Virus record (IMG/VR): IMGVR_UViG_3300042541_001369
Coordinates: 1 to 64,000 of that record
DNA: 64,000 nt
Origin: a virus
Reading direction: 5' to 3' (one strand)
Each line of letters opens with the position of its first letter. The first letter of the stretch is position 1. Below are positions 1-64,000 of this stretch, piece by piece. A program made the position numbers and the translations under genes. The notes under the pieces were generated by a model. That model was not told the origin of the DNA, did no database searches, and saw nothing but the letters and a program-made list of their open reading frames with translations.

Positions 1-2353
1 GAACCCCAATAGTCTCATTTGATTGTAGATATCTCCAAAATATAGAATCTAAGGTTGGATACCCACCAGTCTTACCATTAGAAGAGAATTGTCTATTTCT
101 AACATTAATAGTATTTAACCAAAATGTTTGAGCAAACTCAAAGAAAGTTTTTCGACTTGGTTGTGGATTAATCTCAGTCCAATCTACGCCACCTCTACTC
201 GGATAAGGACTATACGGTTTTGGATCACAAGGTGTTGGTGGAACGTAATTTAACCCCTCATCCGGTATTGGGTAATTATATTGCTGTGACATATACCATA
301 TATCGTAAGCAATCCCTTGTCCAGGATTTAAGAATAAATCAACATTCTTAACATTCAATACTAATTTTTCATCCGACACATAATATCTAGCATTAAGATT
401 GCCGTCAAGATTTCTTCTAATACCTATCTCATTATCAACCCAACTTTTATTGTTATCAATTGTTTCTCTTAACGTATACCCTAAATTCATAAATGGGAAC
501 TTACGATATCTATTCAAATATTCTTGACCATATGAATACGGTAATAATACTGTTTGATAATTCGGATTATTACCCACAAATACACTATTAGTTAGGTCTA
601 CATTTTCTGGAGCCCTATGTTGTGGTGTTTGTTCAAACCATCCACTACCCATTTGAAAGAAATAACTATCTGAGTTGATTGGTGTTGACGGATACCCATA
701 TTCATCCATAGGATATTCATCTATAGTTACATTAACATCTTGTATATCTCCCGTTGTTGTAAATCCAGTGTAAGTTTGACCAAAAATTGAATATATATCA
801 GCAGTATCTAATACCGGTGTTTGTTGTACATAAGTACCTCCAGATATCTGAGAGAATTGTGTGTCAAATTGAGATATGTTAATTTTTTGATCAGCAAGAT
901 AAACATACTCATTAAAATCAATCAATGCTTCAGGAGCCCCAATTAACCTCATTAAAATTTCAATCGATTTTCTAGTTCCTTTAGATTTAAATAGATACGC
1001 AGAATTCAACACTAAATTTCTATAATATTGGTAATTCAACTCATCTGGTGTTTGTTCTTGAGATAACCCAGGATAAACCGAAGCCTCATTATTTTTAGTC
1101 CCAAAGACTGATGTCAATAAATCTGTTTCTGATATTGGTGAAATATTAGTATTCCACCCAAGTGTTTGTGCAAGATTTTTAAGTAATTGTGATGGTATAT
1201 CATTACCAACATTATAATTAACAGATGTCATATAAGATAATGCTGTTATGTATTTTTTAACATCATCAAAACTTTTACCATAAATCTGTAACACTTTCTC
1301 AACTTTCTGATCTTGAGTGTCAAACTCTTTAAATGATCCCGTTGTTAAAAATCTCGAAACTAAATTTGTTCTATATAAATCAAAAGATTCACTAAGATCA
1401 CTTATTGAAATAATATACGTCTCAAAAGATTTTGTAATGATATCAATATTCCAAGTCCCATATAATGGCCAAGTAATATTTTTATTCTGAATGTAATACG
1501 TCCCATCTTCAGATTCCTTCGGTATTTTAAATGTTGCCGTATATTTTGGTGTGACGTTTCTGTTTAATAGGAAGTTTTCAACTTCGTCTAAATTCTCATT
1601 AAACACCTTATTAACTTCCAAGTCATTTGGTCGTATAACCAAATCATCAGTAGTTACGGTCTGACCTGAAAACGGATCCCCATAAACATACAATTTCAAT
1701 GTCCCACTCGTTAAACTTGTTGTTGGAACGATTCCCGTTACTCCATACCCAACCCCATTATAATAAAGTGAGTATTTTGCATACTGAACTTTCATATCTC
1801 TTAATGGAGAGACTTGGATTTCCTTTAATTGTAAATTTCTAGTTGAGTTTACCGTAAAGTCAACGTCAAATGGATTACGTAATCTAGACAAATCTAACTC
1901 AAAACTAGTTTCATTATTTTTCTTATCATACGTAATATTATTAGCTGTAGGTCCCGTCACATAATTAGGCCCCATATAAGTAACCTCTAACGCTCCCGGG
2001 AAATAACTAATTATTGTAGTAATTGACGCAGACATTCTTTTAACCATCGAACCATACAATGTAAAGTTAGTAACTTGAGTTAAATCGAAATTAGGGTATA
2101 CTTTGAAATTGTTTTCAATAATCGCTTTAGATTGATCAAGACTCTCAATCCCTAACGAACTTAAATTTATTGGTTCTGAAAATGTCCCAGTATTAAAAGT
2201 TCTATTTGTTTTCTCATTTGCCGATGTGGTAAATTCAAAATTCCCTTGCGTAAGACCTCCTCCCGACACAAGTTGTAAACCAACTAAGTTATCTGAGAAA
2301 GTACCAGCACCAGTTACGGGTTGTGGTGGACAAGTGTATTTCTTAATCGCCAT
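1..2353 (-). CDS. Baseplate/tail wedge protein, P2 gpI-like region (3' end outside window)
   Basis: An open frame of about 784 codons starts at ATG 2353 (MAIKKYTCPPQPVTG) and runs off the left edge without a stop, so the C-terminus is missing. The N-terminal third looks like beta-rich virion protein. The middle (roughly residues 290-460) has the pattern of tail proteins of the P2 gpI type: a helical stretch with VEKVLQIYGKSFDDVKKYI, then YRNLVLNSAYLFKSKGT followed by RKSIEILMRLIGAP, the 'KGT' turn seen where the chain joins the baseplate wedge. Its ATG overlaps the stop of the upstream gene as TAATG, so the two are probably translationally coupled. Position at the end of a baseplate gene array fits a wedge or wedge-to-fibre role. 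The homology call is from remembered family patterns; the virion assignment is firmer than the exact subunit. Confidence 0.6.
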   Translation of the reverse strand, partial: MAIKKYTCPPQPVTGAGTFSDNLVGLQLVSGGGLTQGNFEFTTSANEKTNRTFNTGTFSEPINLSSLGIESLDQSKAIIENNFKVYPNFDLTQVTNFTLYGSMVKRMSASITTIISYFPGALEVTYMGPNYVTGPTANNITYDKKNNETSFELDLSRLRNPFDVDFTVNSTRNLQLKEIQVSPLRDMKVQYAKYSLYYNGVGYGVTGIVPTTSLTSGTLKLYVYGDPFSGQTVTTDDLVIRPNDLEVNKVFNENLDEVENFLLNRNVTPKYTATFKIPKESEDGTYYIQNKNITWPLYGTWNIDIITKSFETYIISISDLSESFDLYRTNLVSRFLTTGSFKEFDTQDQKVEKVLQIYGKSFDDVKKYITALSYMTSVNYNVGNDIPSQLLKNLAQTLGWNTNISPISETDLLTSVFGTKNNEASVYPGLSQEQTPDELNYQYYRNLVLNSAYLFKSKGTRKSIEILMRLIGAPEALIDFNEYVYLADQKINISQFDTQFSQISGGTYVQQTPVLDTADIYSIFGQTYTGFTTTGDIQDVNVTIDEYPMDEYGYPSTPINSDSYFFQMGSGWFEQTPQHRAPENVDLTNSVFVGNNPNYQTVLLPYSYGQEYLNRYRKFPFMNLGYTLRETIDNNKSWVDNEIGIRRNLDGNLNARYYVSDEKLVLNVKNVDLFLNPGQGIAYDIWYMSQQYNYPIPDEGLNYVPPTPCDPKPYSPYPSRGGVDWTEINPQPSRKTFFEFAQTFWLNTINVRNRQFSSNGKTGGYPTLDSIFWRYLQSNETIGV

Positions 2354-3261
2354 TATTGAACTATGTTTGTGAAGTTTTTACTAAAATCAATATTATTACC
2401 TCTATCTTGTCTAACCTCATATAATAATTCATTAAATTGATCTCTAATTTCGTATAAATTGTATTGTTTATAGATGTTATTTTGATTGTCGTATAAGGTA
2501 TAAACACCATCATCAATAGATTTAGTTTGATTACCAAATAATGCAATAGCCAATGTTGAGAAATCATGTTCCGCAATTTCAATATCCAAAGTGATTGGGT
2601 TGAAAAAAGTATTGGTTATTATAATATCCTGATCAGGTTGACCTATATAAGGAATTGCATTAGGTTTATTTGTCGGTGCCGAGGACGGTGACAATGTGCA
2701 AAACACTAAATTAGTATTATTATCAGTATATCGATATCTAATAGATTTCTGAGATGTATTTGTTAAATTTTGAACAACTGGCTCACAGAAAAATGAAGAG
2801 GTTATTAATCTAAAAAAGTTAGGTATTTTTGTTCCATCAGAATTTAAATATTCAATTCTAAACCCAATTAACCCCTGATTAATAAATTTATTTCTATATT
2901 GTGATGGTACTGAATTTAAATCAATAACAATACCTCTAACATTAGGTAATGCCGATAAAACCCCACAATCTAACACTGTAGTTCTAATTTGAGCCGGTCT
3001 AATCAACAATGTATAAATTCCAATCTTATTGAATTGATCCGCAGGTAATTTCAAATTATATAACCCACCTAAAATTTCAACGCCAGGATTTCCTCCTGTA
3101 CTCGCATTATTGAAGTATGGTCTTAGGATAGACGGAGCGTCTAACTTAGTTAAAACAAAATTATCAGTTTCGTCTCTCGATGGGGTGTAATTTAAGATTA
3201 TCTCCACATCTTCGGGGGAGACATCGGCGGGTCTTATGGTTCCGTAAGTAGCAGTTGCCAA
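2353..3261 (-). CDS. Baseplate-block protein of unknown function, TTG start
   Basis: 302 residues, not recognised as a known family. The sequence is rich in N, T, I and Y with short beta-type segments, no signal peptide and no membrane helix, like its virion neighbours. The only plausible start is TTG at 3261: reading upstream, codons AAT, AAA, TAT and TAC are followed by an in-frame TAA. That TTG lies only four bases beyond the stop of the HNH gene. The other junctions in this block use ATG with 1-17 base overlaps or tight spacing, so the poor start may be a scar of the homing gene insertion. It overlaps the next gene by TAATG. Likely a minor baseplate component by position only. Confidence 0.6.
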   Translation of the reverse strand: MATATYGTIRPADVSPEDVEIILNYTPSRDETDNFVLTKLDAPSILRPYFNNASTGGNPGVEILGGLYNLKLPADQFNKIGIYTLLIRPAQIRTTVLDCGVLSALPNVRGIVIDLNSVPSQYRNKFINQGLIGFRIEYLNSDGTKIPNFFRLITSSFFCEPVVQNLTNTSQKSIRYRYTDNNTNLVFCTLSPSSAPTNKPNAIPYIGQPDQDIIITNTFFNPITLDIEIAEHDFSTLAIALFGNQTKSIDDGVYTLYDNQNNIYKQYNLYEIRDQFNELLYEVRQDRGNNIDFSKNFTNIVQ

Positions 3262-3265
3262 ATTT

Positions 3266-4204
3266 TTATAGTATTAATTCATTTATTGTTATTGAACATT
3301 TAGTTCTTTTTTTAATGTTTTCTTCCCAAGGAATAAACTCCAAATTTTTAATTCCCCCAATAATTTCAGGTGATATATTATTTTTAAATCCTTCTATAAT
3401 TGAATATTTATGGTCTAAATGAAACGCCCCGTCAACACCAGAATTATTTCTTTTTCCATAATTAGGTAATTGATTGATAGATTGTTGTCTTGTGAACCTC
3501 ATAACATCATTTTTATATTTTTTATAATCATCTTTAATATTTAAGTATTTGTCATATGATATCCCTCTAAATCTTTTTACAGTACCAACCGAGTTTCCCT
3601 CACTCATATTTCTACGATAATCGGTTAATTGTAAATATTTGTCAATAAAAGATTTTGTTAATCCTAACTGACAACCAATTTCTTCAGTATTTTTATAATC
3701 ATCCAAATACAACTTTTTAATTAAACTAATTTGTTCTTCAGATAAGTTAATTTTAACACCATTACTACGACCTTTCCTTAATATATTTTTTTCTTTTAAA
3801 ATTCTTTTAATTGGTGTAATACTGACATTAAAATCTATTGAAATTTTTTTTGCCGATAACCCTTCGTTATATTTTTTAATTATTGTATCAATATCGTCAA
3901 CACTAAATTCTTTTTTAGTTTTATCTCTATCTTCAATCCAAACATTTTTTTCAATCAAAATAGTTTTAACATTTTTGCGACCAATATTTATCATCATACT
4001 CACCTCACTATAACTAACCCCATTTTTATATAATTTAACTACCTCGCTAACAACCTCATCACTATATATTTTTTTCATGTGAGTTGGAGAACAGTTATTA
4101 CACTTCCAATTTTCTCGGATAGAACATTTTAACCTACTTTTAGTAGTGTAAGATTGTATTCCCCCACAATTAAAACAAGTTTTAATATATTCTTTATTAC
4201 TCAT
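3266..4204 (-). CDS. HNH homing-type endonuclease with zinc finger and three HTH repeats
   Basis: 312 residues in three parts. Residues about 10-41 hold four cysteines in CxxC pairs (CFNCGG and CNNC), a probable zinc-binding element. Three helix-turn-helix-like repeats follow at about 45-90, 100-145 and 155-195; each has a run such as EVVKLYKNGVSYSEVSMMIN or IIKKYNEGLSAKKISIDFNV and would read the DNA target. The C-terminal nuclease part has HLDHKYSIIEGF and, 24 residues on, NLEFIPWEENIKK, the H...N...N layout of HNH enzymes with conserved DH. It sits alone between two baseplate genes with its own ATATTTAT motif, as expected of a freestanding homing endonuclease that spreads by cutting phages lacking the insertion. 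No evidence shows whether it is active. Confidence 0.82.
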   Translation of the reverse strand: MSNKEYIKTCFNCGGIQSYTTKSRLKCSIRENWKCNNCSPTHMKKIYSDEVVSEVVKLYKNGVSYSEVSMMINIGRKNVKTILIEKNVWIEDRDKTKKEFSVDDIDTIIKKYNEGLSAKKISIDFNVSITPIKRILKEKNILRKGRSNGVKINLSEEQISLIKKLYLDDYKNTEEIGCQLGLTKSFIDKYLQLTDYRRNMSEGNSVGTVKRFRGISYDKYLNIKDDYKKYKNDVMRFTRQQSINQLPNYGKRNNSGVDGAFHLDHKYSIIEGFKNNISPEIIGGIKNLEFIPWEENIKKRTKCSITINELIL

Positions 4205-4218
4205 AACAATAAATATCC
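4205..4218 (-). promoter_or_regulatory. ATATTTAT-type upstream motif of the HNH gene
   Basis: In gene sense this reads GGATATTTATTGTT directly before the ATG at 4204. If it is a -10 element, transcription would begin almost at the start codon, so the homing gene would have a very short leader or none. Confidence 0.4.
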
Positions 4219-4221
4219 ATT

Positions 4222-5409
4222 TTATATTTTTATAACATTGAAAAACTTAAACCCATACTTTTCAAGGTCACCAACATTATCAACTTCCCCTAATCTCTCA
4301 AGTCTCTCTAATGCCGAGTTTTTACCTCTCTCAATGAAGACGTTGGATTGTATTTCTGCTTCATCAATTACATTTAATAATACTTCATTTTTTGTTATTG
4401 CCGAACAAACCATCATGTCAGGGGTCATTCCAGAAGAATAAACCGTAAATACAGTGGTTCCATCGTTATAATCATAGTAGTTAATGTCATTAATTGTATA
4501 GGCGGTGTATAGGTTATCGATAGATGGCCCAAAAAATGTCCCAACATTACCCGAGGTACCTGTCACCTGAATACCTATTTTATATTTCCCACCAAATAAA
4601 CCAGGATTATATTTACTACCGTATTGAGTTAAGTCATTCATCGTTGAATTTGTATACCCCGTAATTAGGAATGGAACTGTGGTGTAATTATAACTTGACT
4701 GATCATATACATCACAATTAGAATCCCCCGTAAATAAATAATCATACATAAATGATGTTCCTGTCCAATTCCCCCCCGCAGGTGTGAAATACGCAGTTCC
4801 ATTAGGGTTAGTGGCAATAATATTCGTAAATGGTACCGTAACATCTTTTTTAACCACATTATAACCCCACGGACTCATCCCAGACATTGTAATAGTATAG
4901 TTACCATTAGAGGCATAAGTGTGAGCATAATAATTAGGAGCTGTATAAGGAACTAATTCTAATGGTGAACCATCTCCCCAATCAATTTGGTAAGTCGCAA
5001 ATGATAAATACTTTTTAAATTCAGACTCTGAAGTATTATAAAAATAATAGGTATAAGGTGAAAATGTTGTTGCGGAAAATAAAAAATTAGTCATTGTTTC
5101 TTTTTGTATGACCATTCCATCAAACACGGAATAATATCCAATATCAATTGTGGTTTCAGTTAATAATATAGGTATGGTTAATCCTGTTAATAAAGAATCC
5201 CCACTTGTACCACCACTCACAATTTGTGACATTCCCGAATACACCCGAGTATATCCAGTGTATTGACTAGTTGTGGTAGTTGTCGTTATATCACAACAAG
5301 GATCCCCACTTAAATTAAATTGTGATGTACCAGCATCGTAAGATGCAAGAAATAAATCTCCATTAATAACTTCCGGGGAAATTCGTATACTATAATATCT
5401 ATCGTCCAT
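4222..5409 (-). CDS. PKD-domain baseplate/tail protein
   Basis: 395 residues. A PKD-like Ig fold is visible at about residues 140-190: YQIDWGDGSPLEL, then YYAHTYASNGNYTITMSG, the WGDG(S/T) and HxY..xGxYxVT signatures of that family. PKD domains usually mediate protein-protein or carbohydrate contacts. Near residue 40 is a six-threonine run after a cysteine pair (CCDITTTTTT), matching Thr-rich linkers in other virion proteins here. The C-terminal part has no recognised domain. The start ATG at 5409 overlaps the upstream stop (TAATG). Context between wedge-type genes suggests an exposed baseplate or short-fibre component; the exact role is unknown. Confidence 0.65.
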   Translation of the reverse strand: MDDRYYSIRISPEVINGDLFLASYDAGTSQFNLSGDPCCDITTTTTTSQYTGYTRVYSGMSQIVSGGTSGDSLLTGLTIPILLTETTIDIGYYSVFDGMVIQKETMTNFLFSATTFSPYTYYFYNTSESEFKKYLSFATYQIDWGDGSPLELVPYTAPNYYAHTYASNGNYTITMSGMSPWGYNVVKKDVTVPFTNIIATNPNGTAYFTPAGGNWTGTSFMYDYLFTGDSNCDVYDQSSYNYTTVPFLITGYTNSTMNDLTQYGSKYNPGLFGGKYKIGIQVTGTSGNVGTFFGPSIDNLYTAYTINDINYYDYNDGTTVFTVYSSGMTPDMMVCSAITKNEVLLNVIDEAEIQSNVFIERGKNSALERLERLGEVDNVGDLEKYGFKFFNVIKI

Positions 5410-6230
5410 TATGGGTTAATATATTCATACCATTTTATTGGTGAACCCGCACCTATACGGCTATTTAAATAATCAAATACTTGGTAAGTTTTTGTGGTAT
5501 AATCTAAAACCACTTTATTATAAAAGTATCTACCACCATCAAATATGAATTTATCGGGTAAAATTCCTTGTGGTTCATTCATCATCTTAACGAAAACACC
5601 AAATCTGCCGTCAAAAAATTTAGCTGACATGTAGAATGTATCAATATTTAAATAAGTTATATCTTTCAACCAATAAATAAAAAACCCTTCTTTATCACCA
5701 ACAAAATCCAGAGTATAAGACGGTTTTCTAATATCAACATTTGGTGTTAATGGTGATATACTCACATTTTCAGTCGCCCCTTGTTGTACAGGAATTATGA
5801 TTGTAAAATAATTAGTTTGACTTTGGGAATCTTTTGTGTCGTAAAAATCAAGTTTAAAAAAAGATTTGGTAAACGGTTTTTCATAAAAATAAACCTGTGT
5901 TGGTGAAAACCCAGATGGTACCGCATTTGGGAATAAATAACTATTAACCCAATCGGTTGATGTTGTAGACGCAATCACAGGAACACTAGAGTCATAAAAA
6001 TGAAAATCATATTTAATTTCAGTTTTTTGATTTGGTTCATAAGATAAATGACTAAATCTTGATACCTCATAATCTTTAGCAATACCAATAACATCCGTTA
6101 AAACATCTTCTTCATAAATCTCAATACTATCATCTCTACCATAGAAATCCCATTTAATTTCAATAGGTAAATCGATAGCTTTGTTTCCCGTTGGGATGGT
6201 AAATAAAAATTTGTTACTCACAATTATCAA
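5409..6230 (-). CDS. Unknown baseplate-block protein
   Basis: 273 residues, not recognised. It is beta-rich and aromatic-rich (for example DLPIEIKWDFYGRDDSIEIYEEDVL near the N-terminus, split here as DLPIEIKWDFY then DDSIEIYEE), with no signal peptide or membrane helix. Its first 17 bases overlap the end of the 595-aa gene upstream and its stop overlaps the PKD gene start as TAATG. Such tight coupling suggests stoichiometric production with its neighbours. A virion role is inferred from position only. Confidence 0.6.
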   Translation of the reverse strand: MIIVSNKFLFTIPTGNKAIDLPIEIKWDFYGRDDSIEIYEEDVLTDVIGIAKDYEVSRFSHLSYEPNQKTEIKYDFHFYDSSVPVIASTTSTDWVNSYLFPNAVPSGFSPTQVYFYEKPFTKSFFKLDFYDTKDSQSQTNYFTIIIPVQQGATENVSISPLTPNVDIRKPSYTLDFVGDKEGFFIYWLKDITYLNIDTFYMSAKFFDGRFGVFVKMMNEPQGILPDKFIFDGGRYFYNKVVLDYTTKTYQVFDYLNSRIGAGSPIKWYEYINP

Positions 6231-8001
6231 TGGTTGGATCTGCGATTATGGTTTGTTCACTATAATTAGTTCCTTCTGGTATTATTCTAAAAATAATATT
6301 ACGAAAAGGGTAGTGAACACCGTTTAAAAAGGGGTAATTTACGCCAATACCACCACTATCAACAAACCCATACGGATATAAATCTCTCCATATAAACGAA
6401 TCTTTAGTTGTTGAGAAATGAGCATAATCCGGTATCCCAACAACATTTTTAATATCACCATCTTCAATATAATCTGAAAACACCCTTGTTGTTAACACAT
6501 GATGTGGTTGATAATAATACCCAAGTTGATTCTCCACCGTAGTCCCAATTCTAAATGAAAAAGGATTAAATCTTAATTTGTGAAATATGTTTGAGACAAC
6601 CCTCTCTTTTTGGTCATAATCATTCCATTCACAATAATCACCATCAATAACATCCCCCTCTTTAAGGGATTCAATATATGTGAATGTTATTGGCCCTGAT
6701 GCTGGGCCAAACCCTGTACTAATAGGGGTTGTATACGTATTAATTGGGAAATTACAATCGGAATTACTTTGTCCATTCGACCACCAAGAACTAGGTTGAC
6801 CTAATGGGTTTAAAGGTAAGTTAAATTCAAACCCTTGTTTTAATCCGTGATATCCTCCCAACCCATCTGGTATACCAAACATCCATCCAAAATAACCTTT
6901 ATATATAACGGTAAAGAATAATTCAGTTATTGGTCTTTTTTGGTTATCTCTAATCGGATTAACACTAATATCTTTATTAAAAGATAATGTATAAGATTGA
7001 GACCCTTCTTTAATTGATACTCTAGCGATATGGTCAGGTGTTAATCCACTACTTTCATATTGTTTCTTTTGTCCAAAAACATTTTGCTCAAATCCAGCTT
7101 TAACTAAAATAGCATTTTCCGATTCTGTTAATAATTTATTTCTTCTAACATAATACGTTGAAATCGTATCCGCCTCATGGTCATTTAATATCACCCTTTT
7201 TGCCGTCCCTATTACACCATCATTAAAAACTCCAGGTAAGTATCCAACATCAATAATGTTAAAAACATATTGTTCGCTACCAAAAGTATCAACCCCTAAA
7301 GAATCTATTTGAAATTTATCAATACCATTGTATAAAAAATTTAACTTAACAAATTCACCAACCGACATTCCGTGTTTAACGGGACATCTAAATGAAATCG
7401 TATTCATACCATTATGGGTAGTATTCTCAATAATAAAAGGAATCCCATCGCCCACAACCCACGTCATTGATGCGAACGTCTTTTTATCCGTTGCGGTCAT
7501 AATTTTAGTATAATCATTTTCATACCCATAACTAACAAAGAAGTTCCAATTGTAACTTGACGCGCTTTGGGGTATAAATGTTAAATGTTCATTCGGTGAT
7601 TGGGTATATCCCATAACATTATAATCTGTTCTAATAAAATCAAATTCATTATACTGGGGAAATCCTGACCACGACACATCGTTAGGGGGATTAGTACATT
7701 GGTCAATAGTCGCAGCAATCGAATTTATATAATATAAATTATTTTCAAATGGGGGGTAATTGGTAAATCCGGAATAAGAGTTTTGAAATAAAAGTGAAAA
7801 TTTACACGTAGGTCTAATAACATCAGAATTTTGTCGTTCATCATTAAAAAGTCGTTCTAAATCAACATCAATATTTCTATCAAACTCAACATTCTCTTTT
7901 ACTGTCTGTATTAATGGTACGTTAAATAATAATGTTGTGTCCGGAGCGGATTTATAACGTAACGAACCTAAAATTACCCTAATATCTTGTCTATTTCCCA
8001 T
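6214..8001 (-). CDS. Unknown baseplate-block protein, 595 aa
   Basis: No family recognised. The N-terminal 50 residues (RQDIRVILGSLRYKSAPDT onward) are followed by a long Gly/Asn/Tyr/Pro-rich body of the kind found in phage tail-surface proteins. No hydrophobic helix is long enough to span a membrane. Its ATG at 8001 lies one base past the stop of the 1694-aa gene, and its end overlaps the following gene by 17 bases. Probably a structural baseplate protein made with the 1694-aa protein. Confidence 0.6.
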   Translation of the reverse strand: MGNRQDIRVILGSLRYKSAPDTTLLFNVPLIQTVKENVEFDRNIDVDLERLFNDERQNSDVIRPTCKFSLLFQNSYSGFTNYPPFENNLYYINSIAATIDQCTNPPNDVSWSGFPQYNEFDFIRTDYNVMGYTQSPNEHLTFIPQSASSYNWNFFVSYGYENDYTKIMTATDKKTFASMTWVVGDGIPFIIENTTHNGMNTISFRCPVKHGMSVGEFVKLNFLYNGIDKFQIDSLGVDTFGSEQYVFNIIDVGYLPGVFNDGVIGTAKRVILNDHEADTISTYYVRRNKLLTESENAILVKAGFEQNVFGQKKQYESSGLTPDHIARVSIKEGSQSYTLSFNKDISVNPIRDNQKRPITELFFTVIYKGYFGWMFGIPDGLGGYHGLKQGFEFNLPLNPLGQPSSWWSNGQSNSDCNFPINTYTTPISTGFGPASGPITFTYIESLKEGDVIDGDYCEWNDYDQKERVVSNIFHKLRFNPFSFRIGTTVENQLGYYYQPHHVLTTRVFSDYIEDGDIKNVVGIPDYAHFSTTKDSFIWRDLYPYGFVDSGGIGVNYPFLNGVHYPFRNIIFRIIPEGTNYSEQTIIADPTIDNCE

Positions 8002-8002
8002 A

Positions 8003-11000
8003 TTAATCAGTTATTGTTTCAAATGATAACCATTTAGTCGCAAATCTATCGAAAGATGTTTTACCCTTTTTAAGTCCAAAATAAAAATGGAATGGTGCCC
8101 CTACGGTTATTGTTCTGGATAATGGTATATTAGGGTCTTGTGTTGTAGGGTTAGGTTCATATAGACCAGCACCATCAACTTGATATATATACCCTTTAAA
8201 ATCTTTAATGTTTGACGTTGATCCTCTAAAATATCTTGAATTTGGGTCAAGCCTATCCAAAGTTTGGTATTTATGTGTGAAAAACTTAAATCCACTAATT
8301 GGTGATGTATACCAATCATTACTTTGACTACCAAAGATACTATCACCGACCGAATTTGATTTAACTTCCCATTGATATAACGGGATTTCTTGAGTAAACA
8401 CGTTGATATTATTGAACGTGCACGAATCCGTAATCGCAGCATTATTATTAATAATCGTTCTCCGAGGTGTAATAAAGTCTCTAACTTGAGTATCAGATGA
8501 AAAGAATATACCAATAATCCCATTACCAACGGTAAAACTATTAAAATAAATAGGGTCTTGGGGTGGACCTGGAGCTGTCGGATAATTCTCTGGCTCAAAA
8601 TCAGCAACCCCCAACTCAGAACTAATCGATATCATTTGAGCATAATCCGCATCCACAAATTGTTTACTTCTTTTATCAAAATAAGATAAAACATTTGCCC
8701 CTCCTGTCCCAAACATTTGACCCAAGAAACTTGTATTCGTTAATCTACTAATAATAAATAAATTTAAAATCTCAGAAATATCTGTAAATGTTGTTTCACC
8801 TAAATTATTAACAACATACCCATCATAATCATCGGACATCGTAATTTCTTGTAGATACTGACTTCTAGGTCCTAAGTCCATAATTGTTGTTGGATATTTT
8901 AAATTTTTAGAATTCCCACCATAAGTGCCACTACCTGACAAAGGTGTTGGAGCATCCGACCCAATAAACCCAACACCATTTTTCCATGGACTACTCCTAT
9001 AATAAAAATTGTTTGTGGGATGTAAAACCAATGTGTCCCTACAATATTTACTATAAGGTCGATTTAAAGAATCATAAAATCTATCATTTTTAAATGAAAA
9101 CGCGTATAACGATCCATTAATCCAATTGTTAGTGAATATATGAGACCATACATTACGACAAGCAGCAAACGTTATTTGTAATCTTGACGACCATTCAGTA
9201 ATTAAACGAAGATCCCTCGGTAAACTTAAAAAGATTGTCGTTACTAATACATAACACCCATTTACCATAATATTTTTACCTTCACATGTATAACAGTCGT
9301 CACCATCTGGTGCAACGTCAACTTCATTTACATTTGGTAGATAACAACTTAATGGAACCATACCCCCACAAGTAAAGGTCTCTAAAATCGATGTGCTCAC
9401 ACCTGTAAAAGCTTCTTCTGAAAATTCTCCCGAATCAGAAATAGATGGAGAATTAGAAGCAGTACCTCCCAACGTAGACGATGTCCCTTCATCACTAATT
9501 AAAAACGCCCCAAAGCTAGTATTACTATGTAATGCGTAACTATTATTAAGATTATTAACTACTGATGTGGATGTTGGTAATCTGTCCGATCTCATAACAA
9601 TTTGATTACCCGAAGAACCTAAATTAGTATAACTATATGTTCCCGAATATCTTGGTGCGTAATAAATAGCATTATAACCAAGATACGAATTATTAGGTTT
9701 CATTATAATATTTTGTAACATAACGGATCCCCCATCAACAATCTCATTTATAAAATAACCTCTATTATCCGATGAATAAGTATTAACCGTCCAATCATAA
9801 TATCCGCAGATCCCAGGGATAGGTGGTAGCCAAACATATTGATCCCACTCAATTGTAAATCCATTATACGCCCAATCAATTAATGGATCAGGAACGAATG
9901 AATTAATTGATGCGGATTTAGTAGACAGTTCAGTATGACAAGCCGCATATAACCCTGGTGATCCCGCAGCAGGGACAAAACTAATATTACTATCATCAAG
10001 AGATGAATAATAACTTGGTAAATTTGATGTAAAACCCGTAAAACCAGCATTTGCTGGGATAGGTTCAGGTAGAAAATGAAATGAGTCATAATATAAATTC
10101 TCAGTAGTCCATGGATCTGATTGTGTAACATCAGATGTCATATTATGTCTAACAGAAGCAAACGACCCTTGTATTGGGTAATTTAATTTATACAGTAATG
10201 TTGGCCCACCCACAACTAACGACGGAACACTAGTTGGATATCCAAATAATTTACTTAAATCGTATGAATTTTGTAACCTTGTTGAGTTAGGGTCAACACC
10301 TCTAACTAAAAACGTCAAAACTTGTAAACCCCCATCTAAATATGACTGTAAAGGATTCTCCCTCAGAATAAGAGGTGAACCAGACCCAGCTGAAGATTCA
10401 AACGCACAATTATTACCAGTAACATATGTGAAAACCATATCGTTATTTAAATAACGATTATTTAAAGTAATGTCACTACCAACAGGGTTAGATAACCCTG
10501 AGAATGAATTATATGTCATTGCCGTAATAACTTGATAATATTCAATATCAATTGGGAATTTGGCGTATAATGCATCAGTAGGATCTTGATTTATTATATA
10601 TAGTGAGTTTGGTGGCGATATCGTACCTGACCCATCAGGGTTCGCATAATTAATTTGTAACGTTCCCGAATTATTTATAGTTGTTCCTGTTATACTTTTA
10701 CTTCCAAATTGGTTATATGTAGTAAACCCAGTAATATTAACATCTGTTGATAACATAGGGTCTTGGAAGGAAATTAATTGTCCTGGTTGAAGTAGGGATG
10801 AGTTAGATGGTTGACATGAAATAACCAATACATTATCATAATGAAATTTTGCCAATGGATTATTTAATGTTGTGTCAAACGTAACTTTAATCCTATTCTC
10901 CCCCCCACCTGGATTTAAACCACCAACATTATCAAAATATTTAGCTTTATTATTGAATAAATTAATTCTTTCCGCCAAAGTAATACTTGTTGTGAATATC

Positions 11001-13087
11001 TGTCCGTTATTACTAGGATCCCCATATGACTGAAGTTGAGGGGCTAATGATGTTGGTGTTGGGTGAAGAGTGTCTATATACGCACCCCCCATTATATTTT
11101 GAAACTTATATGGTTCCGACCATCCAGGATTAACATTTTGATAATTACCCGCTAATGTATATGTTGATAAAAATGCTGAGGATGGAGGCTGGGGTGGAAT
11201 AGACCCACCAACACTAGCGGCCGAAGCTCCCGTTTCATCAATTGATGTACCTTCATCACACGAACACATTTCACAGTCAGGGTACGATAAATTAGGTATG
11301 GTTATGTTTTTGAAATTTTCTCTAACCTTATATATCTTAATTGTTAAAAACGTAACTGTAATCGCCCCAAGTAAACAAGCCAAACCAATTAATGCAAATG
11401 GTAAAATTAAAAGTAACGCAGGAAAAGACACCCCCGCTGCTATAAAATTTTGAACCGCTAAAGTAATCAGATATAAACCCAACATTACTAAAAGTGGTAT
11501 TAATACGAAATTAACCAAAAAAGCAAAAATGTGCATCAAGATTACTGTTATGTACACCAAGGGTTTTGTTATAAAAAATAATATAATAAATAACAAATAA
11601 ATAAGATCAAATCTTAATACAGAATCATTAGTAGGATATTTAACAATCTCACTTTCACATGAATCATCCATGATATTTTTAATCGATACCATCCTATTTG
11701 ATAAATATCCTTTCCTATATTGATCCATTAATTGTGAAACGGTATAAACTTTATTATACATCATCTCATAAAAAGTATCTTCACAATTAACAGCCGATGG
11801 TACATCCGCATAATCATTCCAATCTAAGCTAAACGCATATGATTTAATCGCGTCTTGATAGATAACACTTGACGGGGAATATTTTAGAGGGTCGTCATCA
11901 CTACTTACCCACCCATACTCTCTAATATTAGGTACCAAGAAATATCCTCTCTTAACCGGCTCACTCAATGTTGTAGACTGATTCCATTTTACTTTAAAAC
12001 GATATTTCCCCTTTGTTGGGACACCCTTTTTAGAATCATTAGATAAAACTCTCTCCCCAAACTCATTAGTGATCACATAATCCATATTCATTGGGACATC
12101 AATTAACCAAGTTCCATTATCATCAATGACTTGACCACCACCCTCTAATTCAACAGTCTCCAATATAGGTTGACCATTAATATCAGGATAAATTGTTTGT
12201 CTTATGGCTAAAATTTCTCCAGGACCCGCAACTAAATTACAAAGGTTCCCTTGTTTTACTTTTGGTTTACAATTTCTTTTCTGAAACTGATCGTCATTAG
12301 ATGACATAATAGACCCCATGAATATTGATGTTGGGGTTATCAAAATATTAGCCCCCGATGTCAAATCAAAATCAGTTCTTGTTACTCCTAAATTACAAAC
12401 CTCAGGTTGTCCCCATAATGGTTCCACCTCAATATTATTATTCAAACTTATTATTTGAGGTAATTCATTTAAATTTGTCGAGCTTTTAAATTTATTTCCA
12501 GCAACTTGATCCGGAGTAGCAACACCCATACGAATTAAATCCTGAGGTGATAATGAAAACTCCCCAATGTCCGATAAATCAACATCAACATGAATTGTTT
12601 GATCCCCAGTTGGTACACCAAATATCATGTAATCACCACTTTCATTAGTTTTTGCCGTATACTTATAATACTTGTCATAAACCTCAATAAGTGTTGGTTC
12701 AACTAAAACATCATGTTTATCAAAAAAAGAACCTGTTGGTGAATGATTACTATATGATGGTAGATATGGTAATAAATTATATCTATATCCATCCTCATTT
12801 AAATCTGTTAATGTTTTATATGGATATAACTCGGAAATAATAGGGTTTGCTGCGTCAGTATCCGATAAAGGTATAAAGACCGATACTTTGGCATTAGGTA
12901 TTCCAAAACCATCATTCGCGGTAACTCTACCAATAACAACCCCATAATCGGAACATTGTCTTGTATATATTTGACTCGGTAATATTTTAAGGGATAAAAT
13001 CTCAAGATATTCAAAATCTTGGTCGATTAAAATCTTAATTGATTTATCCACCCCTACTTGAGTTCTTATCCTATATGAATTTGACAT
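8003..13087 (-). CDS. Giant tail/baseplate protein with N-terminal carboxypeptidase-regulatory-like fold and four membrane-type helices
   Basis: 1694 residues. About residues 45-180 resemble a carboxypeptidase-regulatory-like Ig fold: VIGRVTANDGFGIPNAKVSVF, later ESGDYMIFGVPTGDQTIHVDV, the usual repeat-of-sandwich pattern with a G-x-P turn. Residues about 490-590 are extremely hydrophobic with only short breaks and would form about four transmembrane helices, starting after SVLRFDL and ending before KIYKVRENF. A cysteine cluster (CEMCSCDEG) and a Gly/Ser/Pro linker follow. The remaining 1080 residues are polar, beta-rich virion-type sequence. A transmembrane bundle is very unusual in a baseplate protein; it may be shielded in the particle and released on infection. 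It lies upstream of the wedge genes and ends two bases before the next start. Function beyond 'tail structural' is inference. Confidence 0.65.
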   Translation of the reverse strand: MSNSYRIRTQVGVDKSIKILIDQDFEYLEILSLKILPSQIYTRQCSDYGVVIGRVTANDGFGIPNAKVSVFIPLSDTDAANPIISELYPYKTLTDLNEDGYRYNLLPYLPSYSNHSPTGSFFDKHDVLVEPTLIEVYDKYYKYTAKTNESGDYMIFGVPTGDQTIHVDVDLSDIGEFSLSPQDLIRMGVATPDQVAGNKFKSSTNLNELPQIISLNNNIEVEPLWGQPEVCNLGVTRTDFDLTSGANILITPTSIFMGSIMSSNDDQFQKRNCKPKVKQGNLCNLVAGPGEILAIRQTIYPDINGQPILETVELEGGGQVIDDNGTWLIDVPMNMDYVITNEFGERVLSNDSKKGVPTKGKYRFKVKWNQSTTLSEPVKRGYFLVPNIREYGWVSSDDDPLKYSPSSVIYQDAIKSYAFSLDWNDYADVPSAVNCEDTFYEMMYNKVYTVSQLMDQYRKGYLSNRMVSIKNIMDDSCESEIVKYPTNDSVLRFDLIYLLFIILFFITKPLVYITVILMHIFAFLVNFVLIPLLVMLGLYLITLAVQNFIAAGVSFPALLLILPFALIGLACLLGAITVTFLTIKIYKVRENFKNITIPNLSYPDCEMCSCDEGTSIDETGASAASVGGSIPPQPPSSAFLSTYTLAGNYQNVNPGWSEPYKFQNIMGGAYIDTLHPTPTSLAPQLQSYGDPSNNGQIFTTSITLAERINLFNNKAKYFDNVGGLNPGGGENRIKVTFDTTLNNPLAKFHYDNVLVISCQPSNSSLLQPGQLISFQDPMLSTDVNITGFTTYNQFGSKSITGTTINNSGTLQINYANPDGSGTISPPNSLYIINQDPTDALYAKFPIDIEYYQVITAMTYNSFSGLSNPVGSDITLNNRYLNNDMVFTYVTGNNCAFESSAGSGSPLILRENPLQSYLDGGLQVLTFLVRGVDPNSTRLQNSYDLSKLFGYPTSVPSLVVGGPTLLYKLNYPIQGSFASVRHNMTSDVTQSDPWTTENLYYDSFHFLPEPIPANAGFTGFTSNLPSYYSSLDDSNISFVPAAGSPGLYAACHTELSTKSASINSFVPDPLIDWAYNGFTIEWDQYVWLPPIPGICGYYDWTVNTYSSDNRGYFINEIVDGGSVMLQNIIMKPNNSYLGYNAIYYAPRYSGTYSYTNLGSSGNQIVMRSDRLPTSTSVVNNLNNSYALHSNTSFGAFLISDEGTSSTLGGTASNSPSISDSGEFSEEAFTGVSTSILETFTCGGMVPLSCYLPNVNEVDVAPDGDDCYTCEGKNIMVNGCYVLVTTIFLSLPRDLRLITEWSSRLQITFAACRNVWSHIFTNNWINGSLYAFSFKNDRFYDSLNRPYSKYCRDTLVLHPTNNFYYRSSPWKNGVGFIGSDAPTPLSGSGTYGGNSKNLKYPTTIMDLGPRSQYLQEITMSDDYDGYVVNNLGETTFTDISEILNLFIISRLTNTSFLGQMFGTGGANVLSYFDKRSKQFVDADYAQMISISSELGVADFEPENYPTAPGPPQDPIYFNSFTVGNGIIGIFFSSDTQVRDFITPRRTIINNNAAITDSCTFNNINVFTQEIPLYQWEVKSNSVGDSIFGSQSNDWYTSPISGFKFFTHKYQTLDRLDPNSRYFRGSTSNIKDFKGYIYQVDGAGLYEPNPTTQDPNIPLSRTITVGAPFHFYFGLKKGKTSFDRFATKWLSFETITD

Positions 13088-13100
13088 TATTGGTCTTTTT

Positions 13101-13110
13101 TGATAAATAG
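13101..13110 (-). promoter_or_regulatory. TATTTAT motif before the 1694-aa gene
   Basis: Gene-sense CTATTTATCA lies 14 bases before ATG 13087 and would drive the downstream baseplate block. No sigma70-type -35 element is seen at the right distance. Confidence 0.35.
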
Positions 13111-13160
13111 TTTATATGCTACTTTCAAAAAGATAAACCATTATTTATATAAATAAATTA

Positions 13161-14999
13161 TCAGGTGAAATTAACTGTTTTTAAATTCTTAACCCTAACA
13201 TTAATATCTTTATTTGGAAATCTTACTTGATACGTCTGACTTGGTTCCGCAAATATTGTCTCATCAATCAACTCAATCTCTCTAGTATCAAGATCTAAAT
13301 ATTTTTGAGATGTTTGAGATGATGAGTATTGCCCACCAACTTTATTAAAAACTTGAATATTCGAAACTGAAATAACACCATTTTCACTTTGTATTTCTCT
13401 CCTAATTTCAGAAATATATACATTCTGACCCATCTGTCTATTTGAAGGATCAAAATATGTTGAAACAATATTAACAATTTTAGAAATCAACGATCCCTGA
13501 TTTTGACTATTATCTAACACGACATCTAAGTTCATACCTAAGTCAATAACACTTGCTGTCTCAACCGATATGTAATCATTAATCATTCTATAGTTAGATA
13601 AATAATTAGCTACATTATTTTTCAATGTGTTTGAAACAATTTCGGTTAGTTTACCCGAATCATCATAAGACAACATTTTTATTTTAATCTTATTATTTTC
13701 TTCCGTTATCGCCACCTTAGCAGGAGCTCCAAACTGTGAGGGCATTGTTCTAATAAGAGAATCATAATCATTAACAGTTACCGCCCTATTTTGTGCCGAG
13801 AAATTAAACCCAACTAAATTTCTTACCTCTTCTGTTGTTGGAGATGCTGACCCCCCAATTGCCGCTGTAACATTATTACAACTTAATGAATTAACAACAC
13901 TAGTGTTAATAGAATCTGAAGGCCCATTAACAAAGAAAGAAACCGTACCAATTTGAGATATAACATTAACACCCAAATTACTTCCTGTACCACCTCCAAT
14001 TCTATATTGAATGAACATTGTTGTATTAGATTTAATAGTACTACCTAATGCCAAATTATTAGAATATTTATATAGATTTAATTCATATCCATTTCTCGCA
14101 AACTCTCTTAATTGTTCATCCGCAGATTGACTACCACCACCAAAAGTCATTTTTAAAAACCCTTCTGGAGTAAATTCAGTTATAAATTTATCGCTCGTCT
14201 CAATATACTTCCCAACTTTAATACCCGGTCGATCAGACACTTTAGTAGGATCTTCAATGAAGACTCTATCTTCAACTAAAGCCTTAACTTCATACCATCT
14301 ATTATCTAACCCTAAAAATTCTTGTGAAGAAGGCATATTAGCATATTGAGTTCCGTCTTTTAATAAAACACTTGTTATACCTAAAACGTTTTTTTCAGGT
14401 AAAAACATTTCAAAAAATGGTTTAACATCATTAGGTGTCATAACTCTTTTAAACACCTTAGTTATACCATTAACAACAGTTTCTCTTTTTACAATCGTAT
14501 AATTAAGTAATTTATTATTTGAATCAAAATTAGGAATTTTTAATCTATTAGGATATCCATCAGCATTAAGACCCGATGAGAAATCAATATCATAAACAGT
14601 TTCAAATACTTGACCAGCACCACTAACTTGAGACCCTCTTCTTAATATACCACAATACCTTAAATCTTCTTTATCCCCAAAAGCAGGAACAGTTATAGAG
14701 AAATCAACTAAAGCAACCGACGGTCTTTGACCAGGAATCTTTAATCCATAAGTTCTTGCAATATTAAAAATTGACGATCTTTGTTGAGCATATTGTAAAA
14801 CAGTTTCCTGAATACTTCTATCAATATTAAACTGTAAGTTATCACTAACAGCAGCATTTAAATCTAATAAGGCCGAGAATACTGACGCATCATTAAAGTT
14901 GTCAATTAACTCGGGATAGTATGTTCGAGTAAAATTAATTAATTCAGTCCTTATTGACTGAAAATCCCTTGTCGTATACGATATTTTTTTATTAGCCAT
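13161..14999 (-). CDS. Baseplate wedge subunit, T4 gp6-like
   Basis: 612 residues, close to T4 gp6 in size. The N-terminus has the conserved wedge pattern SYTTRDFQSIRTELINFTR, then DASVFSALLDLNAAVSDNLQF. The central/C-terminal part has NRAVTVNDYDSLIRTMPSQF followed by APAKV, a hallmark of gp6/gpJ-type baseplate proteins. gp6 forms the inner baseplate ring and clamps gp7 and gp25 in the wedge. The gp25 homologue lies immediately upstream with a six-base gap, so the two partners are made from one message, as in many myoviruses. The 73-base gap after its stop holds A/T-rich sequence but no convincing hairpin. Confidence 0.85.
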   Translation of the reverse strand: MANKKISYTTRDFQSIRTELINFTRTYYPELIDNFNDASVFSALLDLNAAVSDNLQFNIDRSIQETVLQYAQQRSSIFNIARTYGLKIPGQRPSVALVDFSITVPAFGDKEDLRYCGILRRGSQVSGAGQVFETVYDIDFSSGLNADGYPNRLKIPNFDSNNKLLNYTIVKRETVVNGITKVFKRVMTPNDVKPFFEMFLPEKNVLGITSVLLKDGTQYANMPSSQEFLGLDNRWYEVKALVEDRVFIEDPTKVSDRPGIKVGKYIETSDKFITEFTPEGFLKMTFGGGSQSADEQLREFARNGYELNLYKYSNNLALGSTIKSNTTMFIQYRIGGGTGSNLGVNVISQIGTVSFFVNGPSDSINTSVVNSLSCNNVTAAIGGSASPTTEEVRNLVGFNFSAQNRAVTVNDYDSLIRTMPSQFGAPAKVAITEENNKIKIKMLSYDDSGKLTEIVSNTLKNNVANYLSNYRMINDYISVETASVIDLGMNLDVVLDNSQNQGSLISKIVNIVSTYFDPSNRQMGQNVYISEIRREIQSENGVISVSNIQVFNKVGGQYSSSQTSQKYLDLDTREIELIDETIFAEPSQTYQVRFPNKDINVRVKNLKTVNFT

Positions 15000-15005
15000 A
15001 TATTA

Positions 15006-15461
15006 TTAAATATTAATGATTACAAAATCACTCTGATTAAATGCTGAATCAGTAACTATATAATCAATCTTAATTTTAGCGGTATGTTCTTTTTCACTAA
15101 TACCAGGAACCCGATAAACTCTTGAATCCCCATCAACATAAGTACCTTTATCTTCCTCTCCATTAGAAGCGTCAGTTACACTTATTTTAGTTATAGTAAT
15201 TCCCGGAATATATTCAGAGACTGAATCTCTTATCTCCGCCTCAATATCCGAAAATGTTGGCCCATCCATAGGTTCAAAAATGTATTCATAAAGTCTAGTT
15301 CCAAAATCAGGTAAATAATATCTAGTACCTTTTCTTGTTAATAATAAATGAATCAAATTTGATCTAATCTCCTCATCAGCAAAATTTGATAACGAAACAT
15401 AATTACCTTTTAAAGAATCTCTAAAAGGGAAGTTAATACCATATGTTTTTCCTTCTGCCAT
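15006..15461 (-). CDS. Baseplate wedge protein, gp25/GPW family
   Basis: 151 residues, the normal length of this family. The signature GTRYYLPDFGTRLYEYIF (about residues 45-62) matches the G-R-x-x-x-P-x-F-G-x-x-L motif of T4 gp25 and P2 gpW. The next segment SDIEAEIRDSVSEYIPGITI has the family helix-loop before the last strands. In T4 this protein nucleates sheath assembly on the baseplate. It heads the gp25-gp6 pair and has an ATATTTAT motif in its leader. Although often called 'lysozyme', no catalytic motif is apparent. Confidence 0.88.
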   Translation of the reverse strand: MAEGKTYGINFPFRDSLKGNYVSLSNFADEEIRSNLIHLLLTRKGTRYYLPDFGTRLYEYIFEPMDGPTFSDIEAEIRDSVSEYIPGITITKISVTDASNGEEDKGTYVDGDSRVYRVPGISEKEHTAKIKIDYIVTDSAFNQSDFVIINI

Positions 15462-15466
15462 TAATC

Positions 15467-15476
15467 ATAAATATAG
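15467..15476 (-). promoter_or_regulatory. ATATTTAT motif before gp25-like gene
   Basis: Gene-sense CTATATTTAT ends six bases before ATG 15461 and sits between this gene and the terminator of the replication block, so gp25 and gp6 probably start a new transcript here. Confidence 0.4.
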
Positions 15477-15512
15477 TGTTACAATATTTTCGGTGAATAG
15501 ATATAAAATAAA

Positions 15513-15536
15513 AAATCACGACAAGTGTCGTGATTT
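15513..15536 (-). terminator. Intrinsic terminator of the nrdJ/DUF5522 block
   Basis: A perfect 10-bp stem (AAATCACGAC / GTCGTGATTT) with a four-base loop lies nine bases past the DUF5522 gene stop. On the minus strand it is followed by T-rich sequence (TTTTTTATTTTA counting the end of the stem), and A-rich sequence on the other side could make it work in both directions. Confidence 0.75.
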
Positions 15537-15545
15537 CTTTTACAA

Positions 15546-15758
15546 TTATTTTATAACCGTATTTCCTTTTTCATATCTAGGATTGTAAGGACAATGTAAA
15601 CATTTATTCCCGCAACAACTACCCCTTCGTTTATGATAACTTTCAGTCATCATCATTCTACCTTGTTCCCAATAAAAATCAGTAGGTAGAAATTTATTTT
15701 TGGTAGTAGTTTCTTTAATATGTAATTGGAAGATCCAATCATCTGTTATAATACCCAT
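15546..15758 (-). CDS. DUF5522-type small cysteine-rich protein
   Basis: 70 residues. The block FYWEQGRMMMTESYHKRRG then CCGNKCLHCPYNPR matches the short DUF5522 family common in Bacteroidetes, where a W-E-x-G-x-x-x-(F/M)-T-E-x-(Y/H)-H stretch precedes CCGxxCxHCPY. The four clustered cysteines suggest metal binding. Function is unknown. It sits between class II ribonucleotide reductase (six bases upstream) and the terminator, so it could supply reduction or metal handling, but that is only suggested by context. The link to Bacteroidetes is one argument for the host. Confidence 0.7.
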   Translation of the reverse strand: MGIITDDWIFQLHIKETTTKNKFLPTDFYWEQGRMMMTESYHKRRGSCCGNKCLHCPYNPRYEKGNTVIK

Positions 15759-15763
15759 GTTAA

Positions 15764-17623
15764 TTATTTTATTTCACATCCGTCAGCCCCACACGCAATT
15801 TCACCACTTAGGTCTGTTTCATCAGAATATTCAATAACTTTAGTCAAATCAATCGAATGTATTTTAGTTACCATAGCCTCAAATTCTTCTTTAGTACAAT
15901 CGGTAAAAGGTGCTTGAATATATGATCCTCCGTCGTGGGGTAAAACTGATAGACCATTATAAAAATCTTTGTTATTCCACATCCATTCTCCCGCTAAATC
16001 CCAATCCTCAGGTTTTAAACTGATTGTGGCAGACACGTTATGTAAATTAGAACCACCTCTATGTCCGGGTCTAACCCACTCTTGAGTTACTCTTTTAACT
16101 CTCTCCAATAATTGGAATGGACTTTCCGTTCTCAATATTGCCCCTTCGGGTGCCTTTTGTGGTACCGAAATAACTGCGGTATCGTGAGGTCTAAAGAATT
16201 CATCCTCAACTAGTTCTGGATGATTTTGACTTAAATATTGATAGATAGATTCATTTTTTCCAACACGAATTCGTCTAATATAATAATCGTTATGCCAAGC
16301 GTGGATTCCTGAAGATGTTCCCAAAGTTAATGATGTTGTTCCCGCAGGTTTTACCGTAGTTGTTCTTGCAGATTTATTAATCCCAATTAATTTAGCAACT
16401 CTTTCATTTTCTTCTTTAACAATCTTAGCCGATTCTTTCATATTATATCCCAACACAACACCTGAACCAATCCCAGTCATAGAGACCCCAATCAGGGCAT
16501 CTTTTTCAGTAGTTCTTTTCCAAACATCTCTTAAATAGTGGAAGTTAGTGTAACCTGCTTGTAATGTTCCAATGAATGAAGCTGCTCTAACACGATTATT
16601 TAAATCTTCTTGAGATTCAATATCAGAAACATTTACCTCACATAAGTTACAAAATTGATTTGGTCTCAATGCGATTTCACAACACGGATTCGTTCCCCAA
16701 TCTTTATCATTTGAAAAATAAATTCCTGGTTCACCTGCTCCTGAAGCTTCAATACGTTTCCATAAATCCATGAAGAAGTCTTGAGTAATTTTATGTCTCA
16801 ATAATACTGCCGAATTGTTAGCTCTACCTCTTTGTGGATTTGTTTCCCACCAACTACCTGATTTACAAGAAATCATTTCTTGGTCATCAGCACTGAATAA
16901 TGAAATTAATGCTGCTCGTCTAATTCCACCCGCAAGAACCGCATCGGCAATATGACAAACCATATCATGAACCTCTATTGGTGTCAATCTATCCCCATCT
17001 TCTTTTGATTCCAAAAGACCTTTCAATTTATGTAAACAATCTTTAAGTGGTTGTGGACCCGGAGCTTTTCCCCCAGAGGTTACAAGTTGAGCACCTTTAT
17101 GTCTTATGTCAGAGAAATCAAAATCGGGTGTTGATATTTGTTCACCAAAATAAGATTTAAATAACACTTTAATCGCGTCAGCCCACCCTTCAATTGAGTC
17201 ACTAATTAGATATCTTCTTTTTCTAGTTTCACTCGGTTTTCTAATCTCAGGTAGTTTTTCTACGTGATGTTTCTGTACTGAATATCCAACACCCGTTCCA
17301 CCTAATAACAAGAACATTGATTCAGAAAACGCCTCCAAGGAATCAATTGGCAAATATGCACAATTATAGATCCTGTTTGGAGAAATTTCAATTGGTTTTC
17401 CACCAAATTGCATTGACCTCATTGAGGGTAATACTTTTTTATCATACACATATTTGTACACCTCTTTAATCTCACTCTCAAGTGATGGGTATTTTTTAAT
17501 GTGCATATTAATGTTTCGGGTTACTAACTCTTCCCAAGTTTCACGTCTATTTAATTCAGGTACAAATTTTGCGTACTTCATATAGACAGTTAAGTCCGAT
17601 AAAATCTTTTGTGATGCGTCCAT
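15764..17623 (-). CDS. nrdJ: Adenosylcobalamin-dependent class II ribonucleoside-triphosphate reductase
   Basis: 619 residues; reduces ribonucleotides to deoxyribonucleotides for phage DNA synthesis using a B12-derived radical. Visible catalytic residues: C88 in YNCAYLPID (first redox Cys), N312-P-C314-C-E316 (the NxCxE radical/active-site motif), C325 in FCNL eleven residues later (partner redox Cys), and a C-terminal C611-x4-C616 relay pair. These spacings match the monomeric Lactobacillus leichmannii enzyme (C119, C408/E410, C419, C731/C736). PAGTTSLTLGTSSGIHAWH near residue 425 is the phosphate/substrate loop. It is about 120 residues shorter than that enzyme, partly between C88 and C314. 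The residue after the radical Cys is Cys, where related enzymes have Gly. Requires host cobalamin. Its product would feed the replication genes upstream in the same strand block. Confidence 0.9.
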   Translation of the reverse strand: MDASQKILSDLTVYMKYAKFVPELNRRETWEELVTRNINMHIKKYPSLESEIKEVYKYVYDKKVLPSMRSMQFGGKPIEISPNRIYNCAYLPIDSLEAFSESMFLLLGGTGVGYSVQKHHVEKLPEIRKPSETRKRRYLISDSIEGWADAIKVLFKSYFGEQISTPDFDFSDIRHKGAQLVTSGGKAPGPQPLKDCLHKLKGLLESKEDGDRLTPIEVHDMVCHIADAVLAGGIRRAALISLFSADDQEMISCKSGSWWETNPQRGRANNSAVLLRHKITQDFFMDLWKRIEASGAGEPGIYFSNDKDWGTNPCCEIALRPNQFCNLCEVNVSDIESQEDLNNRVRAASFIGTLQAGYTNFHYLRDVWKRTTEKDALIGVSMTGIGSGVVLGYNMKESAKIVKEENERVAKLIGINKSARTTTVKPAGTTSLTLGTSSGIHAWHNDYYIRRIRVGKNESIYQYLSQNHPELVEDEFFRPHDTAVISVPQKAPEGAILRTESPFQLLERVKRVTQEWVRPGHRGGSNLHNVSATISLKPEDWDLAGEWMWNNKDFYNGLSVLPHDGGSYIQAPFTDCTKEEFEAMVTKIHSIDLTKVIEYSDETDLSGEIACGADGCEIK

Positions 17624-17645
17624 AATTTTTCTTTTGTTTTATTTA

Positions 17646-19022
17646 TTATTGTTTTTCTCTTTCTTTTCGTTTGTCAATCAAATCTTTGATTCGTTGTCGA
17701 TTTCTTTCTTCTGTTTGTTCTTCAAGACCTAAAAATGTAACTGATGACTCTGTATCAATCTCTAACATACCATTATCAAATTTACAATTTTCAAATACAA
17801 CACCATCATCCCCAATTCTTGATTTAGTTATCGCAATGGTTGCCAATTTCATTTCTTTTTGAGTTAATGACTTAGCAATTGAAATGATGACGTGACCAAC
17901 TTGAGCTTTTTTAATTGAACCCCCCATTTGATCTGTTGTTACAACATCTGATGAGATTGAACTTCTATTTCCTTGTGTTGCCGTCCATCCCACTAAATCC
18001 ATCTCATGACACATCGCCTCAAATGCTCTCATTACAGATCCTTCAGATTTCCATTCATCACCAAGATTTTTATTAGGTACCACACAATCAATATAATCAA
18101 GTAACACCATGTCAATCTTGATACCATCTGCCATCATTTTTCTAATTTGACCTTTGATTTGTAACATAGTTACAGTGTCTGACGGTAATTTTTTAAGTAT
18201 TAACTTATTCGGCATAGAGTCTTTGATCTCTTTAACTTTAGCCATTACCTCTTCTTTCTTCACAGTTAACTCATCTGGATGTACTTTCGTCCATAATGTG
18301 ATGTGTTTTCTCTGAATGATTTTAGGGTTATCCTCAAAAAATATTTGAAGAACATTATACCCTAAGTTAAATGCGTGGTTAGATATTTTAGTTAACATCG
18401 TTGATTTTCCAACACCAGTTGGTGCTAATACAACTCCGATTTCACCTCTCGCCAACCCACCTTTTAAGAGACGATCAATACCTGGGATTCCCATTGGTAT
18501 TGGATGTCTATAATCTTCGTTTAAAACCTCATCCAAGTTGTTGAAAACGTCTTCCATACCATCTTCTCTTTCCCCTACTTGTAAGGCCTCTCTAACCAAA
18601 GTTTCCAAAGTGTCATAGTTCTCAAACTCACCACCATCAATCACTTTTTGAGCCTTAGTAATCGCTTTCTGCAACTCTTGTTGTTTACAGAATTTCAACG
18701 CTTTTTCTTGAACAAATTCTTGTCCATCAGTTGGAGCGTCTTTAATTTTTGTTAGAGTATCTAATACAATTTTAGACGCTAACTCTTGTTGTAATTCTGA
18801 TTTGGTAATCTGATCTAAAGTATCAAACGTTGGAGTATGTTCATATTTCATATAATACTCCTTAACCATTTGGATAATTATTTTGAAATATTTATTCTCA
18901 AAATAATTACTCTCAATCACATCAATAATTGATCTTGAGAAGTCTTTATCGATTATGATTTGATTTAATAATTGTATCTGAAAAGTACTCCCTAGATAAT
19001 CGAAATTTTTGTTTGATGACAT
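17646..19022 (-). CDS. Replicative DNA helicase, DnaB/T4 gp41-like
   Basis: 458 residues. The N-terminal helical domain (about 1-150) precedes a RecA-type ATPase: Walker A APTGVGKST at about 200-208, a DnaB-type catalytic Glu region FFEDN near 230, Walker B IDMVLLDYIDCV near 305, and TQGNRSSIS near 355 resembling motif H3/H4. T4 gp41 is similar in size. It unwinds the fork 5' to 3' as a hexamer ahead of the polymerase. No primase (gp61-type) or loader (gp59-type) was recognised in the window. A 22-base gap separates it from nrdJ. Confidence 0.88.
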   Translation of the reverse strand: MSSNKNFDYLGSTFQIQLLNQIIIDKDFSRSIIDVIESNYFENKYFKIIIQMVKEYYMKYEHTPTFDTLDQITKSELQQELASKIVLDTLTKIKDAPTDGQEFVQEKALKFCKQQELQKAITKAQKVIDGGEFENYDTLETLVREALQVGEREDGMEDVFNNLDEVLNEDYRHPIPMGIPGIDRLLKGGLARGEIGVVLAPTGVGKSTMLTKISNHAFNLGYNVLQIFFEDNPKIIQRKHITLWTKVHPDELTVKKEEVMAKVKEIKDSMPNKLILKKLPSDTVTMLQIKGQIRKMMADGIKIDMVLLDYIDCVVPNKNLGDEWKSEGSVMRAFEAMCHEMDLVGWTATQGNRSSISSDVVTTDQMGGSIKKAQVGHVIISIAKSLTQKEMKLATIAITKSRIGDDGVVFENCKFDNGMLEIDTESSVTFLGLEEQTEERNRQRIKDLIDKRKEREKQ

Positions 19023-19038
19023 ATAATTTTAGTATTGT

Positions 19039-19509
19039 TTAAGATAAGTATTCAACCTTTGTCGGAATTCCAAGATACTCATATGTTAAATTTTTCTCCG
19101 AAAAAATGTCAGTCAATTCCGAAAGTATACTTTTTATGTGCGGACGTATATCCACGGTGTATCTTATCTTTGGCGGGAAGATTTTCGCATCCATCTGTCT
19201 ATGACAAATTGTCATGTCCCCCTCCTTAATAAAAATGTTAAAATGTTCAGGCCCATCTGTATTTGAAGTTTCAATCATCATAGGATTCTGCTTAATTTCA
19301 TAAGAATTATCCAATAAATAACTTATCGACTTCATCTTTAAAACCCCCTCCAACGTTCCCTTCAAATCATAAAGATACTCATAAAATTCAAGCGAATTCT
19401 TAGCATCAGAATTATAATCCCTAACATTAAAAAATCTTTGGACAATAATATTGTCATTAACCATCATCAAAAATTCTAGTTTGGTTGTTTCTTGTTCTTT
19501 CATAATCAT
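19039..19509 (-). CDS. Small conserved-looking protein of unknown function in the replication block
   Basis: 156 residues, no family recognised. It starts MIMKEQETTKLEFLMMVNDN and contains mixed alpha/beta sequence with no signal peptide or membrane helix; an alternative start is the second Met. It is two bases past the FEN nuclease stop and 16 bases before the helicase start, so it is co-transcribed with both. A replication accessory role is possible on context only. Confidence 0.6.
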   Translation of the reverse strand: MIMKEQETTKLEFLMMVNDNIIVQRFFNVRDYNSDAKNSLEFYEYLYDLKGTLEGVLKMKSISYLLDNSYEIKQNPMMIETSNTDGPEHFNIFIKEGDMTICHRQMDAKIFPPKIRYTVDIRPHIKSILSELTDIFSEKNLTYEYLGIPTKVEYLS

Positions 19510-19511
19510 TG

Positions 19512-20519
19512 TTATTTTTGTTTAAATTTTTCTTTTTCTTTTCTTGTTAATTTTAAAAATGGGGTCAAGAAACTTACCCAATTATTATCCCCCTTAGGTA
19601 GATATTTAAAAAGACCATCCTCCATCATCATCTTAATAATGTTCCTATGCCCCCTACCATCAGGGTCTAAAGATTCTTTGTAATATAATTCAACGAGATC
19701 CCTACCTTCATCAGTAATAAGAGGGTTTGATAAATCAACCAATATTTTATTCGTTTCATAGAACTTTTCCCCGAAAATACCTTCTTTTGTTTTTCCACTT
19801 ACCAGATTATTTAAGACAACACTCTTACTCTGTTCTTCTAATAATTTTTTACCTCTCAGTAAAATATCAGTGAAATTTATCTCCGAATCAAGTATTTCAG
19901 GAAATAATTTAATTAAAGTTTTTCCACCTAACAAACTAATACCATCAATATTGTCCGAAGTATCACCCGCAAGAATTTTAAAGGTTTTAACATTATAATG
20001 AGGGATTGAACAATCTTTAAACCCAATATTATCTCCGAATCTATAATGTGTTTTAGAATTAGGAGAATAGACACTCACAGATTTTGAAATAAGTTGAGTT
20101 AAGTCTTTATCACTCGAAAATATGGTTTTCTCCTCATCTAAAGATATTTGACAGTAATAAGCTATTAGATCATCCGCCTCTGAATTTTCAACCTCTAATT
20201 GTCGAATAAACATCTCCTCAAGATATTGTTTAACCCTAGATTTTTGTTTGTTAAATGAATCTGTCTTCACCTCACTATCAGGCGAAGATTTACGATTCAT
20301 CTTGTACTTGGGGTAAATTAATTTTCTTTGGGTTGAACTAGTATCACTATCCCAAAAAACCATAACTTTATTAAAATTAGTCTCTTCCAAAAACTTACGA
20401 ATCGTATTAAGAAAATGCCAAATTCCACCAACATGATCAACTCCGTTATAAAAATCTTTTACCCCATTAATTCCTATCTTCAATAGGTTGTTCCCGTCAA
20501 TAACTAACGTTTTGGTCAT
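19512..20519 (-). CDS. 5'-3' exonuclease / RNase H of the FEN family (T4 Rnh-like)
   Basis: 335 residues, near T4 RNase H length. All acidic FEN clusters are visible: D8 in VIDGNNL, D57/D59 in VFWDSDT followed by the basic arch region (KYKMNRK), E114-A-D116-D117, S136-D137-K-D139 and G185-D186-x-x-D189-N. The last is followed by the helix-hairpin-helix-like GISLLGGKTLI. Such enzymes remove RNA primers and 5' flaps from lagging-strand fragments using two metal ions. The gene lies 21 bases after the first HNH cassette, which separates it from uvsX. Confidence 0.87.
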   Translation of the reverse strand: MTKTLVIDGNNLLKIGINGVKDFYNGVDHVGGIWHFLNTIRKFLEETNFNKVMVFWDSDTSSTQRKLIYPKYKMNRKSSPDSEVKTDSFNKQKSRVKQYLEEMFIRQLEVENSEADDLIAYYCQISLDEEKTIFSSDKDLTQLISKSVSVYSPNSKTHYRFGDNIGFKDCSIPHYNVKTFKILAGDTSDNIDGISLLGGKTLIKLFPEILDSEINFTDILLRGKKLLEEQSKSVVLNNLVSGKTKEGIFGEKFYETNKILVDLSNPLITDEGRDLVELYYKESLDPDGRGHRNIIKMMMEDGLFKYLPKGDNNWVSFLTPFLKLTRKEKEKFKQK

Positions 20520-20540
20520 TTGTGTTTTTTAGATTCGTTA

Positions 20541-21155
20541 CTATAAAATTTTGTTACTCTTTTTTAAATTGTCTTCAGCCCATAATGGTTGGAGATTTGT
20601 ATAATGACACAACCGATAAAGGTCGTCTTCTGTTTTTGCCGATGATAAGGGAATAATATGATCAATATGCCACTCAACCCTATTATCCCAACCCATACCA
20701 TCAATAAATTGACTTTCTAAATGTTCCTTTAAAAATTCTGGTGAACAACCAACAATATCAAAGGTTTTTTGTGATCTATATTTTAAATATCGGTTAACCG
20801 AATTTCTCATATCAGTTTTAAGTTTAAACATGATATCTTCTTTTTTTCTTTTTTTCTGGTAGTTGTTAAAATATTCTCGATTATCACGATACCATTTTAA
20901 TTTTCTTTCTTTTTCTGTTTCGTAATTAATAATATAATATTCTTCAAAGTATTTTTTATAATATTCTTGGTTTTCCTCATTCCATTTAGTGTTATATTCT
21001 TTAATTTTTCCTTTGTTTTCTATCCTATATTTTTTAGAATCAATCGTTTGGCATTCTCGACAATAACTTCTAACACCACATTTAACTTTAGACATCTTAT
21101 TAAAGTCTGTCAGTTTTTTTTCAACACCACATTTAGTACAAACTTTTGTCTCCAT
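20541..21155 (-). CDS. HNH endonuclease, cassette copy 1
   Basis: 204 residues. An N-terminal zinc finger (CTKCGVEK, then CRECQ about 20 residues later) is followed by a very basic, tyrosine-rich helical region and a C-terminal nuclease: HIDHIIPLSSA, then HYTNLQPLWAEDNLKKSNK, the H...N...N arrangement of HNH enzymes that nick or cut DNA. FDIVGCSPEFLKEHLE just before the active site is shared with the second copy at 52134. Its first 23 bases overlap the end of a ribbon-helix-helix gene. Inserted between uvsX and rnh, it looks like a mobile homing-type cassette. Confidence 0.85.
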   Translation of the reverse strand: METKVCTKCGVEKKLTDFNKMSKVKCGVRSYCRECQTIDSKKYRIENKGKIKEYNTKWNEENQEYYKKYFEEYYIINYETEKERKLKWYRDNREYFNNYQKKRKKEDIMFKLKTDMRNSVNRYLKYRSQKTFDIVGCSPEFLKEHLESQFIDGMGWDNRVEWHIDHIIPLSSAKTEDDLYRLCHYTNLQPLWAEDNLKKSNKIL

Positions 21156-21297
21156 TTCTAATATACTCTTTTAATAGTTTATTAACAAGAGAAGATAAGT
21201 TTATAGATTTATCCTTAAAGTATTGTGGTAACTCGGGATCAATAGACACCGCCAATTTTACTTTCTTTTTTTCTTCTTCAACCTTTCTTCTCCCCAT
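21133..21297 (-). CDS. Ribbon-helix-helix protein paired with HNH copy 1
   Basis: 54 residues from ATG 21297 (MGRRKVEEEKKK). A basic N-terminus, a strand VKLAVSIDPEL and two helices with SINLSSLVNKLLKEYI give the MetJ/Arc/CopG ribbon-helix-helix pattern, a dimeric DNA-binding fold. An upstream in-frame ATG exists at 21315, but the 21297 start lines up residue for residue with the paralogue at 52992. It overlaps the nuclease gene by 23 bases, so the two are probably coupled. It may repress the cassette promoter or assist target recognition; neither is shown. Confidence 0.75.
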   Translation of the reverse strand: MGRRKVEEEKKKVKLAVSIDPELPQYFKDKSINLSSLVNKLLKEYIRNGDKSLY

Positions 21298-21298
21298 A

Positions 21299-21310
21299 TT
21301 AATAAATATC
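21299..21310 (-). promoter_or_regulatory. Cassette 1 leader, GATATTTATTAA
   Basis: Ends one base before ATG 21297. The sequence GATATTTATTAATATG is identical at the start of cassette 2 and of the HAD gene at 41424, arguing for a shared regulator or for exchange of the leader. Confidence 0.45.
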
Positions 21311-21346
21311 ACCAAATAACTAAAAAGTATAATTATTTATATTTTA

Positions 21347-22330
21347 TTATTCGTCAATGTCGTCATCAGATTCCTCCAAAGAATAATTAGAACCTCCCAA
21401 TTTTGTTTCCCAATAATCCGAATATTCTTTTTTATAGTTATCCAAAGATTCTTTTGTGTCAGTAATATACCCTTGTGGTACCGCAATGAGCTTACCGTCT
21501 TTATATCCAAGACCATTAACGTGATTCTTTAATATCGATATCTTTGTTCTAATTGCGAACGACACCTTTCTACCGTTTTTAGTAGCGTCAATATGACTAA
21601 TACCAGCTTTCTTCTGATTACCAAATAAAAACACCAATGACGACGCTAACCATATTGCCGTTCCTCCTTTGGCACGAATTTCAGGTTGCCCAAATGGATT
21701 GTCAGGTAACTCAACCCAAGGCTGATTTAATATCACTAAAGTGTTGTAATAAGGGTATTCTTCTTTTTTAGATTTTGATATTCTCGAATGAATACCCATA
21801 CCAATTTTATCGGCTAAAACTTTAGCGGTGTGCATGCCTCCACCCTTACCGTCGAATGTCATCTGACATGGTATGGATCCGATTGAATCCCAAAGAAATA
21901 ATAAACTATGAGGGATGTCACCTTTCTCTTGAGCATCCAAAATATTATTAACGAATTCAGTCGCTTGTTCTACTGTGTCAAATGAATCATTAAAGATGAA
22001 ATGTCCATCCCATTCCCCATCTTCATTTTTTTCAGCTTGCAATCCTAACTCAACTGAGTGTTCCCATGACCATTTTTTCTCCGTTATAATAAGAACGGGT
22101 AAATGTCCCCTTCTTTGTGCGTCAGCCGCCGCCAATATCATCGCTGTTGTTTTAGATGTGTTAGAATGTCCTAAAAACATATTGATCCCCCCCATTACGG
22201 GTCCTGGTAATCCTGTCGCTCCCATAAATGCTTCGCCACAATTATAAAAACTTTCTGGTTTATATTTTGTTTTAGTTGAGAATTTACCCTTGATTGCATC
22301 CAAAGACACTTCTTTCTTTTTTATTGCCAT
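21347..22330 (-). CDS. uvsX: Recombinase, RecA/UvsX family
   Basis: 327 residues, a bit shorter than T4 UvsX. The ATPase core begins with GGINMFLGHSNTSKTT (Walker A at about 54-62, where RecA has GPxSSGKT), then VLIITEKKWSWEHS and LLFLWDSIGSIP (Walker B region), with L1/L2-type segments around GGGMHTAK and IRAKGGTA. The C-terminus is acidic (EESDDDIDE), as in RecA-type proteins. It promotes strand exchange for recombination-dependent replication, working with the ssDNA-binding protein downstream-coded nearby. Homing genes in the window would depend on such repair for spread. Confidence 0.85.
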   Translation of the reverse strand: MAIKKKEVSLDAIKGKFSTKTKYKPESFYNCGEAFMGATGLPGPVMGGINMFLGHSNTSKTTAMILAAADAQRRGHLPVLIITEKKWSWEHSVELGLQAEKNEDGEWDGHFIFNDSFDTVEQATEFVNNILDAQEKGDIPHSLLFLWDSIGSIPCQMTFDGKGGGMHTAKVLADKIGMGIHSRISKSKKEEYPYYNTLVILNQPWVELPDNPFGQPEIRAKGGTAIWLASSLVFLFGNQKKAGISHIDATKNGRKVSFAIRTKISILKNHVNGLGYKDGKLIAVPQGYITDTKESLDNYKKEYSDYWETKLGGSNYSLEESDDDIDE

Positions 22331-22403
22331 CTTTACCTTTTTTTTGTTTTTTTAATATCTTTCTACATGTCTTCCGTTAAGGAGATAGTATTTGATTTTT
22401 TGG

Positions 22404-22625
22404 TCATATAATATTATACTTGTAAATGGTTTCCAACATTTCAAGTTTGTCTTTAGCGTTTGTCATTTTTTCAACATATTTATCCATTTCCTCTAAGTGT
22501 TGTGGATGTTCTCCAATACCAACAGAATTATTAAAATAGATTAGTAGTGTTGCTTCTGATTCCGCCATCTCTGACCTATATCTCAAGGTTAGAGCTTCAT
22601 ACATTTTTTCTGATATCTTATTCAT
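22404..22625 (-). CDS. Small helical protein of unknown function
   Basis: 73 residues, mostly helical with heptad-like spacing (MSEKMYEALTLRYRSEMAE type start, then VEKMTNAKDKLEMLETIY). It sits between gp32-type and UvsX genes. Size and place recall small recombination mediators, but no sequence match to UvsY is claimed. Confidence 0.5.
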   Translation of the reverse strand: MNKISEKMYEALTLRYRSEMAESEATLLIYFNNSVGIGEHPQHLEEMDKYVEKMTNAKDKLEMLETIYKYNII

Positions 22626-22652
22626 ATATTATTTTTTAATGTTAAAGAATAA

Positions 22653-22679
22653 GAACTTGGCGGTTATATCGCCAAGTTC
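22653..22679 (-). terminator. Terminator after the ssDNA-binding protein gene
   Basis: A perfect 10-bp GC-containing stem (GAACTTGGCG / CGCCAAGTTC) with a seven-base loop lies seven bases past the stop at 22686, followed on the minus strand by U-rich sequence. It would let gp32 be expressed at a higher level than the downstream genes. Confidence 0.72.
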
Positions 22680-22685
22680 AATAAG

Positions 22686-23549
22686 TTAAAATGGTAATTC
22701 TTCGTCAGGTTGGTCATTAGCTTGTGAATCATGAACTAATTGTGGTTCAGGAGTGCTACCCCCCATAGAAATTTCCGATGAATCAGAGTTTCCATATGCG
22801 TACCCACCTTTTTCACTATCCCAACGTGGAGTTTCTCCTCGTGCGATTGCTTCAAGATACTCAGTTGGTTTCTTAGAATAAACATCTGACCAATTAAGTT
22901 CATCGTTAATCCAAGATTTTGCTGTGTCAGCATCTTCATGAACAGTCCCAGCATCTTCATACATAACTGTCTGAATAACTGTGTAAACAGCTCCTTTAGG
23001 AGTTTTAGCTTTAGTTAATTCAAGGATAATGTCACGACCCGTTGTAGGATCTGTAATGTCACCTTTAGCTCTCCAAATAGGAATGATTTTGTCAAGGATT
23101 CCCTCGTTTTTGTAATTGTGTTTAAAACGCCAGAATTTAACACCATCCGATTCATTGTCACGATCAATTACTTTTACGATGTAAAACTTACGAGGTTTGT
23201 ATTGTTTAGCAAGTTCTTTATCAGAATCTCTACCTGTTGCCATAAGTTCTTCAGCAACTTCACTCAAAGGTGAACGTTCGTTATCGTTTTTTCCTGGATC
23301 GAATAACTTCACCCATTTTCCGTCAATTTGGATCTCGTGGAACCATACTTCTTTAAAAGGCGAAGAACCATCTGTTGTTGGTAAGATTCTTAATCTTTTT
23401 TGTCCTTGTTTCTCGTTATCCTTAAGGATTGCCGCGAAATACTTTTTCATTCGATCTTCTTGAGATACCTTAGAAGTGGAAGTATAACCACCTTGTTTTG
23501 ATTGTTCGTACTGTGCTAGTACTGAGTCTAGGGAATTGTTTGTCGCCAT
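22686..23549 (-). CDS. Single-stranded DNA-binding protein, T4 gp32-like
   Basis: 287 residues. The N-terminus (about 1-45) is a basic/polar arm. The core contains RLRILPTTDG, FKEVWFHEIQIDGKWVKLFD and the KPRKFYIVKVIDRD strand run of phage gp32-type OB folds. The C-terminus is a Ser/Gln/Asp linker ending DEELPF, closely resembling the acidic DDDIPF tip by which bacterial SSB recruits partners. There is no cysteine at all, so the zinc site of T4 gp32 (one His, three Cys) cannot be present. It coats unwound strands for polymerase, helicase and UvsX. A consensus promoter lies just upstream and a strong terminator follows, fitting high, independent expression. Confidence 0.82.
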   Translation of the reverse strand: MATNNSLDSVLAQYEQSKQGGYTSTSKVSQEDRMKKYFAAILKDNEKQGQKRLRILPTTDGSSPFKEVWFHEIQIDGKWVKLFDPGKNDNERSPLSEVAEELMATGRDSDKELAKQYKPRKFYIVKVIDRDNESDGVKFWRFKHNYKNEGILDKIIPIWRAKGDITDPTTGRDIILELTKAKTPKGAVYTVIQTVMYEDAGTVHEDADTAKSWINDELNWSDVYSKKPTEYLEAIARGETPRWDSEKGGYAYGNSDSSEISMGGSTPEPQLVHDSQANDQPDEELPF

Positions 23550-23575
23550 ATAAATTAAGTTTTAATTGTTTAAAA

Positions 23576-23604
23576 AGTATAAGTGTCAGCCGTTGGTTTG
23601 TCAA
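23576..23604 (-). promoter_or_regulatory. Sigma70-type promoter of the ssDNA-binding protein gene
   Basis: On the minus strand TTGACA (23604-23599) and TATACT (23581-23576) are separated by exactly 17 bases, 26 bases before the ATG at 23549. This is a near-perfect vegetative promoter and unlike the ATATTTAT motif before late-type genes. Confidence 0.65.
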
Positions 23605-23616
23605 ATAATTTTAAAT

Positions 23617-23644
23617 AAAAAACGGTCATTTAAGACCGTTTTTT
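23617..23644 (-). terminator. Terminator of the proline-rich gene
   Basis: An 11-bp stem (AAAAAACGGTC / GACCGTTTTTT) with a six-base loop just past the stop at 23648, flanked by A and T tracts on both sides. It separates the 24337-23648 gene from the gp32 promoter. Confidence 0.75.
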
Positions 23645-23647
23645 ATT

Positions 23648-24337
23648 TTATTTTAATCTTGTAAAAGGATTAGTATCTTCATCATCGTTTCCGAAATCTT
23701 TAAAACTTTTTTTAATGTCTCCCGGGGAATATGCTTCAACATCATCTTGAGTTAAAATATACTCATTTTTTCCTGATTTTTCCATATCATCCTGTTTATC
23801 ATCAAAGAAGTCGCTTAATTTTTGATTGAATGGGCCTGAATCTAAACTTCTTAATTCCAATTTTTCTTCAGGTGTTTTTACTCTATATTTATCAACCTTA
23901 GTTTCAAGGTCGTTTAATTTAGCCATAATTGAGTCCATATCAGAAAGTTTACTTTCTAATCCTTCAAGGTGTTTAAACAAATTATTAAAATACTCTTCTT
24001 GTTTTTTCTCAACGTTTTGTTGTGACTTAACTAAGTCGGTTATCTCAAGTTCTTTTTTATCACTATCATCTTTCCCAATTTTTTCAACATCAGGGTCAGT
24101 TGTGATATCAACAGGTTCTGGTGGCATTCCTGCCTCAGGAGCTGGAGGTGGTGGTACTGCACCATCATCAGGTGGTAACATTGCTCCAGTATCAGGTGGT
24201 AACATTGCTCCAGCATCAGGTGGTGGTACTGCACCAGCATCAGGTGGTGGTGGTAATTCGGCTTCTTGTTCATTAATATAATTATTTATGTCCTTATACC
24301 TCATTATCTCATTTAATATTTTTACGTCCATTCTCAT
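23648..24337 (-). CDS. Proline-rich repeat and coiled-coil protein
   Basis: 229 residues, no known family. A short helical start (KILNEIMRYKDINNYINEQEAE) is followed at about 28-70 by tandem Pro/Asp/Gly/Ala repeats such as PPPDAGAV and LPPDTGAM, encoded by direct DNA repeats (24130-24250). Residues about 85-155 form a likely coiled coil (VEKKQEEYFNNLFKHLEGLE, then KLNDLETKVDK). The last third is acidic and charged. It could be an extended linker/scaffold or virion protein. The Pro-rich repeat may vary in number by slippage. It is four bases downstream of the 74-aa gene. Confidence 0.6.
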   Translation of the reverse strand: MRMDVKILNEIMRYKDINNYINEQEAELPPPPDAGAVPPPDAGAMLPPDTGAMLPPDDGAVPPPPAPEAGMPPEPVDITTDPDVEKIGKDDSDKKELEITDLVKSQQNVEKKQEEYFNNLFKHLEGLESKLSDMDSIMAKLNDLETKVDKYRVKTPEEKLELRSLDSGPFNQKLSDFFDDKQDDMEKSGKNEYILTQDDVEAYSPGDIKKSFKDFGNDDEDTNPFTRLK

Positions 24338-24341
24338 CTTA

Positions 24342-24566
24342 CTATCCGTTTAATAATTGTTTAACCCCAGTGGTTGTCTCAACTTGGATTTTTTTATTTT
24401 TAGACATGGTATTGTCCACTCTTTCGATTAAACCATCTTTCATTCTGATTGTATAACAATCACCTGTGTCCAAATCACAAACTTGCTTATTACCGTCACC
24501 TAAATCTTTTTCAGTGTGTCGAGTATTTTTACCTAAGTAGTTGTCTAATATTAATTTTGTATTCAT
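24342..24566 (-). CDS. Small protein of unknown function
   Basis: 74 residues (MNTKLILDNYLGKNTRH start) with a CDLDTGDCYTIR segment. Not recognised. It is first in a two-gene unit with the proline-rich protein and has an ATATTTAT motif in its leader. Confidence 0.5.
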   Translation of the reverse strand: MNTKLILDNYLGKNTRHTEKDLGDGNKQVCDLDTGDCYTIRMKDGLIERVDNTMSKNKKIQVETTTGVKQLLNG

Positions 24567-24580
24567 AACTAATGTTTCTA

Positions 24581-24592
24581 TATAAATATATC
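24581..24592 (-). promoter_or_regulatory. ATATTTAT motif before the 74-aa gene
   Basis: Gene-sense GATATATTTATA, 14 bases before ATG 24566, in the gap after the hub gene's upstream-most neighbour. No -35 partner is evident. Confidence 0.35.
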
Positions 24593-24624
24593 AAAAAAGA
24601 TAAAATTTTATTTATAACTTACTT

Positions 24625-27600
24625 TTATGGTGTTGTCGTGGTTGTTGTTGTTGGAACCGCATTCCAAATATCAATAGATTTTTTTACTTTATCCTCAATG
24701 GATGTTAATTGTGTTGACCCCATTCCAGTATAAACATTGTCTGGAAGAATATTGGCACCCATATTTAATATCCAAAATTTAGCAATATCTTTTTCCGATG
24801 AACTAGCAACATTAAACATTCTATTATTCCATCTTTCTAAAAGGAGTTTAATCGTATTAGCTAAATCATCAAATACCGCATAAGGTAACATTGTTGTTTC
24901 AGATTTTAAACAAAAAAACTGTTTATTTGAATTGAACTGTGAGGATGACCCTTCACCCCAAAAATTAGATAAATCAATACCAGCAAAGTTATATTCATAA
25001 GCTTCTAACCCTGTGGATGTCCCTGATTCTAAATATAAAGCCGCAAATACTGCGTATTTTAGTTTTCCATCGTCTGGAATACCACCAGATGCCATTAAAT
25101 TTTTTATCATCTTTTTAGCCTCAGTAAATGTTACCTTACGATTTGTTGGTGTTATCGCCACATAACCCGAGTATTTTGAATTTGGTACACAAGTTTGAGG
25201 CTCCACTAATTCTTTACCCCCATTAGCATTTGACACAACTTTATCTTTTTGGGAAATCACATTTCCTTTAGCATCTTTAGTTTTTTTAGTTTCTTTATTT
25301 TTCTTAATAATTGTTTGTAGTAGGTTAGTTCTAAGAGACTGTAAGTAAGCATCAACTTTAGGTAAGGCAACAACTGGTTGTCTAACACCTGTTATATATG
25401 TATCAAAATTCCCCGGAGTGATATAATGATCAACACTTAATATCATATAAGGCCCACTAAACATTGGCACATTTCTCAAATTAAAATACATCGTTGGTTG
25501 CATCATCGCATTTCCCATCATATTTATCTGACAACTATAACTTCTATTTTTATAAAGATTATATAACGAAGTATTTTGAGTACTCTCTTTTCTCGCACCT
25601 CCTGAGTTCGCAAGTTGATTCAACACTTCAAGACCTTCAGCGGTTGCTAACCCAGCACTTTGGTCAACTTGGAAACTTTTAAATATTTGTTGATTTTGAG
25701 GCCCAATATCAACATTAAACCCGACCACTTTATTTGATAACGCCCAATCTTTTTTACCGACCTGATTTTCCACTAATGGATTATCACTAGCTCTACGTAA
25801 ATCAAACGCATCATTTCTATAACGATAATCAACATTGTTTTTCATTTCTAATTGTCCACTTGGTTTTCCAGCATATAAACAAACTAATTTTGATGTCGAA
25901 TCTCTATAATCAACATCTAAAAATGTACCAAATAATGTATTAGCAAATTCCGCAGTACCTTCTATTTTTGGTGTTGGATTTTTCACAGCGTCTTGTACGT
26001 TATAAAAATTAACATAAGATGGTATATTCATCACAACAAAATGGTTATCTGTTAAAATACTTTGAGCTACCGTTAACATTGACATTTTAGCATTTGTATT
26101 CATTAACCTGTCTTTTAATTGGTAAACATCCACTAAAATTTTATCACCAATATCACGACTTGCCCTATCTAATAGTAACACATCTTCAAATAATGTTTTA
26201 GTTTTAAAATCATACCCAGAAACCCACTTATCATTTAAAGCCTTGAATGTTTCCCATAATTCAACTTTAGTTTGATCCCCTTCTAAATCAGAATCAACTT
26301 GACCTTCAGCTCCAATTGTTGTTGTTGGTAACGAGGCTTGTAATTTAGGCATTAAACTATCAATAATCTTATTTTGGAATGAATCGATATCTAAAAGATA
26401 ATTAGTCATAGCCTGATAGAAAGCCCCTTTACCTTCATTACTTCCCGGGTTTGGTACTAGTGGGTACTCATCTTGAGGGACAAATACCGTATTTACAATA
26501 TATTGTGGTTGTGTTGGGGTAGTCGCCAATGAACCAAAAACCGCAATAATCGCCTCATCAATTAATGATTGCGTAATACCAGTCGTTGGTGGCCCACCTA
26601 ATGGTAACCCTTCATACAATATAATACCCGCACTATTCGATAAGTAAGCAGTTTTTTGAGAACCAACTTTCCTAACCGTAACAGTATCCCCACTTAAAAG
26701 AGATGTTGTGGAAATCACCTGACTTGGTGATGTTATCGGAGCGTCGGGTGGAAGAATTGGGTTACTTTGGAATTGGTTTAATTTTTGGGTTGCATATATT
26801 TTAATAACTGTTGCGAATAATTTAATATTGTCCACAGTAAAGGCGACATTCAAATCAACAAAGAAATCTGTAATATAAGAACCATTGTCACCATAAACTA
26901 ATTCAGGTATTTCTGAGAATCCAACATATGTATATAAACTTGCCCATTCATTAGGATAGTTTATTTTAGATGTAGCAAATGAAACCCCACCACCATTAGT
27001 TGGTACAGCATTAGGTGTCATAACCGTATAATCCTCCCATGTGTAAGGATCGACTAATTGTAATGTTGAAAACGTGTAGAATAAACGTTTATCATATAAC
27101 GATGGGTTCCCATATTTAAAAACAACATCATAATTTAAAAATTGTCTTAAAATATTAGTCACATTAGTTGTTTGATAATCTTGGATTTCACCAATAACGA
27201 TTGACCCCGTATCACCTGTTATTTTTGGAACTTTTAATAAACTTCTAAATAACATTTGAAAGTTTTTAAAAGTTTGTTCAGTTTCTGTCCCCGAATCTCC
27301 AGTTGACCCTGGTGTATAATCATACATAGATCTTGAGAAATTTAAAAATTCCGTTTCAAACCCATCTAATACTTCTTTTTCAAAAACAGATAATACCTCA
27401 CTCATTTTTGTATAATCACTTGCCACCCCATTAATCGAGAAATTTTCCTGTTGACTTTGTCCTGAAAAAATATGTTTCATATACTCAAATGGTGATGGTT
27501 TCGTAACCTTTGAATTATCATAGTACCCATAGTTTGGTGCCGACCAAAATAATCTAACAGACCCATCATACATCGCTTGATTAGAATTAACCTCAAACTC

Positions 27601-30600
27601 TAATTTACCGTCCTTAAAACATTCATTTTTTGTTTGATTTAATAGTGATCCTTGGGATGGCATCAAATAAGTGTATTTTGTGTCAGGTGTATCAACACTA
27701 ACCGACCAAGGTATAACCCTTAAATCTCTTAATGGTATCGCTGGGTCAAATCCCTCAGCAAAATCAATAATCGCACTATCGACATAATTAATTGAAACCC
27801 CAGAAGTTATCCCCGATTGTATATCACTATCAGTATATCCCGAGAAAACTTCATATCCTTGACAGAATACGTTAAAGTCATTTATCAATTTAGGGTAAAA
27901 CCCTGTATTAATTAATGTTGAAACCTCAGCCCCAATAGTCGTATCTTTTTGTAACACAATATCAATTGGTGCTCCATTAATTATCAAACCGTAATTTCTA
28001 GAATTGGAACTTGTTACTGGGTCAAAATTAGTCGTATAACTAAACCCCGACCAAGATGTATCTAAAATATCAACATTTTTCTCAACATATGTTTTATACC
28101 TATGCCAAATAGAACCAAATTTCAAAACCCAAGCATATGGCATTTTATGAACAGCCCCAAACTTTTTAAGTGCTGCAAAAACATAATCTAAGTCGGTCTC
28201 GGTTGTACCATCAGATGTTTTAAATTTTTCTCTAAGAGTTGTTAATGGTAAACTATTAATGAAAAGATATGATGATGCGATAAACGGATTTTCATCACTG
28301 TTTCTAAAATTCTTAATCCCTTGTTGAATTGAATTAATAAAATACGGTGTGTTAAATATTGATGTTGTTTGGGTATCTGTAACACCACCACTATAATTAA
28401 AATATCTAACATTACCTTCAGTAACCAATTGAGATTTAAAATCCCTACCTTGATACCAAGTTTTTAAATCAGTTGTACTATCCACGTTTGGTGTTTGCCC
28501 CAATAAATAAACAAAATTAGTAATAGGTCGATTACTGTTCGGTATCGTTGGGTTATCAAAACTTGTAATCAATTTAAGATCCGAGTTATATTTTAAAACT
28601 TTTGTAGTATTAAAAGAACTGTTAGCATCCAAAATAGTAGTCCCATTTGCTAAGTATGTCTTATCCCAATCTTTATTAGTAAAGGGAAATAAATCAGCCA
28701 AATCAAATTTATTTGATGTTGTTGACCCCATAATATATTCTGACATGGCAACCTCATTTGGTAATGAAATTAACGGTTTTGATTCTGAACTGTTTAAAAT
28801 ATCTGAACTAATAATTTCAAAACCACCAGTTGTAATTATATTCTTAACATACGTAGTGTTAAAAATCCCTCTAATATAATTTTGCCAACTTTCACCCACA
28901 CCACTATTTGAAAACTGTCTTAGAATCGTTGTAAAGTTAGTTGAATTAAACCCATATTCCCTTAATTTTTGAATTATAAAAGGATTATCATTTGTTAAAC
29001 TTTTAACAATGTTGTTATTTTCAGAATCCGCAATTAAATTAATAATTTTATCAGCATCCGATACCGAAACATTACTTCTAGAAAGTCTTGAGTAATGTGA
29101 TATTAACATAACCCTTTCATAAATTTCATAAAAGTATTTAACTTCTTCTTTATTCCCATATACCCAATTACCAATTGGGAATTCAATCGCATCTAAAGAA
29201 ACTCTTTGAGGTTGGGTTGATTCATTAGTATTAGCCGTAGGATCTGAAGGTGGTAAAGTTCGTTCAGTAAATCCTTTTATAAATTCCTCAACAAACTCAA
29301 CTTCAGGCCAAACATCAAACAAATATCCTTTAGTTCTACTAGATATTTTTGGATCTCCAGGATAAGCAATTTCATATTTTTCTCGACCATTATCCCCCGA
29401 AGTTTCAACGATTAATTGAGGCCATGGATAGACGGGCTCAGTAGAATTTTCACCTGACGAAAGATTATCTGAAGACGCACCAGCGATTTGTTTATCAAAA
29501 ATAACATCTTTTCTATATTTATTGTCTCTTTGTTCCCACGCACTAGTGTGAACATCATCCATTAATCTTAAAAAAGCTTCAGCATTTGCAAAAAGAACTG
29601 CAAGGACATTTCTAATGTTTGGTACAAACCCAATACCACTAGTTTTACTTTGTAATAAAGTAGATAAGGCATTTGTTAAATCAATTTCTATTTGTTGTGA
29701 TTTTTCTGTTAATGTTTTAGATAAAGCATCAATTTTATCTGAAAATCTTTTGTCCCCTTCGAACGCATAATAATAAACAATTTTCCTTTCTTTACCATCA
29801 CGGGTAATCGATTTTCCCGAATTAAACGTATTATTCCTATCTAACTCAACCTGTAAGTCAGCCTCAGAGATCAACGGTGTTTTCCCATTGTTTCGTTCAT
29901 TAAGAGTTTTCGTTAAATCAATATCGTCAGACGCCACTTCAATTGAAAAATCTTTATAACTAATATCAGAGACTATTTGACAAGGAATTGGTTTATTATC
30001 AATAGTATAACTACCCCCAGCACCTTTATGTCCATTAGGTCCAAAAGTGTCATTGTCATTTAATAATTTATTCTTTTCTGATATAATGTTATTTAATTTT
30101 GATATTGCTTCATTTTGTAACGTCAGTGTATTAATTTCGGGTTTAAAGGTGTAAATTTGAGTATTACTCCCTTTCAATACGAAATAATTTTTTTTATCCA
30201 TGTACGTATTAAACCAAGATGTTTTATAAGCATCAAGAACCTCTTTTCGATATGATTCCAATATCCCTCGATAAGTATCAATATCCGTTAATGGGTCTAA
30301 ATTTTGTTTACTAAATGTATCTAAAACATTCTTAATAAAATTTTCAATTCTATTCTGCATTTGGACGAGAGTAATCTCAGGAAAATCATCAGGTATTAGA
30401 CCTTTTGTTTTATATTCACTATACATCTCTCTAACCTTCTGATACCCCCTTTCATAAACAGTATCCTCAACATTTGAGAATTGACTAGCATTACCACTCG
30501 TTGTTTGTATTTTAACTCTCGATTTATACATGTGAGGAGTCGCCAATAAATATCCCATTGACACCTCACGTAAAACACTATACTTATATGTAATAAATTC

Positions 30601-31284
30601 TAACGACACATCAAAATTACCTGAACTTGTGTTATATCTTGTGTTAAAACTTTGTAACATTACCGGTAGTCGAACCGCCTTACCATAATACCCTTTTATT
30701 GTTAGATAAAATAATGGATACGGTAAATTGAAGAATGATGCATATGGGGAATTATCCCCACCCTCAAATAATGCCCTCCCTTTTATATCCACCATTTGAA
30801 TTGAAATAGTTGATGTAAAAGAAGTGTTTTGTTTAATCCTTATGTCAGTAATACCTAATAACCCATTATCTGTAGACCCTGGTTTACCCCCTGAATTAAT
30901 AGTTTGTCTAATATAAAAATCTTTATCGTTTTTTGGGTTGGTTACAGATTTTTGGTTTGGTTGATTCACACCCTTTCCCTGAATAGTGTCCTTACCAGTA
31001 AACTCATCAGTATATTCATTATCTAAAAAGTTTTTACCACCCGGGTTTAAAAAATTCATTGTTGCCACCGAGATAGTCTGAATATTATCATTACTAGCAG
31101 TACCAACAGATAACTTAGTTCTTGGAATTACTCGACATTCTAAATTAGCATACATAACTAAATCTTCTTGTCTTACGTGTCGTTCTGACGCAACCCCATG
31201 TTCATCCATAAGTTTATTCGGGTCAACTATTATAATGTTGTTGTAGTCGAGTTCGACCAATATATTCTCAGGTTTATCTGCCAT
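24625..31284 (-). CDS. Giant baseplate hub-type protein with possible C-terminal peptidoglycan hydrolase domain
   Basis: 2219 residues, the largest protein here. About residues 150-260 contain TSTISIQMVDIKGRALFEGG, FYLTIKGYYGKAVRLPVML and SLEFITYKYSVLREVSMGYL, resembling hub/tail-spike proteins that line the tube end. Near residues 1890-1960, GPYMILSVDHYITPGNFDTY recalls the end of gp27/gpD-type hub folds. After a Lys-rich linker, residues about 2040-2205 look like a lysozyme/glucosaminidase-type domain: KLKYAVFAALYLESGTSTGL, then YNFAGIDLSNFWG, with an ESG catalytic-type Glu. The chain ends in seven threonines and a proline. A fused gp27+gp5-like device is an inference. It overlaps the gp53-like gene start by 11 bases. 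Confidence 0.62.
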   Translation of the reverse strand: MADKPENILVELDYNNIIIVDPNKLMDEHGVASERHVRQEDLVMYANLECRVIPRTKLSVGTASNDNIQTISVATMNFLNPGGKNFLDNEYTDEFTGKDTIQGKGVNQPNQKSVTNPKNDKDFYIRQTINSGGKPGSTDNGLLGITDIRIKQNTSFTSTISIQMVDIKGRALFEGGDNSPYASFFNLPYPLFYLTIKGYYGKAVRLPVMLQSFNTRYNTSSGNFDVSLEFITYKYSVLREVSMGYLLATPHMYKSRVKIQTTSGNASQFSNVEDTVYERGYQKVREMYSEYKTKGLIPDDFPEITLVQMQNRIENFIKNVLDTFSKQNLDPLTDIDTYRGILESYRKEVLDAYKTSWFNTYMDKKNYFVLKGSNTQIYTFKPEINTLTLQNEAISKLNNIISEKNKLLNDNDTFGPNGHKGAGGSYTIDNKPIPCQIVSDISYKDFSIEVASDDIDLTKTLNERNNGKTPLISEADLQVELDRNNTFNSGKSITRDGKERKIVYYYAFEGDKRFSDKIDALSKTLTEKSQQIEIDLTNALSTLLQSKTSGIGFVPNIRNVLAVLFANAEAFLRLMDDVHTSAWEQRDNKYRKDVIFDKQIAGASSDNLSSGENSTEPVYPWPQLIVETSGDNGREKYEIAYPGDPKISSRTKGYLFDVWPEVEFVEEFIKGFTERTLPPSDPTANTNESTQPQRVSLDAIEFPIGNWVYGNKEEVKYFYEIYERVMLISHYSRLSRSNVSVSDADKIINLIADSENNNIVKSLTNDNPFIIQKLREYGFNSTNFTTILRQFSNSGVGESWQNYIRGIFNTTYVKNIITTGGFEIISSDILNSSESKPLISLPNEVAMSEYIMGSTTSNKFDLADLFPFTNKDWDKTYLANGTTILDANSSFNTTKVLKYNSDLKLITSFDNPTIPNSNRPITNFVYLLGQTPNVDSTTDLKTWYQGRDFKSQLVTEGNVRYFNYSGGVTDTQTTSIFNTPYFINSIQQGIKNFRNSDENPFIASSYLFINSLPLTTLREKFKTSDGTTETDLDYVFAALKKFGAVHKMPYAWVLKFGSIWHRYKTYVEKNVDILDTSWSGFSYTTNFDPVTSSNSRNYGLIINGAPIDIVLQKDTTIGAEVSTLINTGFYPKLINDFNVFCQGYEVFSGYTDSDIQSGITSGVSINYVDSAIIDFAEGFDPAIPLRDLRVIPWSVSVDTPDTKYTYLMPSQGSLLNQTKNECFKDGKLEFEVNSNQAMYDGSVRLFWSAPNYGYYDNSKVTKPSPFEYMKHIFSGQSQQENFSINGVASDYTKMSEVLSVFEKEVLDGFETEFLNFSRSMYDYTPGSTGDSGTETEQTFKNFQMLFRSLLKVPKITGDTGSIVIGEIQDYQTTNVTNILRQFLNYDVVFKYGNPSLYDKRLFYTFSTLQLVDPYTWEDYTVMTPNAVPTNGGGVSFATSKINYPNEWASLYTYVGFSEIPELVYGDNGSYITDFFVDLNVAFTVDNIKLFATVIKIYATQKLNQFQSNPILPPDAPITSPSQVISTTSLLSGDTVTVRKVGSQKTAYLSNSAGIILYEGLPLGGPPTTGITQSLIDEAIIAVFGSLATTPTQPQYIVNTVFVPQDEYPLVPNPGSNEGKGAFYQAMTNYLLDIDSFQNKIIDSLMPKLQASLPTTTIGAEGQVDSDLEGDQTKVELWETFKALNDKWVSGYDFKTKTLFEDVLLLDRASRDIGDKILVDVYQLKDRLMNTNAKMSMLTVAQSILTDNHFVVMNIPSYVNFYNVQDAVKNPTPKIEGTAEFANTLFGTFLDVDYRDSTSKLVCLYAGKPSGQLEMKNNVDYRYRNDAFDLRRASDNPLVENQVGKKDWALSNKVVGFNVDIGPQNQQIFKSFQVDQSAGLATAEGLEVLNQLANSGGARKESTQNTSLYNLYKNRSYSCQINMMGNAMMQPTMYFNLRNVPMFSGPYMILSVDHYITPGNFDTYITGVRQPVVALPKVDAYLQSLRTNLLQTIIKKNKETKKTKDAKGNVISQKDKVVSNANGGKELVEPQTCVPNSKYSGYVAITPTNRKVTFTEAKKMIKNLMASGGIPDDGKLKYAVFAALYLESGTSTGLEAYEYNFAGIDLSNFWGEGSSSQFNSNKQFFCLKSETTMLPYAVFDDLANTIKLLLERWNNRMFNVASSSEKDIAKFWILNMGANILPDNVYTGMGSTQLTSIEDKVKKSIDIWNAVPTTTTTTTP

Positions 31285-31597
31285 AATAGAAGAAATGATT
31301 GTCTAATTGATTTTTATAGTCCTGTAGAGAAGCTACTAAAGGAAATGGAATTGTCAAGATAGAACCGTCAGGAATATTCCATTCTTGTCCACCATATGTT
31401 GGATTACCTTGCATAATTAACCACCCAAATGTTGGAGAACCATAATATTGTTGAGAAACCTTATCCATTCTTGATTGCCCAACCTTGTAAATATATCTTT
31501 TGTCAGTCGACTTACTAGGTAATGTTATATATGGAACAACTGTTTGTTTTCCATCAAGAATAAAATTACTATATCTGTTATAATTTTGTTTTGCCAT
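31274..31597 (-). CDS. LysM-type baseplate protein, gp53-like
   Basis: 107 residues. RYIYKVGQSRMDKVSQQYYG followed by SPTFGWLIMQGNP and IPDGSILTIPFP is a LysM-like arrangement (Y-x-V-x-x-x-x-x-x-D-x-(I/V)-(A/S)-x-x-x-(Y/F)-G ... NP ... G-x-x-L-x-I-P). T4 gp53, which joins adjacent wedges around the hub, carries the same motif and neighbours hub genes. Placement between the giant hub and OmpA-domain proteins fits that role. Confidence 0.72.
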   Translation of the reverse strand: MAKQNYNRYSNFILDGKQTVVPYITLPSKSTDKRYIYKVGQSRMDKVSQQYYGSPTFGWLIMQGNPTYGGQEWNIPDGSILTIPFPLVASLQDYKNQLDNHFFYYGR

Positions 31598-31599
31598 GA

Positions 31600-34500
31600 T
31601 TAATCAAATTTAATTTTTCCATCGAATGTATCTTTTTCTAAAGGTGGTACATTAACTGTCCTATAAAGATTTTGAATATTTGTTTTTTGATCCTTCTCTG
31701 TTGCCGGATCAGCTACTGTTGTGTAATTAAATTTCCTTGTTTTACCTTTAGGGTACATCTTTTTTTCTAAACCATTAGTAAATGAGGTGTATAACTTATT
31801 AGTTTTAAATTTATCAAATTTTTTCTCTTCTTTTTTAATTTCTTTCGAATATCGTTTCTCAATATCATCAGTTATATCGTCAAATTTTTTCAGTAATTTA
31901 ACAGGGTCTTTAACATCAACCAATTCACCTTTAATTACATATTTTTTAAATTCCTCCAATTTATTTTTATCATTAAAAATTCTTGAGATCACTAAGAAGA
32001 ATCGTTTGTCCTCAATACTTTTAAAGGATCCTTCATCAATCTCAGTAAAATCCCCTTCCCTATATAATGATGTTTTACTAACGATTCTTTCGGTATCTAA
32101 CAAATCACTAAAATCTTTTAAAGCATCCCTTAAAGAAATGTAATCAAGTCTTAACTCATCATAAGTATCAGTAGGTACCACATTAGGGTTGTTACTTAAA
32201 TCACTAATTGGGTTAGTTCCTTTTATATTATAAACCCTAGGAGTCCCCGCATCTAAAAGTTTACCATCTGTTTTAGAATTAATTAAATTTAATTTTCGTA
32301 TATTTTGAACATACGATTGTTGTAAAATAGTTAATTCTTGAGTTATTGTTGTTATTTCCGATGGAAATGTTGATGATAAACTCGTAATATAATCAATCAT
32401 ATTCTGTTTAACCTCTCTAAGAGTTGAACTACCCTCATCAAATTTTAGTTTTAATTCTGTAATAATTGGATTATTATTATTATCGATATCTTCTATCACT
32501 TTTTTAAATAACGTTTCAAGTCTTTTTTCAACCCCTTCAGGTTTACCATATATTTCACCCTGAGGTGTAAGTATAACCGTTCCCGCCAAAATAGTTCCTC
32601 CTGTATATTGTCGAGAATCGTTAACTAATTGTTCAATACCATAATTAAAATTCACAGTTAATTTTTCCATTTGATTAACCACCGCTTCAAAATATGTTTT
32701 AGTATCAGTTAATAAACTATCCATAATTTTTTGATAACTAGTTTCTCCCGTTTGACCATTAGGTACCGGAATATTAGTTACTATCTCACCTATTGTTGTC
32801 CCACCATTATTCGTAGCCGGATTTTTAACATCAGCAACAGTTGCTGGTGTTTGTGACGCCAATATAGCATCAACGACACTTTTATCTAACGCTGATGTAT
32901 CTTCAGTCCAAACAGACCTTTCATCATAAATCTCAGTATTTCCATAATAGTTAAACGATAAAGCGTTTTGTAATTGCTCAACAGGTTTTGCTAACCCCAT
33001 ACCACCAATAATATTAAAACTCAATGACACATTTGCAATCATTGGTTGTATACCAATACCCTCAGGGTTTAAGTCAAATATTAAAGGTTCATAACCAAAC
33101 GTTAATGCCGTTGGAATAATTTTACTATTAATAAAATCCCCCAATCTTAATATTAAAACAGGCGGAGCCCCAAATGAGGTGTTAACCGCATCATTATATT
33201 TTGGTTTACCATCAGTTCCAATTGAAGGAATAGTGTCACCAGGTCTAACACATTGATTTAAGAACGTTAGACGAGCGTTTAAACCTTCAGGTGTTGTTGA
33301 GTGAAACGCTGGGTTAAAGTATTTAATCTTCTCTTTAAAAGAGTCATATACCATTGGGTTTTCTTCTTTAATAACATCAAAATAATCACATTCAGATAAG
33401 ATACCTCTTAATATTTTTTTACTAATACCCTCTTTAATTTTCTTAATAGTGTCAACCGTTGGTAAAGGTTTTGGTACGTCGACATTTACTGTCTTAACCT
33501 CCTTAATAACCTCAGGGGTTTTAGTTTCACTTTCACTTTTATCAGGAAGTACAACATCAATTGTTTTAACTCTAACTCGTCTACAAGCCATCGCACTAAC
33601 CGAATATTTTTGTGAATCAGCCGTTACTTTACCATTTTGATCTTTTTGATTAACTCTACAATCAACTTCCGATCCAGTAGTTGTCCCTGATGTCGATACG
33701 GGTGTTGTATCTGACCCTTGTTCAAGGTACGCTTTAGGAATGACAGTCTCCTCACCCGTACCAGGTTCAGTTTTAATAATAAATCTAACATTACTTCCTG
33801 TCATAAAAGACCCCAATGAGTTTGTTCCATCAGAATAACTTTTAAAGAACTTACTAATAGAATCAATCCTCCTTTCAGACAAAGCTTTATTATAATCAAC
33901 TGATGCAACCGCTGACGCAGAGCCTTCCAATGTAACACTAATCGTTGCTTTAGGATTATCGGTCAATAGTTTAACCGCATCTTTCACAAACCCTTTACTA
34001 AAAACTGTAAAGTTTCCTGTCACAACACGATCAAAGAACTCCTGTACATTCACATCTGAACTACCTGAATTAAACGTACCTTTCGCTTTACTCACATATT
34101 TTTTAATATTTGACGGACTCGTATATGTATTATAGGTATTTTGATAAGGATCCGTTGTTGTGGTATTAGGACTTTTACCAGGAATATCATTTTCAAAATA
34201 GAATGCAAAATCCAAATATTTATTTTCAAATTCCGCCCCCGAAGTATCCTCAGTTGTCGCAACAACGACATTTGTCTCAGGCCCCGCATCAGCCCCACTA
34301 CCTTGTTTTGGTATTGACAGGTTAACACCAGCCAATTCCTCAGGGGTTAATTTAGGGTTATTCAATATTTGTTGATACGTAAATAAATCAGCCGCAGGTA
34401 TTGTGTTATATTTTTTAGCCAACTCATAGATATCAAATTTGACACATCCCGCAAAAAACGAATCCATTATTGATGTTATCTTTTCTTTGTTTTGACCTTT

Positions 34501-36639
34501 CAATTGTTTTTCAGCAACAATATTCATCACCGATGGGTGATCAACAATCATTTTCCAAGTTAAAGTACCCGTTCTTGAGGTACTTTTATAAGTGTAAATT
34601 GGTTCGGGTCTACCTAAAAAATCAGTTCCTTGGAAATTTGGTGTGCTTGATTCGTTAAATTTAATGTCGTATGGAGGAAACCACATAACCCTTCCTCCAT
34701 TTGGGCCTTTCTCACATACAGGTAAATCATCATACGTAAATCCAGGTCTATTTGATGTTCTCCAAGCTAAATTTTCAATAGAAAACATATATTTTTTAGC
34801 ATACCCACCTCTACCATTTTCCCCTCCAGAGACAATATTTGTTGACCCAGGATTTTTTAACGGGGCAATATTTAAATTGAACGTATTATCTAAAACAGAA
34901 TTTGTAAATCTTCTTCCTGACGTTGTTATACCATCAGTCTTTTGTAAATCAGCATATGTGTAGTATGGTGTATCTTTTGTAAAAATCCTACAATATTCTA
35001 TACCCACTTCACCACCTGTTGTATTATCAGTATAGGAAACAACCTGAGAACCTTTAGTTATTTCTTTATATCCATCATGAAACACTTTACTAACTTGATT
35101 TATCGCATTACCAACATGTTTTAATCTCTTAATACCAGTAACATTATCCGCAGAATCAACAATTCTTTGTGTTTGATCAAGTATTGAAGTTTCTTTAAAT
35201 GTAATATTCGTAGATTCATTTTTTAAATAATCCGAACTAATTTGATTAAATTGTTGATCTAACTCCCCTGAACCTCCACCCGGAGTTGCATGAAAACCAG
35301 CGTTTTCTTTATATTTAGGAGATACCCATATAAATTGACCATCAATACCACCTCCATCACTTGATGATTTACCCGCTAAACCAAAATTTAGTTTAGTCTC
35401 ATTACCTTCATAAAGAATCCCTAATTCTGAAGGCCCATAAACAGGTGTTTGTACTTGTTTACCAAATGGGTCAACTGGCACTTGATTTGGGGGTGAAGCT
35501 ATCGTTGAAGGGTCAGCGTTTTTACTACCCACATAATAACCACCAACAACAGTTCCATTATCGGGGTTAATTAGACTAACTGTTAAATTAACAATTGCTT
35601 GACCAACACCTAATAACCCACCATAACTTTTGTCATAATCAGGTTGAAATCTATTATAATTTATATTCGCAAATAACGCAGATCTTTGACCATTACCTGT
35701 ATTCGCTAAGAATATTTGGGATGGATTCCTTGTCTTATTTAAGATTGGTCCTAAAAATCCTCCCGTTAATTTATTAATGATATTTAAAGCCGATGATGTT
35801 TGTTTTGATTGACCACCATCAAGTTCACTTTGTTTAAAATAATCCCCAGGAATTGGTGATACAGGCCAATAAGCACCCGCCAATCTTGTCGCCAAGTCAA
35901 CAGCCGCTAAAATAGGGTTTTCTGGTACTGTAATTCTCCAATTTTTATAAATTAAAGGTTGTTGTCCAGATACTAATAAACTAGCCTCAAAAGGATCTTG
36001 TAATGACTGTAAATTAACAGCGCCTACCGTATGTTGATAAATTTCAAACGCAACCCTCTCTAAAAACAACCCTTTTAGGGTTTGAGCACCAAGTTTCGCT
36101 AGATATGAATCTTGAGATAACGATCCGTTAGACCCTGTTGGGCTATTTGACGATAATATCTCAAATGGAGAATAAACTGATGGTGTAAAAGTAAAATAAG
36201 GTAGATGAAGTTTATTATTATTTTGAATATTATCAATAACCACCATATCTTTATACCCCCCTTCAGGCCCAAACGGATTTTCAATATAAGCAGCGTCAAT
36301 AAAAAACTCATTAACCAAATCCAACGCTGTATCAGTTGGATTATACTCCCCTTGATTTGAATTAACTGGTAATGGAGGGTTATTATATGTAATATTTAAA
36401 TTATAACCACCATTTGGCCCATATGAATTTAATGGATATAGTAGTTGACCATATGGGTCATCATGAATTAACGTATCAGGAGAATCAATAACATTTGAAA
36501 CCGTTTGGGATAATTCATAATTTAATGGTCCTGATGGTGGAGTATAAACTCCGGGTACAGAATATTGAGCTAAATTTTTAGCCATTAAACTATTTCTGAA
36601 ACTCGATGTTGATACAAATGATAAAGTACTCCCTGTCAT
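31600..36639 (-). CDS. Giant tail/baseplate protein with internal OmpA-like domain
   Basis: 1679 residues. At about 865-960 is an OmpA C-terminal-like fold (NFTVFSKGFVKDAVKLL, ISVTLEGSASAVASVDYNKA, LSERRIDSISKFF), the family that binds peptidoglycan diaminopimelate. Around 1190-1240, GDFINSKIIPTALTFGYEPL and QPMIANVSLSFNIIGGMGL resemble tail-tube initiator/hub proteins (gp48/gp54 type). The last 250 residues are charged and helical, with likely coiled coils. The N-terminal 550 residues are Gly/Asn/Pro-rich. It probably sits at the tube-baseplate interface with a cell-wall contact element. No signal peptide. Starts eight bases upstream-clear of the gp53-like gene end. Confidence 0.6.
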   Translation of the reverse strand: MTGSTLSFVSTSSFRNSLMAKNLAQYSVPGVYTPPSGPLNYELSQTVSNVIDSPDTLIHDDPYGQLLYPLNSYGPNGGYNLNITYNNPPLPVNSNQGEYNPTDTALDLVNEFFIDAAYIENPFGPEGGYKDMVVIDNIQNNNKLHLPYFTFTPSVYSPFEILSSNSPTGSNGSLSQDSYLAKLGAQTLKGLFLERVAFEIYQHTVGAVNLQSLQDPFEASLLVSGQQPLIYKNWRITVPENPILAAVDLATRLAGAYWPVSPIPGDYFKQSELDGGQSKQTSSALNIINKLTGGFLGPILNKTRNPSQIFLANTGNGQRSALFANINYNRFQPDYDKSYGGLLGVGQAIVNLTVSLINPDNGTVVGGYYVGSKNADPSTIASPPNQVPVDPFGKQVQTPVYGPSELGILYEGNETKLNFGLAGKSSSDGGGIDGQFIWVSPKYKENAGFHATPGGGSGELDQQFNQISSDYLKNESTNITFKETSILDQTQRIVDSADNVTGIKRLKHVGNAINQVSKVFHDGYKEITKGSQVVSYTDNTTGGEVGIEYCRIFTKDTPYYTYADLQKTDGITTSGRRFTNSVLDNTFNLNIAPLKNPGSTNIVSGGENGRGGYAKKYMFSIENLAWRTSNRPGFTYDDLPVCEKGPNGGRVMWFPPYDIKFNESSTPNFQGTDFLGRPEPIYTYKSTSRTGTLTWKMIVDHPSVMNIVAEKQLKGQNKEKITSIMDSFFAGCVKFDIYELAKKYNTIPAADLFTYQQILNNPKLTPEELAGVNLSIPKQGSGADAGPETNVVVATTEDTSGAEFENKYLDFAFYFENDIPGKSPNTTTTDPYQNTYNTYTSPSNIKKYVSKAKGTFNSGSSDVNVQEFFDRVVTGNFTVFSKGFVKDAVKLLTDNPKATISVTLEGSASAVASVDYNKALSERRIDSISKFFKSYSDGTNSLGSFMTGSNVRFIIKTEPGTGEETVIPKAYLEQGSDTTPVSTSGTTTGSEVDCRVNQKDQNGKVTADSQKYSVSAMACRRVRVKTIDVVLPDKSESETKTPEVIKEVKTVNVDVPKPLPTVDTIKKIKEGISKKILRGILSECDYFDVIKEENPMVYDSFKEKIKYFNPAFHSTTPEGLNARLTFLNQCVRPGDTIPSIGTDGKPKYNDAVNTSFGAPPVLILRLGDFINSKIIPTALTFGYEPLIFDLNPEGIGIQPMIANVSLSFNIIGGMGLAKPVEQLQNALSFNYYGNTEIYDERSVWTEDTSALDKSVVDAILASQTPATVADVKNPATNNGGTTIGEIVTNIPVPNGQTGETSYQKIMDSLLTDTKTYFEAVVNQMEKLTVNFNYGIEQLVNDSRQYTGGTILAGTVILTPQGEIYGKPEGVEKRLETLFKKVIEDIDNNNNPIITELKLKFDEGSSTLREVKQNMIDYITSLSSTFPSEITTITQELTILQQSYVQNIRKLNLINSKTDGKLLDAGTPRVYNIKGTNPISDLSNNPNVVPTDTYDELRLDYISLRDALKDFSDLLDTERIVSKTSLYREGDFTEIDEGSFKSIEDKRFFLVISRIFNDKNKLEEFKKYVIKGELVDVKDPVKLLKKFDDITDDIEKRYSKEIKKEEKKFDKFKTNKLYTSFTNGLEKKMYPKGKTRKFNYTTVADPATEKDQKTNIQNLYRTVNVPPLEKDTFDGKIKFD

Positions 36640-36652
36640 GTTTTATGTTTTT

Positions 36653-36662
36653 CTATAAATAG
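36653..36662 (-). promoter_or_regulatory. TATTTATA motif before the OmpA-domain gene
   Basis: Gene-sense CTATTTATAG, 14 bases before ATG 36639, in the only gap between the tape measure and this gene; it would drive the OmpA-domain, gp53-like and hub genes. Confidence 0.35.
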
Positions 36663-36677
36663 AGTCAATCCCTATTT

Positions 36678-38552
36678 TTATACCACCCCTAGTTCAGAGA
36701 GAGCCTTCAAATTTTGTTGTTTCTGAATAGAATTTAATGGTGAAGTTCCTGAAACACCACTCAATGCGTCTTGTAGAGATTTAATTAAAGTTTGCTTAAT
36801 AGATGGGTCGTTAAGAGCTAAAGTTAATTGTGTTACATCCATATTCGTAGGTGCTTCAACCTTAACGTTCAAATCAACTTTTACAGGTTCCACTTTTATT
36901 GTTGAATTTGAAGAGTTTCCATTTATAGATGATTGAGTATTATTAAGTGGTGTTATCAAAGGAGCATTAACATTACTTCCCATTTTATTAACGGGTAACG
37001 ATAAATCTATTTTCTGATCTTTCTCGATAAATGCTTTCCCTGATTCCGCAATTGTTGTAAAAAATTTAAGTAATGGGTTTGTTGACTCACCCAAAGTTTT
37101 AATCGATTTAGCTGAATTATCTAACGCTTCTGTCCAAGCACCTTTAATAAATGTTTCAGAATTTTTAGCCGCTGTACCAAGAGCCTCAAGCATAGGCGTT
37201 CCTTTATTTACCGAATCTATGAAGGTGCTCAACATACCCCCAAACTGATTACCAAGACCTTTAGATGTTAAAGACTCCCCACTAGTTATCTTTGTCACAC
37301 CTTTTGTTACAAGTCTAGAAGCGTTTTCAGCATCTGTTACAATTTTTTGTCCCGCCATTCCTAAACCAAATCTTGTTGATAAAGCTTCAAGATGTTTTTC
37401 CGATAACTTTGATGTCGTTAATTGATCTTCAGCAATATCAATTATTTCTTTTGGTTGACTCGCCTTAACTAACTCATTAAATGATTCCTCGCTGGTACCA
37501 TACTTCTCGAGAGCAGCATTGATGTCCATCTCAGCACCATCAACCTTGATCATCATATCACCATTTTTACCCATTTCAGTAATGTTTGCTAACATTTCTT
37601 TTTGTTCTTTGGTCGCGAACTCTGGGAAAGATATTTTACTGAGTTTATCGTCCAATTCAGCACCACCTAAAGCCATTTTAGTTATTTCACCATAACTAAT
37701 ATTTAATTCCTTACTTATCTCCATAAGTTGTCTTTTACCATCAGGTAAAATTTCAAAATGTCCGTCAGCATTTAATTTTGTAAATGATTTTGACATCTCA
37801 GCGATTTGATTTTGGAGTTCAGCAGGATCATTTTGAGCTAAATCCATTAATCTCAACGGATCCAATAAATCTGATTGGGTAACTCCCAATCTTTGCATAG
37901 CGGATGCCATCTTAATAGCCTCCTCAGGGTTAAACAATTTATCAGCTAATTGAAAGGTCTCTTTCATATCAACTCTTAAATTAACCGCTTGAGCCGCCAT
38001 TTTTGATAACCCCTCAACACCACCTTGAAAATTGTACTTATTTAAAGAATCAAGGTTTGTAACAACCGATAGTGAAACTGCTCGAGCATCAACCCCAATT
38101 AATCTTGCGGTATCCATAACTTTTTGCATTTGATTACTCACCTCATATAGTGAGAACCCTGCGTTTTTAAACCCATTAATAAGTGAACTATTAGCAACAC
38201 CTGTAACTTGAGCTGTAGCATAAAGTTTTTCATAACTATCGGACGCTAAAATAACATTTCTACCTAACGCCTTTGACGATTCAAGTTGTAAATCTATAAC
38301 ATCTTTTTGAGTTCCACCTAATTGAACAACCTTTGTTACCGCATTAGCCAAACCTGACCTAATTTCGGTTATTTGTTCCCTACCTTGACCAAAAGCCTTA
38401 GCAACCTGTATTGCCCCGTCTTCTATTGAAGCAACAATTACCTTTATCTTTTCACCATCAAAATTATCACTAAGAGCCTTTTGGTATTTACCTGTAATGC
38501 CTTGAACATACTTGTTAGCATCAGCTCCTAAAGGGTTTTCTTCATCAGCCAT
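36678..38552 (-). CDS. Probable tail tape-measure protein
   Basis: 624 residues, almost entirely helical and Ala/Lys/Leu/Ser-rich. The first 350 residues carry the pattern of tape-measure N-termini (EIRSGLANAVTKVVQLGGTQ, then LYATAQVTGVANSSLINGF, later MASAMQRLGVTQSDLL). There is no clear membrane segment. Location between the gp26-like hub gene and large baseplate genes and upstream of nothing but tail genes fits gp29-type function, setting tube length and chaperoning the hub. The C-terminal 100 residues are polar and linker-like. It is short for a long tail; a gp29-like length would be similar (T4 gp29 is about 590). Confidence 0.6.
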   Translation of the reverse strand: MADEENPLGADANKYVQGITGKYQKALSDNFDGEKIKVIVASIEDGAIQVAKAFGQGREQITEIRSGLANAVTKVVQLGGTQKDVIDLQLESSKALGRNVILASDSYEKLYATAQVTGVANSSLINGFKNAGFSLYEVSNQMQKVMDTARLIGVDARAVSLSVVTNLDSLNKYNFQGGVEGLSKMAAQAVNLRVDMKETFQLADKLFNPEEAIKMASAMQRLGVTQSDLLDPLRLMDLAQNDPAELQNQIAEMSKSFTKLNADGHFEILPDGKRQLMEISKELNISYGEITKMALGGAELDDKLSKISFPEFATKEQKEMLANITEMGKNGDMMIKVDGAEMDINAALEKYGTSEESFNELVKASQPKEIIDIAEDQLTTSKLSEKHLEALSTRFGLGMAGQKIVTDAENASRLVTKGVTKITSGESLTSKGLGNQFGGMLSTFIDSVNKGTPMLEALGTAAKNSETFIKGAWTEALDNSAKSIKTLGESTNPLLKFFTTIAESGKAFIEKDQKIDLSLPVNKMGSNVNAPLITPLNNTQSSINGNSSNSTIKVEPVKVDLNVKVEAPTNMDVTQLTLALNDPSIKQTLIKSLQDALSGVSGTSPLNSIQKQQNLKALSELGVV

Positions 38553-38562
38553 TTAAGTTATT

Positions 38563-38575
38563 TTATTATAAATAC
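38563..38575 (-). promoter_or_regulatory. TATTTATAAT motif before the tape-measure gene
   Basis: Gene-sense GTATTTATAATAA, ending ten bases before ATG 38552; the TATAAT inside it would also serve as a sigma70 -10. Confidence 0.4.
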
Positions 38576-38595
38576 ATAACACGTCCCATTTTATA

Positions 38596-38769
38596 CTAAT
38601 CTTTGGGTGTATTATATTCAATAATTTTATTAATAAGGAATTTTCGTTCATATGTTGGCATACGATAAAAGTCCGAATATGAAACCCTAAGGATTTTAGC
38701 CATTAAATAAAATTCCTCGATGAGGTGTTGTCGATAATCAAAAGAAAGGCCGAAAAAACTCCACCCCAA
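38596..38769 (-). CDS. Small overlapping gene, possible gp51-like baseplate assembly protein
   Basis: A frame missed by ordinary length cut-offs overlaps the end of the gp26-like gene in +1 phase. From TTG 38769 it gives 57 residues (GWSFFGLSFDYRQHLIEEFY, then VSYSDFYRMPTYERKFLINK) ending with TAG at 38596. ATG at 38703 would give 35 residues. The W-S-F/hydrophobic start and the YxMPxxxRKFxxxK ending resemble small proteins that follow gp26-like hub genes in T4-like phages, where a frame for a chaperone-type peptide overlaps. It could start internally or arise by a +1 shift at the TTTTTT run (38750-38755). Start choice is uncertain. Confidence 0.45.
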   Translation of the reverse strand: MGWSFFGLSFDYRQHLIEEFYLMAKILRVSYSDFYRMPTYERKFLINKIIEYNTPKD

Positions 38770-39496
38770 AGGATATCTCGAAAGATACCATTTCTCCTGA
38801 TGGGGCGTATGCTGTTTTTCTTAGGTCTAATGACGGTTCGTTTTCTCTCATAAAGTTACGAATATGTTTAGAATCCATAATCGGTAGAGCTTCTACAAAT
38901 GCAGAAATCGTACTTTGATCTGTAGACCCGTCAACTTCCTGAATTTGTTTATTCAATCTCCATGTAACTGTCGGAGCTGTTCGTCCAGCAGGATATTGGT
39001 CAGATAATCTACCCAACTCTAAAATCTCAGAATAATTTAACGGTTTTAATTTAACAGTAGAATTTGTTTTAGGTAATTTTGTTATAAATAACCCATTTTC
39101 ATCCGCATCACTGGTTGTTTGTTTAATGTTTAACTCATCTAAAATTACAGTTGCTGTAAATTTTTTATCAGTCTGAGGATCAGTTAAATTAACTTCATAT
39201 TCAGGCCCAAAAGATGTATTTCGTAAATAAATCATAATCGCCTCAACATCACCGTTTAAAAGTTCTTCAGGACGTAATTCAGTCTCATATATTTTATTTC
39301 TAAGTAGAGTTAAAATGATATTAGTATTTGGGTTTTGAGAAGCACCAATTAAAACATTTTCATCATTAGCCGTTAAATAACCCACTTTAATTGATTTCTT
39401 TTTAGATTTGTAAAATCTTCCACCTGAAGGTAATGTGACAACGTCATGGGGTAGGTTAAATCCCTCCGTTCCAGCTTTAATTAAATCTTGTTCCAT
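38738..39496 (-). CDS. Baseplate hub assembly protein, T4 gp26-like family
   Basis: 252 residues. The family opening is clear: LPHDVVTLPSGGRFYKSKKK, then KVGYLTANDENVLIGASQNP, matching T4-type hub proteins whose N-terminus reads LPS(R/G)G-x-FY ... MTA-x-(D/E)E. Downstream LRNTSFGPEYEVNLTDPQT (with 'cysteine-free' knuckle) and LPKTNSTVKLKPLNYSEI follow the same plan. The C-terminus (SFGVEFFRPFF) overlaps the small gene in another frame. Involved in central hub assembly before tube polymerisation. A variant motif (TTATTTTTATAATAA, 39510-39526) precedes its ATG. Confidence 0.72.
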   Translation of the reverse strand: MEQDLIKAGTEGFNLPHDVVTLPSGGRFYKSKKKSIKVGYLTANDENVLIGASQNPNTNIILTLLRNKIYETELRPEELLNGDVEAIMIYLRNTSFGPEYEVNLTDPQTDKKFTATVILDELNIKQTTSDADENGLFITKLPKTNSTVKLKPLNYSEILELGRLSDQYPAGRTAPTVTWRLNKQIQEVDGSTDQSTISAFVEALPIMDSKHIRNFMRENEPSLDLRKTAYAPSGEMVSFEISFGVEFFRPFF

Positions 39497-39556
39497 ATAG
39501 AATTGTTTTTATTATAAAAATAAGATAAAGTCAATTTTTATAAAGATAATCAATAC

Positions 39557-39778
39557 CTATATTATCAATTTATTTTTTTTATAATATTTCTTTTTTGGAG
39601 AGTACGACCGAACACCTTGTTTTCTAAGGTTAGTCATTTTTTTCTTCATCCTTAAATCATTCTTAATCATTGTATTATGTAACACTCTCATATTTTCTTC
39701 ATGAACACTATATGTGTTTTGAGAACATGAACACACTATTAAGATTAATAATGGTGTGGTTATTTTGATTAAAAACAT
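39557..39778 (-). CDS. Small predicted lipoprotein with basic tail
   Basis: 73 residues from ATG 39778 (MFLIKITTPLLILIVCSCSQ): a short basic start, a 13-residue hydrophobic core and V-C-S-C as lipobox, so the mature chain would begin at the second Cys. The remainder is strongly basic (KMTNLRKQGVRSYSPKKKYY). An in-frame ATG at 39826 would add 16 residues, but it lies inside the terminator hairpin, so the later start is preferred. A lipid-anchored small phage protein could act in lysis (Rz1/spanin type) or surface exclusion; neither is shown. It lies between tail tube and hub genes. Confidence 0.55.
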   Translation of the reverse strand: MFLIKITTPLLILIVCSCSQNTYSVHEENMRVLHNTMIKNDLRMKKKMTNLRKQGVRSYSPKKKYYKKNKLII

Positions 39779-39815
39779 GTAATATTTAAAGTTTGTTTTA
39801 TTTTTTTTTATAAAA

Positions 39816-39849
39816 AAAATTCCCATACATTTATTTATATGGGAATTTT
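39816..39849 (-). terminator. Terminator of the tail-tube gene
   Basis: A 12-bp stem with GGGAATTTT at its base and a ten-base loop, followed on the minus strand by a run of Ts. It lies 42 bases past the gp19 stop and just before the lipoprotein start, so the abundant tube message ends here. Confidence 0.72.
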
Positions 39850-39890
39850 ATAATATTGTAAATGTTTTAATATAATTTAAAAATTAAGAA

Positions 39891-40379
39891 TTAATAAACC
39901 AATATACATCTATCCATACGGATTGTCGCTGTTATACTAGCAATTGCGTCTGTACTATAAGCCAATGAATCAAAGTTAACGTCAGATAACCAACTACCCT
40001 CCATAATCCATTTCTCAACAACTACACCTGTTGGGTCTAACATCTCAAGATCAATATTTTTCTTATAACCAGCAGCATATCCCATACGACCTGTTACTGA
40101 TTCAGCACATAAACGTACCCACTCCATTAAAGCTTGTGATGCTGAAGGCCCAATTGGGTCACGGAATTTAACATTTATAGTTCCCCAAGTAAAACGTCCT
40201 GCAACATATGTTGAAGTATTTAAGAATTGAATCTCAACTGGATTTATTGTTATATGTGGTCTAGCTGCCGTTTCAACGAACCATTCATTAATCCCCAAAG
40301 TAGATGGGAAACGAAGAATGAACCTATTTTGTCTTTTCGGTTCATAAGGAATCGGCATTTTCATTAGTAAATCAGCCAT
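39891..40379 (-). CDS. Tail tube protein, T4 gp19-like
   Basis: 162 residues, the same length as T4 gp19. PYEPKRQNRFILRFPSTLGI near the N-terminus, then ETAARPHITINPVEIQFLNT and FTWGTINVKFRDPIGPSASQ follow the gp19-family beta-barrel order. MEWVRLCAESVTGRMGYAAG and MLDPTGVVVEKWIM correspond to the helix and last strands. It polymerises into the inner tube through which DNA passes. It has an extended 32-base leader with ATATTTAT and its own terminator, as expected for a high-copy virion protein. Confidence 0.85.
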   Translation of the reverse strand: MADLLMKMPIPYEPKRQNRFILRFPSTLGINEWFVETAARPHITINPVEIQFLNTSTYVAGRFTWGTINVKFRDPIGPSASQALMEWVRLCAESVTGRMGYAAGYKKNIDLEMLDPTGVVVEKWIMEGSWLSDVNFDSLAYSTDAIASITATIRMDRCILVY

Positions 40380-40410
40380 TGTAATTTTTTGTTTGTTTTG
40401 TTTGTTTATT

Positions 40411-40425
40411 TTATTATAAATATCC
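40411..40425 (-). promoter_or_regulatory. ATATTTATAATAA motif before the tail-tube gene
   Basis: Gene-sense GGATATTTATAATAA, 32 bases before ATG 40379. It also holds TATAAT. The 14-bp repeat array begins about 49 bases further upstream. Confidence 0.45.
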
Positions 40426-40473
40426 AGAGATTAAAAAATTTCTCTTTACTTTCTTTTTTTTTATTTTAATCTT

Positions 40474-40575
40474 CTAGTATTAATCTTCTAGTTAATTATT
40501 TCTAGTATATATTTTCTAGTTAATTATTTCTAGTATATATTTTCTAGTATATATTTTCTAGTTAATTATTTCTAG
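40474..40575. repeat. Eight-unit 14-bp CTAG tandem array
   Basis: CTAG begins at 40474, 40488, 40502, 40516, 40530, 40544, 40558 and 40572: an exact 14-base period. Two unit types dominate, CTAGTTAATTATTT and CTAGTATATATTTT; the first and last units are degenerate. The array fills the gap between the HAD gene stop and the tail-tube promoter region. It is pure A/T apart from the CTAG core. It could bind a protein cooperatively (iteron- or operator-like) or be a slippage repeat. Confidence 0.9.
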
Positions 40576-41424
40576 CTATACTCTTTTTTTCACCCCCCCT
40601 GCTGTTAAATATAAATCCCATATACTATCAGGATTATTCTTTTTTCCTCGTTTAACATCAAAAGTGTCGACATTTCGTTTATCATCATCAGAAAACCCAA
40701 TTTGAGGTTCTTGATTAATAATCACTTTCTTTAAGAAAGCTTTATTTTTAATACGGCTTGATATGTCCCTAATATGTCCTTCAAAATCATCAGCAGCTTT
40801 ATTCTTACCTTCTTCTGGGTTGGTTGCTGACCCTTCACCATAAGTTACAGGATAAAACCTACATAAGTCAAGATATTCTTTAATCATATCTTTTTTAGAC
40901 ATTTCTCCCTCACCCGCCAAATCTCTATATTTTTCTAAATTTTTAACTAATTCGTTTGAACTAATGCCGTTATGGTTAGAAGCAATAAGGTTATAACAAG
41001 CTTCTTTAAGTACATTTGGAGTGTGACCCCTTGCGGTTATTATCGAAAAAATCGACCCACTATTAATAGCCTCTACAAAATCAGACCAAGATGGTCCTGG
41101 TTTCGCCAATAAGGAATCAATTATAAATTGTTTATCACCTTTAACACCAAAATTTATAAAAGAATCATCCGATAAAGACACGATCATATGATCATTATAT
41201 TCAAACGGTGTTTCCGCATCCCCACTTTTATTAAAATTACCTCTATATTCAGCAAAATCCTCAGTAGACATACCTACTTTTTTACCATTTTCATCTTTTA
41301 ATAAAATTATTGTTGGCATAAACATAATGTTATCGTCCCAATCAAAAGCGTAGTATTTCAAATCGGGAGTTCCCTCCTCATCAAAACCTTCACTTAAAAA
41401 AATATTTCTAATTTTCATTTTCAT
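40576..41424 (-). CDS. HAD-superfamily-like phosphatase/hydrolase
   Basis: 282 residues. HAD motif I is YAFDWDDNIMFMPT (D28, D30), motif II is SIITARGHTPN (T/S then helix) near 135, a conserved Lys lies in the middle region, and motif IV is IGFSDDDKRNVDTF near 245. So all four motif areas can be placed, indicating a phosphatase/phosphotransferase fold, though a substrate is not evident. An insertion at about 50-120 may be the cap. Its ATG lies in MKMKIRN, with a second Met two codons later. The leader is identical to those of the HNH cassettes. It lies between sheath and tube genes, where a metabolic enzyme is unusual; nucleotide or RNA-end chemistry are possible. Confidence 0.6.
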   Translation of the reverse strand: MKMKIRNIFLSEGFDEEGTPDLKYYAFDWDDNIMFMPTIILLKDENGKKVGMSTEDFAEYRGNFNKSGDAETPFEYNDHMIVSLSDDSFINFGVKGDKQFIIDSLLAKPGPSWSDFVEAINSGSIFSIITARGHTPNVLKEACYNLIASNHNGISSNELVKNLEKYRDLAGEGEMSKKDMIKEYLDLCRFYPVTYGEGSATNPEEGKNKAADDFEGHIRDISSRIKNKAFLKKVIINQEPQIGFSDDDKRNVDTFDVKRGKKNNPDSIWDLYLTAGGVKKRV

Positions 41425-41425
41425 A

Positions 41426-41437
41426 TTAATAAATATC
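41426..41437 (-). promoter_or_regulatory. GATATTTATTAA motif before the HAD gene
   Basis: One base before ATG 41424; the 16-base string ending in ATG is the same as before both RHH genes. Confidence 0.45.
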
Positions 41438-41451
41438 TCATCATATATATT

Positions 41452-41483
41452 AAATCCCCAATAAAATTAATTATTGGGGATTT
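41452..41483 (-). terminator. Terminator of the tail-sheath gene
   Basis: A perfect 13-bp stem (AAATCCCCAATAA / TTATTGGGGATTT) with a six-base loop, 13 bases past the sheath stop at 41496. The downstream T tract is weak, so termination may be partial. Confidence 0.65.
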
Positions 41484-41495
41484 GATTTATTTTTG

Positions 41496-44400
41496 TTAAA
41501 TGTTGTCAAAAGACGCTCCTGTTGGAGTAATATAGAACGTGATGTCTATGAACTCAAGAGATTTAGTCGGTTTGATATAAATCTTACCTGTCAATTGGTT
41601 TCTGTCTAAATCCGCAGAATCTGAAGAAACTGTAACACGGAAATCATATAAACCTCTGTCTCTTCTAATAGCATCTAAGATAGGATTAACCGCATCCAAG
41701 AAATCTTGTCTTACTTTCTCATCGTTTTGTTCAAACAATAATCTTACTGAAACCGCAGAAATTAATTTACGAGCTTGTAACAATAATCGTCTAACGTTGA
41801 TTCTGTCAAGAGCAGATTCTCTTATTTGCATAGTTTTATTACCCCAAATTACAGTTCCGACATCAGAGAAGGTCGCGATTGGGTTAATTCTACCTTTATA
41901 AAGAACATCTCTATCTTCTTGAGTAAGTTTCTTTCTTGCTTTAATTGAGTTAACAATACCACGAGTGTAACCAGCCGCTGCGAACCAAGGGAAAGCGATG
42001 TTATCAGTTAACGCCAAGTTTCTTGTTACCTCAGCTGTTGCTGGGATATAGATTTGTGTGTTATTTACTGTATCTCTTGTTAATACCCATGGGTAATAAG
42101 TTGCAGTGTAATTAGAATCTATACCAGCAGTTTCCAAATTGTCTACCGCTTCTTGGGGATAAATCATATCTAATTGATCACCTGTTGATGGAACAAACAT
42201 GTTGTAATCAGGTGTAGTACAGATATAAACTGAATCCGCTCTATTGTATTCAATCATTTCAATTGCCTCACCTACCAAGTCAGAATTATTTAAATAATCG
42301 ATACCAGGAGTAACGAATACATTAATATTAACCGCCTCAGGGTTAGAGAATGTTTGTTGTCCTAATAAGTAAGCATAATAGTCGGTGTTTGCCCAATCTT
42401 GTCCGTTGTTACCAACAGTGATTTGTTTAAACGCTCCCCATCCTGTAGCCGTTGGGTATTTGAATGAAGGACACGCTCCATTTCTATAACCAAGTCTACC
42501 TAATACGAATCTATCAGAATTTGTTCTATGTTCTCTGTAGATATCCCATCCGTCAAATCCTCCGTGACATAATAATGAGAATTTACGAGCGTATAGTCTG
42601 TAATATGGATTCGATTCGTTATCTGGATCTGAAGTAAATGGTGCTGAACCTACGTAATACGCTGGTGTACCACTTGTTGCAAAATAACTTGGTATTGTTA
42701 TACCACTTGCGTTAATATCCATGTGGAATCCTTTTGTTTTGTATGCCCATTCGTCACCTGAAACATCAGTACAAACATCTAACGGTAATTGTTTACCTTT
42801 ATATGTGTAGAAATCAACGTCAAAACCAACAGTATCAGAAATACCAAGATAAGTTCTACGAACATTGTCACCAGCACTTCTCACAACATCATCAGCTCCT
42901 GAAGATAAACCAAATGGTGGGTTGTAAACAACTTCACCTGGATAATCATATTTTGTTTTATAAACTGGGAATGGAGGTCTAACACCCGCATACTCTCTGA
43001 AACTATAACCTTCGAATCCACAAGGTAATGCGTCTATTGGTGCATCCTCGTTAAGTTCAATCATAACATATTTAGAATTCAATGCGTATTCCCCATCCAA
43101 TGTACCAATTTTCTTAGCAATAAAACTATTATCGTTAGGATTCATAGAACAGTTAGTGAATTTTTCAAGAACCACAGGATTATTATCCGAATCAAAGAAA
43201 TCTCTAACAATAACATCAAATGTACCGTTGTTAAACGACATGTTCGCGATTGAAAGTTTAACTTCAATGTTCGCATCATTACCATCGGCAATTGTTGTAA
43301 ATTTAAATAAGTTATAAACTTTTGACCCTCTTAATTCAGATACAACCCATGGGGATGTAGGTGATTGATATTTTTCAAGGTACCAAGCAATTGATGTTGG
43401 ATCATTACCTTGTCTAGCATTTGGTAATGCTGTTAACTCACAACTTAATCCTCTAATAAATCCTTTTCTCCAACCATAAGTTAATAACGCTTGGAATCTT
43501 TCTTCAACAAACAATGGAACAACAGTTCTTGGTTTTGCGAAATTAGACTCACCGAATACTTTAGAAATATATTTACTATCAGAATTTGATAAAGATGTCT
43601 CAAAGAAGAACGGGTTACCGTCTTTATCTGTTACATTAATACCAAATGTTGAAAATGGGTTTTTAGTTACACCTGAATATGATCCTGAACAATCCATTTG
43701 TACATCATGTCCATCAAAATTGTTATAAGCGTTAACCCCACCAGTTACTTCATATACAGCACCATCATCACTACCATAAGTAGCCAAACCTCTTGAACGT
43801 AAAGTTGCAACAACTAAATCATCAAAATCAGTATAAGCAGTACCGTTATAAACGTAAATTTGTCCTGTTAAAGTACCAGAAAAACATCTTGTTGGTTTAG
43901 GTAATGTAGTTGTTGTTGTTGTTCCTGTTGGAGCTGGGTTACAAGGATCGGGTGTTGGTGTTGGTGTTGGTGAAGTGCTAGTCGTTGTTGTTGTACTAAT
44001 AATTTCAGTCAAATCAGTAACGATTGACCAAAAAGAATAACCACTATAAACTGAACTACCAACATTATCAAATAATGCATAATACCAAGGATCGTTCACT
44101 GGTGCCGCATAAGTAAACACACTTTCATCAACATTGTCAACACCAAAGACGTTTGTTTCTGCTGTGAATATTGGTGCAAGTGAATTATACACATCACCTG
44201 AAATAGGCCCGTAATAATAAATATTAGTGGTTTCCGCAGTATAAGGATTTATATCACTAATCACATCAAAAATTTGATTTGTCATATCTTGATATAATGT
44301 TCCCGTACTACCATTAAAGTTTTCATATGGTAAGTTAATTTTCCCCGCGATTTCTGCAGGAATTTGTGTTGGGTCTGTAAAAGTGATACTTGAAGTGCTA

Positions 44401-44861
44401 TTACTACAACCTGTGAAGTCAATAGAATAACTAATCACATTAGGTAGTGTACATTCAAACACACAATCAACCGTTACCCCTGTAATACAATCGAATTCAA
44501 TAGTTGCTGGATTAACATTTGCTTTTGTTGTGATTGACCAAGATGGACCTGCATCATAACCTGACAAACCTAACACCCTTGTTACAAACAATTGATTAGA
44601 TTGTTGTAAATAAGCTTTAGCAATGTATGCCGCCTCATATTTAGGAATCTGTGTGTTTATAAATTTTTCAGGAGATGTTCCTCCGAAGTATGATGAAAAT
44701 TCATCAAAGTTTCTAATAAAAATAGGTTCGAAAGCAGGACCTTTTTGAGTCTCACCAACAATCCCTAAAGTTGTAACACCTACACTTTGTGCCACAAAAC
44801 TCAAATCAACCTCAGAGGTATATACTCCAGGTGACACGAATACTTTGTTGTTTGTTGCCAT
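41496..44861 (-). CDS. Tail sheath protein, T4 gp18-like, with long insertion
   Basis: 1121 residues, against about 660 for T4 gp18. The N-terminus has the sheath signature SPGVYTSEVDLSFVAQSVGV, then LGIVGETQKGPAFEPIFI and EFSSYFGG. The C-terminal 180 residues (AGYTRGIVNSIKARKKLTQE, RINVRRLLLQARKLISAVSV, TGKIYIKPTKSLEFIDITFY) are the conserved contraction domain. About 450 extra residues sit in the middle, including a Thr/Pro linker with two Thr runs near 290-325, and probably decorate the sheath exterior. It contracts to drive the tube through the cell envelope. Its own motif-containing leader and terminator fit high expression. Confidence 0.88.
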   Translation of the reverse strand: MATNNKVFVSPGVYTSEVDLSFVAQSVGVTTLGIVGETQKGPAFEPIFIRNFDEFSSYFGGTSPEKFINTQIPKYEAAYIAKAYLQQSNQLFVTRVLGLSGYDAGPSWSITTKANVNPATIEFDCITGVTVDCVFECTLPNVISYSIDFTGCSNSTSSITFTDPTQIPAEIAGKINLPYENFNGSTGTLYQDMTNQIFDVISDINPYTAETTNIYYYGPISGDVYNSLAPIFTAETNVFGVDNVDESVFTYAAPVNDPWYYALFDNVGSSVYSGYSFWSIVTDLTEIISTTTTTSTSPTPTPTPDPCNPAPTGTTTTTTLPKPTRCFSGTLTGQIYVYNGTAYTDFDDLVVATLRSRGLATYGSDDGAVYEVTGGVNAYNNFDGHDVQMDCSGSYSGVTKNPFSTFGINVTDKDGNPFFFETSLSNSDSKYISKVFGESNFAKPRTVVPLFVEERFQALLTYGWRKGFIRGLSCELTALPNARQGNDPTSIAWYLEKYQSPTSPWVVSELRGSKVYNLFKFTTIADGNDANIEVKLSIANMSFNNGTFDVIVRDFFDSDNNPVVLEKFTNCSMNPNDNSFIAKKIGTLDGEYALNSKYVMIELNEDAPIDALPCGFEGYSFREYAGVRPPFPVYKTKYDYPGEVVYNPPFGLSSGADDVVRSAGDNVRRTYLGISDTVGFDVDFYTYKGKQLPLDVCTDVSGDEWAYKTKGFHMDINASGITIPSYFATSGTPAYYVGSAPFTSDPDNESNPYYRLYARKFSLLCHGGFDGWDIYREHRTNSDRFVLGRLGYRNGACPSFKYPTATGWGAFKQITVGNNGQDWANTDYYAYLLGQQTFSNPEAVNINVFVTPGIDYLNNSDLVGEAIEMIEYNRADSVYICTTPDYNMFVPSTGDQLDMIYPQEAVDNLETAGIDSNYTATYYPWVLTRDTVNNTQIYIPATAEVTRNLALTDNIAFPWFAAAGYTRGIVNSIKARKKLTQEDRDVLYKGRINPIATFSDVGTVIWGNKTMQIRESALDRINVRRLLLQARKLISAVSVRLLFEQNDEKVRQDFLDAVNPILDAIRRDRGLYDFRVTVSSDSADLDRNQLTGKIYIKPTKSLEFIDITFYITPTGASFDNI

Positions 44862-44892
44862 TATTTTTTTTTCTTTTAACTTGTTAATTTAT

Positions 44893-44909
44893 TTTATAGA
44901 TAAATATTC
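44893..44909 (-). promoter_or_regulatory. ATATTTATCTATAAA motif before the sheath gene
   Basis: Gene-sense GAATATTTATCTATAAA, 31 bases before ATG 44861, the same long spacing as at the tail-tube gene. Confidence 0.42.
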
Positions 44910-44941
44910 GAAAAAAAACCAAAATACTTTACTTTATACTA

Positions 44942-44954
44942 ACTATTTATTAAT
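44942..44954 (+). promoter_or_regulatory. TATTTATTAAT motif before a plus-strand small gene
   Basis: Reads ACTATTTATTAAT on the plus strand, 31 bases before ATG 44986. The orientation follows the gene, not the surrounding minus-strand genes. Confidence 0.35.
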
Positions 44955-44985
44955 TGGGTAGATTTAATTCTGCCTTTTTTCTACC

Positions 44986-45150
44986 ATGGACAACAAAGTA
45001 AAAAAAATAAAGAATCTAAAAATATCAATTGAAGCTCATGATATCCTAAAGACATATTGCGAAAAAAAAGGGATTAAAATGTATAGGTTCTTAGAAAGAA
45101 TGATAATTGAGAAATGTAAGGAAAAGACCGATGTATACGGTGAAAACTAA
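44986..45150 (+). CDS. Small RHH/CopG-like protein on the opposite strand
   Basis: 54 residues (MDNKVKKIKNLKISIEAHDI start). A basic arm, a short strand KNLKISIEAH and two helices (ILKTYCEKKG, MYRFLERMIIEKC) fit a ribbon-helix-helix DNA-binding fold. It is the only plus-strand gene between sheath and gp15-like genes, and its last four bases overlap the stop of the convergent 345-aa gene. It may be a regulator acting on the nearby late promoters; function is unproven. Confidence 0.5.
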   Translation: MDNKVKKIKNLKISIEAHDILKTYCEKKGIKMYRFLERMIIEKCKEKTDVYGEN

Positions 45151-46184
45151 ATTGGGTTACCAAATAACTTAATTATTGAGTCTTTAGTATTGTCATTTTT
45201 AACCACAACTAATTTTAATTTATCATCTGTGTTTATTTGAATTTCGGATAAATCTGACCCATAATAATCATTATTAATATACACATCAAAACTCCCAATA
45301 TTAGTTAATCCACCAATAATTAAATTTGATGTATAATCGAAAATTTGTGAATTAATATTATTACCAACAACAAATAACACATCAATTTCATTACTAGATG
45401 TTACACTTTTCCGTTTAGATCTCCTTTTTACAGAATTATTATCAGCTTCAACGACTTGTAATATTCTAGTTATTGCCGGGGAAATCTCAAATTCATTTTC
45501 ATCAATTAAAAATCCTAATAATGTGAATTCATAACTTTGGATATAGAATTTTCTTTTTTCTAAATCCATAACTGATTCATCAGAAATATTACCCATAACA
45601 ATCGGAATGTAGTGTCCTTTGATTACTTGATAAGCTTGTTTAGATGCAAATTTTTCAATCACATTTTTATTAAACTCATTAATCTCTCTCATTCTATTAC
45701 AAACAATTTTAACCGTATATGTAATATCAACAGGAACTGGCTGAGGTATTTTATATATATCGGTACCATTTCTTTGACCATCCCACGTTGGAACTTGTGC
45801 ATAAAAATATTGTCTTCTATTTGGTATATTAAATACAACAGCAGGATTCGTCCCAAATTTAACCTCAGGAACTCTTACGGTTGTAATAAATGGGGGTTCA
45901 ACATTCTTATCAAGATTTTGTAAATTCCACGTCTCGGTAAATTGACTCCAATTCTGAGTTGTGACTAAAATATCAATCGTAGGTATTACCTTACCATCAA
46001 TAACTGTCTTCAATTCATTTTTAACAAATTCCAAAAATCCACCGTCCAAATCGGCGTGTAATAATGATTTAGGTAGATAAGTACCATCCTTATTAATTTT
46101 ATCAACCAACTCCTGTCTTCTTGGTAGAAGAGTTTTAGATTCAGTTAATGGTAAATGTTTCTTTATTTTTTTAGGTAACGGCAT
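45147..46184 (-). CDS. Probable tail terminator / sheath-stabiliser, gp15-like
   Basis: 345 residues. The middle follows the gp15 pattern: PPFITTVRVPEVKFGTNPAV, QPVPVDITYTVKIVCNRMRE, then a helix, YIPIVMGNISDESVMDLEKR and KFYIQSYEFTLLGFL. In T4 gp15 homologues a two-strand/helix core (V-P-x-D-x-x-x-x-(L/V)-x-(I/V)) and a late IPV..(L/M)..(V/I)S-x-(E/D) segment are arranged this way. That protein caps the tail before head joining. It is next to the sheath gene. About 100 C-terminal residues (after AITRILQ) are a separate mixed domain. The assignment is pattern-based. Confidence 0.45.
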   Translation of the reverse strand: MPLPKKIKKHLPLTESKTLLPRRQELVDKINKDGTYLPKSLLHADLDGGFLEFVKNELKTVIDGKVIPTIDILVTTQNWSQFTETWNLQNLDKNVEPPFITTVRVPEVKFGTNPAVVFNIPNRRQYFYAQVPTWDGQRNGTDIYKIPQPVPVDITYTVKIVCNRMREINEFNKNVIEKFASKQAYQVIKGHYIPIVMGNISDESVMDLEKRKFYIQSYEFTLLGFLIDENEFEISPAITRILQVVEADNNSVKRRSKRKSVTSSNEIDVLFVVGNNINSQIFDYTSNLIIGGLTNIGSFDVYINNDYYGSDLSEIQINTDDKLKLVVVKNDNTKDSIIKLFGNPI

Positions 46185-46232
46185 CTTACAATTTTTTTAC
46201 GTCATTATTTGTGACAGTTATCAATATATTCA

Positions 46233-46748
46233 TTATAATCCTCTAAATTCATTGTTCACAACCGCAGATGCCATAATCGTTCTATAGAAAGGTTTGTACC
46301 CTGCGTATGTGTGTTTATTATCTGAAATCACCCTCCCATCGTTATTTACTGTGTAATATCTAACTCTATCTTCGGTTTCGTAATACCCAATATAATCACC
46401 AAAACTAATGTCAACACCCAATTCATCTAATTGTTTTTGATAAACGGATACTTTTAAATTACCCGGCTCAAACTGTTCAATTTTAGAGTTACCTAAGTTT
46501 TTATTCTCAGGAGCCATAATCTGAACGTGACCTTTAAACTCAATTGGGGTTAAAAATTTAATACCGTCAGAAACTGTCTCTCCATAAACGTTATCTGTCT
46601 TCGTTTTTTGCCTATCAACTCTATATAATACCAACGTGAAGTTCATATCACCATACAACCATTCTTCACCAAATTGAATTTCCAAATCGTAGTCTTCAGA
46701 ACTAAAAAATTTTCCGATTCTTGTAATGGGTACCCTATTTTCTGACAT
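46233..46748 (-). CDS. Phage structural-type protein next to sheath block, unknown subunit
   Basis: 171 residues, beta-rich, with FGEEWLYGDMNFTLVLYRVD, FGDYIGYYETEDRVRYYTVN and a conserved-looking end HTYAGYKPFYRTIMASAVVN. No membrane helix. It starts the minus-strand late block, 62 bases from the divergent helicase gene. A neck or head-completion role is likely from its place beside gp15- and gp18-like genes, but no family is claimed. Confidence 0.5.
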   Translation of the reverse strand: MSENRVPITRIGKFFSSEDYDLEIQFGEEWLYGDMNFTLVLYRVDRQKTKTDNVYGETVSDGIKFLTPIEFKGHVQIMAPENKNLGNSKIEQFEPGNLKVSVYQKQLDELGVDISFGDYIGYYETEDRVRYYTVNNDGRVISDNKHTYAGYKPFYRTIMASAVVNNEFRGL

Positions 46749-46760
46749 ATAAATTATATT

Positions 46761-46776
46761 TTATTGATAAATATTA
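46761..46776 (-). promoter_or_regulatory. ATATTTATCAATAAA motif before the 171-aa gene
   Basis: Gene-sense TAATATTTATCAATAA, 12 bases before ATG 46748, in the short gap shared with the divergent plus-strand helicase. Confidence 0.4.
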
Positions 46777-46810
46777 AAAGATTCATTATTATTGTATAAA
46801 ACATTAATCT

Positions 46811-49690
46811 TTGGATAATATAAACACGGGAACTACTGTCAACTTGATTGAACAAAAGGCGTTGTTAATACTTGACACTTATTCTGGCGCAAATAATTAT
46901 ATTATCAAATTAAAGTTTCAAAAAGAAACAAATAAAAAGTTTTACCCAACAAGAGCTCAATCAGAGTATATTGTTAATTTTTACGAAACACCACCTAAAG
47001 TAGCAAAAAAATGGGTCGATTTAGACCCATATTTTGCTAAAAAAATTGCTGATGAAAAATTATACACTGAAATCCCTAAGGAAATTTGGGTTGAAAAACT
47101 TTTAGCTGAAAAAGAAAAATCGTATCATGTTTGGGGTAAAGTATTATCCGGTGAAACAATTCATGATTTTTGGTTACCAAAGGGAGCGTTAATTAAAACA
47201 CACACAATTAAAAACATTGTTGTGGATTATTCGAAATACTCTAACCGACCTCCACTTGATCATCAAAAAGAGGCTATTGAGAAACTTACTGGATCTAAAA
47301 GGTTTATTTTGGCTGATGATATGGGTTTGGGCAAGTGCGAACCTAAGAATAATAAGGTATTTACACCAAATGGTAGAAAAAAAATTGGGGATTTAAAAGT
47401 CGGAGATAACGTTATTGGTAGTGACGGCAAATCGTATAACGTTGTTGGTGTATTTCCACAAGGTTTAAAGGAAACATATAAAATTACATTCAATGACGGA
47501 TTTTCAATTTTATCAGGAGATGAACATTTATGGTCTGTTTCATCCCCCAATTACGGTAAAAATAGAAAAAACGAAAGACTAAAAAAATCTTTAGTTTTAT
47601 CAACAAAACAAATGTATGAGGGAGGTAAAATTAAAGTTAAAGGTATTGACTATAATAAAGATAAAGAATACGAAATTGAAACTTATTATAAATCTCCAAA
47701 CGGGAATAATAAATGGCAAATACCAATCGTAAATCCAATACAATTTGAACGAAATGATACCCTTCCGATTAACCCTTATTTTTTAGGTCTGATTTTAGGA
47801 GATGGTCATATAACTAAATCGTCTTGTGTTTTTACAGTTCACTGCGACGATTATGATGAATTATTTTACGGTTTTAATTTAAATGAAAATAAAAAAATTG
47901 ACAATAAAAGAAAAGGAAATAAATTTATTGGTAGGGATATATTAAACGAACTCAAACTTAACGAGGCTCGATCCCATAATAAATTCATACCTGATATATA
48001 CAAATATTCATCAATTGAAAATAGATTGGCAATTCTACAAGGATTAATGGATACTGACGGACATTGTATGTTTAACGGAAATGAAACTTTTTTAGGGACT
48101 GAATATTGTACCATTTCAAAACAACTTTGTGATGACGTTGTTGAAGTGGTACAAACATTAGGGGGTGTTGCCAGAGTTAAAACTCGTATCCCCACATACA
48201 CATATAAAGGTATTAAAATGGAAGGTAAATTAGCGTATAGAGTTAATATTAAATTACCCTTAGGTATGAATCCATTTCGATTAAAACGTAAATCGGAAAG
48301 ATATATCGAACCAAAAAAATACCCCACAGGTAGATATATTAAAAATATTGAAAAAGTTGGATTTGAAGAAAGTGTTTGCATATCGGTAGATTCCCCCGAT
48401 AAATTGTACGTTACTGAACACGCAATTGTTACTCATAATACGACCTCAACAATTATTGCTGCGTTAGAAACTAAGGTAAAGAAAATTTTAATTATCTGTC
48501 CAGCATCCTTAAAAATTAACTGGCAAAGAGAGATTGAGAATTACACCGATAGAAGTGTTTATATTTCGGAAGGTAAAAATTTTTCAACGGATCACGACTT
48601 TGTTATTGTTAATTACGACATTCTTAAAAACTTTTACGATGTTAAAGATAAAGATAATTCTTTAATCACCAAAGGGAAATTTGATCTTATTATTTTAGAT
48701 GAGGCTCACTATGTTGCCAACGGAACAAGTAATCGGTCAAAATTGGTAAATGGTTTTGCTAAAAATTGTGAAAGGGTTTGGTTATTAACGGGAACACCTA
48801 TGACTAATCGACCAATGAATTATTTCAACCTATTATCTCTTATTGAAAGTCCTGTTAGTAATAATTGGATGGCGTTTGCCATTAGGTACTGTCAAGGGTA
48901 TCAATTTACTGCAGGAAAAAGAAAAATATGGAATGTCTCAGGAGCATCAAACTTAGAAGAATTGAGAGATAGGACATCAAAACAGGTGTTGAGAAGATTG
49001 AAAACAGATGTTTTAGATTTACCTGAAAAAATTATCACACCAGTTTATTTAAAATTAAAATCAAAACTTTATGAAGGATTGATGGGTGAATATTATGATT
49101 GGTTTAATAAAAACCCTGATGAAAGTAATTCATTAACCGTTCAGTTCAGTAAATTAATGAAAGTTCGTCAAGTGATTGCTGAAGAAAAAATTAAAGATAC
49201 CATTGAGTTGGCTGAGAATATTTTAGAACAAGGAAAGAAGGTAATTATTTTTACCAATTTTACTGACTCGTTAAATAAAATTGCCGATCACTTTGGTAAA
49301 CAAGCTGTGAGGTTAGACGGTTCAACGGGAAAACCCCAACGACAATACGCTGTAGATCAATTCCAAGAGAACGATAAAGTTAAAGTATTTGTCGGAAATT
49401 TAAGAGCTGCGGGGGTGGGTATCACTCTAACCGCAGCGGAAGCTGTAATTATGAATGATTTATCTTTTGTTCCTGGGGATCTTGCTCAAGGAGAAGATAG
49501 AGCTTATAGATATGGACAAAACAATTCGGTATCGATTTATTATCCATTATTCATCAATTCAATTGAGAGTGTAATATATGATATGGTAAACCAAAAGAAA
49601 CAAAATATTAATACCGTAATGGGTGATAATATAGAAGACAAGGGTGATTTTATCGGGGAACTAATGAATAAAATAAATAATAGGGGTTAA
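46811..49690 (+). CDS. SNF2-type DNA helicase/ATPase (UvsW-like) interrupted by an intein
   Basis: 959 codons; 591 residues after splicing. Extein motifs: motif I DDMGLGK|TTS split by the intein at K175, motif Ia ICPASLKINWQREI, motif II LIILDEAHYVANG, motif III LLTGTPMTNRPMNYFNLLS, motif IV VIIFTNFTDSLNKIADHF, motif V GVGITLTAAEAVIMNDLSF, motif VI DRAYRYGQ. These are SNF2/SWI2-family motifs, close to the SMARCAL1/UvsW-like branch that drives fork regression and branch migration. The start must be TTG 46811: an in-frame TAA lies just upstream (TAA TCT TTG) and the next Met is residue 171. It lies at a divergent junction with a T-rich leader. Function in replication/repair requires intein excision because the Walker A Thr follows the intein. 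Confidence 0.85.
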   Translation: MDNINTGTTVNLIEQKALLILDTYSGANNYIIKLKFQKETNKKFYPTRAQSEYIVNFYETPPKVAKKWVDLDPYFAKKIADEKLYTEIPKEIWVEKLLAEKEKSYHVWGKVLSGETIHDFWLPKGALIKTHTIKNIVVDYSKYSNRPPLDHQKEAIEKLTGSKRFILADDMGLGKCEPKNNKVFTPNGRKKIGDLKVGDNVIGSDGKSYNVVGVFPQGLKETYKITFNDGFSILSGDEHLWSVSSPNYGKNRKNERLKKSLVLSTKQMYEGGKIKVKGIDYNKDKEYEIETYYKSPNGNNKWQIPIVNPIQFERNDTLPINPYFLGLILGDGHITKSSCVFTVHCDDYDELFYGFNLNENKKIDNKRKGNKFIGRDILNELKLNEARSHNKFIPDIYKYSSIENRLAILQGLMDTDGHCMFNGNETFLGTEYCTISKQLCDDVVEVVQTLGGVARVKTRIPTYTYKGIKMEGKLAYRVNIKLPLGMNPFRLKRKSERYIEPKKYPTGRYIKNIEKVGFEESVCISVDSPDKLYVTEHAIVTHNTTSTIIAALETKVKKILIICPASLKINWQREIENYTDRSVYISEGKNFSTDHDFVIVNYDILKNFYDVKDKDNSLITKGKFDLIILDEAHYVANGTSNRSKLVNGFAKNCERVWLLTGTPMTNRPMNYFNLLSLIESPVSNNWMAFAIRYCQGYQFTAGKRKIWNVSGASNLEELRDRTSKQVLRRLKTDVLDLPEKIITPVYLKLKSKLYEGLMGEYYDWFNKNPDESNSLTVQFSKLMKVRQVIAEEKIKDTIELAENILEQGKKVIIFTNFTDSLNKIADHFGKQAVRLDGSTGKPQRQYAVDQFQENDKVKVFVGNLRAAGVGITLTAAEAVIMNDLSFVPGDLAQGEDRAYRYGQNNSVSIYYPLFINSIESVIYDMVNQKKQNINTVMGDNIEDKGDFIGELMNKINNRG
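47336..48439 (+). mobile_element. Intein with LAGLIDADG-type homing endonuclease
   Basis: 368 residues (176-543 of the host protein). It begins with Cys176 directly after GLGK and block A CEPKNNKVFTPNGRKKIGDL, and ends HN before Thr544, which is the +1 nucleophile. Block B-like HLWSV, endonuclease blocks FLGLILGDGH and LAILQGLMDTDGHC (the two LAGLIDADG helices), and block F/G VCISVDSPDKLYVTEHAIVTHN are visible. Insertion in the Walker A P-loop is the favourite site of ATPase inteins, because loss is lethal to the gene. A 1104-bp clean in-frame unit. Confidence 0.9.
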
Positions 49691-49730
49691 CTGAATTATT
49701 TAGATATATATAATATATAACACAACTATT

Positions 49731-50627
49731 ATGAATTTTTTAGAAAACAAAATTAAAATTATTACTGAGAAAATAGAGGCTATTGATCAAAAAATAGATG
49801 AATCTCATTTATTTAAACAAATTTTATCTGAAAGTAGTTCGGAAAAATGTAGTCGAGAAATGGCAGAAGCAATTAGGTTTGTTTTCAACATTAACCCACA
49901 AGTCAAATTTATTTTTAGATATAAAATTGAAAAAATATTGGAAGATCTTTATCCTGACAATTTCTATAAAAAAGATGAATACGGTCCTGGTCAAATGTCT
50001 GGTATATATGACTTAGATGGTAGTGGGAGATCAGTTATTAATAAATTAAACACCAATTATTATTGTTTTTGTATCTTGTTAAATGATGTGAATAAAGTAT
50101 TGACACATTTGGGTAAACCTAATATTAATATTATCGGGTTAAAACCTTTTGAACAAATTAGCGAAACCAACAAATTTGTTAGAATACTAGACGAATATAA
50201 AACAAGAATATTTTCTCCAAATTCCGGAACATTTAAAAATTTAATGACAACATTGGGGATCACACATACTGCTGGAGATGAAACAGAAGATTATACAGTT
50301 TCTGTTCTAAATAAAAAGTTTGGTGAAAATAATGTGGAAAGAATTGGGGAGTTAGGGAATAAGGAAGATATGTTAGATGGAATTGACTGTAAGATATCTG
50401 TTAACGGTAAAATTAATACCGCCCAAATTAAACCATTTAGAAGTGTTGTTCGTAAAGATGATCAAATTTCCATATTAAAAACAGGTCAAGTTAAAAGATA
50501 TTCAACCGATTGGTTAATCTTTTCAAAAACAAATGGTGAGGTATTAATTTTTGATAATAATAACGTCAAGATAGTTGATGGGAATTATGTTTTCTTGAAG
50601 GATGATTTAATTTATAGTTTAGGTTGA
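49731..50627 (+). CDS. Predicted PD-(D/E)XK-fold nuclease
   Basis: 298 residues. A C-terminal nuclease-like core is visible at about 180-245: GDETEDYTVSVLNKKFGENN, then EDMLDGIDCKISVNGK and NTAQIKPF, i.e. an acidic residue before the core, D-x-x-(D) in the first strand and Q-x-K in the second, as in PD-(D/E)XK enzymes (E/Q in the middle position). The N-terminal half (SSSEKCSREMAEAIRF, EYGPGQMSG) is unrecognised and may bind DNA. It lies between the intein-bearing helicase and gp13 genes. It could be a phage recombination nuclease or a further freestanding homing enzyme; activity unproven. Confidence 0.5.
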   Translation: MNFLENKIKIITEKIEAIDQKIDESHLFKQILSESSSEKCSREMAEAIRFVFNINPQVKFIFRYKIEKILEDLYPDNFYKKDEYGPGQMSGIYDLDGSGRSVINKLNTNYYCFCILLNDVNKVLTHLGKPNINIIGLKPFEQISETNKFVRILDEYKTRIFSPNSGTFKNLMTTLGITHTAGDETEDYTVSVLNKKFGENNVERIGELGNKEDMLDGIDCKISVNGKINTAQIKPFRSVVRKDDQISILKTGQVKRYSTDWLIFSKTNGEVLIFDNNNVKIVDGNYVFLKDDLIYSLG

Positions 50628-50640
50628 TATTTATATATAA
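50626..50640 (+). promoter_or_regulatory. ATATTTATATATAA motif before gp13-like gene
   Basis: GATATTTATATATAA, starting inside the stop codon of the nuclease gene and ending nine bases before ATG 50650. This plus-strand copy shows that the motif orientation follows the gene. Confidence 0.42.
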
Positions 50641-50649
50641 ACACAAACT

Positions 50650-51777
50650 ATGTCAATTATAGCAGAACCTGAAAGAAGTCGATTATATACAAGGTTAAGA
50701 CACTTGTTAGGAGCACCACTTAGAAGTGTTGAACTTGAGGATGAAATGTTAGACTCTTTGCTCGCACTTTCTATTGAAGATTATTCACAATATGTTCAAG
50801 ATTGGTTAATAGAATCCCAATGGACATCATTATATAACCTTAATCTAGATACACAATCTTTGTCTAACGCTTTTATGACAAAAAGCTTAAGTTATGAAGA
50901 AAGATATACTTACGCATATTCTAAAATTGTTGGTTTACAAGCCGGAGGTGATTCTGTGTTAAAAAAAGATTACATCCAGTTAGTGAGAAATCAACAAATG
51001 TATGAAATCCCCGCAGGAAGAGAAATTAATGAATTATTATGGTTTTCTCCCGCAACATTAAACAATATTATGTTTGACCCATGGTCTTTCGGAGCATTAG
51101 GAGCCGGAGGAGGATTAGGTGGGGGAGGTGGTCTCGCTCAATCAGGTGGTATGGCTGGAAGTTATTTTATGATGCCTGCTTTTGACATGTTACTGAGAAT
51201 GCAAGAAATTAATATCCAAAGAAGAATGATTGCTGGTGACTTAACATATAAAATTACAGCATTACCTGACGGTAAAAAAGCGATTCATTTAATGAATACA
51301 CCTGGAGGTAAATTTGACTTTGGTAATGGTACAATGACAAAAGGTAGAGTTTGGTATCATTATTATGAAGCGGAAGGTGCTGATAGAGATAAATGTTTAA
51401 AAGATAATCCTGATATTATTAAATTACCTTCTGATGTTCCTTTTGATAAAGTGTCTTGGATTGATTTAAATAATCCGGCTCAAATATGGATTCGTCGATG
51501 GTTCTTTGCATATGCTAAAGAAACTTTATCAAGAGTTAGGGGTAAATTTAGTGGTAATGTTAAAACTCCTGATAGTGAATTAACAATGGATTATGCGTCG
51601 TTAGCGACCGAATCTAAAGACGAAAAAACTAAACTAATTGAGGAACTTATTGGTGCAGAAGGAAGGTTAACAAGATTAAAACCTGAAAAAGTTATGGAAC
51701 GAGAGGCGTTACTTGCCGAAAATTTAAATAAACAGAAAAAGTTTACAGCAATGCCAAGACAAATATATGTAATCTAA
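50650..51777 (+). CDS. Neck protein, T4 gp13-like
   Basis: 375 residues. The N-terminal helical part (VELEDEMLDSLLALSIEDYS), the FSPATLNNIMFDPWSFG region with a Gly-rich loop (residues about 150-175), and IWIRRWFFAYAKETLSRVRG, then KTPDSELTMDYASLATESKD followed by EELIGAEGRL, match gp13-family neck proteins of T4-like phages, including the R-x-R-G-K-F and D-x-x-x-L-x-x-E ending. With gp14 it forms the collar joining head and tail. It is the only late-type gene on this strand here. Its stop overlaps the next start (TAATG). Confidence 0.75.
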   Translation: MSIIAEPERSRLYTRLRHLLGAPLRSVELEDEMLDSLLALSIEDYSQYVQDWLIESQWTSLYNLNLDTQSLSNAFMTKSLSYEERYTYAYSKIVGLQAGGDSVLKKDYIQLVRNQQMYEIPAGREINELLWFSPATLNNIMFDPWSFGALGAGGGLGGGGGLAQSGGMAGSYFMMPAFDMLLRMQEINIQRRMIAGDLTYKITALPDGKKAIHLMNTPGGKFDFGNGTMTKGRVWYHYYEAEGADRDKCLKDNPDIIKLPSDVPFDKVSWIDLNNPAQIWIRRWFFAYAKETLSRVRGKFSGNVKTPDSELTMDYASLATESKDEKTKLIEELIGAEGRLTRLKPEKVMEREALLAENLNKQKKFTAMPRQIYVI

Positions 51778-52130
51778 TGAGAACTATAAATTTTACACCA
51801 AGAAAAAATGTTGTTAGACATCAAACTAGACTATCACCAACAATGGTAGTTGTTGACGGAAATGAAACTCCCCAAGAAAAAACTCATACGTTAAATAAAG
51901 AGTTATTAATTATTGTTAGGGATTCCGAGAATTCTGAAATCATTTTAAATTCCGAAGAACACACATATATCACTGTTAAATCTTTAATTAAAACTTTAAT
52001 AAAACCTGATGTCGGATTAATTGATGAGGAGTGGCATGAACTTATTTTAGAAAAAGGTTCTTGTGTTCAATTTCAATTTGTTGAGGACTCTTGGTTTATA
52101 TTATCTTCAGACGGAATAAAATTTGAATAA
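51777..52130 (+). CDS. Small protein coupled to gp13-like gene, unknown function
   Basis: 117 residues, beta-rich (TMVVVDGNETPQEK, LIIVRDSENSEIILNSEEHT, CVQFQFVEDSWFILSS). Starts one base into the gp13 stop. A small connector-type or accessory protein is possible from context. Three bases separate it from the convergent HNH gene. Confidence 0.5.
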   Translation: MRTINFTPRKNVVRHQTRLSPTMVVVDGNETPQEKTHTLNKELLIIVRDSENSEIILNSEEHTYITVKSLIKTLIKPDVGLIDEEWHELILEKGSCVQFQFVEDSWFILSSDGIKFE

Positions 52131-52133
52131 CAT

Positions 52134-52850
52134 TTACAATATTTTACACCCTTTACTTAAATTGTCAAAAGCCCATAGTGGCTGTAAGTTTGTATAATGA
52201 CAAAGTTTATAAAGGTCTTCTTCTGTGTTTGCCGATGATAATGGTATAATATGGTCAATATGAATGTGTTGTCCCATTAATTCCCAAGACATCCCTTCTG
52301 TGAATTGTTTTTCAATATATTCTTTTAAAAATTCTGGTGTGCAACCAACAATATCAAATGTTTTATTTTTCTTTGTGATATTATTTGATTTCATAAAAAT
52401 AGATATTCTCACCCTCATATTGTGAGTAATTTTAAATATAAGGTCATATTTTTTTCTATTTTTTTGATAATCATTACTATATGTTGGATTTTTTTCTCGA
52501 TATTCAAATGAATACATTGGATTAGCCTCACGAAACTTTCGACTTTTTTCTTTTATAAGTTCACGATTATTCAAATAATATTTTCGAGAAACATTAGGTT
52601 GGTTTAACTTTATCTTTTCTTTGTTTTTTTCTTGATAAATTTTGTTTTTTTCTTTAATAATCTTTTGATTATTTAATTTATAATTTTTTGAATATTTTTT
52701 TATTTTAGTTTGATTTTTTTCTCGATATTTTTTGGCGTTCAAATTAAAACATATTTTACATGAGGCTCGGTATCCTTGATTATTTGGGTTAAAATAAAAT
52801 TCGCAGACATCTTTTTCTACCTCACACTTACTACAAATTTTTGTTTCCAT
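52134..52850 (-). CDS. HNH endonuclease, cassette copy 2
   Basis: 238 residues, clear paralogue of the 20541 gene. Both start METK(V/I)C(T/S)KC-EVEK, carry a basic tyrosine-rich spacer and share FDIVGC(S/T)PEFLKE, then HIDHIIPLSSA, LCHYTNLQPLWA and a K-IL ending. The spacer is longer here and rich in KEKN/YREKN repeats. It overlaps the end of an RHH gene by 20 bases. It sits between gp13 operon and DNA polymerase genes in another genome segment. Confidence 0.85.
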   Translation of the reverse strand: METKICSKCEVEKDVCEFYFNPNNQGYRASCKICFNLNAKKYREKNQTKIKKYSKNYKLNNQKIIKEKNKIYQEKNKEKIKLNQPNVSRKYYLNNRELIKEKSRKFREANPMYSFEYREKNPTYSNDYQKNRKKYDLIFKITHNMRVRISIFMKSNNITKKNKTFDIVGCTPEFLKEYIEKQFTEGMSWELMGQHIHIDHIIPLSSANTEEDLYKLCHYTNLQPLWAFDNLSKGCKIL

Positions 52851-52992
52851 TTTTTCTATAGTCTTTAAGTAATTGATTAACCAACGATGATAAATTAATG
52901 TGAAGACTTCGATAATACGTTAATAATTCGGGATCTAATGCCACCGATACTTTAGTTTTTTTCTCTTCTTCTGTTTTTAATTTTCGCCCCAT
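52831..52992 (-). CDS. Ribbon-helix-helix protein paired with HNH copy 2
   Basis: 53 residues (MGRKLKTEEEKKTKVSVALD, then YRSLHINLSSLVNQLLKDYR) in the same frame relation to its nuclease as the copy at 21133. Identical core INLSSLVN(K/Q)LLK. Too short for many gene-length filters, but the conserved pairing and overlap support it. Confidence 0.72.
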   Translation of the reverse strand: MGRKLKTEEEKKTKVSVALDPELLTYYRSLHINLSSLVNQLLKDYRKNGNKNL

Positions 52993-52993
52993 A

Positions 52994-53005
52994 TTAATAA
53001 ATATC
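52994..53005 (-). promoter_or_regulatory. Cassette 2 leader, GATATTTATTAA
   Basis: One base before ATG 52992; the 16-base string through the ATG equals the cassette 1 leader. Confidence 0.45.
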
Positions 53006-53043
53006 GTCAAACATCGTAAAAGTGTGAATAATCACAAATTAGT

Positions 53044-55833
53044 TTAGTTAATAAATTCTTCCCACCCATTTTCCGCTAAACCATAAATATAATCAGGGGT
53101 AACACTAACCCTATCCCAAAACTTTAACTCTAAATCAGTTATTGTTAATAAATCCTCAACAGTATCTTGATCCGCATCTTTATTTGGGATTCCACCAATT
53201 AATTCACACTGTGATTTAGTGAAAAAATCTCTTTCTTCAGGATTAGAAATTAACAAATTATCTCTTAATTCCTTATTAAAGACAATTAACAATGGTTCTA
53301 CTTTTTTATTGAATGTCGTAATTGCTCTCGCAACATTATATTCCCCCGTTAAATCTGGGTTATTCTCAACTTCAACTGGGTCTAACATATAGCAATTTAA
53401 CTGTATTGTTGATGTTGATTTGTCTTCAGGTTCTTTACCATTAAGAGAGGAGAATAAATCCAATTCTTTTTTGGTGTAATTATTTTTTGTTATTTTTTGA
53501 ACATCCCCATGAGACGATTTACTACCATTATTAACATACATGATAGTATCGCCCAATTGAACATTTAGATTATGCTTGATTGCCAACTCCATATGGCTCA
53601 TTCGACTATTAAACGACCCCGCCTTTGTTTTCAAACTACATCTCTTTTTATAGTCTTCAATAGATAATTTAACCCTAGATCTTTGAGCAATCTGTTTCAA
53701 TGGAATTTGTTTAGAGAATATTCTTTGGTGATATTCAAAATACCACTCAATGAATTCCTGACCTTTTCCCTCCAATAACAATCTCACCCCTTTATCTAAG
53801 AACACTTCAATATATAAAGGAAGTTTTTTAGATTTGATTGAATTTCCCGTTAATTTAATTTTACCGTTAGATTCCATCGTAGCATAATTCTTTCTACTTA
53901 AGTTAATACAGGAATCCCAGGTTCCATCACAATCAAGACCCATCGAACCTTTCATAAACAAATCATTATACTCTGCGGTGTCGGCATAATAACCTCGATA
54001 TTCTTCACCCTCCTTGACTAACCAATTAAAACCTTTCCCAATATAAACCTTATCGTCAACACCGCCCTTCGGTAAACTAAAATTACAACCATCTGTGTCA
54101 AGTACTAAAGGTGTGTACCCCCTTTTAACAAAAAACTTAACCATTTGGCGAAGATATTGTCTTCCCGTACAAGTTATTTTTTCCCCACAATTCATTTCCC
54201 CCCATTCGTATACGTGTGGGGCACTTAACCCACCAAATAACGAGTTAATGAACACCTTAATTGGAAGTTGTTTACGATCATAAGTTAAAGATTTTTTGGG
54301 ATCAATAGTTTTATATTCCGACGCCAAGTTTTTATACATGATTCGAGCATTACGAAAGTAAGATAACATACCTTTCATTCCCCCCATCACATCACACTCA
54401 GGAAATACATCATGAGTTAATTGAATAGATGGGTATAAGGAAGAATAATCGAGTTTAAGTACGTTAGTGGAGTATCCGACTTTAAGTAGTCTTGAAAGTC
54501 CCCCTACGAAGTCTGTTTTAGATTCTTTCTTAGGGATTGCCAATTTATGTTTAAACGACCAAGCTAACATGATCATTCTCCATATTGTTGCAGTCCCCAT
54601 TGTGGAAACTCTTTCGTATGTTGTTGGTACCATGGAGGCCAATAGAAATGTCCCTTGGTTGAATTCATCATCGACCGTTAATGTTTCTTCTAAATCGTCG
54701 TCAAGATATCTCTCAACAATATTATCCCCTGTCACTTTAATATATTTACCAGGGAATCTTGTGTCCAAATTATCGAAGTTTGGATTGTTGGCGTTTTTAT
54801 ATTTTCCATTTTCAATGTTTAACCAATACTCTTCTTTTTTGGCATACATTGGGCCTATCTCTGTATGGTCAATATAAACTCGATCTGGAGCTTCGGCTTT
54901 GATATATTGGGTTATGTATTTAAGACCTGCCGATTTAATACTTGAGTTAATTGCTTGAGCTCTACGAACTGAATGAATGATGTCAATAACATTATAACCC
55001 CATAATTGAGTTTGGGAGAATCTCTCAACTTCGTTAGCAAGTTTCAACATCCCATTTTTTTGAGATATTGGTTTTAATGGGTTTAAGGATTTTGCAATCT
55101 TTTTAATGTCTAAATGAAGAGCTTTACATCTTTCAAATATCCAAAACCAGTCGAAGTTTGCGGAATTATACCCCCCAATGATTGAAGGTTTGATTTCATC
55201 TATTATATTGAAGAATTCGATTAATCCTTTTCGTTCTTGGTCTTCATCGGCACATTCAATAACTTTTTGGTATCCTTTGTTGGTTTTAATCCCAATCATA
55301 AATATACGACCATCCTTTGGTTCTAATGCGGTCGTCTCTAAGTCAAACCCGAGTCTGGTAATGTCGTTATATTCGTCATATCCCTTGAATAGTCTTTTTT
55401 CTCGTGAAATTAAATATTGCTCCACTGGAGGTAGGACTAAGATTTTATCCTTTGCATTTTCAGCCCATGGATCTACCCCACCATCTTTAAAAAACTGAAC
55501 TAATTGTCGATAACCTTTAACACTTTTCACCATATATTTCAAACCTTGTGACAATCGTTCGTTTTCTTTGGTGTCCAGTTTCTCGATTATTATCCCATGT
55601 TTGGACATGGCTTCTTTTTGAAGACCTTTGGATGATTGGTAGAAATTTAACCCTCTTAAATCCCCAACCCAAGCAAATGGTGTAAAACTATCTTTTTTGA
55701 TTATTTTTCCCTGACCCGGAATTTCCTTTATTTTATATATTGAACCCGTTAGATAATCGAATTCAATGGCAACGATGTGCTCTTCGGGATCATTCCCTTC
55801 TAGGAATGCTTTAATTTCTTCTTGACTTATCAT
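53044..55833 (-). CDS. DNA polymerase, family B (T4 gp43-like)
   Basis: 929 residues from ATG 55833 (MISQEEIKAFLEG); a longer frame from ATG 55857 adds eight residues with no family support. Exonuclease motifs: GFDLETTALEP (ExoI, D and E) near 163 and GGYNSANFDWFW (ExoII) near 230. Polymerase motifs: A KLDYSSLYPS near 466, B KVFINSLFGG near 525, C VLDTDGCN near 579. All catalytic aspartates are present, so both proofreading and synthesis should work. It replicates the phage genome. A perfect sigma70-type promoter lies 63 bases upstream, unlike its late-type neighbours. Confidence 0.93.
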   Translation of the reverse strand: MISQEEIKAFLEGNDPEEHIVAIEFDYLTGSIYKIKEIPGQGKIIKKDSFTPFAWVGDLRGLNFYQSSKGLQKEAMSKHGIIIEKLDTKENERLSQGLKYMVKSVKGYRQLVQFFKDGGVDPWAENAKDKILVLPPVEQYLISREKRLFKGYDEYNDITRLGFDLETTALEPKDGRIFMIGIKTNKGYQKVIECADEDQERKGLIEFFNIIDEIKPSIIGGYNSANFDWFWIFERCKALHLDIKKIAKSLNPLKPISQKNGMLKLANEVERFSQTQLWGYNVIDIIHSVRRAQAINSSIKSAGLKYITQYIKAEAPDRVYIDHTEIGPMYAKKEEYWLNIENGKYKNANNPNFDNLDTRFPGKYIKVTGDNIVERYLDDDLEETLTVDDEFNQGTFLLASMVPTTYERVSTMGTATIWRMIMLAWSFKHKLAIPKKESKTDFVGGLSRLLKVGYSTNVLKLDYSSLYPSIQLTHDVFPECDVMGGMKGMLSYFRNARIMYKNLASEYKTIDPKKSLTYDRKQLPIKVFINSLFGGLSAPHVYEWGEMNCGEKITCTGRQYLRQMVKFFVKRGYTPLVLDTDGCNFSLPKGGVDDKVYIGKGFNWLVKEGEEYRGYYADTAEYNDLFMKGSMGLDCDGTWDSCINLSRKNYATMESNGKIKLTGNSIKSKKLPLYIEVFLDKGVRLLLEGKGQEFIEWYFEYHQRIFSKQIPLKQIAQRSRVKLSIEDYKKRCSLKTKAGSFNSRMSHMELAIKHNLNVQLGDTIMYVNNGSKSSHGDVQKITKNNYTKKELDLFSSLNGKEPEDKSTSTIQLNCYMLDPVEVENNPDLTGEYNVARAITTFNKKVEPLLIVFNKELRDNLLISNPEERDFFTKSQCELIGGIPNKDADQDTVEDLLTITDLELKFWDRVSVTPDYIYGLAENGWEEFIN

Positions 55834-55895
55834 TGTAAATATTATTAGTTGGCACATTAGCTCCCATACGAAATGAGGTTTACCTTAGTCTAACA

Positions 55896-55924
55896 ATTAT
55901 ATTCATATTTTCACACTATGTCAA
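55896..55924 (-). promoter_or_regulatory. Consensus sigma70-type promoter of DNA polymerase
   Basis: On the minus strand TTGACA (55924-55919) and TATAAT (55901-55896) are spaced 17 bases, a perfect vegetative consensus, 63 bases upstream of ATG 55833. The hexamers and spacing match the gp32-type gene promoter, supporting an early class. Confidence 0.7.
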
Positions 55925-55956
55925 CTGGGATTCCATAAAGTTTTGAATTATTATCT

Positions 55957-56514
55957 CTACGGATTTTTCTCAATAAACAACTTTACAATTGAGTCTTTTT
56001 CCTCATCGGTTTTGGAGTGTATCCACAACCAAATAAACGAGGCTTCTATTGATTTTAAGTTCCTTTTCTTGTTATTAATTAATTCGTTCAACACGTTAAA
56101 ATCATTTTCGTCTAAAACTATTGGTATATTTAATGTTGAAGAAATTAAGTATAATTCAAATAGATTATAATTATCCTGAGCTTCAGTTGCCCTCATATAT
56201 AACTCAATCATATCTTCAGAGTTTGTTATATCTGGATGGGTTTTTTTAACAATTTCTCGATATATTTTTTTAACTTTATTTTTCACATCTTCATCCACCG
56301 TATTTAAGACATCTTCTTTCTTTTTTTCCTGTGGAGTATTCTCCGACTCATTTTTGTAATCTGGGTTGATCTCAACCCTTTTCTTGCCGATTATTTCTAG
56401 AAAATTTTGTTTATTTGTCCCAATCAATTCTTGTTTAAATGAATCGTCACTAATTAAAAAATTGTACTCCTGAATCAATTTTTTGATCTCAAGTTCTTTA
56501 AGCTTATCTGTCAT
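55957..56514 (-). CDS. J-domain-like protein
   Basis: 185 residues from ATG 56514 (MTDKLKELEIKK); longer starts lie upstream but cross the divergent promoter. At about 78-125, VKKIYREIVKKTHPDITN and YMRATEAQDNYNLFELYLIS form helix II, the HPD tripeptide and helix III of a J-domain, the part that stimulates Hsp70 ATPase. The flanking sequence is unlike DnaJ. A phage J-domain protein could recruit host DnaK for folding or remodelling. The remainder is acidic and helical. Confidence 0.6.
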   Translation of the reverse strand: MTDKLKELEIKKLIQEYNFLISDDSFKQELIGTNKQNFLEIIGKKRVEINPDYKNESENTPQEKKKEDVLNTVDEDVKNKVKKIYREIVKKTHPDITNSEDMIELYMRATEAQDNYNLFELYLISSTLNIPIVLDENDFNVLNELINNKKRNLKSIEASFIWLWIHSKTDEEKDSIVKLFIEKNP

Positions 56515-56528
56515 AACTATAAATATTA
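56513..56528 (-). promoter_or_regulatory. ATATTTATAG motif before the J-domain gene
   Basis: Gene-sense TAATATTTATAGTTAT runs into the ATG at 56514. Together with the next entry it makes a back-to-back promoter pair. Confidence 0.4.
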
Positions 56529-56538
56529 GAAATTCCGA

Positions 56539-56554
56539 GATATTTATAATAAAA
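56539..56554 (+). promoter_or_regulatory. ATATTTATAATAAAA motif before the membrane-protein genes
   Basis: GATATTTATAATAAAA on the plus strand, six bases before ATG 56561, closely matching the tail-tube gene element on the other strand. Confidence 0.45.
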
Positions 56555-56560
56555 GAAATT

Positions 56561-56752
56561 ATGAAAATATTATTACACATATTCCATTTAATACCTATTA
56601 TTGGTCTTGGAATTTTGGCGTTTCTATATCCAGGTTGGTATCGAGATGGATACTTGACAGATTGGTACCCTTTAATTGGGGCGTTCGTGGCAATTTATGG
56701 TGGGTTTGTCGGATCATTAATTTGGTATATACAGAATTTCAAAAACTTATGA
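56561..56752 (+). CDS. Small two-helix membrane protein
   Basis: 63 residues with two hydrophobic helices: LLHIFHLIPIIGLGILAFLY and WYPLIGAFVAIYGGFVGSLI, joined by a charged loop (YPGWYRDGYLTD). ATG 56561 is chosen over upstream starts because the motif lies just before it. Length and topology resemble class II holins, but no lysis neighbour supports that. It overlaps the next gene as ATGA. Confidence 0.55.
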   Translation: MKILLHIFHLIPIIGLGILAFLYPGWYRDGYLTDWYPLIGAFVAIYGGFVGSLIWYIQNFKNL

Positions 56753-57135
56753 TGGTTTTTATTGGGTTCTTATGTTTCTCGTTATCGGGGATGTTTGAAG
56801 GCTTTATGGACACACTACAATTTCACTATTCAAGCTCCATTTTTTATTATAAAAAGAATAAAAACTTTTGGAACCCAGAATTATCTTGGAAAAATAAATA
56901 TAAAAACTCGGATCCCACTGAAGGACCTAGATTCCCCTTTTCAACAACACTACTTGTTGGTTTAACAGATGCGTGGCATTTATTCAAATTACTTAGAACA
57001 TTCTTCCTTTTTGCTGGTGTTTTTTTCATATTCGTTCCTTGTCAAACAACCATTGTATGTTTAACATATGTTTTTATATCGAGAATTTTGTATGGGATAT
57101 TTTTCACCCTAACATTTGACTATACATCAAAATAA
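56749..57135 (+). CDS. Membrane protein of unknown function
   Basis: 128 residues. An N-terminal helix (FIGFLCFSLSGMFEGF), an amphipathic polar middle (NKYKNSDPTEGPRFPF), then two C-terminal helices (LFKLLRTFFLFAGVFFIFVP and a last one ending TLTFDYTSK). Two adjacent ATGs at 56749 and 56752 are both possible; the first overlaps the upstream stop. Coupled to the 63-aa membrane protein and six bases before the DUF2827 gene. Confidence 0.55.
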   Translation: MMVFIGFLCFSLSGMFEGFMDTLQFHYSSSIFYYKKNKNFWNPELSWKNKYKNSDPTEGPRFPFSTTLLVGLTDAWHLFKLLRTFFLFAGVFFIFVPCQTTIVCLTYVFISRILYGIFFTLTFDYTSK

Positions 57136-57141
57136 TATATT

Positions 57142-58341
57142 ATGAAAAATTTAAAAATTGGAATTACACTAGGTCTAAAAGATAATAAAGAGTCGATTTG
57201 GACAAACGGAATTAAACAAAACATATTGATGTTAACTAAGTTATTAAAAAACTCGAATGAGAAATATGAGATAACTTTATTAAACACAATTGATGTTGAT
57301 TGGTCGACTAAGCCAAGTTATTTAACCGATGTTAACATTTGTAACTTTAGGGATCACTACGAAGACATGGATTTGTTAATCGTTATGGGAGCTCAGATTA
57401 ATAAATCTGAAATTGAGAAGTTTAAATCAAAACCGAATAAAAAAATAATTGCATACAAATGCGGTAACAATTATATTCTAAGTGCTGAAAACATCCTGTT
57501 TAAAGAAGATGAGAAAAAAGTTTATCAATTCGATGAAGTATATGACGAGATATGGTATATACCTCAACAACATGAAACTAATTGTGGTTATTATCATACC
57601 CTATATCGGTCTAAAGCGTTTATCGTTCCTTTCATATGGCATCACCAATATCTACTAGAGGCTCTTGTTGATATTGAAAAAGGATTTAAAAAGGGTTCAT
57701 TTAAAAAAGATTATCGATACAACATCGGTAAAGAAAAGAAACGATTGGGTGTGATGGAACCGAACCTTAACATGGTTAAATTTTGTCTTATACCAGCAAT
57801 GATTGCTGAAGAGTCTTATCGAGGTGATGTTGGTAAAGAACATATAGATAAGTTAATGCTTACCAATTCCGAGAAAGTTGCTAAACACAAGGAGTTCATG
57901 GGTATGATTAGGACTTTTGATTTATTTAAAGACAATAAAATAACATCTGAAAGTAGATACCAAACAGCATTTATATTGACCCAACATATCGATGTATTAA
58001 TCTGTCATCAAATATTAAATCCATTAAATTATATTTACTTGGATGCTGCATATATGGGATATCCTGTATTACATAACGCTCCAATGTGTAAAGATTTGGG
58101 TTATTACTATGAAGGTTCAGATACAGTTGATGGTGCTAAACAATTGGATTACATATTAACTGAGCATGATAAGAATATTGACTCGTATAATGAACGAAAC
58201 GATAAAGTGTTGATGAGATATCATGCTGACAATCAGAAATTGGTTAAAACATATGATAAATTAATTCATAACTTGTTTAATGGGGGTAATGATGGTTTGG
58301 AATATAATCCGAAAACAAATTTGTATAAAAATCTAAAATGA
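57142..58341 (+). CDS. DUF2827 family protein, predicted glycosyltransferase-like
   Basis: 399 residues following the DUF2827 plan: KIGITLGLKDNKESIWTNGI (N-terminal Rossmann start), YEDMDLLIVMGAQI, KKIIAYKCGNNYIL, EVYDEIWYIPQQHE, AFIVPFIWHHQYLL, LGVMEPNLNMVKFCLIPAMI, then QHIDVLICHQILNPLNYIYL and YMGYPVLHNAPMCKDLGYYY. The paired Rossmann layout and the E-P-N-x-x-x-x-K and Y-P-x-x-H-N motifs are those of GT4-like enzymes, so sugar transfer is likely but the donor and acceptor are unknown. It is co-transcribed with two membrane proteins and faces the adhesin block. It may alter host surface glycans or decorate the virion. Confidence 0.7.
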   Translation: MKNLKIGITLGLKDNKESIWTNGIKQNILMLTKLLKNSNEKYEITLLNTIDVDWSTKPSYLTDVNICNFRDHYEDMDLLIVMGAQINKSEIEKFKSKPNKKIIAYKCGNNYILSAENILFKEDEKKVYQFDEVYDEIWYIPQQHETNCGYYHTLYRSKAFIVPFIWHHQYLLEALVDIEKGFKKGSFKKDYRYNIGKEKKRLGVMEPNLNMVKFCLIPAMIAEESYRGDVGKEHIDKLMLTNSEKVAKHKEFMGMIRTFDLFKDNKITSESRYQTAFILTQHIDVLICHQILNPLNYIYLDAAYMGYPVLHNAPMCKDLGYYYEGSDTVDGAKQLDYILTEHDKNIDSYNERNDKVLMRYHADNQKLVKTYDKLIHNLFNGGNDGLEYNPKTNLYKNLK

Positions 58342-58364
58342 AATATAATTTCTATGATACAAGA

Positions 58365-58387
58365 AAGGGACTCGATTTGAGTCCCTT
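58365..58387 (+). terminator. Bidirectional terminator between convergent genes
   Basis: A 9-bp stem (AAGGGACTC / GAGTCCCTT) with a five-base loop between the stop of the DUF2827 gene and that of the LRR gene, followed by T-rich sequence on the plus strand and A-rich (T-rich on minus) on the other side. It can end both convergent transcripts. Confidence 0.78.
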
Positions 58388-58408
58388 CTTTTGTTGTGTT
58401 AATATTAA

Positions 58409-61400
58409 TTATAAAGTCCAATAAACATCAATATATCCGCCAAATGGACCATAACCAGATGGTGCATATTGAATACAATTCCAAGTTTGTCCTTCATGGG
58501 TTACAACAGCACCAATGTTATAAATCGTTCCGCCATCCCATGGTTGTGTTGGAGGAGTTCCACCACTATTAACACCTTTTACTCTTAGTTTACCACTTCC
58601 AACTGCGATTAAATCTAAACCATCAAAACTCCAACCTAGGTTATTTAATAGGTTATCATAATCAGTGTTACTTGCCGATGTTCTACCATTACTTGAAAGA
58701 AATTCACCACCAGATAATCCATTTTGATTAAGTTGATTTAGTATTTGATTGTTTACGGATGATGTTAATTGGTTAGTATATAAATTCAAATAAGTTAAAC
58801 TAGATAAACTAGATAATCCAGTTCCGTCAAATGATGTTAATTGGTTCTCTTGTAAATTCAAATAAGTTAAACTCCCTAATCCACTTCCATCAAATGATGT
58901 TAAGAGGTTATCATTTAAAATCAAATTAGTTAAACTTGTTGGTAAATTACTAACTGATGTTAATATACCACCCCCAGATTTACCGTCTCCCATTATAAGC
59001 AAATTAGTTAAACTCTCTAATCCAGTTCCATCAAATGATGTTAATTGGTTATAATTTAACTCCAATATAGTTAAACTCTCTAATCCAGTTCCACCAAACG
59101 ATGTTAATTGATTATAATTTAAATACAACTCAGTTAAACTAGATAAACCAGTTCCGTCAAATGATGTTAATTGGTTACTTTGTAAATCCAAATAAGTTAA
59201 ACCAGATAAACCAGTTCCGTCAAATGATGTTAATTGGTTATTACTTAAATACAACTCAATTAAACTAGATAATCCAGTTCCGTCAAATGATGTTAGTTGG
59301 TTATTATATAAATTCAAACTAGTTACATCTCCACTAACTGTTCCATCTGAATCACATGAAATGATTGTGTATTCACCGTTTATGTTTGTTATTGTGATTG
59401 TTTGTCCCCCATCATTTTGGTCAAATACACTTGAATCACTTCCATCGTGATTATATTTCCAAAATCCAGTTGATGTATTAACATTAATGTTAATTGAATC
59501 TCCAACTGATTTGGATGTTATGAATGTTGGTGGTATGATTAAATCTAAACCAGTGATTGACCAACCTAAACTTACTAAGTTATCATAATCGGCGTTACTT
59601 GCAGATGTTCTACCATTACTTGAATAAAATTCACCCCCAGATAATCCATTTTGATTAAGTTGATTTAGTATTTGGTTGTTTACGGATGATGTTAATTGGT
59701 TATCATTTATTTCTAAATAAATTAAACTAGATAATCCAGTTCCGTCAAATGATGTTAATTGGTTAGTTTGTAAATACAACTCAGTTAAACTAGATAAACC
59801 AGTTCCGTCAAATGATGTTAATTGGTTACCTTGTAAATACAATTGAGTTAAACTAGATAAACCAGTTCCGTCAAATGATGTTAATTGGTTAAGACCTAAA
59901 TTCAAATTAGTTAAACTAGATAAATCAGTTCCGTCAAATGATGTTAATTGGTTATTATTTAAGTCCAAATCAGTTAAACTAGATAAACCAGTTCCGTCAA
60001 ATAAAGTGATTTGGTTTTCAACTAAGCTCAACATAGTTAAATCTCCATTGACTGTACCATCTGAATCACATGATATTATTGTGAATTCACCGTTTGCATT
60101 TGTTACTGAGATTATTTGTCCCCCATTATTTTGGTTAAATACACTTGAATCACTTCCATTGTGATTATATTTCCAAAATCCAGTTGATGTTTGAACCCAA
60201 ATGTTGATTGATTCTCCAACTGCTTTGGATGTTATGAATGTTGGTTGTGTTGTAGTGATTAAATCTAAACCTTCAAAATACCAACCTAAACTTACTAGGT
60301 TATCATAATCAGTGTTACTTGTCGATGTTCTACCATTACTTGAATAAAATTCACCATTTGATAATCCATTTAATGCTAATTGATTTAGTATTTGATTGTT
60401 TACTGATGGTGTGAATGGATTACCTTCTAATCCCAAACTAGTTAAACTAGATAAACCCGTTCCGTCAAATGATGTTAATTGGTTAAAACCTAATTCCAAA
60501 TTAGTTAAACTAGATAAACCAGTTCCGTTAAATAATGTTAATTGGTTATCACCTAAATTCAAACCAGTTACATTACCACTAACTGTACCTTCTGAATCAC
60601 ATGAAATGATTGTAAATTCACCGTTTATGTTCGCTACTGGTATACTATATACCCAACCATTTGCGTTTATACTTGAATCACTACCATCGTGATTATATTT
60701 CCAATATCCAGTTGATGTTTGAATATAAACGTTGATTGTTTCTCCAATGGATTTGGATGTTATGAATGTTGGAAGTATAGGTAAATCTAAACCAGATAAT
60801 GTCCAACCTAAACTTAATAGGTTATCATAATCAGTGTTACTTGTCGATGTTCTACCATTACTTGAATAAAATTCACCATTTGATAATCCATTTAATGCTA
60901 ATTGATTTAGTATTTGATTGTTTGATGATGGTGTGAATGGATTACCATTTATTTCTAAATAAATTAAACTAGATAAACCAGTTCCGTCAAATGATGTTAA
61001 TTGGTTATCAGTTAAATCCAAATCAGTTAAACTAGATAATCCAGTTCCGTCAAATGATGTTAATTGGTTATCACCTAAACTCAAATTAGTTAAACTTGTT
61101 AAATCTGTTCCGTCAAATGATGTTAATTGGTTATTATATAAAACCAAACTAGTTAAACTTGTTGGTAAAATAAAACCATCCAATGATGTTAATTGGTTAT
61201 TTCTTAAGTCCAACAGAGTTAAACTAGATAAACCAGTTCCGTCAAATAAAGTGATTTGGTTTCCATCTAATCTCAACATAGTTAAATCTCCACTAACTGT
61301 ACCATCTGAATCACATGGTATAATTGTGAATTCACCATTCGCATTTGTTATTGAGATTATTTGTCCACCATTTCCAAATACACTTGAATCACTTCCATCG

Positions 61401-63118
61401 TGATTATATTTCCAATATTCAGTTGATGTTTGAATATAAACGTTGATTGTTTCTCCAATGGATTTGGATGTTATGAATGTTGGTGGAATAACCACATCTA
61501 AACCTTGTAAATCCCAACTTAAACTTACTAAGTTAGTATAATCAGAATTACTTGCCAATGTTCTACCACCAGCAGTTCGAAAAATACCGTCTATCACACC
61601 ATTAGTAACTAAAGTTGCTAAAATAGCATCGTTAGAAGTTGCTGTCATTGGGTTTGTACCTTCTTTGTTGCCATGTAACTCTAAACGATTTAATAATATC
61701 ATCATTGAGACATCTAATGATGTTAATTGGTTAGTATATAAATACAACTCAGTTAAACTAGATAAACCCGTTCCGTCAAATGATGTTAATTGGTTATTGC
61801 CTAAATACAAACTTGTTAAGCTAGATAACCCAGTTCCATCAAATGATGTGAATTGGTTACTAGTTAAGCGCAAAGTAGTTAAACTAGATAATCCAGTTCC
61901 ATCAAATGATGTTAATTGTAAACCATCTAAATACAATTCAGTTATTTGACCCATATCACTACCAATGAATGTTGTAAGTGGGTTGCCACCTAACTCCAAC
62001 CAAGTTAAACTAGATAAACCAGTTCCGTCAAATGATGTTAATTGGTTACTATTTAAATACAACTCAGTTAAACTAGATAAACCAGTTCCATCAAATGATG
62101 CTAATTGGTTACTATTTAAATCCAAATAAGTTAAACTAGATAAACCAGTTCCATCAAATGATGTTAATTGGTTCATTTGTAAATACAAGTTAATTAAACT
62201 AGATAGACCAGTTCCGTCAAATGATGTTAATTGGTTTTCGTTTAAACTCAACTCAGTTAAACTAGATAATCCAGTTCCGTCAAATGATGTTAATTGGCTA
62301 TTACTTAAATCCAAATAAGTTATATCTCCACTAAATGTACCATCTGAATCACATGATATAATTGTGAATTCACCATTTATGTTTGATACTGGTATCGTAT
62401 TTGGGCCATTTGAGATTATATCTGAATCGCTTCCATCGTGATTATATTTCCAATATCCAGTTGATGTTTGAACATTTATGTTGATTACTTCTCCCAAACG
62501 GGATGTTATGAATGTTGGTGGTGTTGTTGTATCGATTATCTGTAAACCAGAGAATTCCCAACCTAAACTTGCTAAGTTATTATAATCAGCAATACTTGCC
62601 GATGATCTACCATTGTTAGACTCAAAATAACCACCACTTAAACCATGTTGGTTAAGTTGAGATAAGATTTGATTGTTTACGGATGGTGTTAATGGATTAG
62701 AAGTTAAAACCAAACCAACTAAATTCGTGAAACTAGTTGCGTCAAATGATGTTAATTGGTTATTACCTAATTGCAAAGTAGTTAAACTTGTTGGTAAAAT
62801 AAATCCATCCAATGATGTTAATTGGTTATTATATAAATTTAAATTAATTAAACTTGTTAAACTAGTTCCGTCAAATGATGTTAATAGGTTATTACCTAAA
62901 TTCAAATGAGTTATATCTCCACTAACAGTTCCATCAGATAAACATGAAATCATTGTGAATTCACCGTTTATGTTTGCTACTGGTATACTGTTTACCCAAC
63001 CATTTGCGTTTATACTTGAATCAACTCCATCGTGATTATATTTCCAAAATCCAGTTGATGTTTGAACGTTAATGTTGATTGATTCACCAACTGATTTGGA
63101 TGTTATGAATGTTGCCAT
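58409..63118 (-). CDS. Leucine-rich-repeat adhesin/receptor-binding candidate with CBM-like tip
   Basis: 1569 residues made of six modules. Each begins with a cap (FITSK-x-xGE-x-INxxxQTSTGFWKYNHDG, then EFTIISCDSDGTVSGD), continues with 21-residue LRRs of the type LTSFDGTGLSSLTELYLNSN, and ends with NQILNQLNQNGLSGGEFYSS plus NGRTSASNADYDNL and LGW..GLDL. The modules hold about 3, 10, 5, 2, 5 and 8 repeats. The last about 65 residues (WDGGTIYNIGAVVTHEGQTW, NCIQYAPSGYGPFGGY, VYWTL) resemble a CBM5/12 chitin-binding-type fold. The next minus-strand gene upstream is a tail fibre. No signal peptide, so it is probably part of the particle. It has no ATATTTAT motif. Confidence 0.7.
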   Translation of the reverse strand: MATFITSKSVGESININVQTSTGFWKYNHDGVDSSINANGWVNSIPVANINGEFTMISCLSDGTVSGDITHLNLGNNLLTSFDGTSLTSLINLNLYNNQLTSLDGFILPTSLTTLQLGNNQLTSFDATSFTNLVGLVLTSNPLTPSVNNQILSQLNQHGLSGGYFESNNGRSSASIADYNNLASLGWEFSGLQIIDTTTPPTFITSRLGEVININVQTSTGYWKYNHDGSDSDIISNGPNTIPVSNINGEFTIISCDSDGTFSGDITYLDLSNSQLTSFDGTGLSSLTELSLNENQLTSFDGTGLSSLINLYLQMNQLTSFDGTGLSSLTYLDLNSNQLASFDGTGLSSLTELYLNSNQLTSFDGTGLSSLTWLELGGNPLTTFIGSDMGQITELYLDGLQLTSFDGTGLSSLTTLRLTSNQFTSFDGTGLSSLTSLYLGNNQLTSFDGTGLSSLTELYLYTNQLTSLDVSMMILLNRLELHGNKEGTNPMTATSNDAILATLVTNGVIDGIFRTAGGRTLASNSDYTNLVSLSWDLQGLDVVIPPTFITSKSIGETINVYIQTSTEYWKYNHDGSDSSVFGNGGQIISITNANGEFTIIPCDSDGTVSGDLTMLRLDGNQITLFDGTGLSSLTLLDLRNNQLTSLDGFILPTSLTSLVLYNNQLTSFDGTDLTSLTNLSLGDNQLTSFDGTGLSSLTDLDLTDNQLTSFDGTGLSSLIYLEINGNPFTPSSNNQILNQLALNGLSNGEFYSSNGRTSTSNTDYDNLLSLGWTLSGLDLPILPTFITSKSIGETINVYIQTSTGYWKYNHDGSDSSINANGWVYSIPVANINGEFTIISCDSEGTVSGNVTGLNLGDNQLTLFNGTGLSSLTNLELGFNQLTSFDGTGLSSLTSLGLEGNPFTPSVNNQILNQLALNGLSNGEFYSSNGRTSTSNTDYDNLVSLGWYFEGLDLITTTQPTFITSKAVGESINIWVQTSTGFWKYNHNGSDSSVFNQNNGGQIISVTNANGEFTIISCDSDGTVNGDLTMLSLVENQITLFDGTGLSSLTDLDLNNNQLTSFDGTDLSSLTNLNLGLNQLTSFDGTGLSSLTQLYLQGNQLTSFDGTGLSSLTELYLQTNQLTSFDGTGLSSLIYLEINDNQLTSSVNNQILNQLNQNGLSGGEFYSSNGRTSASNADYDNLVSLGWSITGLDLIIPPTFITSKSVGDSININVNTSTGFWKYNHDGSDSSVFDQNDGGQTITITNINGEYTIISCDSDGTVSGDVTSLNLYNNQLTSFDGTGLSSLIELYLSNNQLTSFDGTGLSGLTYLDLQSNQLTSFDGTGLSSLTELYLNYNQLTSFGGTGLESLTILELNYNQLTSFDGTGLESLTNLLIMGDGKSGGGILTSVSNLPTSLTNLILNDNLLTSFDGSGLGSLTYLNLQENQLTSFDGTGLSSLSSLTYLNLYTNQLTSSVNNQILNQLNQNGLSGGEFLSSNGRTSASNTDYDNLLNNLGWSFDGLDLIAVGSGKLRVKGVNSGGTPPTQPWDGGTIYNIGAVVTHEGQTWNCIQYAPSGYGPFGGYIDVYWTL
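58740..62910 (-). repeat. Array of about 33 leucine-rich repeats encoded by 63-bp units
   Basis: The unit is 63 bp (21 residues), interrupted by five inter-module caps. In each unit about 40 bp are nearly invariant (encoding SFDGTGLSSL and the N-Q-L-T link), whereas about 20 bp encoding the L-x-L-x-x-N strand differ. A few units have one extra residue (FILPTSL variant) or deviate (IGSDMGQI). Repeat numbers per module differ, so unequal exchange is likely. Confidence 0.85.
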
Positions 63119-63163
63119 AATTTTTTTATTTAATTTTTAATTGTTTATTTTAAAAACACAATA

Positions 63164-63183
63164 GGGGAGAATTTACCCTCCCC
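63164..63183 (-). terminator. Terminator of the tail-fibre gene
   Basis: A six-base-pair G+C-rich stem (GGGGAG / CTCCCC) with an eight-base loop, 29 bases past the stop at 63213. On the minus strand it is followed by TATTGTGTTTTT. It lies 45 bases before the LRR gene start, which would then need its own promoter, although none was identified. Confidence 0.55.
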
Positions 63184-63212
63184 CATTTGCGTTTTATTAT
63201 TTTTTGATTAGA

Positions 63213-64000
63213 TTACCATTGAATCTGAGTGTGTTTTACACCATAAATAACAACTTTGTCACCTGTAAGAGGCGCATCGGCAAATGTGATTGAGTTACCA
63301 ATACCCTCACCATCCATGTTAATTGTGTAATCCTCATTTGAACCCTGTAACAAACCATTCAAATAAATTGTTTCTGATAGATATTTTACACCAATCGCAA
63401 AGTTGAAAGTGGTTTTAGTACCATCTGGAACATCTGAAGTAGATACTCTAGAGTAATATACATGTTCTACTTTAGCCTCTAATGATGCATCAGTAGACAT
63501 CAAAGCAGCAACAGCAGAATCCAAAGCAGCAACATCTTCTTCTCTGCTAGATATCTCACCAGACAATTCAGAAACGATTTCAGCGAATGAGTCGATTGAA
63601 CCTAAATCTGTGTTAGCGATTAAGTAAGATACTTCAGTTGATAAAGCAACTTCTAATGAAGCGTCACCAGAAATTCTAGCTTCAATCTCAGCAGACATTG
63701 CAGCATCAACATAATCTTTGTTAGTTGCACTACTTCCATTTGTTGGTGCTGGTAAATCCCATATTTCATTATTATCCATACTAAGCGTACCTTCACTAAT
63801 CACAAGACCACCATTAAATTGTCTAGGATTACCAGAAGCTGGAGCCGCGATATTTTCTTTCAATTCGATTTGGTTAGTACCAGCGTTAAGAACGATAGTT
63901 GTTCCATCAACATCAGCTAATGCTTCAATGTCAGAAGACAATTCAGCAGCGATAGATGCGTCAGCTTCAACTCTCATTGACTCTTCAGCAGATATTGCAT
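63213..64000 (-). CDS. Tail-fibre protein (5' end outside window)
   Basis: The frame is open to the right edge: upstream of ATG 63977 codons AISAEES continue in frame, so the N-terminus lies outside. The visible 262 residues hold helical repeats of the type (A/S)-x-E-x-(A/S)-(R/I)-x-(A/S)-DASL (RVEADASIAAELSSD, SAEIEARISGDASLEV), as in trimeric phage fibres. A beta segment (GGLVISEGTLSMDNNEIWDL, then NKDYVDAAM) is the phage-fibre 'NKDYVD' motif. The end (YSRVSTSDVPDGTKTTFNF, IYLNGLLQGSNEDYTI, VVIYGVKHTQIQW) is a knob. It would bind host receptors. Confidence 0.7.
   Translation of the reverse strand, partial: AISAEESMRVEADASIAAELSSDIEALADVDGTTIVLNAGTNQIELKENIAAPASGNPRQFNGGLVISEGTLSMDNNEIWDLPAPTNGSSATNKDYVDAAMSAEIEARISGDASLEVALSTEVSYLIANTDLGSIDSFAEIVSELSGEISSREEDVAALDSAVAALMSTDASLEAKVEHVYYSRVSTSDVPDGTKTTFNFAIGVKYLSETIYLNGLLQGSNEDYTINMDGEGIGNSITFADAPLTGDKVVIYGVKHTQIQW

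Follow-up and report, generated by a model that had tools for sequence, protein, structure and literature searches.

Why would a giant protein encoded among the baseplate genes of a contractile-tailed phage carry a long, almost wholly apolar segment? The question is raised by a stretch of 64,000 nucleotides (the window) from the IMG/VR virus record IMGVR_UViG_3300042541_001369, whose main features are collected in Table 1. An earlier reading of the sequence alone (the original prediction) had placed a 1694-aa protein in a baseplate block. The corresponding ORF exists, gp25 and gp6 are encoded immediately upstream, and the synteny with gp6 extends to related loci. The surrounding genes form a T4-type late block, all on the same strand, in the order sheath, tube, hub proteins, gp25, gp6/J, the giant protein and unknown genes; the adjacent gp25 and gp6/J genes, with sheath and tube genes in the region, identify it as a T4-type contractile-tail baseplate block. 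Among the 217 related loci with enough flanking sequence, gp6 was directly upstream in 172, and in most of the other 45 it was found about 1.0-1.2 kb upstream. Genes for gp25 also occur near the giant gene in related loci, and that for the 595-aa downstream neighbour starts within 300 bp of its end in 227 out of 266. From its place after gp25 and gp6, the giant protein is most likely a wedge or periphery protein of the baseplate.

Table 1. Location of the features discussed in the text, as positions of the window; residue numbers are those of the giant protein.
Feature	Position	Strand	Basis
Giant baseplate-block protein, 1694 aa	8003..13087	-	ORF, family and related loci
Hydrophobic segment, residues 487-588	11324..11629	-	KD, shuffles, conservation in loci and clusters
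Predicted helix 495-553, 59 aa	11429..11605	-	AlphaFold, pLDDT ~75-87
Predicted helix 563-593	11309..11401	-	AlphaFold, pLDDT ~75-87
Invariant C477, N-terminal of the segment	11657..11659	-	Alignment
Invariant H519, within the segment	11531..11533	-	Alignment
C605-x2-C608-x-C610 (CEMCSC, 605-610), after the segment	11258..11275	-	Cluster conservation
N-terminal beta-sandwich, CarboxypepD_reg-like, about residues 45-222	12422..12955	-	PF13620; PDB structure matches
C-terminal part, residues 630-1694	8006..11200	-	Fairly confident model, pLDDT 81
595-aa protein, conserved downstream neighbour	6214..8001	-	Synteny
gp6/Baseplate_J wedge protein, directly upstream	13161..14999	-	phrog_219, PF04865
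gp25 wedge protein	15006..15461	-	phrog_261, PF04965
Candidate tape measure protein, 624 aa	36678..38552	-	Between tube/hub genes and a very large gene
Tail tube	39891-40379	-	
Tail sheath, 1121 aa	41496-44861	-	

Relatives of the giant protein are encoded in at least 594 IMG/VR stretches and belong to a large family of uncultured tailed phages. Further scans with divergent members brought the loci to about 270 in total; an ORF for the protein was present in all but one of the 267 related loci, and 76 clusters with less than 85% identity between them were aligned. The family is one that annotation libraries miss. No match was retrieved from Pfam or PHROGs (E≤0.001), from PDB chain sequences searched with the family profiles (E≤1) or by tblastn from 50,697 phage records, where the two halves of the protein gave none even at E≤5; the hundreds of contigs of the lineage are unmatched in the phage record collection that was searched. 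Bacterial genome contigs, which might have pointed to a host or prophage link, contained no relatives. BFVD has one uncharacterised entry, A0A8S5LA66 (Myoviridae sp. ctPuP5), that is truly homologous to the N-terminal part (40% identity across 456 columns, E 2.5e-42).

Among proteins with records, gp6 is most closely related to its counterparts in Flavobacterium phage immuto, Microcystis phage Mel-JY01 and a 484-kb uncultured phage (25-28% identity). Large proteins encoded after gp6 in immuto (1265 aa), Mel-JY01 (1336 aa) and LR756508 (1400 aa) were considered as counterparts; HMM comparison identified none of them as a homologue, and all are devoid of an apolar segment. Moraphages are jumbo phages, most of them linked to Bacteroidota, and no tape measure gene has been recognised in them; their core genes encode gp25, gp6, gp19 and the sheath, and a Lys-tRNA ligase is present in 24 of 28 genomes (PMC12619734). 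The tail genes are present in the window, and no Lys-tRNA ligase was found in six large contigs related to it. Moraphages are a possible home of the lineage, to be taken as a lead.

The apolar residues, originally predicted at about 490-590, were located at 487-588, the sole stretch of the giant protein with KD19>1.6. Its 101-aa mean KD of 1.94 lies above every one of 2000 shuffles of the same protein (maximum 1.11). D, E, K and R are all absent from residues 509-583; this uncharged run of 75 aa (shuffles: maximum 81, mean 35) is by itself less telling than the KD. The helical hydrophobic moment of the segment is low, so that it has no polar face. It shows the strongest hydrophobicity of the tail block, in which the giant protein is alone in being strongly hydrophobic, a small lipoprotein-like ORF aside. 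That ORF, of 89 aa (window 39557-39826, minus strand), lies between the tube and hub genes and has a hydrophobic N-terminus that ends in a lipobox-like LIVCSC; it is possibly a small lipoprotein of the tail block.

As the original prediction had proposed, the same segment was sought at the same place in relatives, and it is kept in all 266 loci encoding the protein. With a strict setting, the related proteins contain no second membrane-type segment. The segment is present in 76 out of 76 clusters, with a length of 40 to 111 aa; in the shortest members (L036, L041 and L044), 40-47 apolar residues leave room for two membrane passes only. Mean pairwise identity across the clusters is 0.38 at residues 490-530 and 0.17 at 531-588, compared with 0.65-0.73 in the N-terminal part (0.73 at residues 1-250) and 48-73% in the parts that neighbour the segment. 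Despite this drift in sequence and length, the maximum KD stays within 2.2-3.45 across clusters, and a pooled pN/pS of 0.29, against 0.22 in the rest of the protein, indicates purifying selection only slightly relaxed relative to other parts. Shuffles, conservation and pN/pS together rule out chance or an AT-rich artefact as the source of the segment. Since hydrophobicity is kept while sequence and length are free, contact with lipid is suggested, or at least the absence of a single specific packed core; at the level of sequence, the pattern of drift speaks for lipid-facing rather than core residues.

Residues 1-640 were modelled with AlphaFold2 as a single chain from 75 sequences, with modest confidence (pLDDT 72, pTM 0.61). 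The model comprises a beta-rich N-terminal part and disordered linkers at 452-493 and 599-640 (pLDDT <50). Rather than the buried core of a soluble fold, against which the original prediction had been staked, the segment is modelled as two apolar helices that stand apart from the beta fold on these linkers. The four helices proposed originally were not recovered, as a simple segmentation gave three in the giant protein and one to four across the family, and AlphaFold gave two long ones. The outcome of our home-made segmentation into membrane passes varies with the penalty, so the number of passes was not taken as evidence. Two points weigh against a membrane explanation: the 59-aa predicted helix exceeds what a bilayer needs, and a K/R-Pro turn after about 17 residues of the segment makes for a short first pass. 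If embedded in a membrane, the modelled helix 495-553 would have to kink or turn at P509, P531 or both. Taken together, the extreme and universal hydrophobicity, the free sequence drift and a model without soluble burial support a membrane-type segment, and with it a part of the original interpretation.

On either side of the linkers, the protein appears to be folded. The N-terminal beta-sandwich falls in the best-conserved part; PF13620 gave weak matches to 73 of the 75 members (E≤1, best 7e-5; member 1 below the curated cut-off), and CnaB/prealbumin-like sandwiches were among the PDB matches of the N-terminal part. For residues 630-1694, Foldseek retrieved no match from the PDB at E≤0.001.

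A CxxCxC cluster had been noticed in the original prediction. It corresponds to CEMCSC, just beyond the interval then given for the segment, yet where it had been described; the invariance of C477 and H519 is a further detail absent from that account. C605 and C608 are found in 76/76 clusters and C610 in 73/76, and the three clusters lacking C610 are exactly those with a Cys seven residues before C605 (C-x6-C-x2-C). The loss is thus compensated, leaving four cysteines always at hand, as a metal site would need. Judging from this pattern, C477 and C605/C608/C610 constitute a candidate four-Cys site for a metal, most likely zinc, which would pin both ends of the segment together. Both C477 and C605-C610 sit in low-confidence regions of the AlphaFold model. 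The giant protein has 16 well-conserved Cys in total; those beyond the four of the segment (e.g. 45, 231, 273, 283, 435, 1240, 1248, 1265, 1278, 1310 and 1349) perhaps serve in additional metal sites or in disulfides.

In T5 and lactococcal phages, the job of membrane insertion is usually assigned to the tape measure protein. The giant protein is not the tape measure protein of this phage: it follows gp6, while the 624-aa candidate suits that role in position and length. Homologues of the candidate (587-646 aa) are encoded in six large related contigs. Its maximum KD is 1.11 in the window, 0.74-1.07 in five relatives and 1.76 in one, so the candidate has no membrane segment in the window and in five out of six large relatives, whereas the giant protein always has one. 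This suggests that the giant protein supplies the membrane-inserting element. In T5 pb2*, a channel is proposed to arise from the insertion of 46 hydrophobic residues (PMC10038345). In TP901-1, the first hydrophobic region of the tape measure protein is essential for infection, although the authors of that study consider that its hydrophobic regions may instead serve chaperone binding (PMC5099701). In both cases a large tail protein carries largely apolar residues (about 46 in T5 pb2, 70-90 in TP901-1); the shortest members of our family have 40-47. Unlike these proteins, the giant protein is encoded after gp25-gp6, in a phage with a contractile tail, and its segment, which lies between two folded parts, is putatively clamped by Cys.

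The reading that we favour, at slightly less than an even chance, is that of a lineage-specific giant baseplate protein with a membrane-insertable helical segment that is probably deployed at infection for anchoring or insertion. The four-Cys, probably zinc, site would pin the segment ends at its base, so that the segment loops out between the two folded parts as a hairpin or small bundle held on flexible linkers. In the free virion, the apolar segments may pack together within the sixfold baseplate; upon adsorption and baseplate rearrangement, they would be released and inserted into the host envelope, where they would anchor the baseplate and possibly line or seal the puncture. They would thereby take over the job of the tape measure hydrophobic segments of T5 and lactococcal phages. 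By analogy with T5 pb2, a segment that stays concealed until contraction and is then set free is plausible. The sequences show the segment, its kept hydrophobicity, the Cys pattern, the place in the operon and most tape measure candidates without such a segment; that the protein is in virions, how many copies there are, whether it binds metal, and its insertion, with the time and the membrane concerned, are parts of this reading that we infer.

The original prediction named the inner membrane as the target, for which we find no support. The gp25-gp6-giant gene order suggests instead a wedge, which would stay close to the cell surface as the tube is driven inwards. From there, the outer membrane would be met first, and reaching the inner membrane would require the protein to travel with the tube; this suggests that the two membranes are equally likely targets. 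A more far-reaching version, which we regard as rather doubtful, is that the lineage moved membrane insertion from the tape measure protein to a giant baseplate protein, with a metal-clamped helical hairpin of variable length in each sixth of the baseplate, together forming a multi-helix envelope collar around the puncture. Still little is known of how contractile phages seal and cross membranes once their tube has been driven in, and the universally kept segment offers a deletable element for asking whether a baseplate anchors in or opens the envelope.

The main rival, unlikely in our estimate, places the membrane step in the producing cell. The protein would be inserted co-translationally into the cytoplasmic membrane with both large domains in the cytosol, and baseplates and tails would be built on the membrane, as in T6SS and thylakoid-anchored CIS, to be freed at lysis. 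A 75-residue uncharged stretch, such as that of the giant protein, is a strong signal for co-translational insertion, and the ribosome-bound chain could enter the membrane of the producing cell first. Four Cys bridging the segment ends would imply that both ends are on one side, as this topology needs. Contractile machines anchored in this manner exist: in tCIS, baseplate or fibre extensions (Cis12/Cis13) attach the machine to the membrane (PMC8894136). They resemble the giant protein as baseplate-associated elements of a contractile machine, the membrane tie being a proposal in our case, and differ in that the membrane helix is in the fibre-like Cis13, Cis12 having only a putative amphipathic helix, and in that the machine is anchored inside its own cell. 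No sequence relation to the solved Cis12/Cis13 chains was detected (profiles against PDB chains, E≤1). In Streptomyces, CisA, a membrane adaptor encoded just after the baseplate genes, is needed for contraction and function (PMC12237407); unlike the giant protein, it is a separate single-pass protein outside the baseplate subunits. Against anchoring during assembly, a lytic virion would need to leave the membrane, and the segment flanks have no clear positive-inside bias (summed over 76 clusters, 136 K/R vs 246 D/E in the N flank and 172 vs 164 in the C flank).

Also consistent with assembly on a membrane is a putative membrane-anchored alpha/beta-hydrolase gene located between gp6 and the giant gene, directly before the latter, in a subclade. 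All 40 of its occurrences (17 distinct proteins; L049:2471-3382, L028:6253-7179, L031:7020-7922 and 37 other loci) are at this position and none elsewhere among the loci examined; the window contains no copy. The product, of about 303 aa, has an apolar N-terminal part, a GHSxGG motif and an invariant later D and H. No PHROG matched at E≤0.001, and Pfam matches were weak: of three proteins, one matched DUF900, just over the cut-off. A membrane enzyme that cleaves lipids or esters would, next to the giant protein, fit membrane work.

Less favoured, and in our view distinctly unlikely, is a soluble bundle in which the apolar helices of six or more chains form an extended hydrophobic core, in the baseplate or around the hub, with no contact to a membrane at any time. 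The long continuous helix predicted by AlphaFold, in place of separate membrane passes, is in line with it, as is T4. That baseplate proteins normally lack such segments, as originally stated, holds for most T4 baseplate proteins; the exceptions are gp7 and gp29, each with one apolar helix. The helix of gp7, annotated as a predicted integral membrane domain, is weaker (KD 1.84-2.07; T4 2.07) and is kept as far as Vibrio phage V09. In solution gp7 is monomeric (PMC3004832), so apolar helices may be soluble. Like the giant protein, itself a probable wedge component, gp7 is a large wedge protein with an apolar helix, encoded after gp6; unlike it, gp7 has a single weaker helix near the C-terminus. 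Homology between the two was rejected, since hhalign of two family profiles gave a probability below 1%, and comparison of the family HMM with T4 tail proteins found no gp7 homology. A trait of the T4 gp7 family is an N-terminal helix-turn-helix that joins the (gp6)2-gp7 core bundle; the N-terminus of the giant protein is modelled as a coil and beta-sandwich with no such element, although pLDDT is only 54-65 for residues 1-40. As for the bundle, a sixfold packed core should be better conserved than a segment of 40-111 aa whose identity falls to 17% beside neighbours at 48-73%, and a KD of up to 3.45 with no polar face is far above that of T4 baseplate proteins.

A giant protein that acts outside the virion, as an assembly factor, a chaperone or a late-infection membrane protein that happens to sit in the tail operon, would accord with the lack of a homologue with a known virion role and is nevertheless very improbable given its fixed place between gp6 and the conserved 595-aa gene in hundreds of loci, and given that its very large, beta-rich C-terminal part and its Ig-like N-terminal domain look structural in the models.

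Other genes of the window are also unusual. In the tail sheath, homology to known sheaths is mainly confined to the last third (~760-1121); the long N-terminal part is mostly specific to this lineage, and 14 Cys are present in the protein. The ORF at 46811-49690 (plus strand, 959 aa) combines terminase large subunit homology in its N-half with a match to phrog_62 'DNA helicase' in its C-half. Likely HNH/homing endonuclease genes are located at 3266-4204, 20541-21155 and 52134-52850 (minus strand), the first identified by PHROG and the others by eye, and one of the three sits within the baseplate cluster, downstream of the giant gene.
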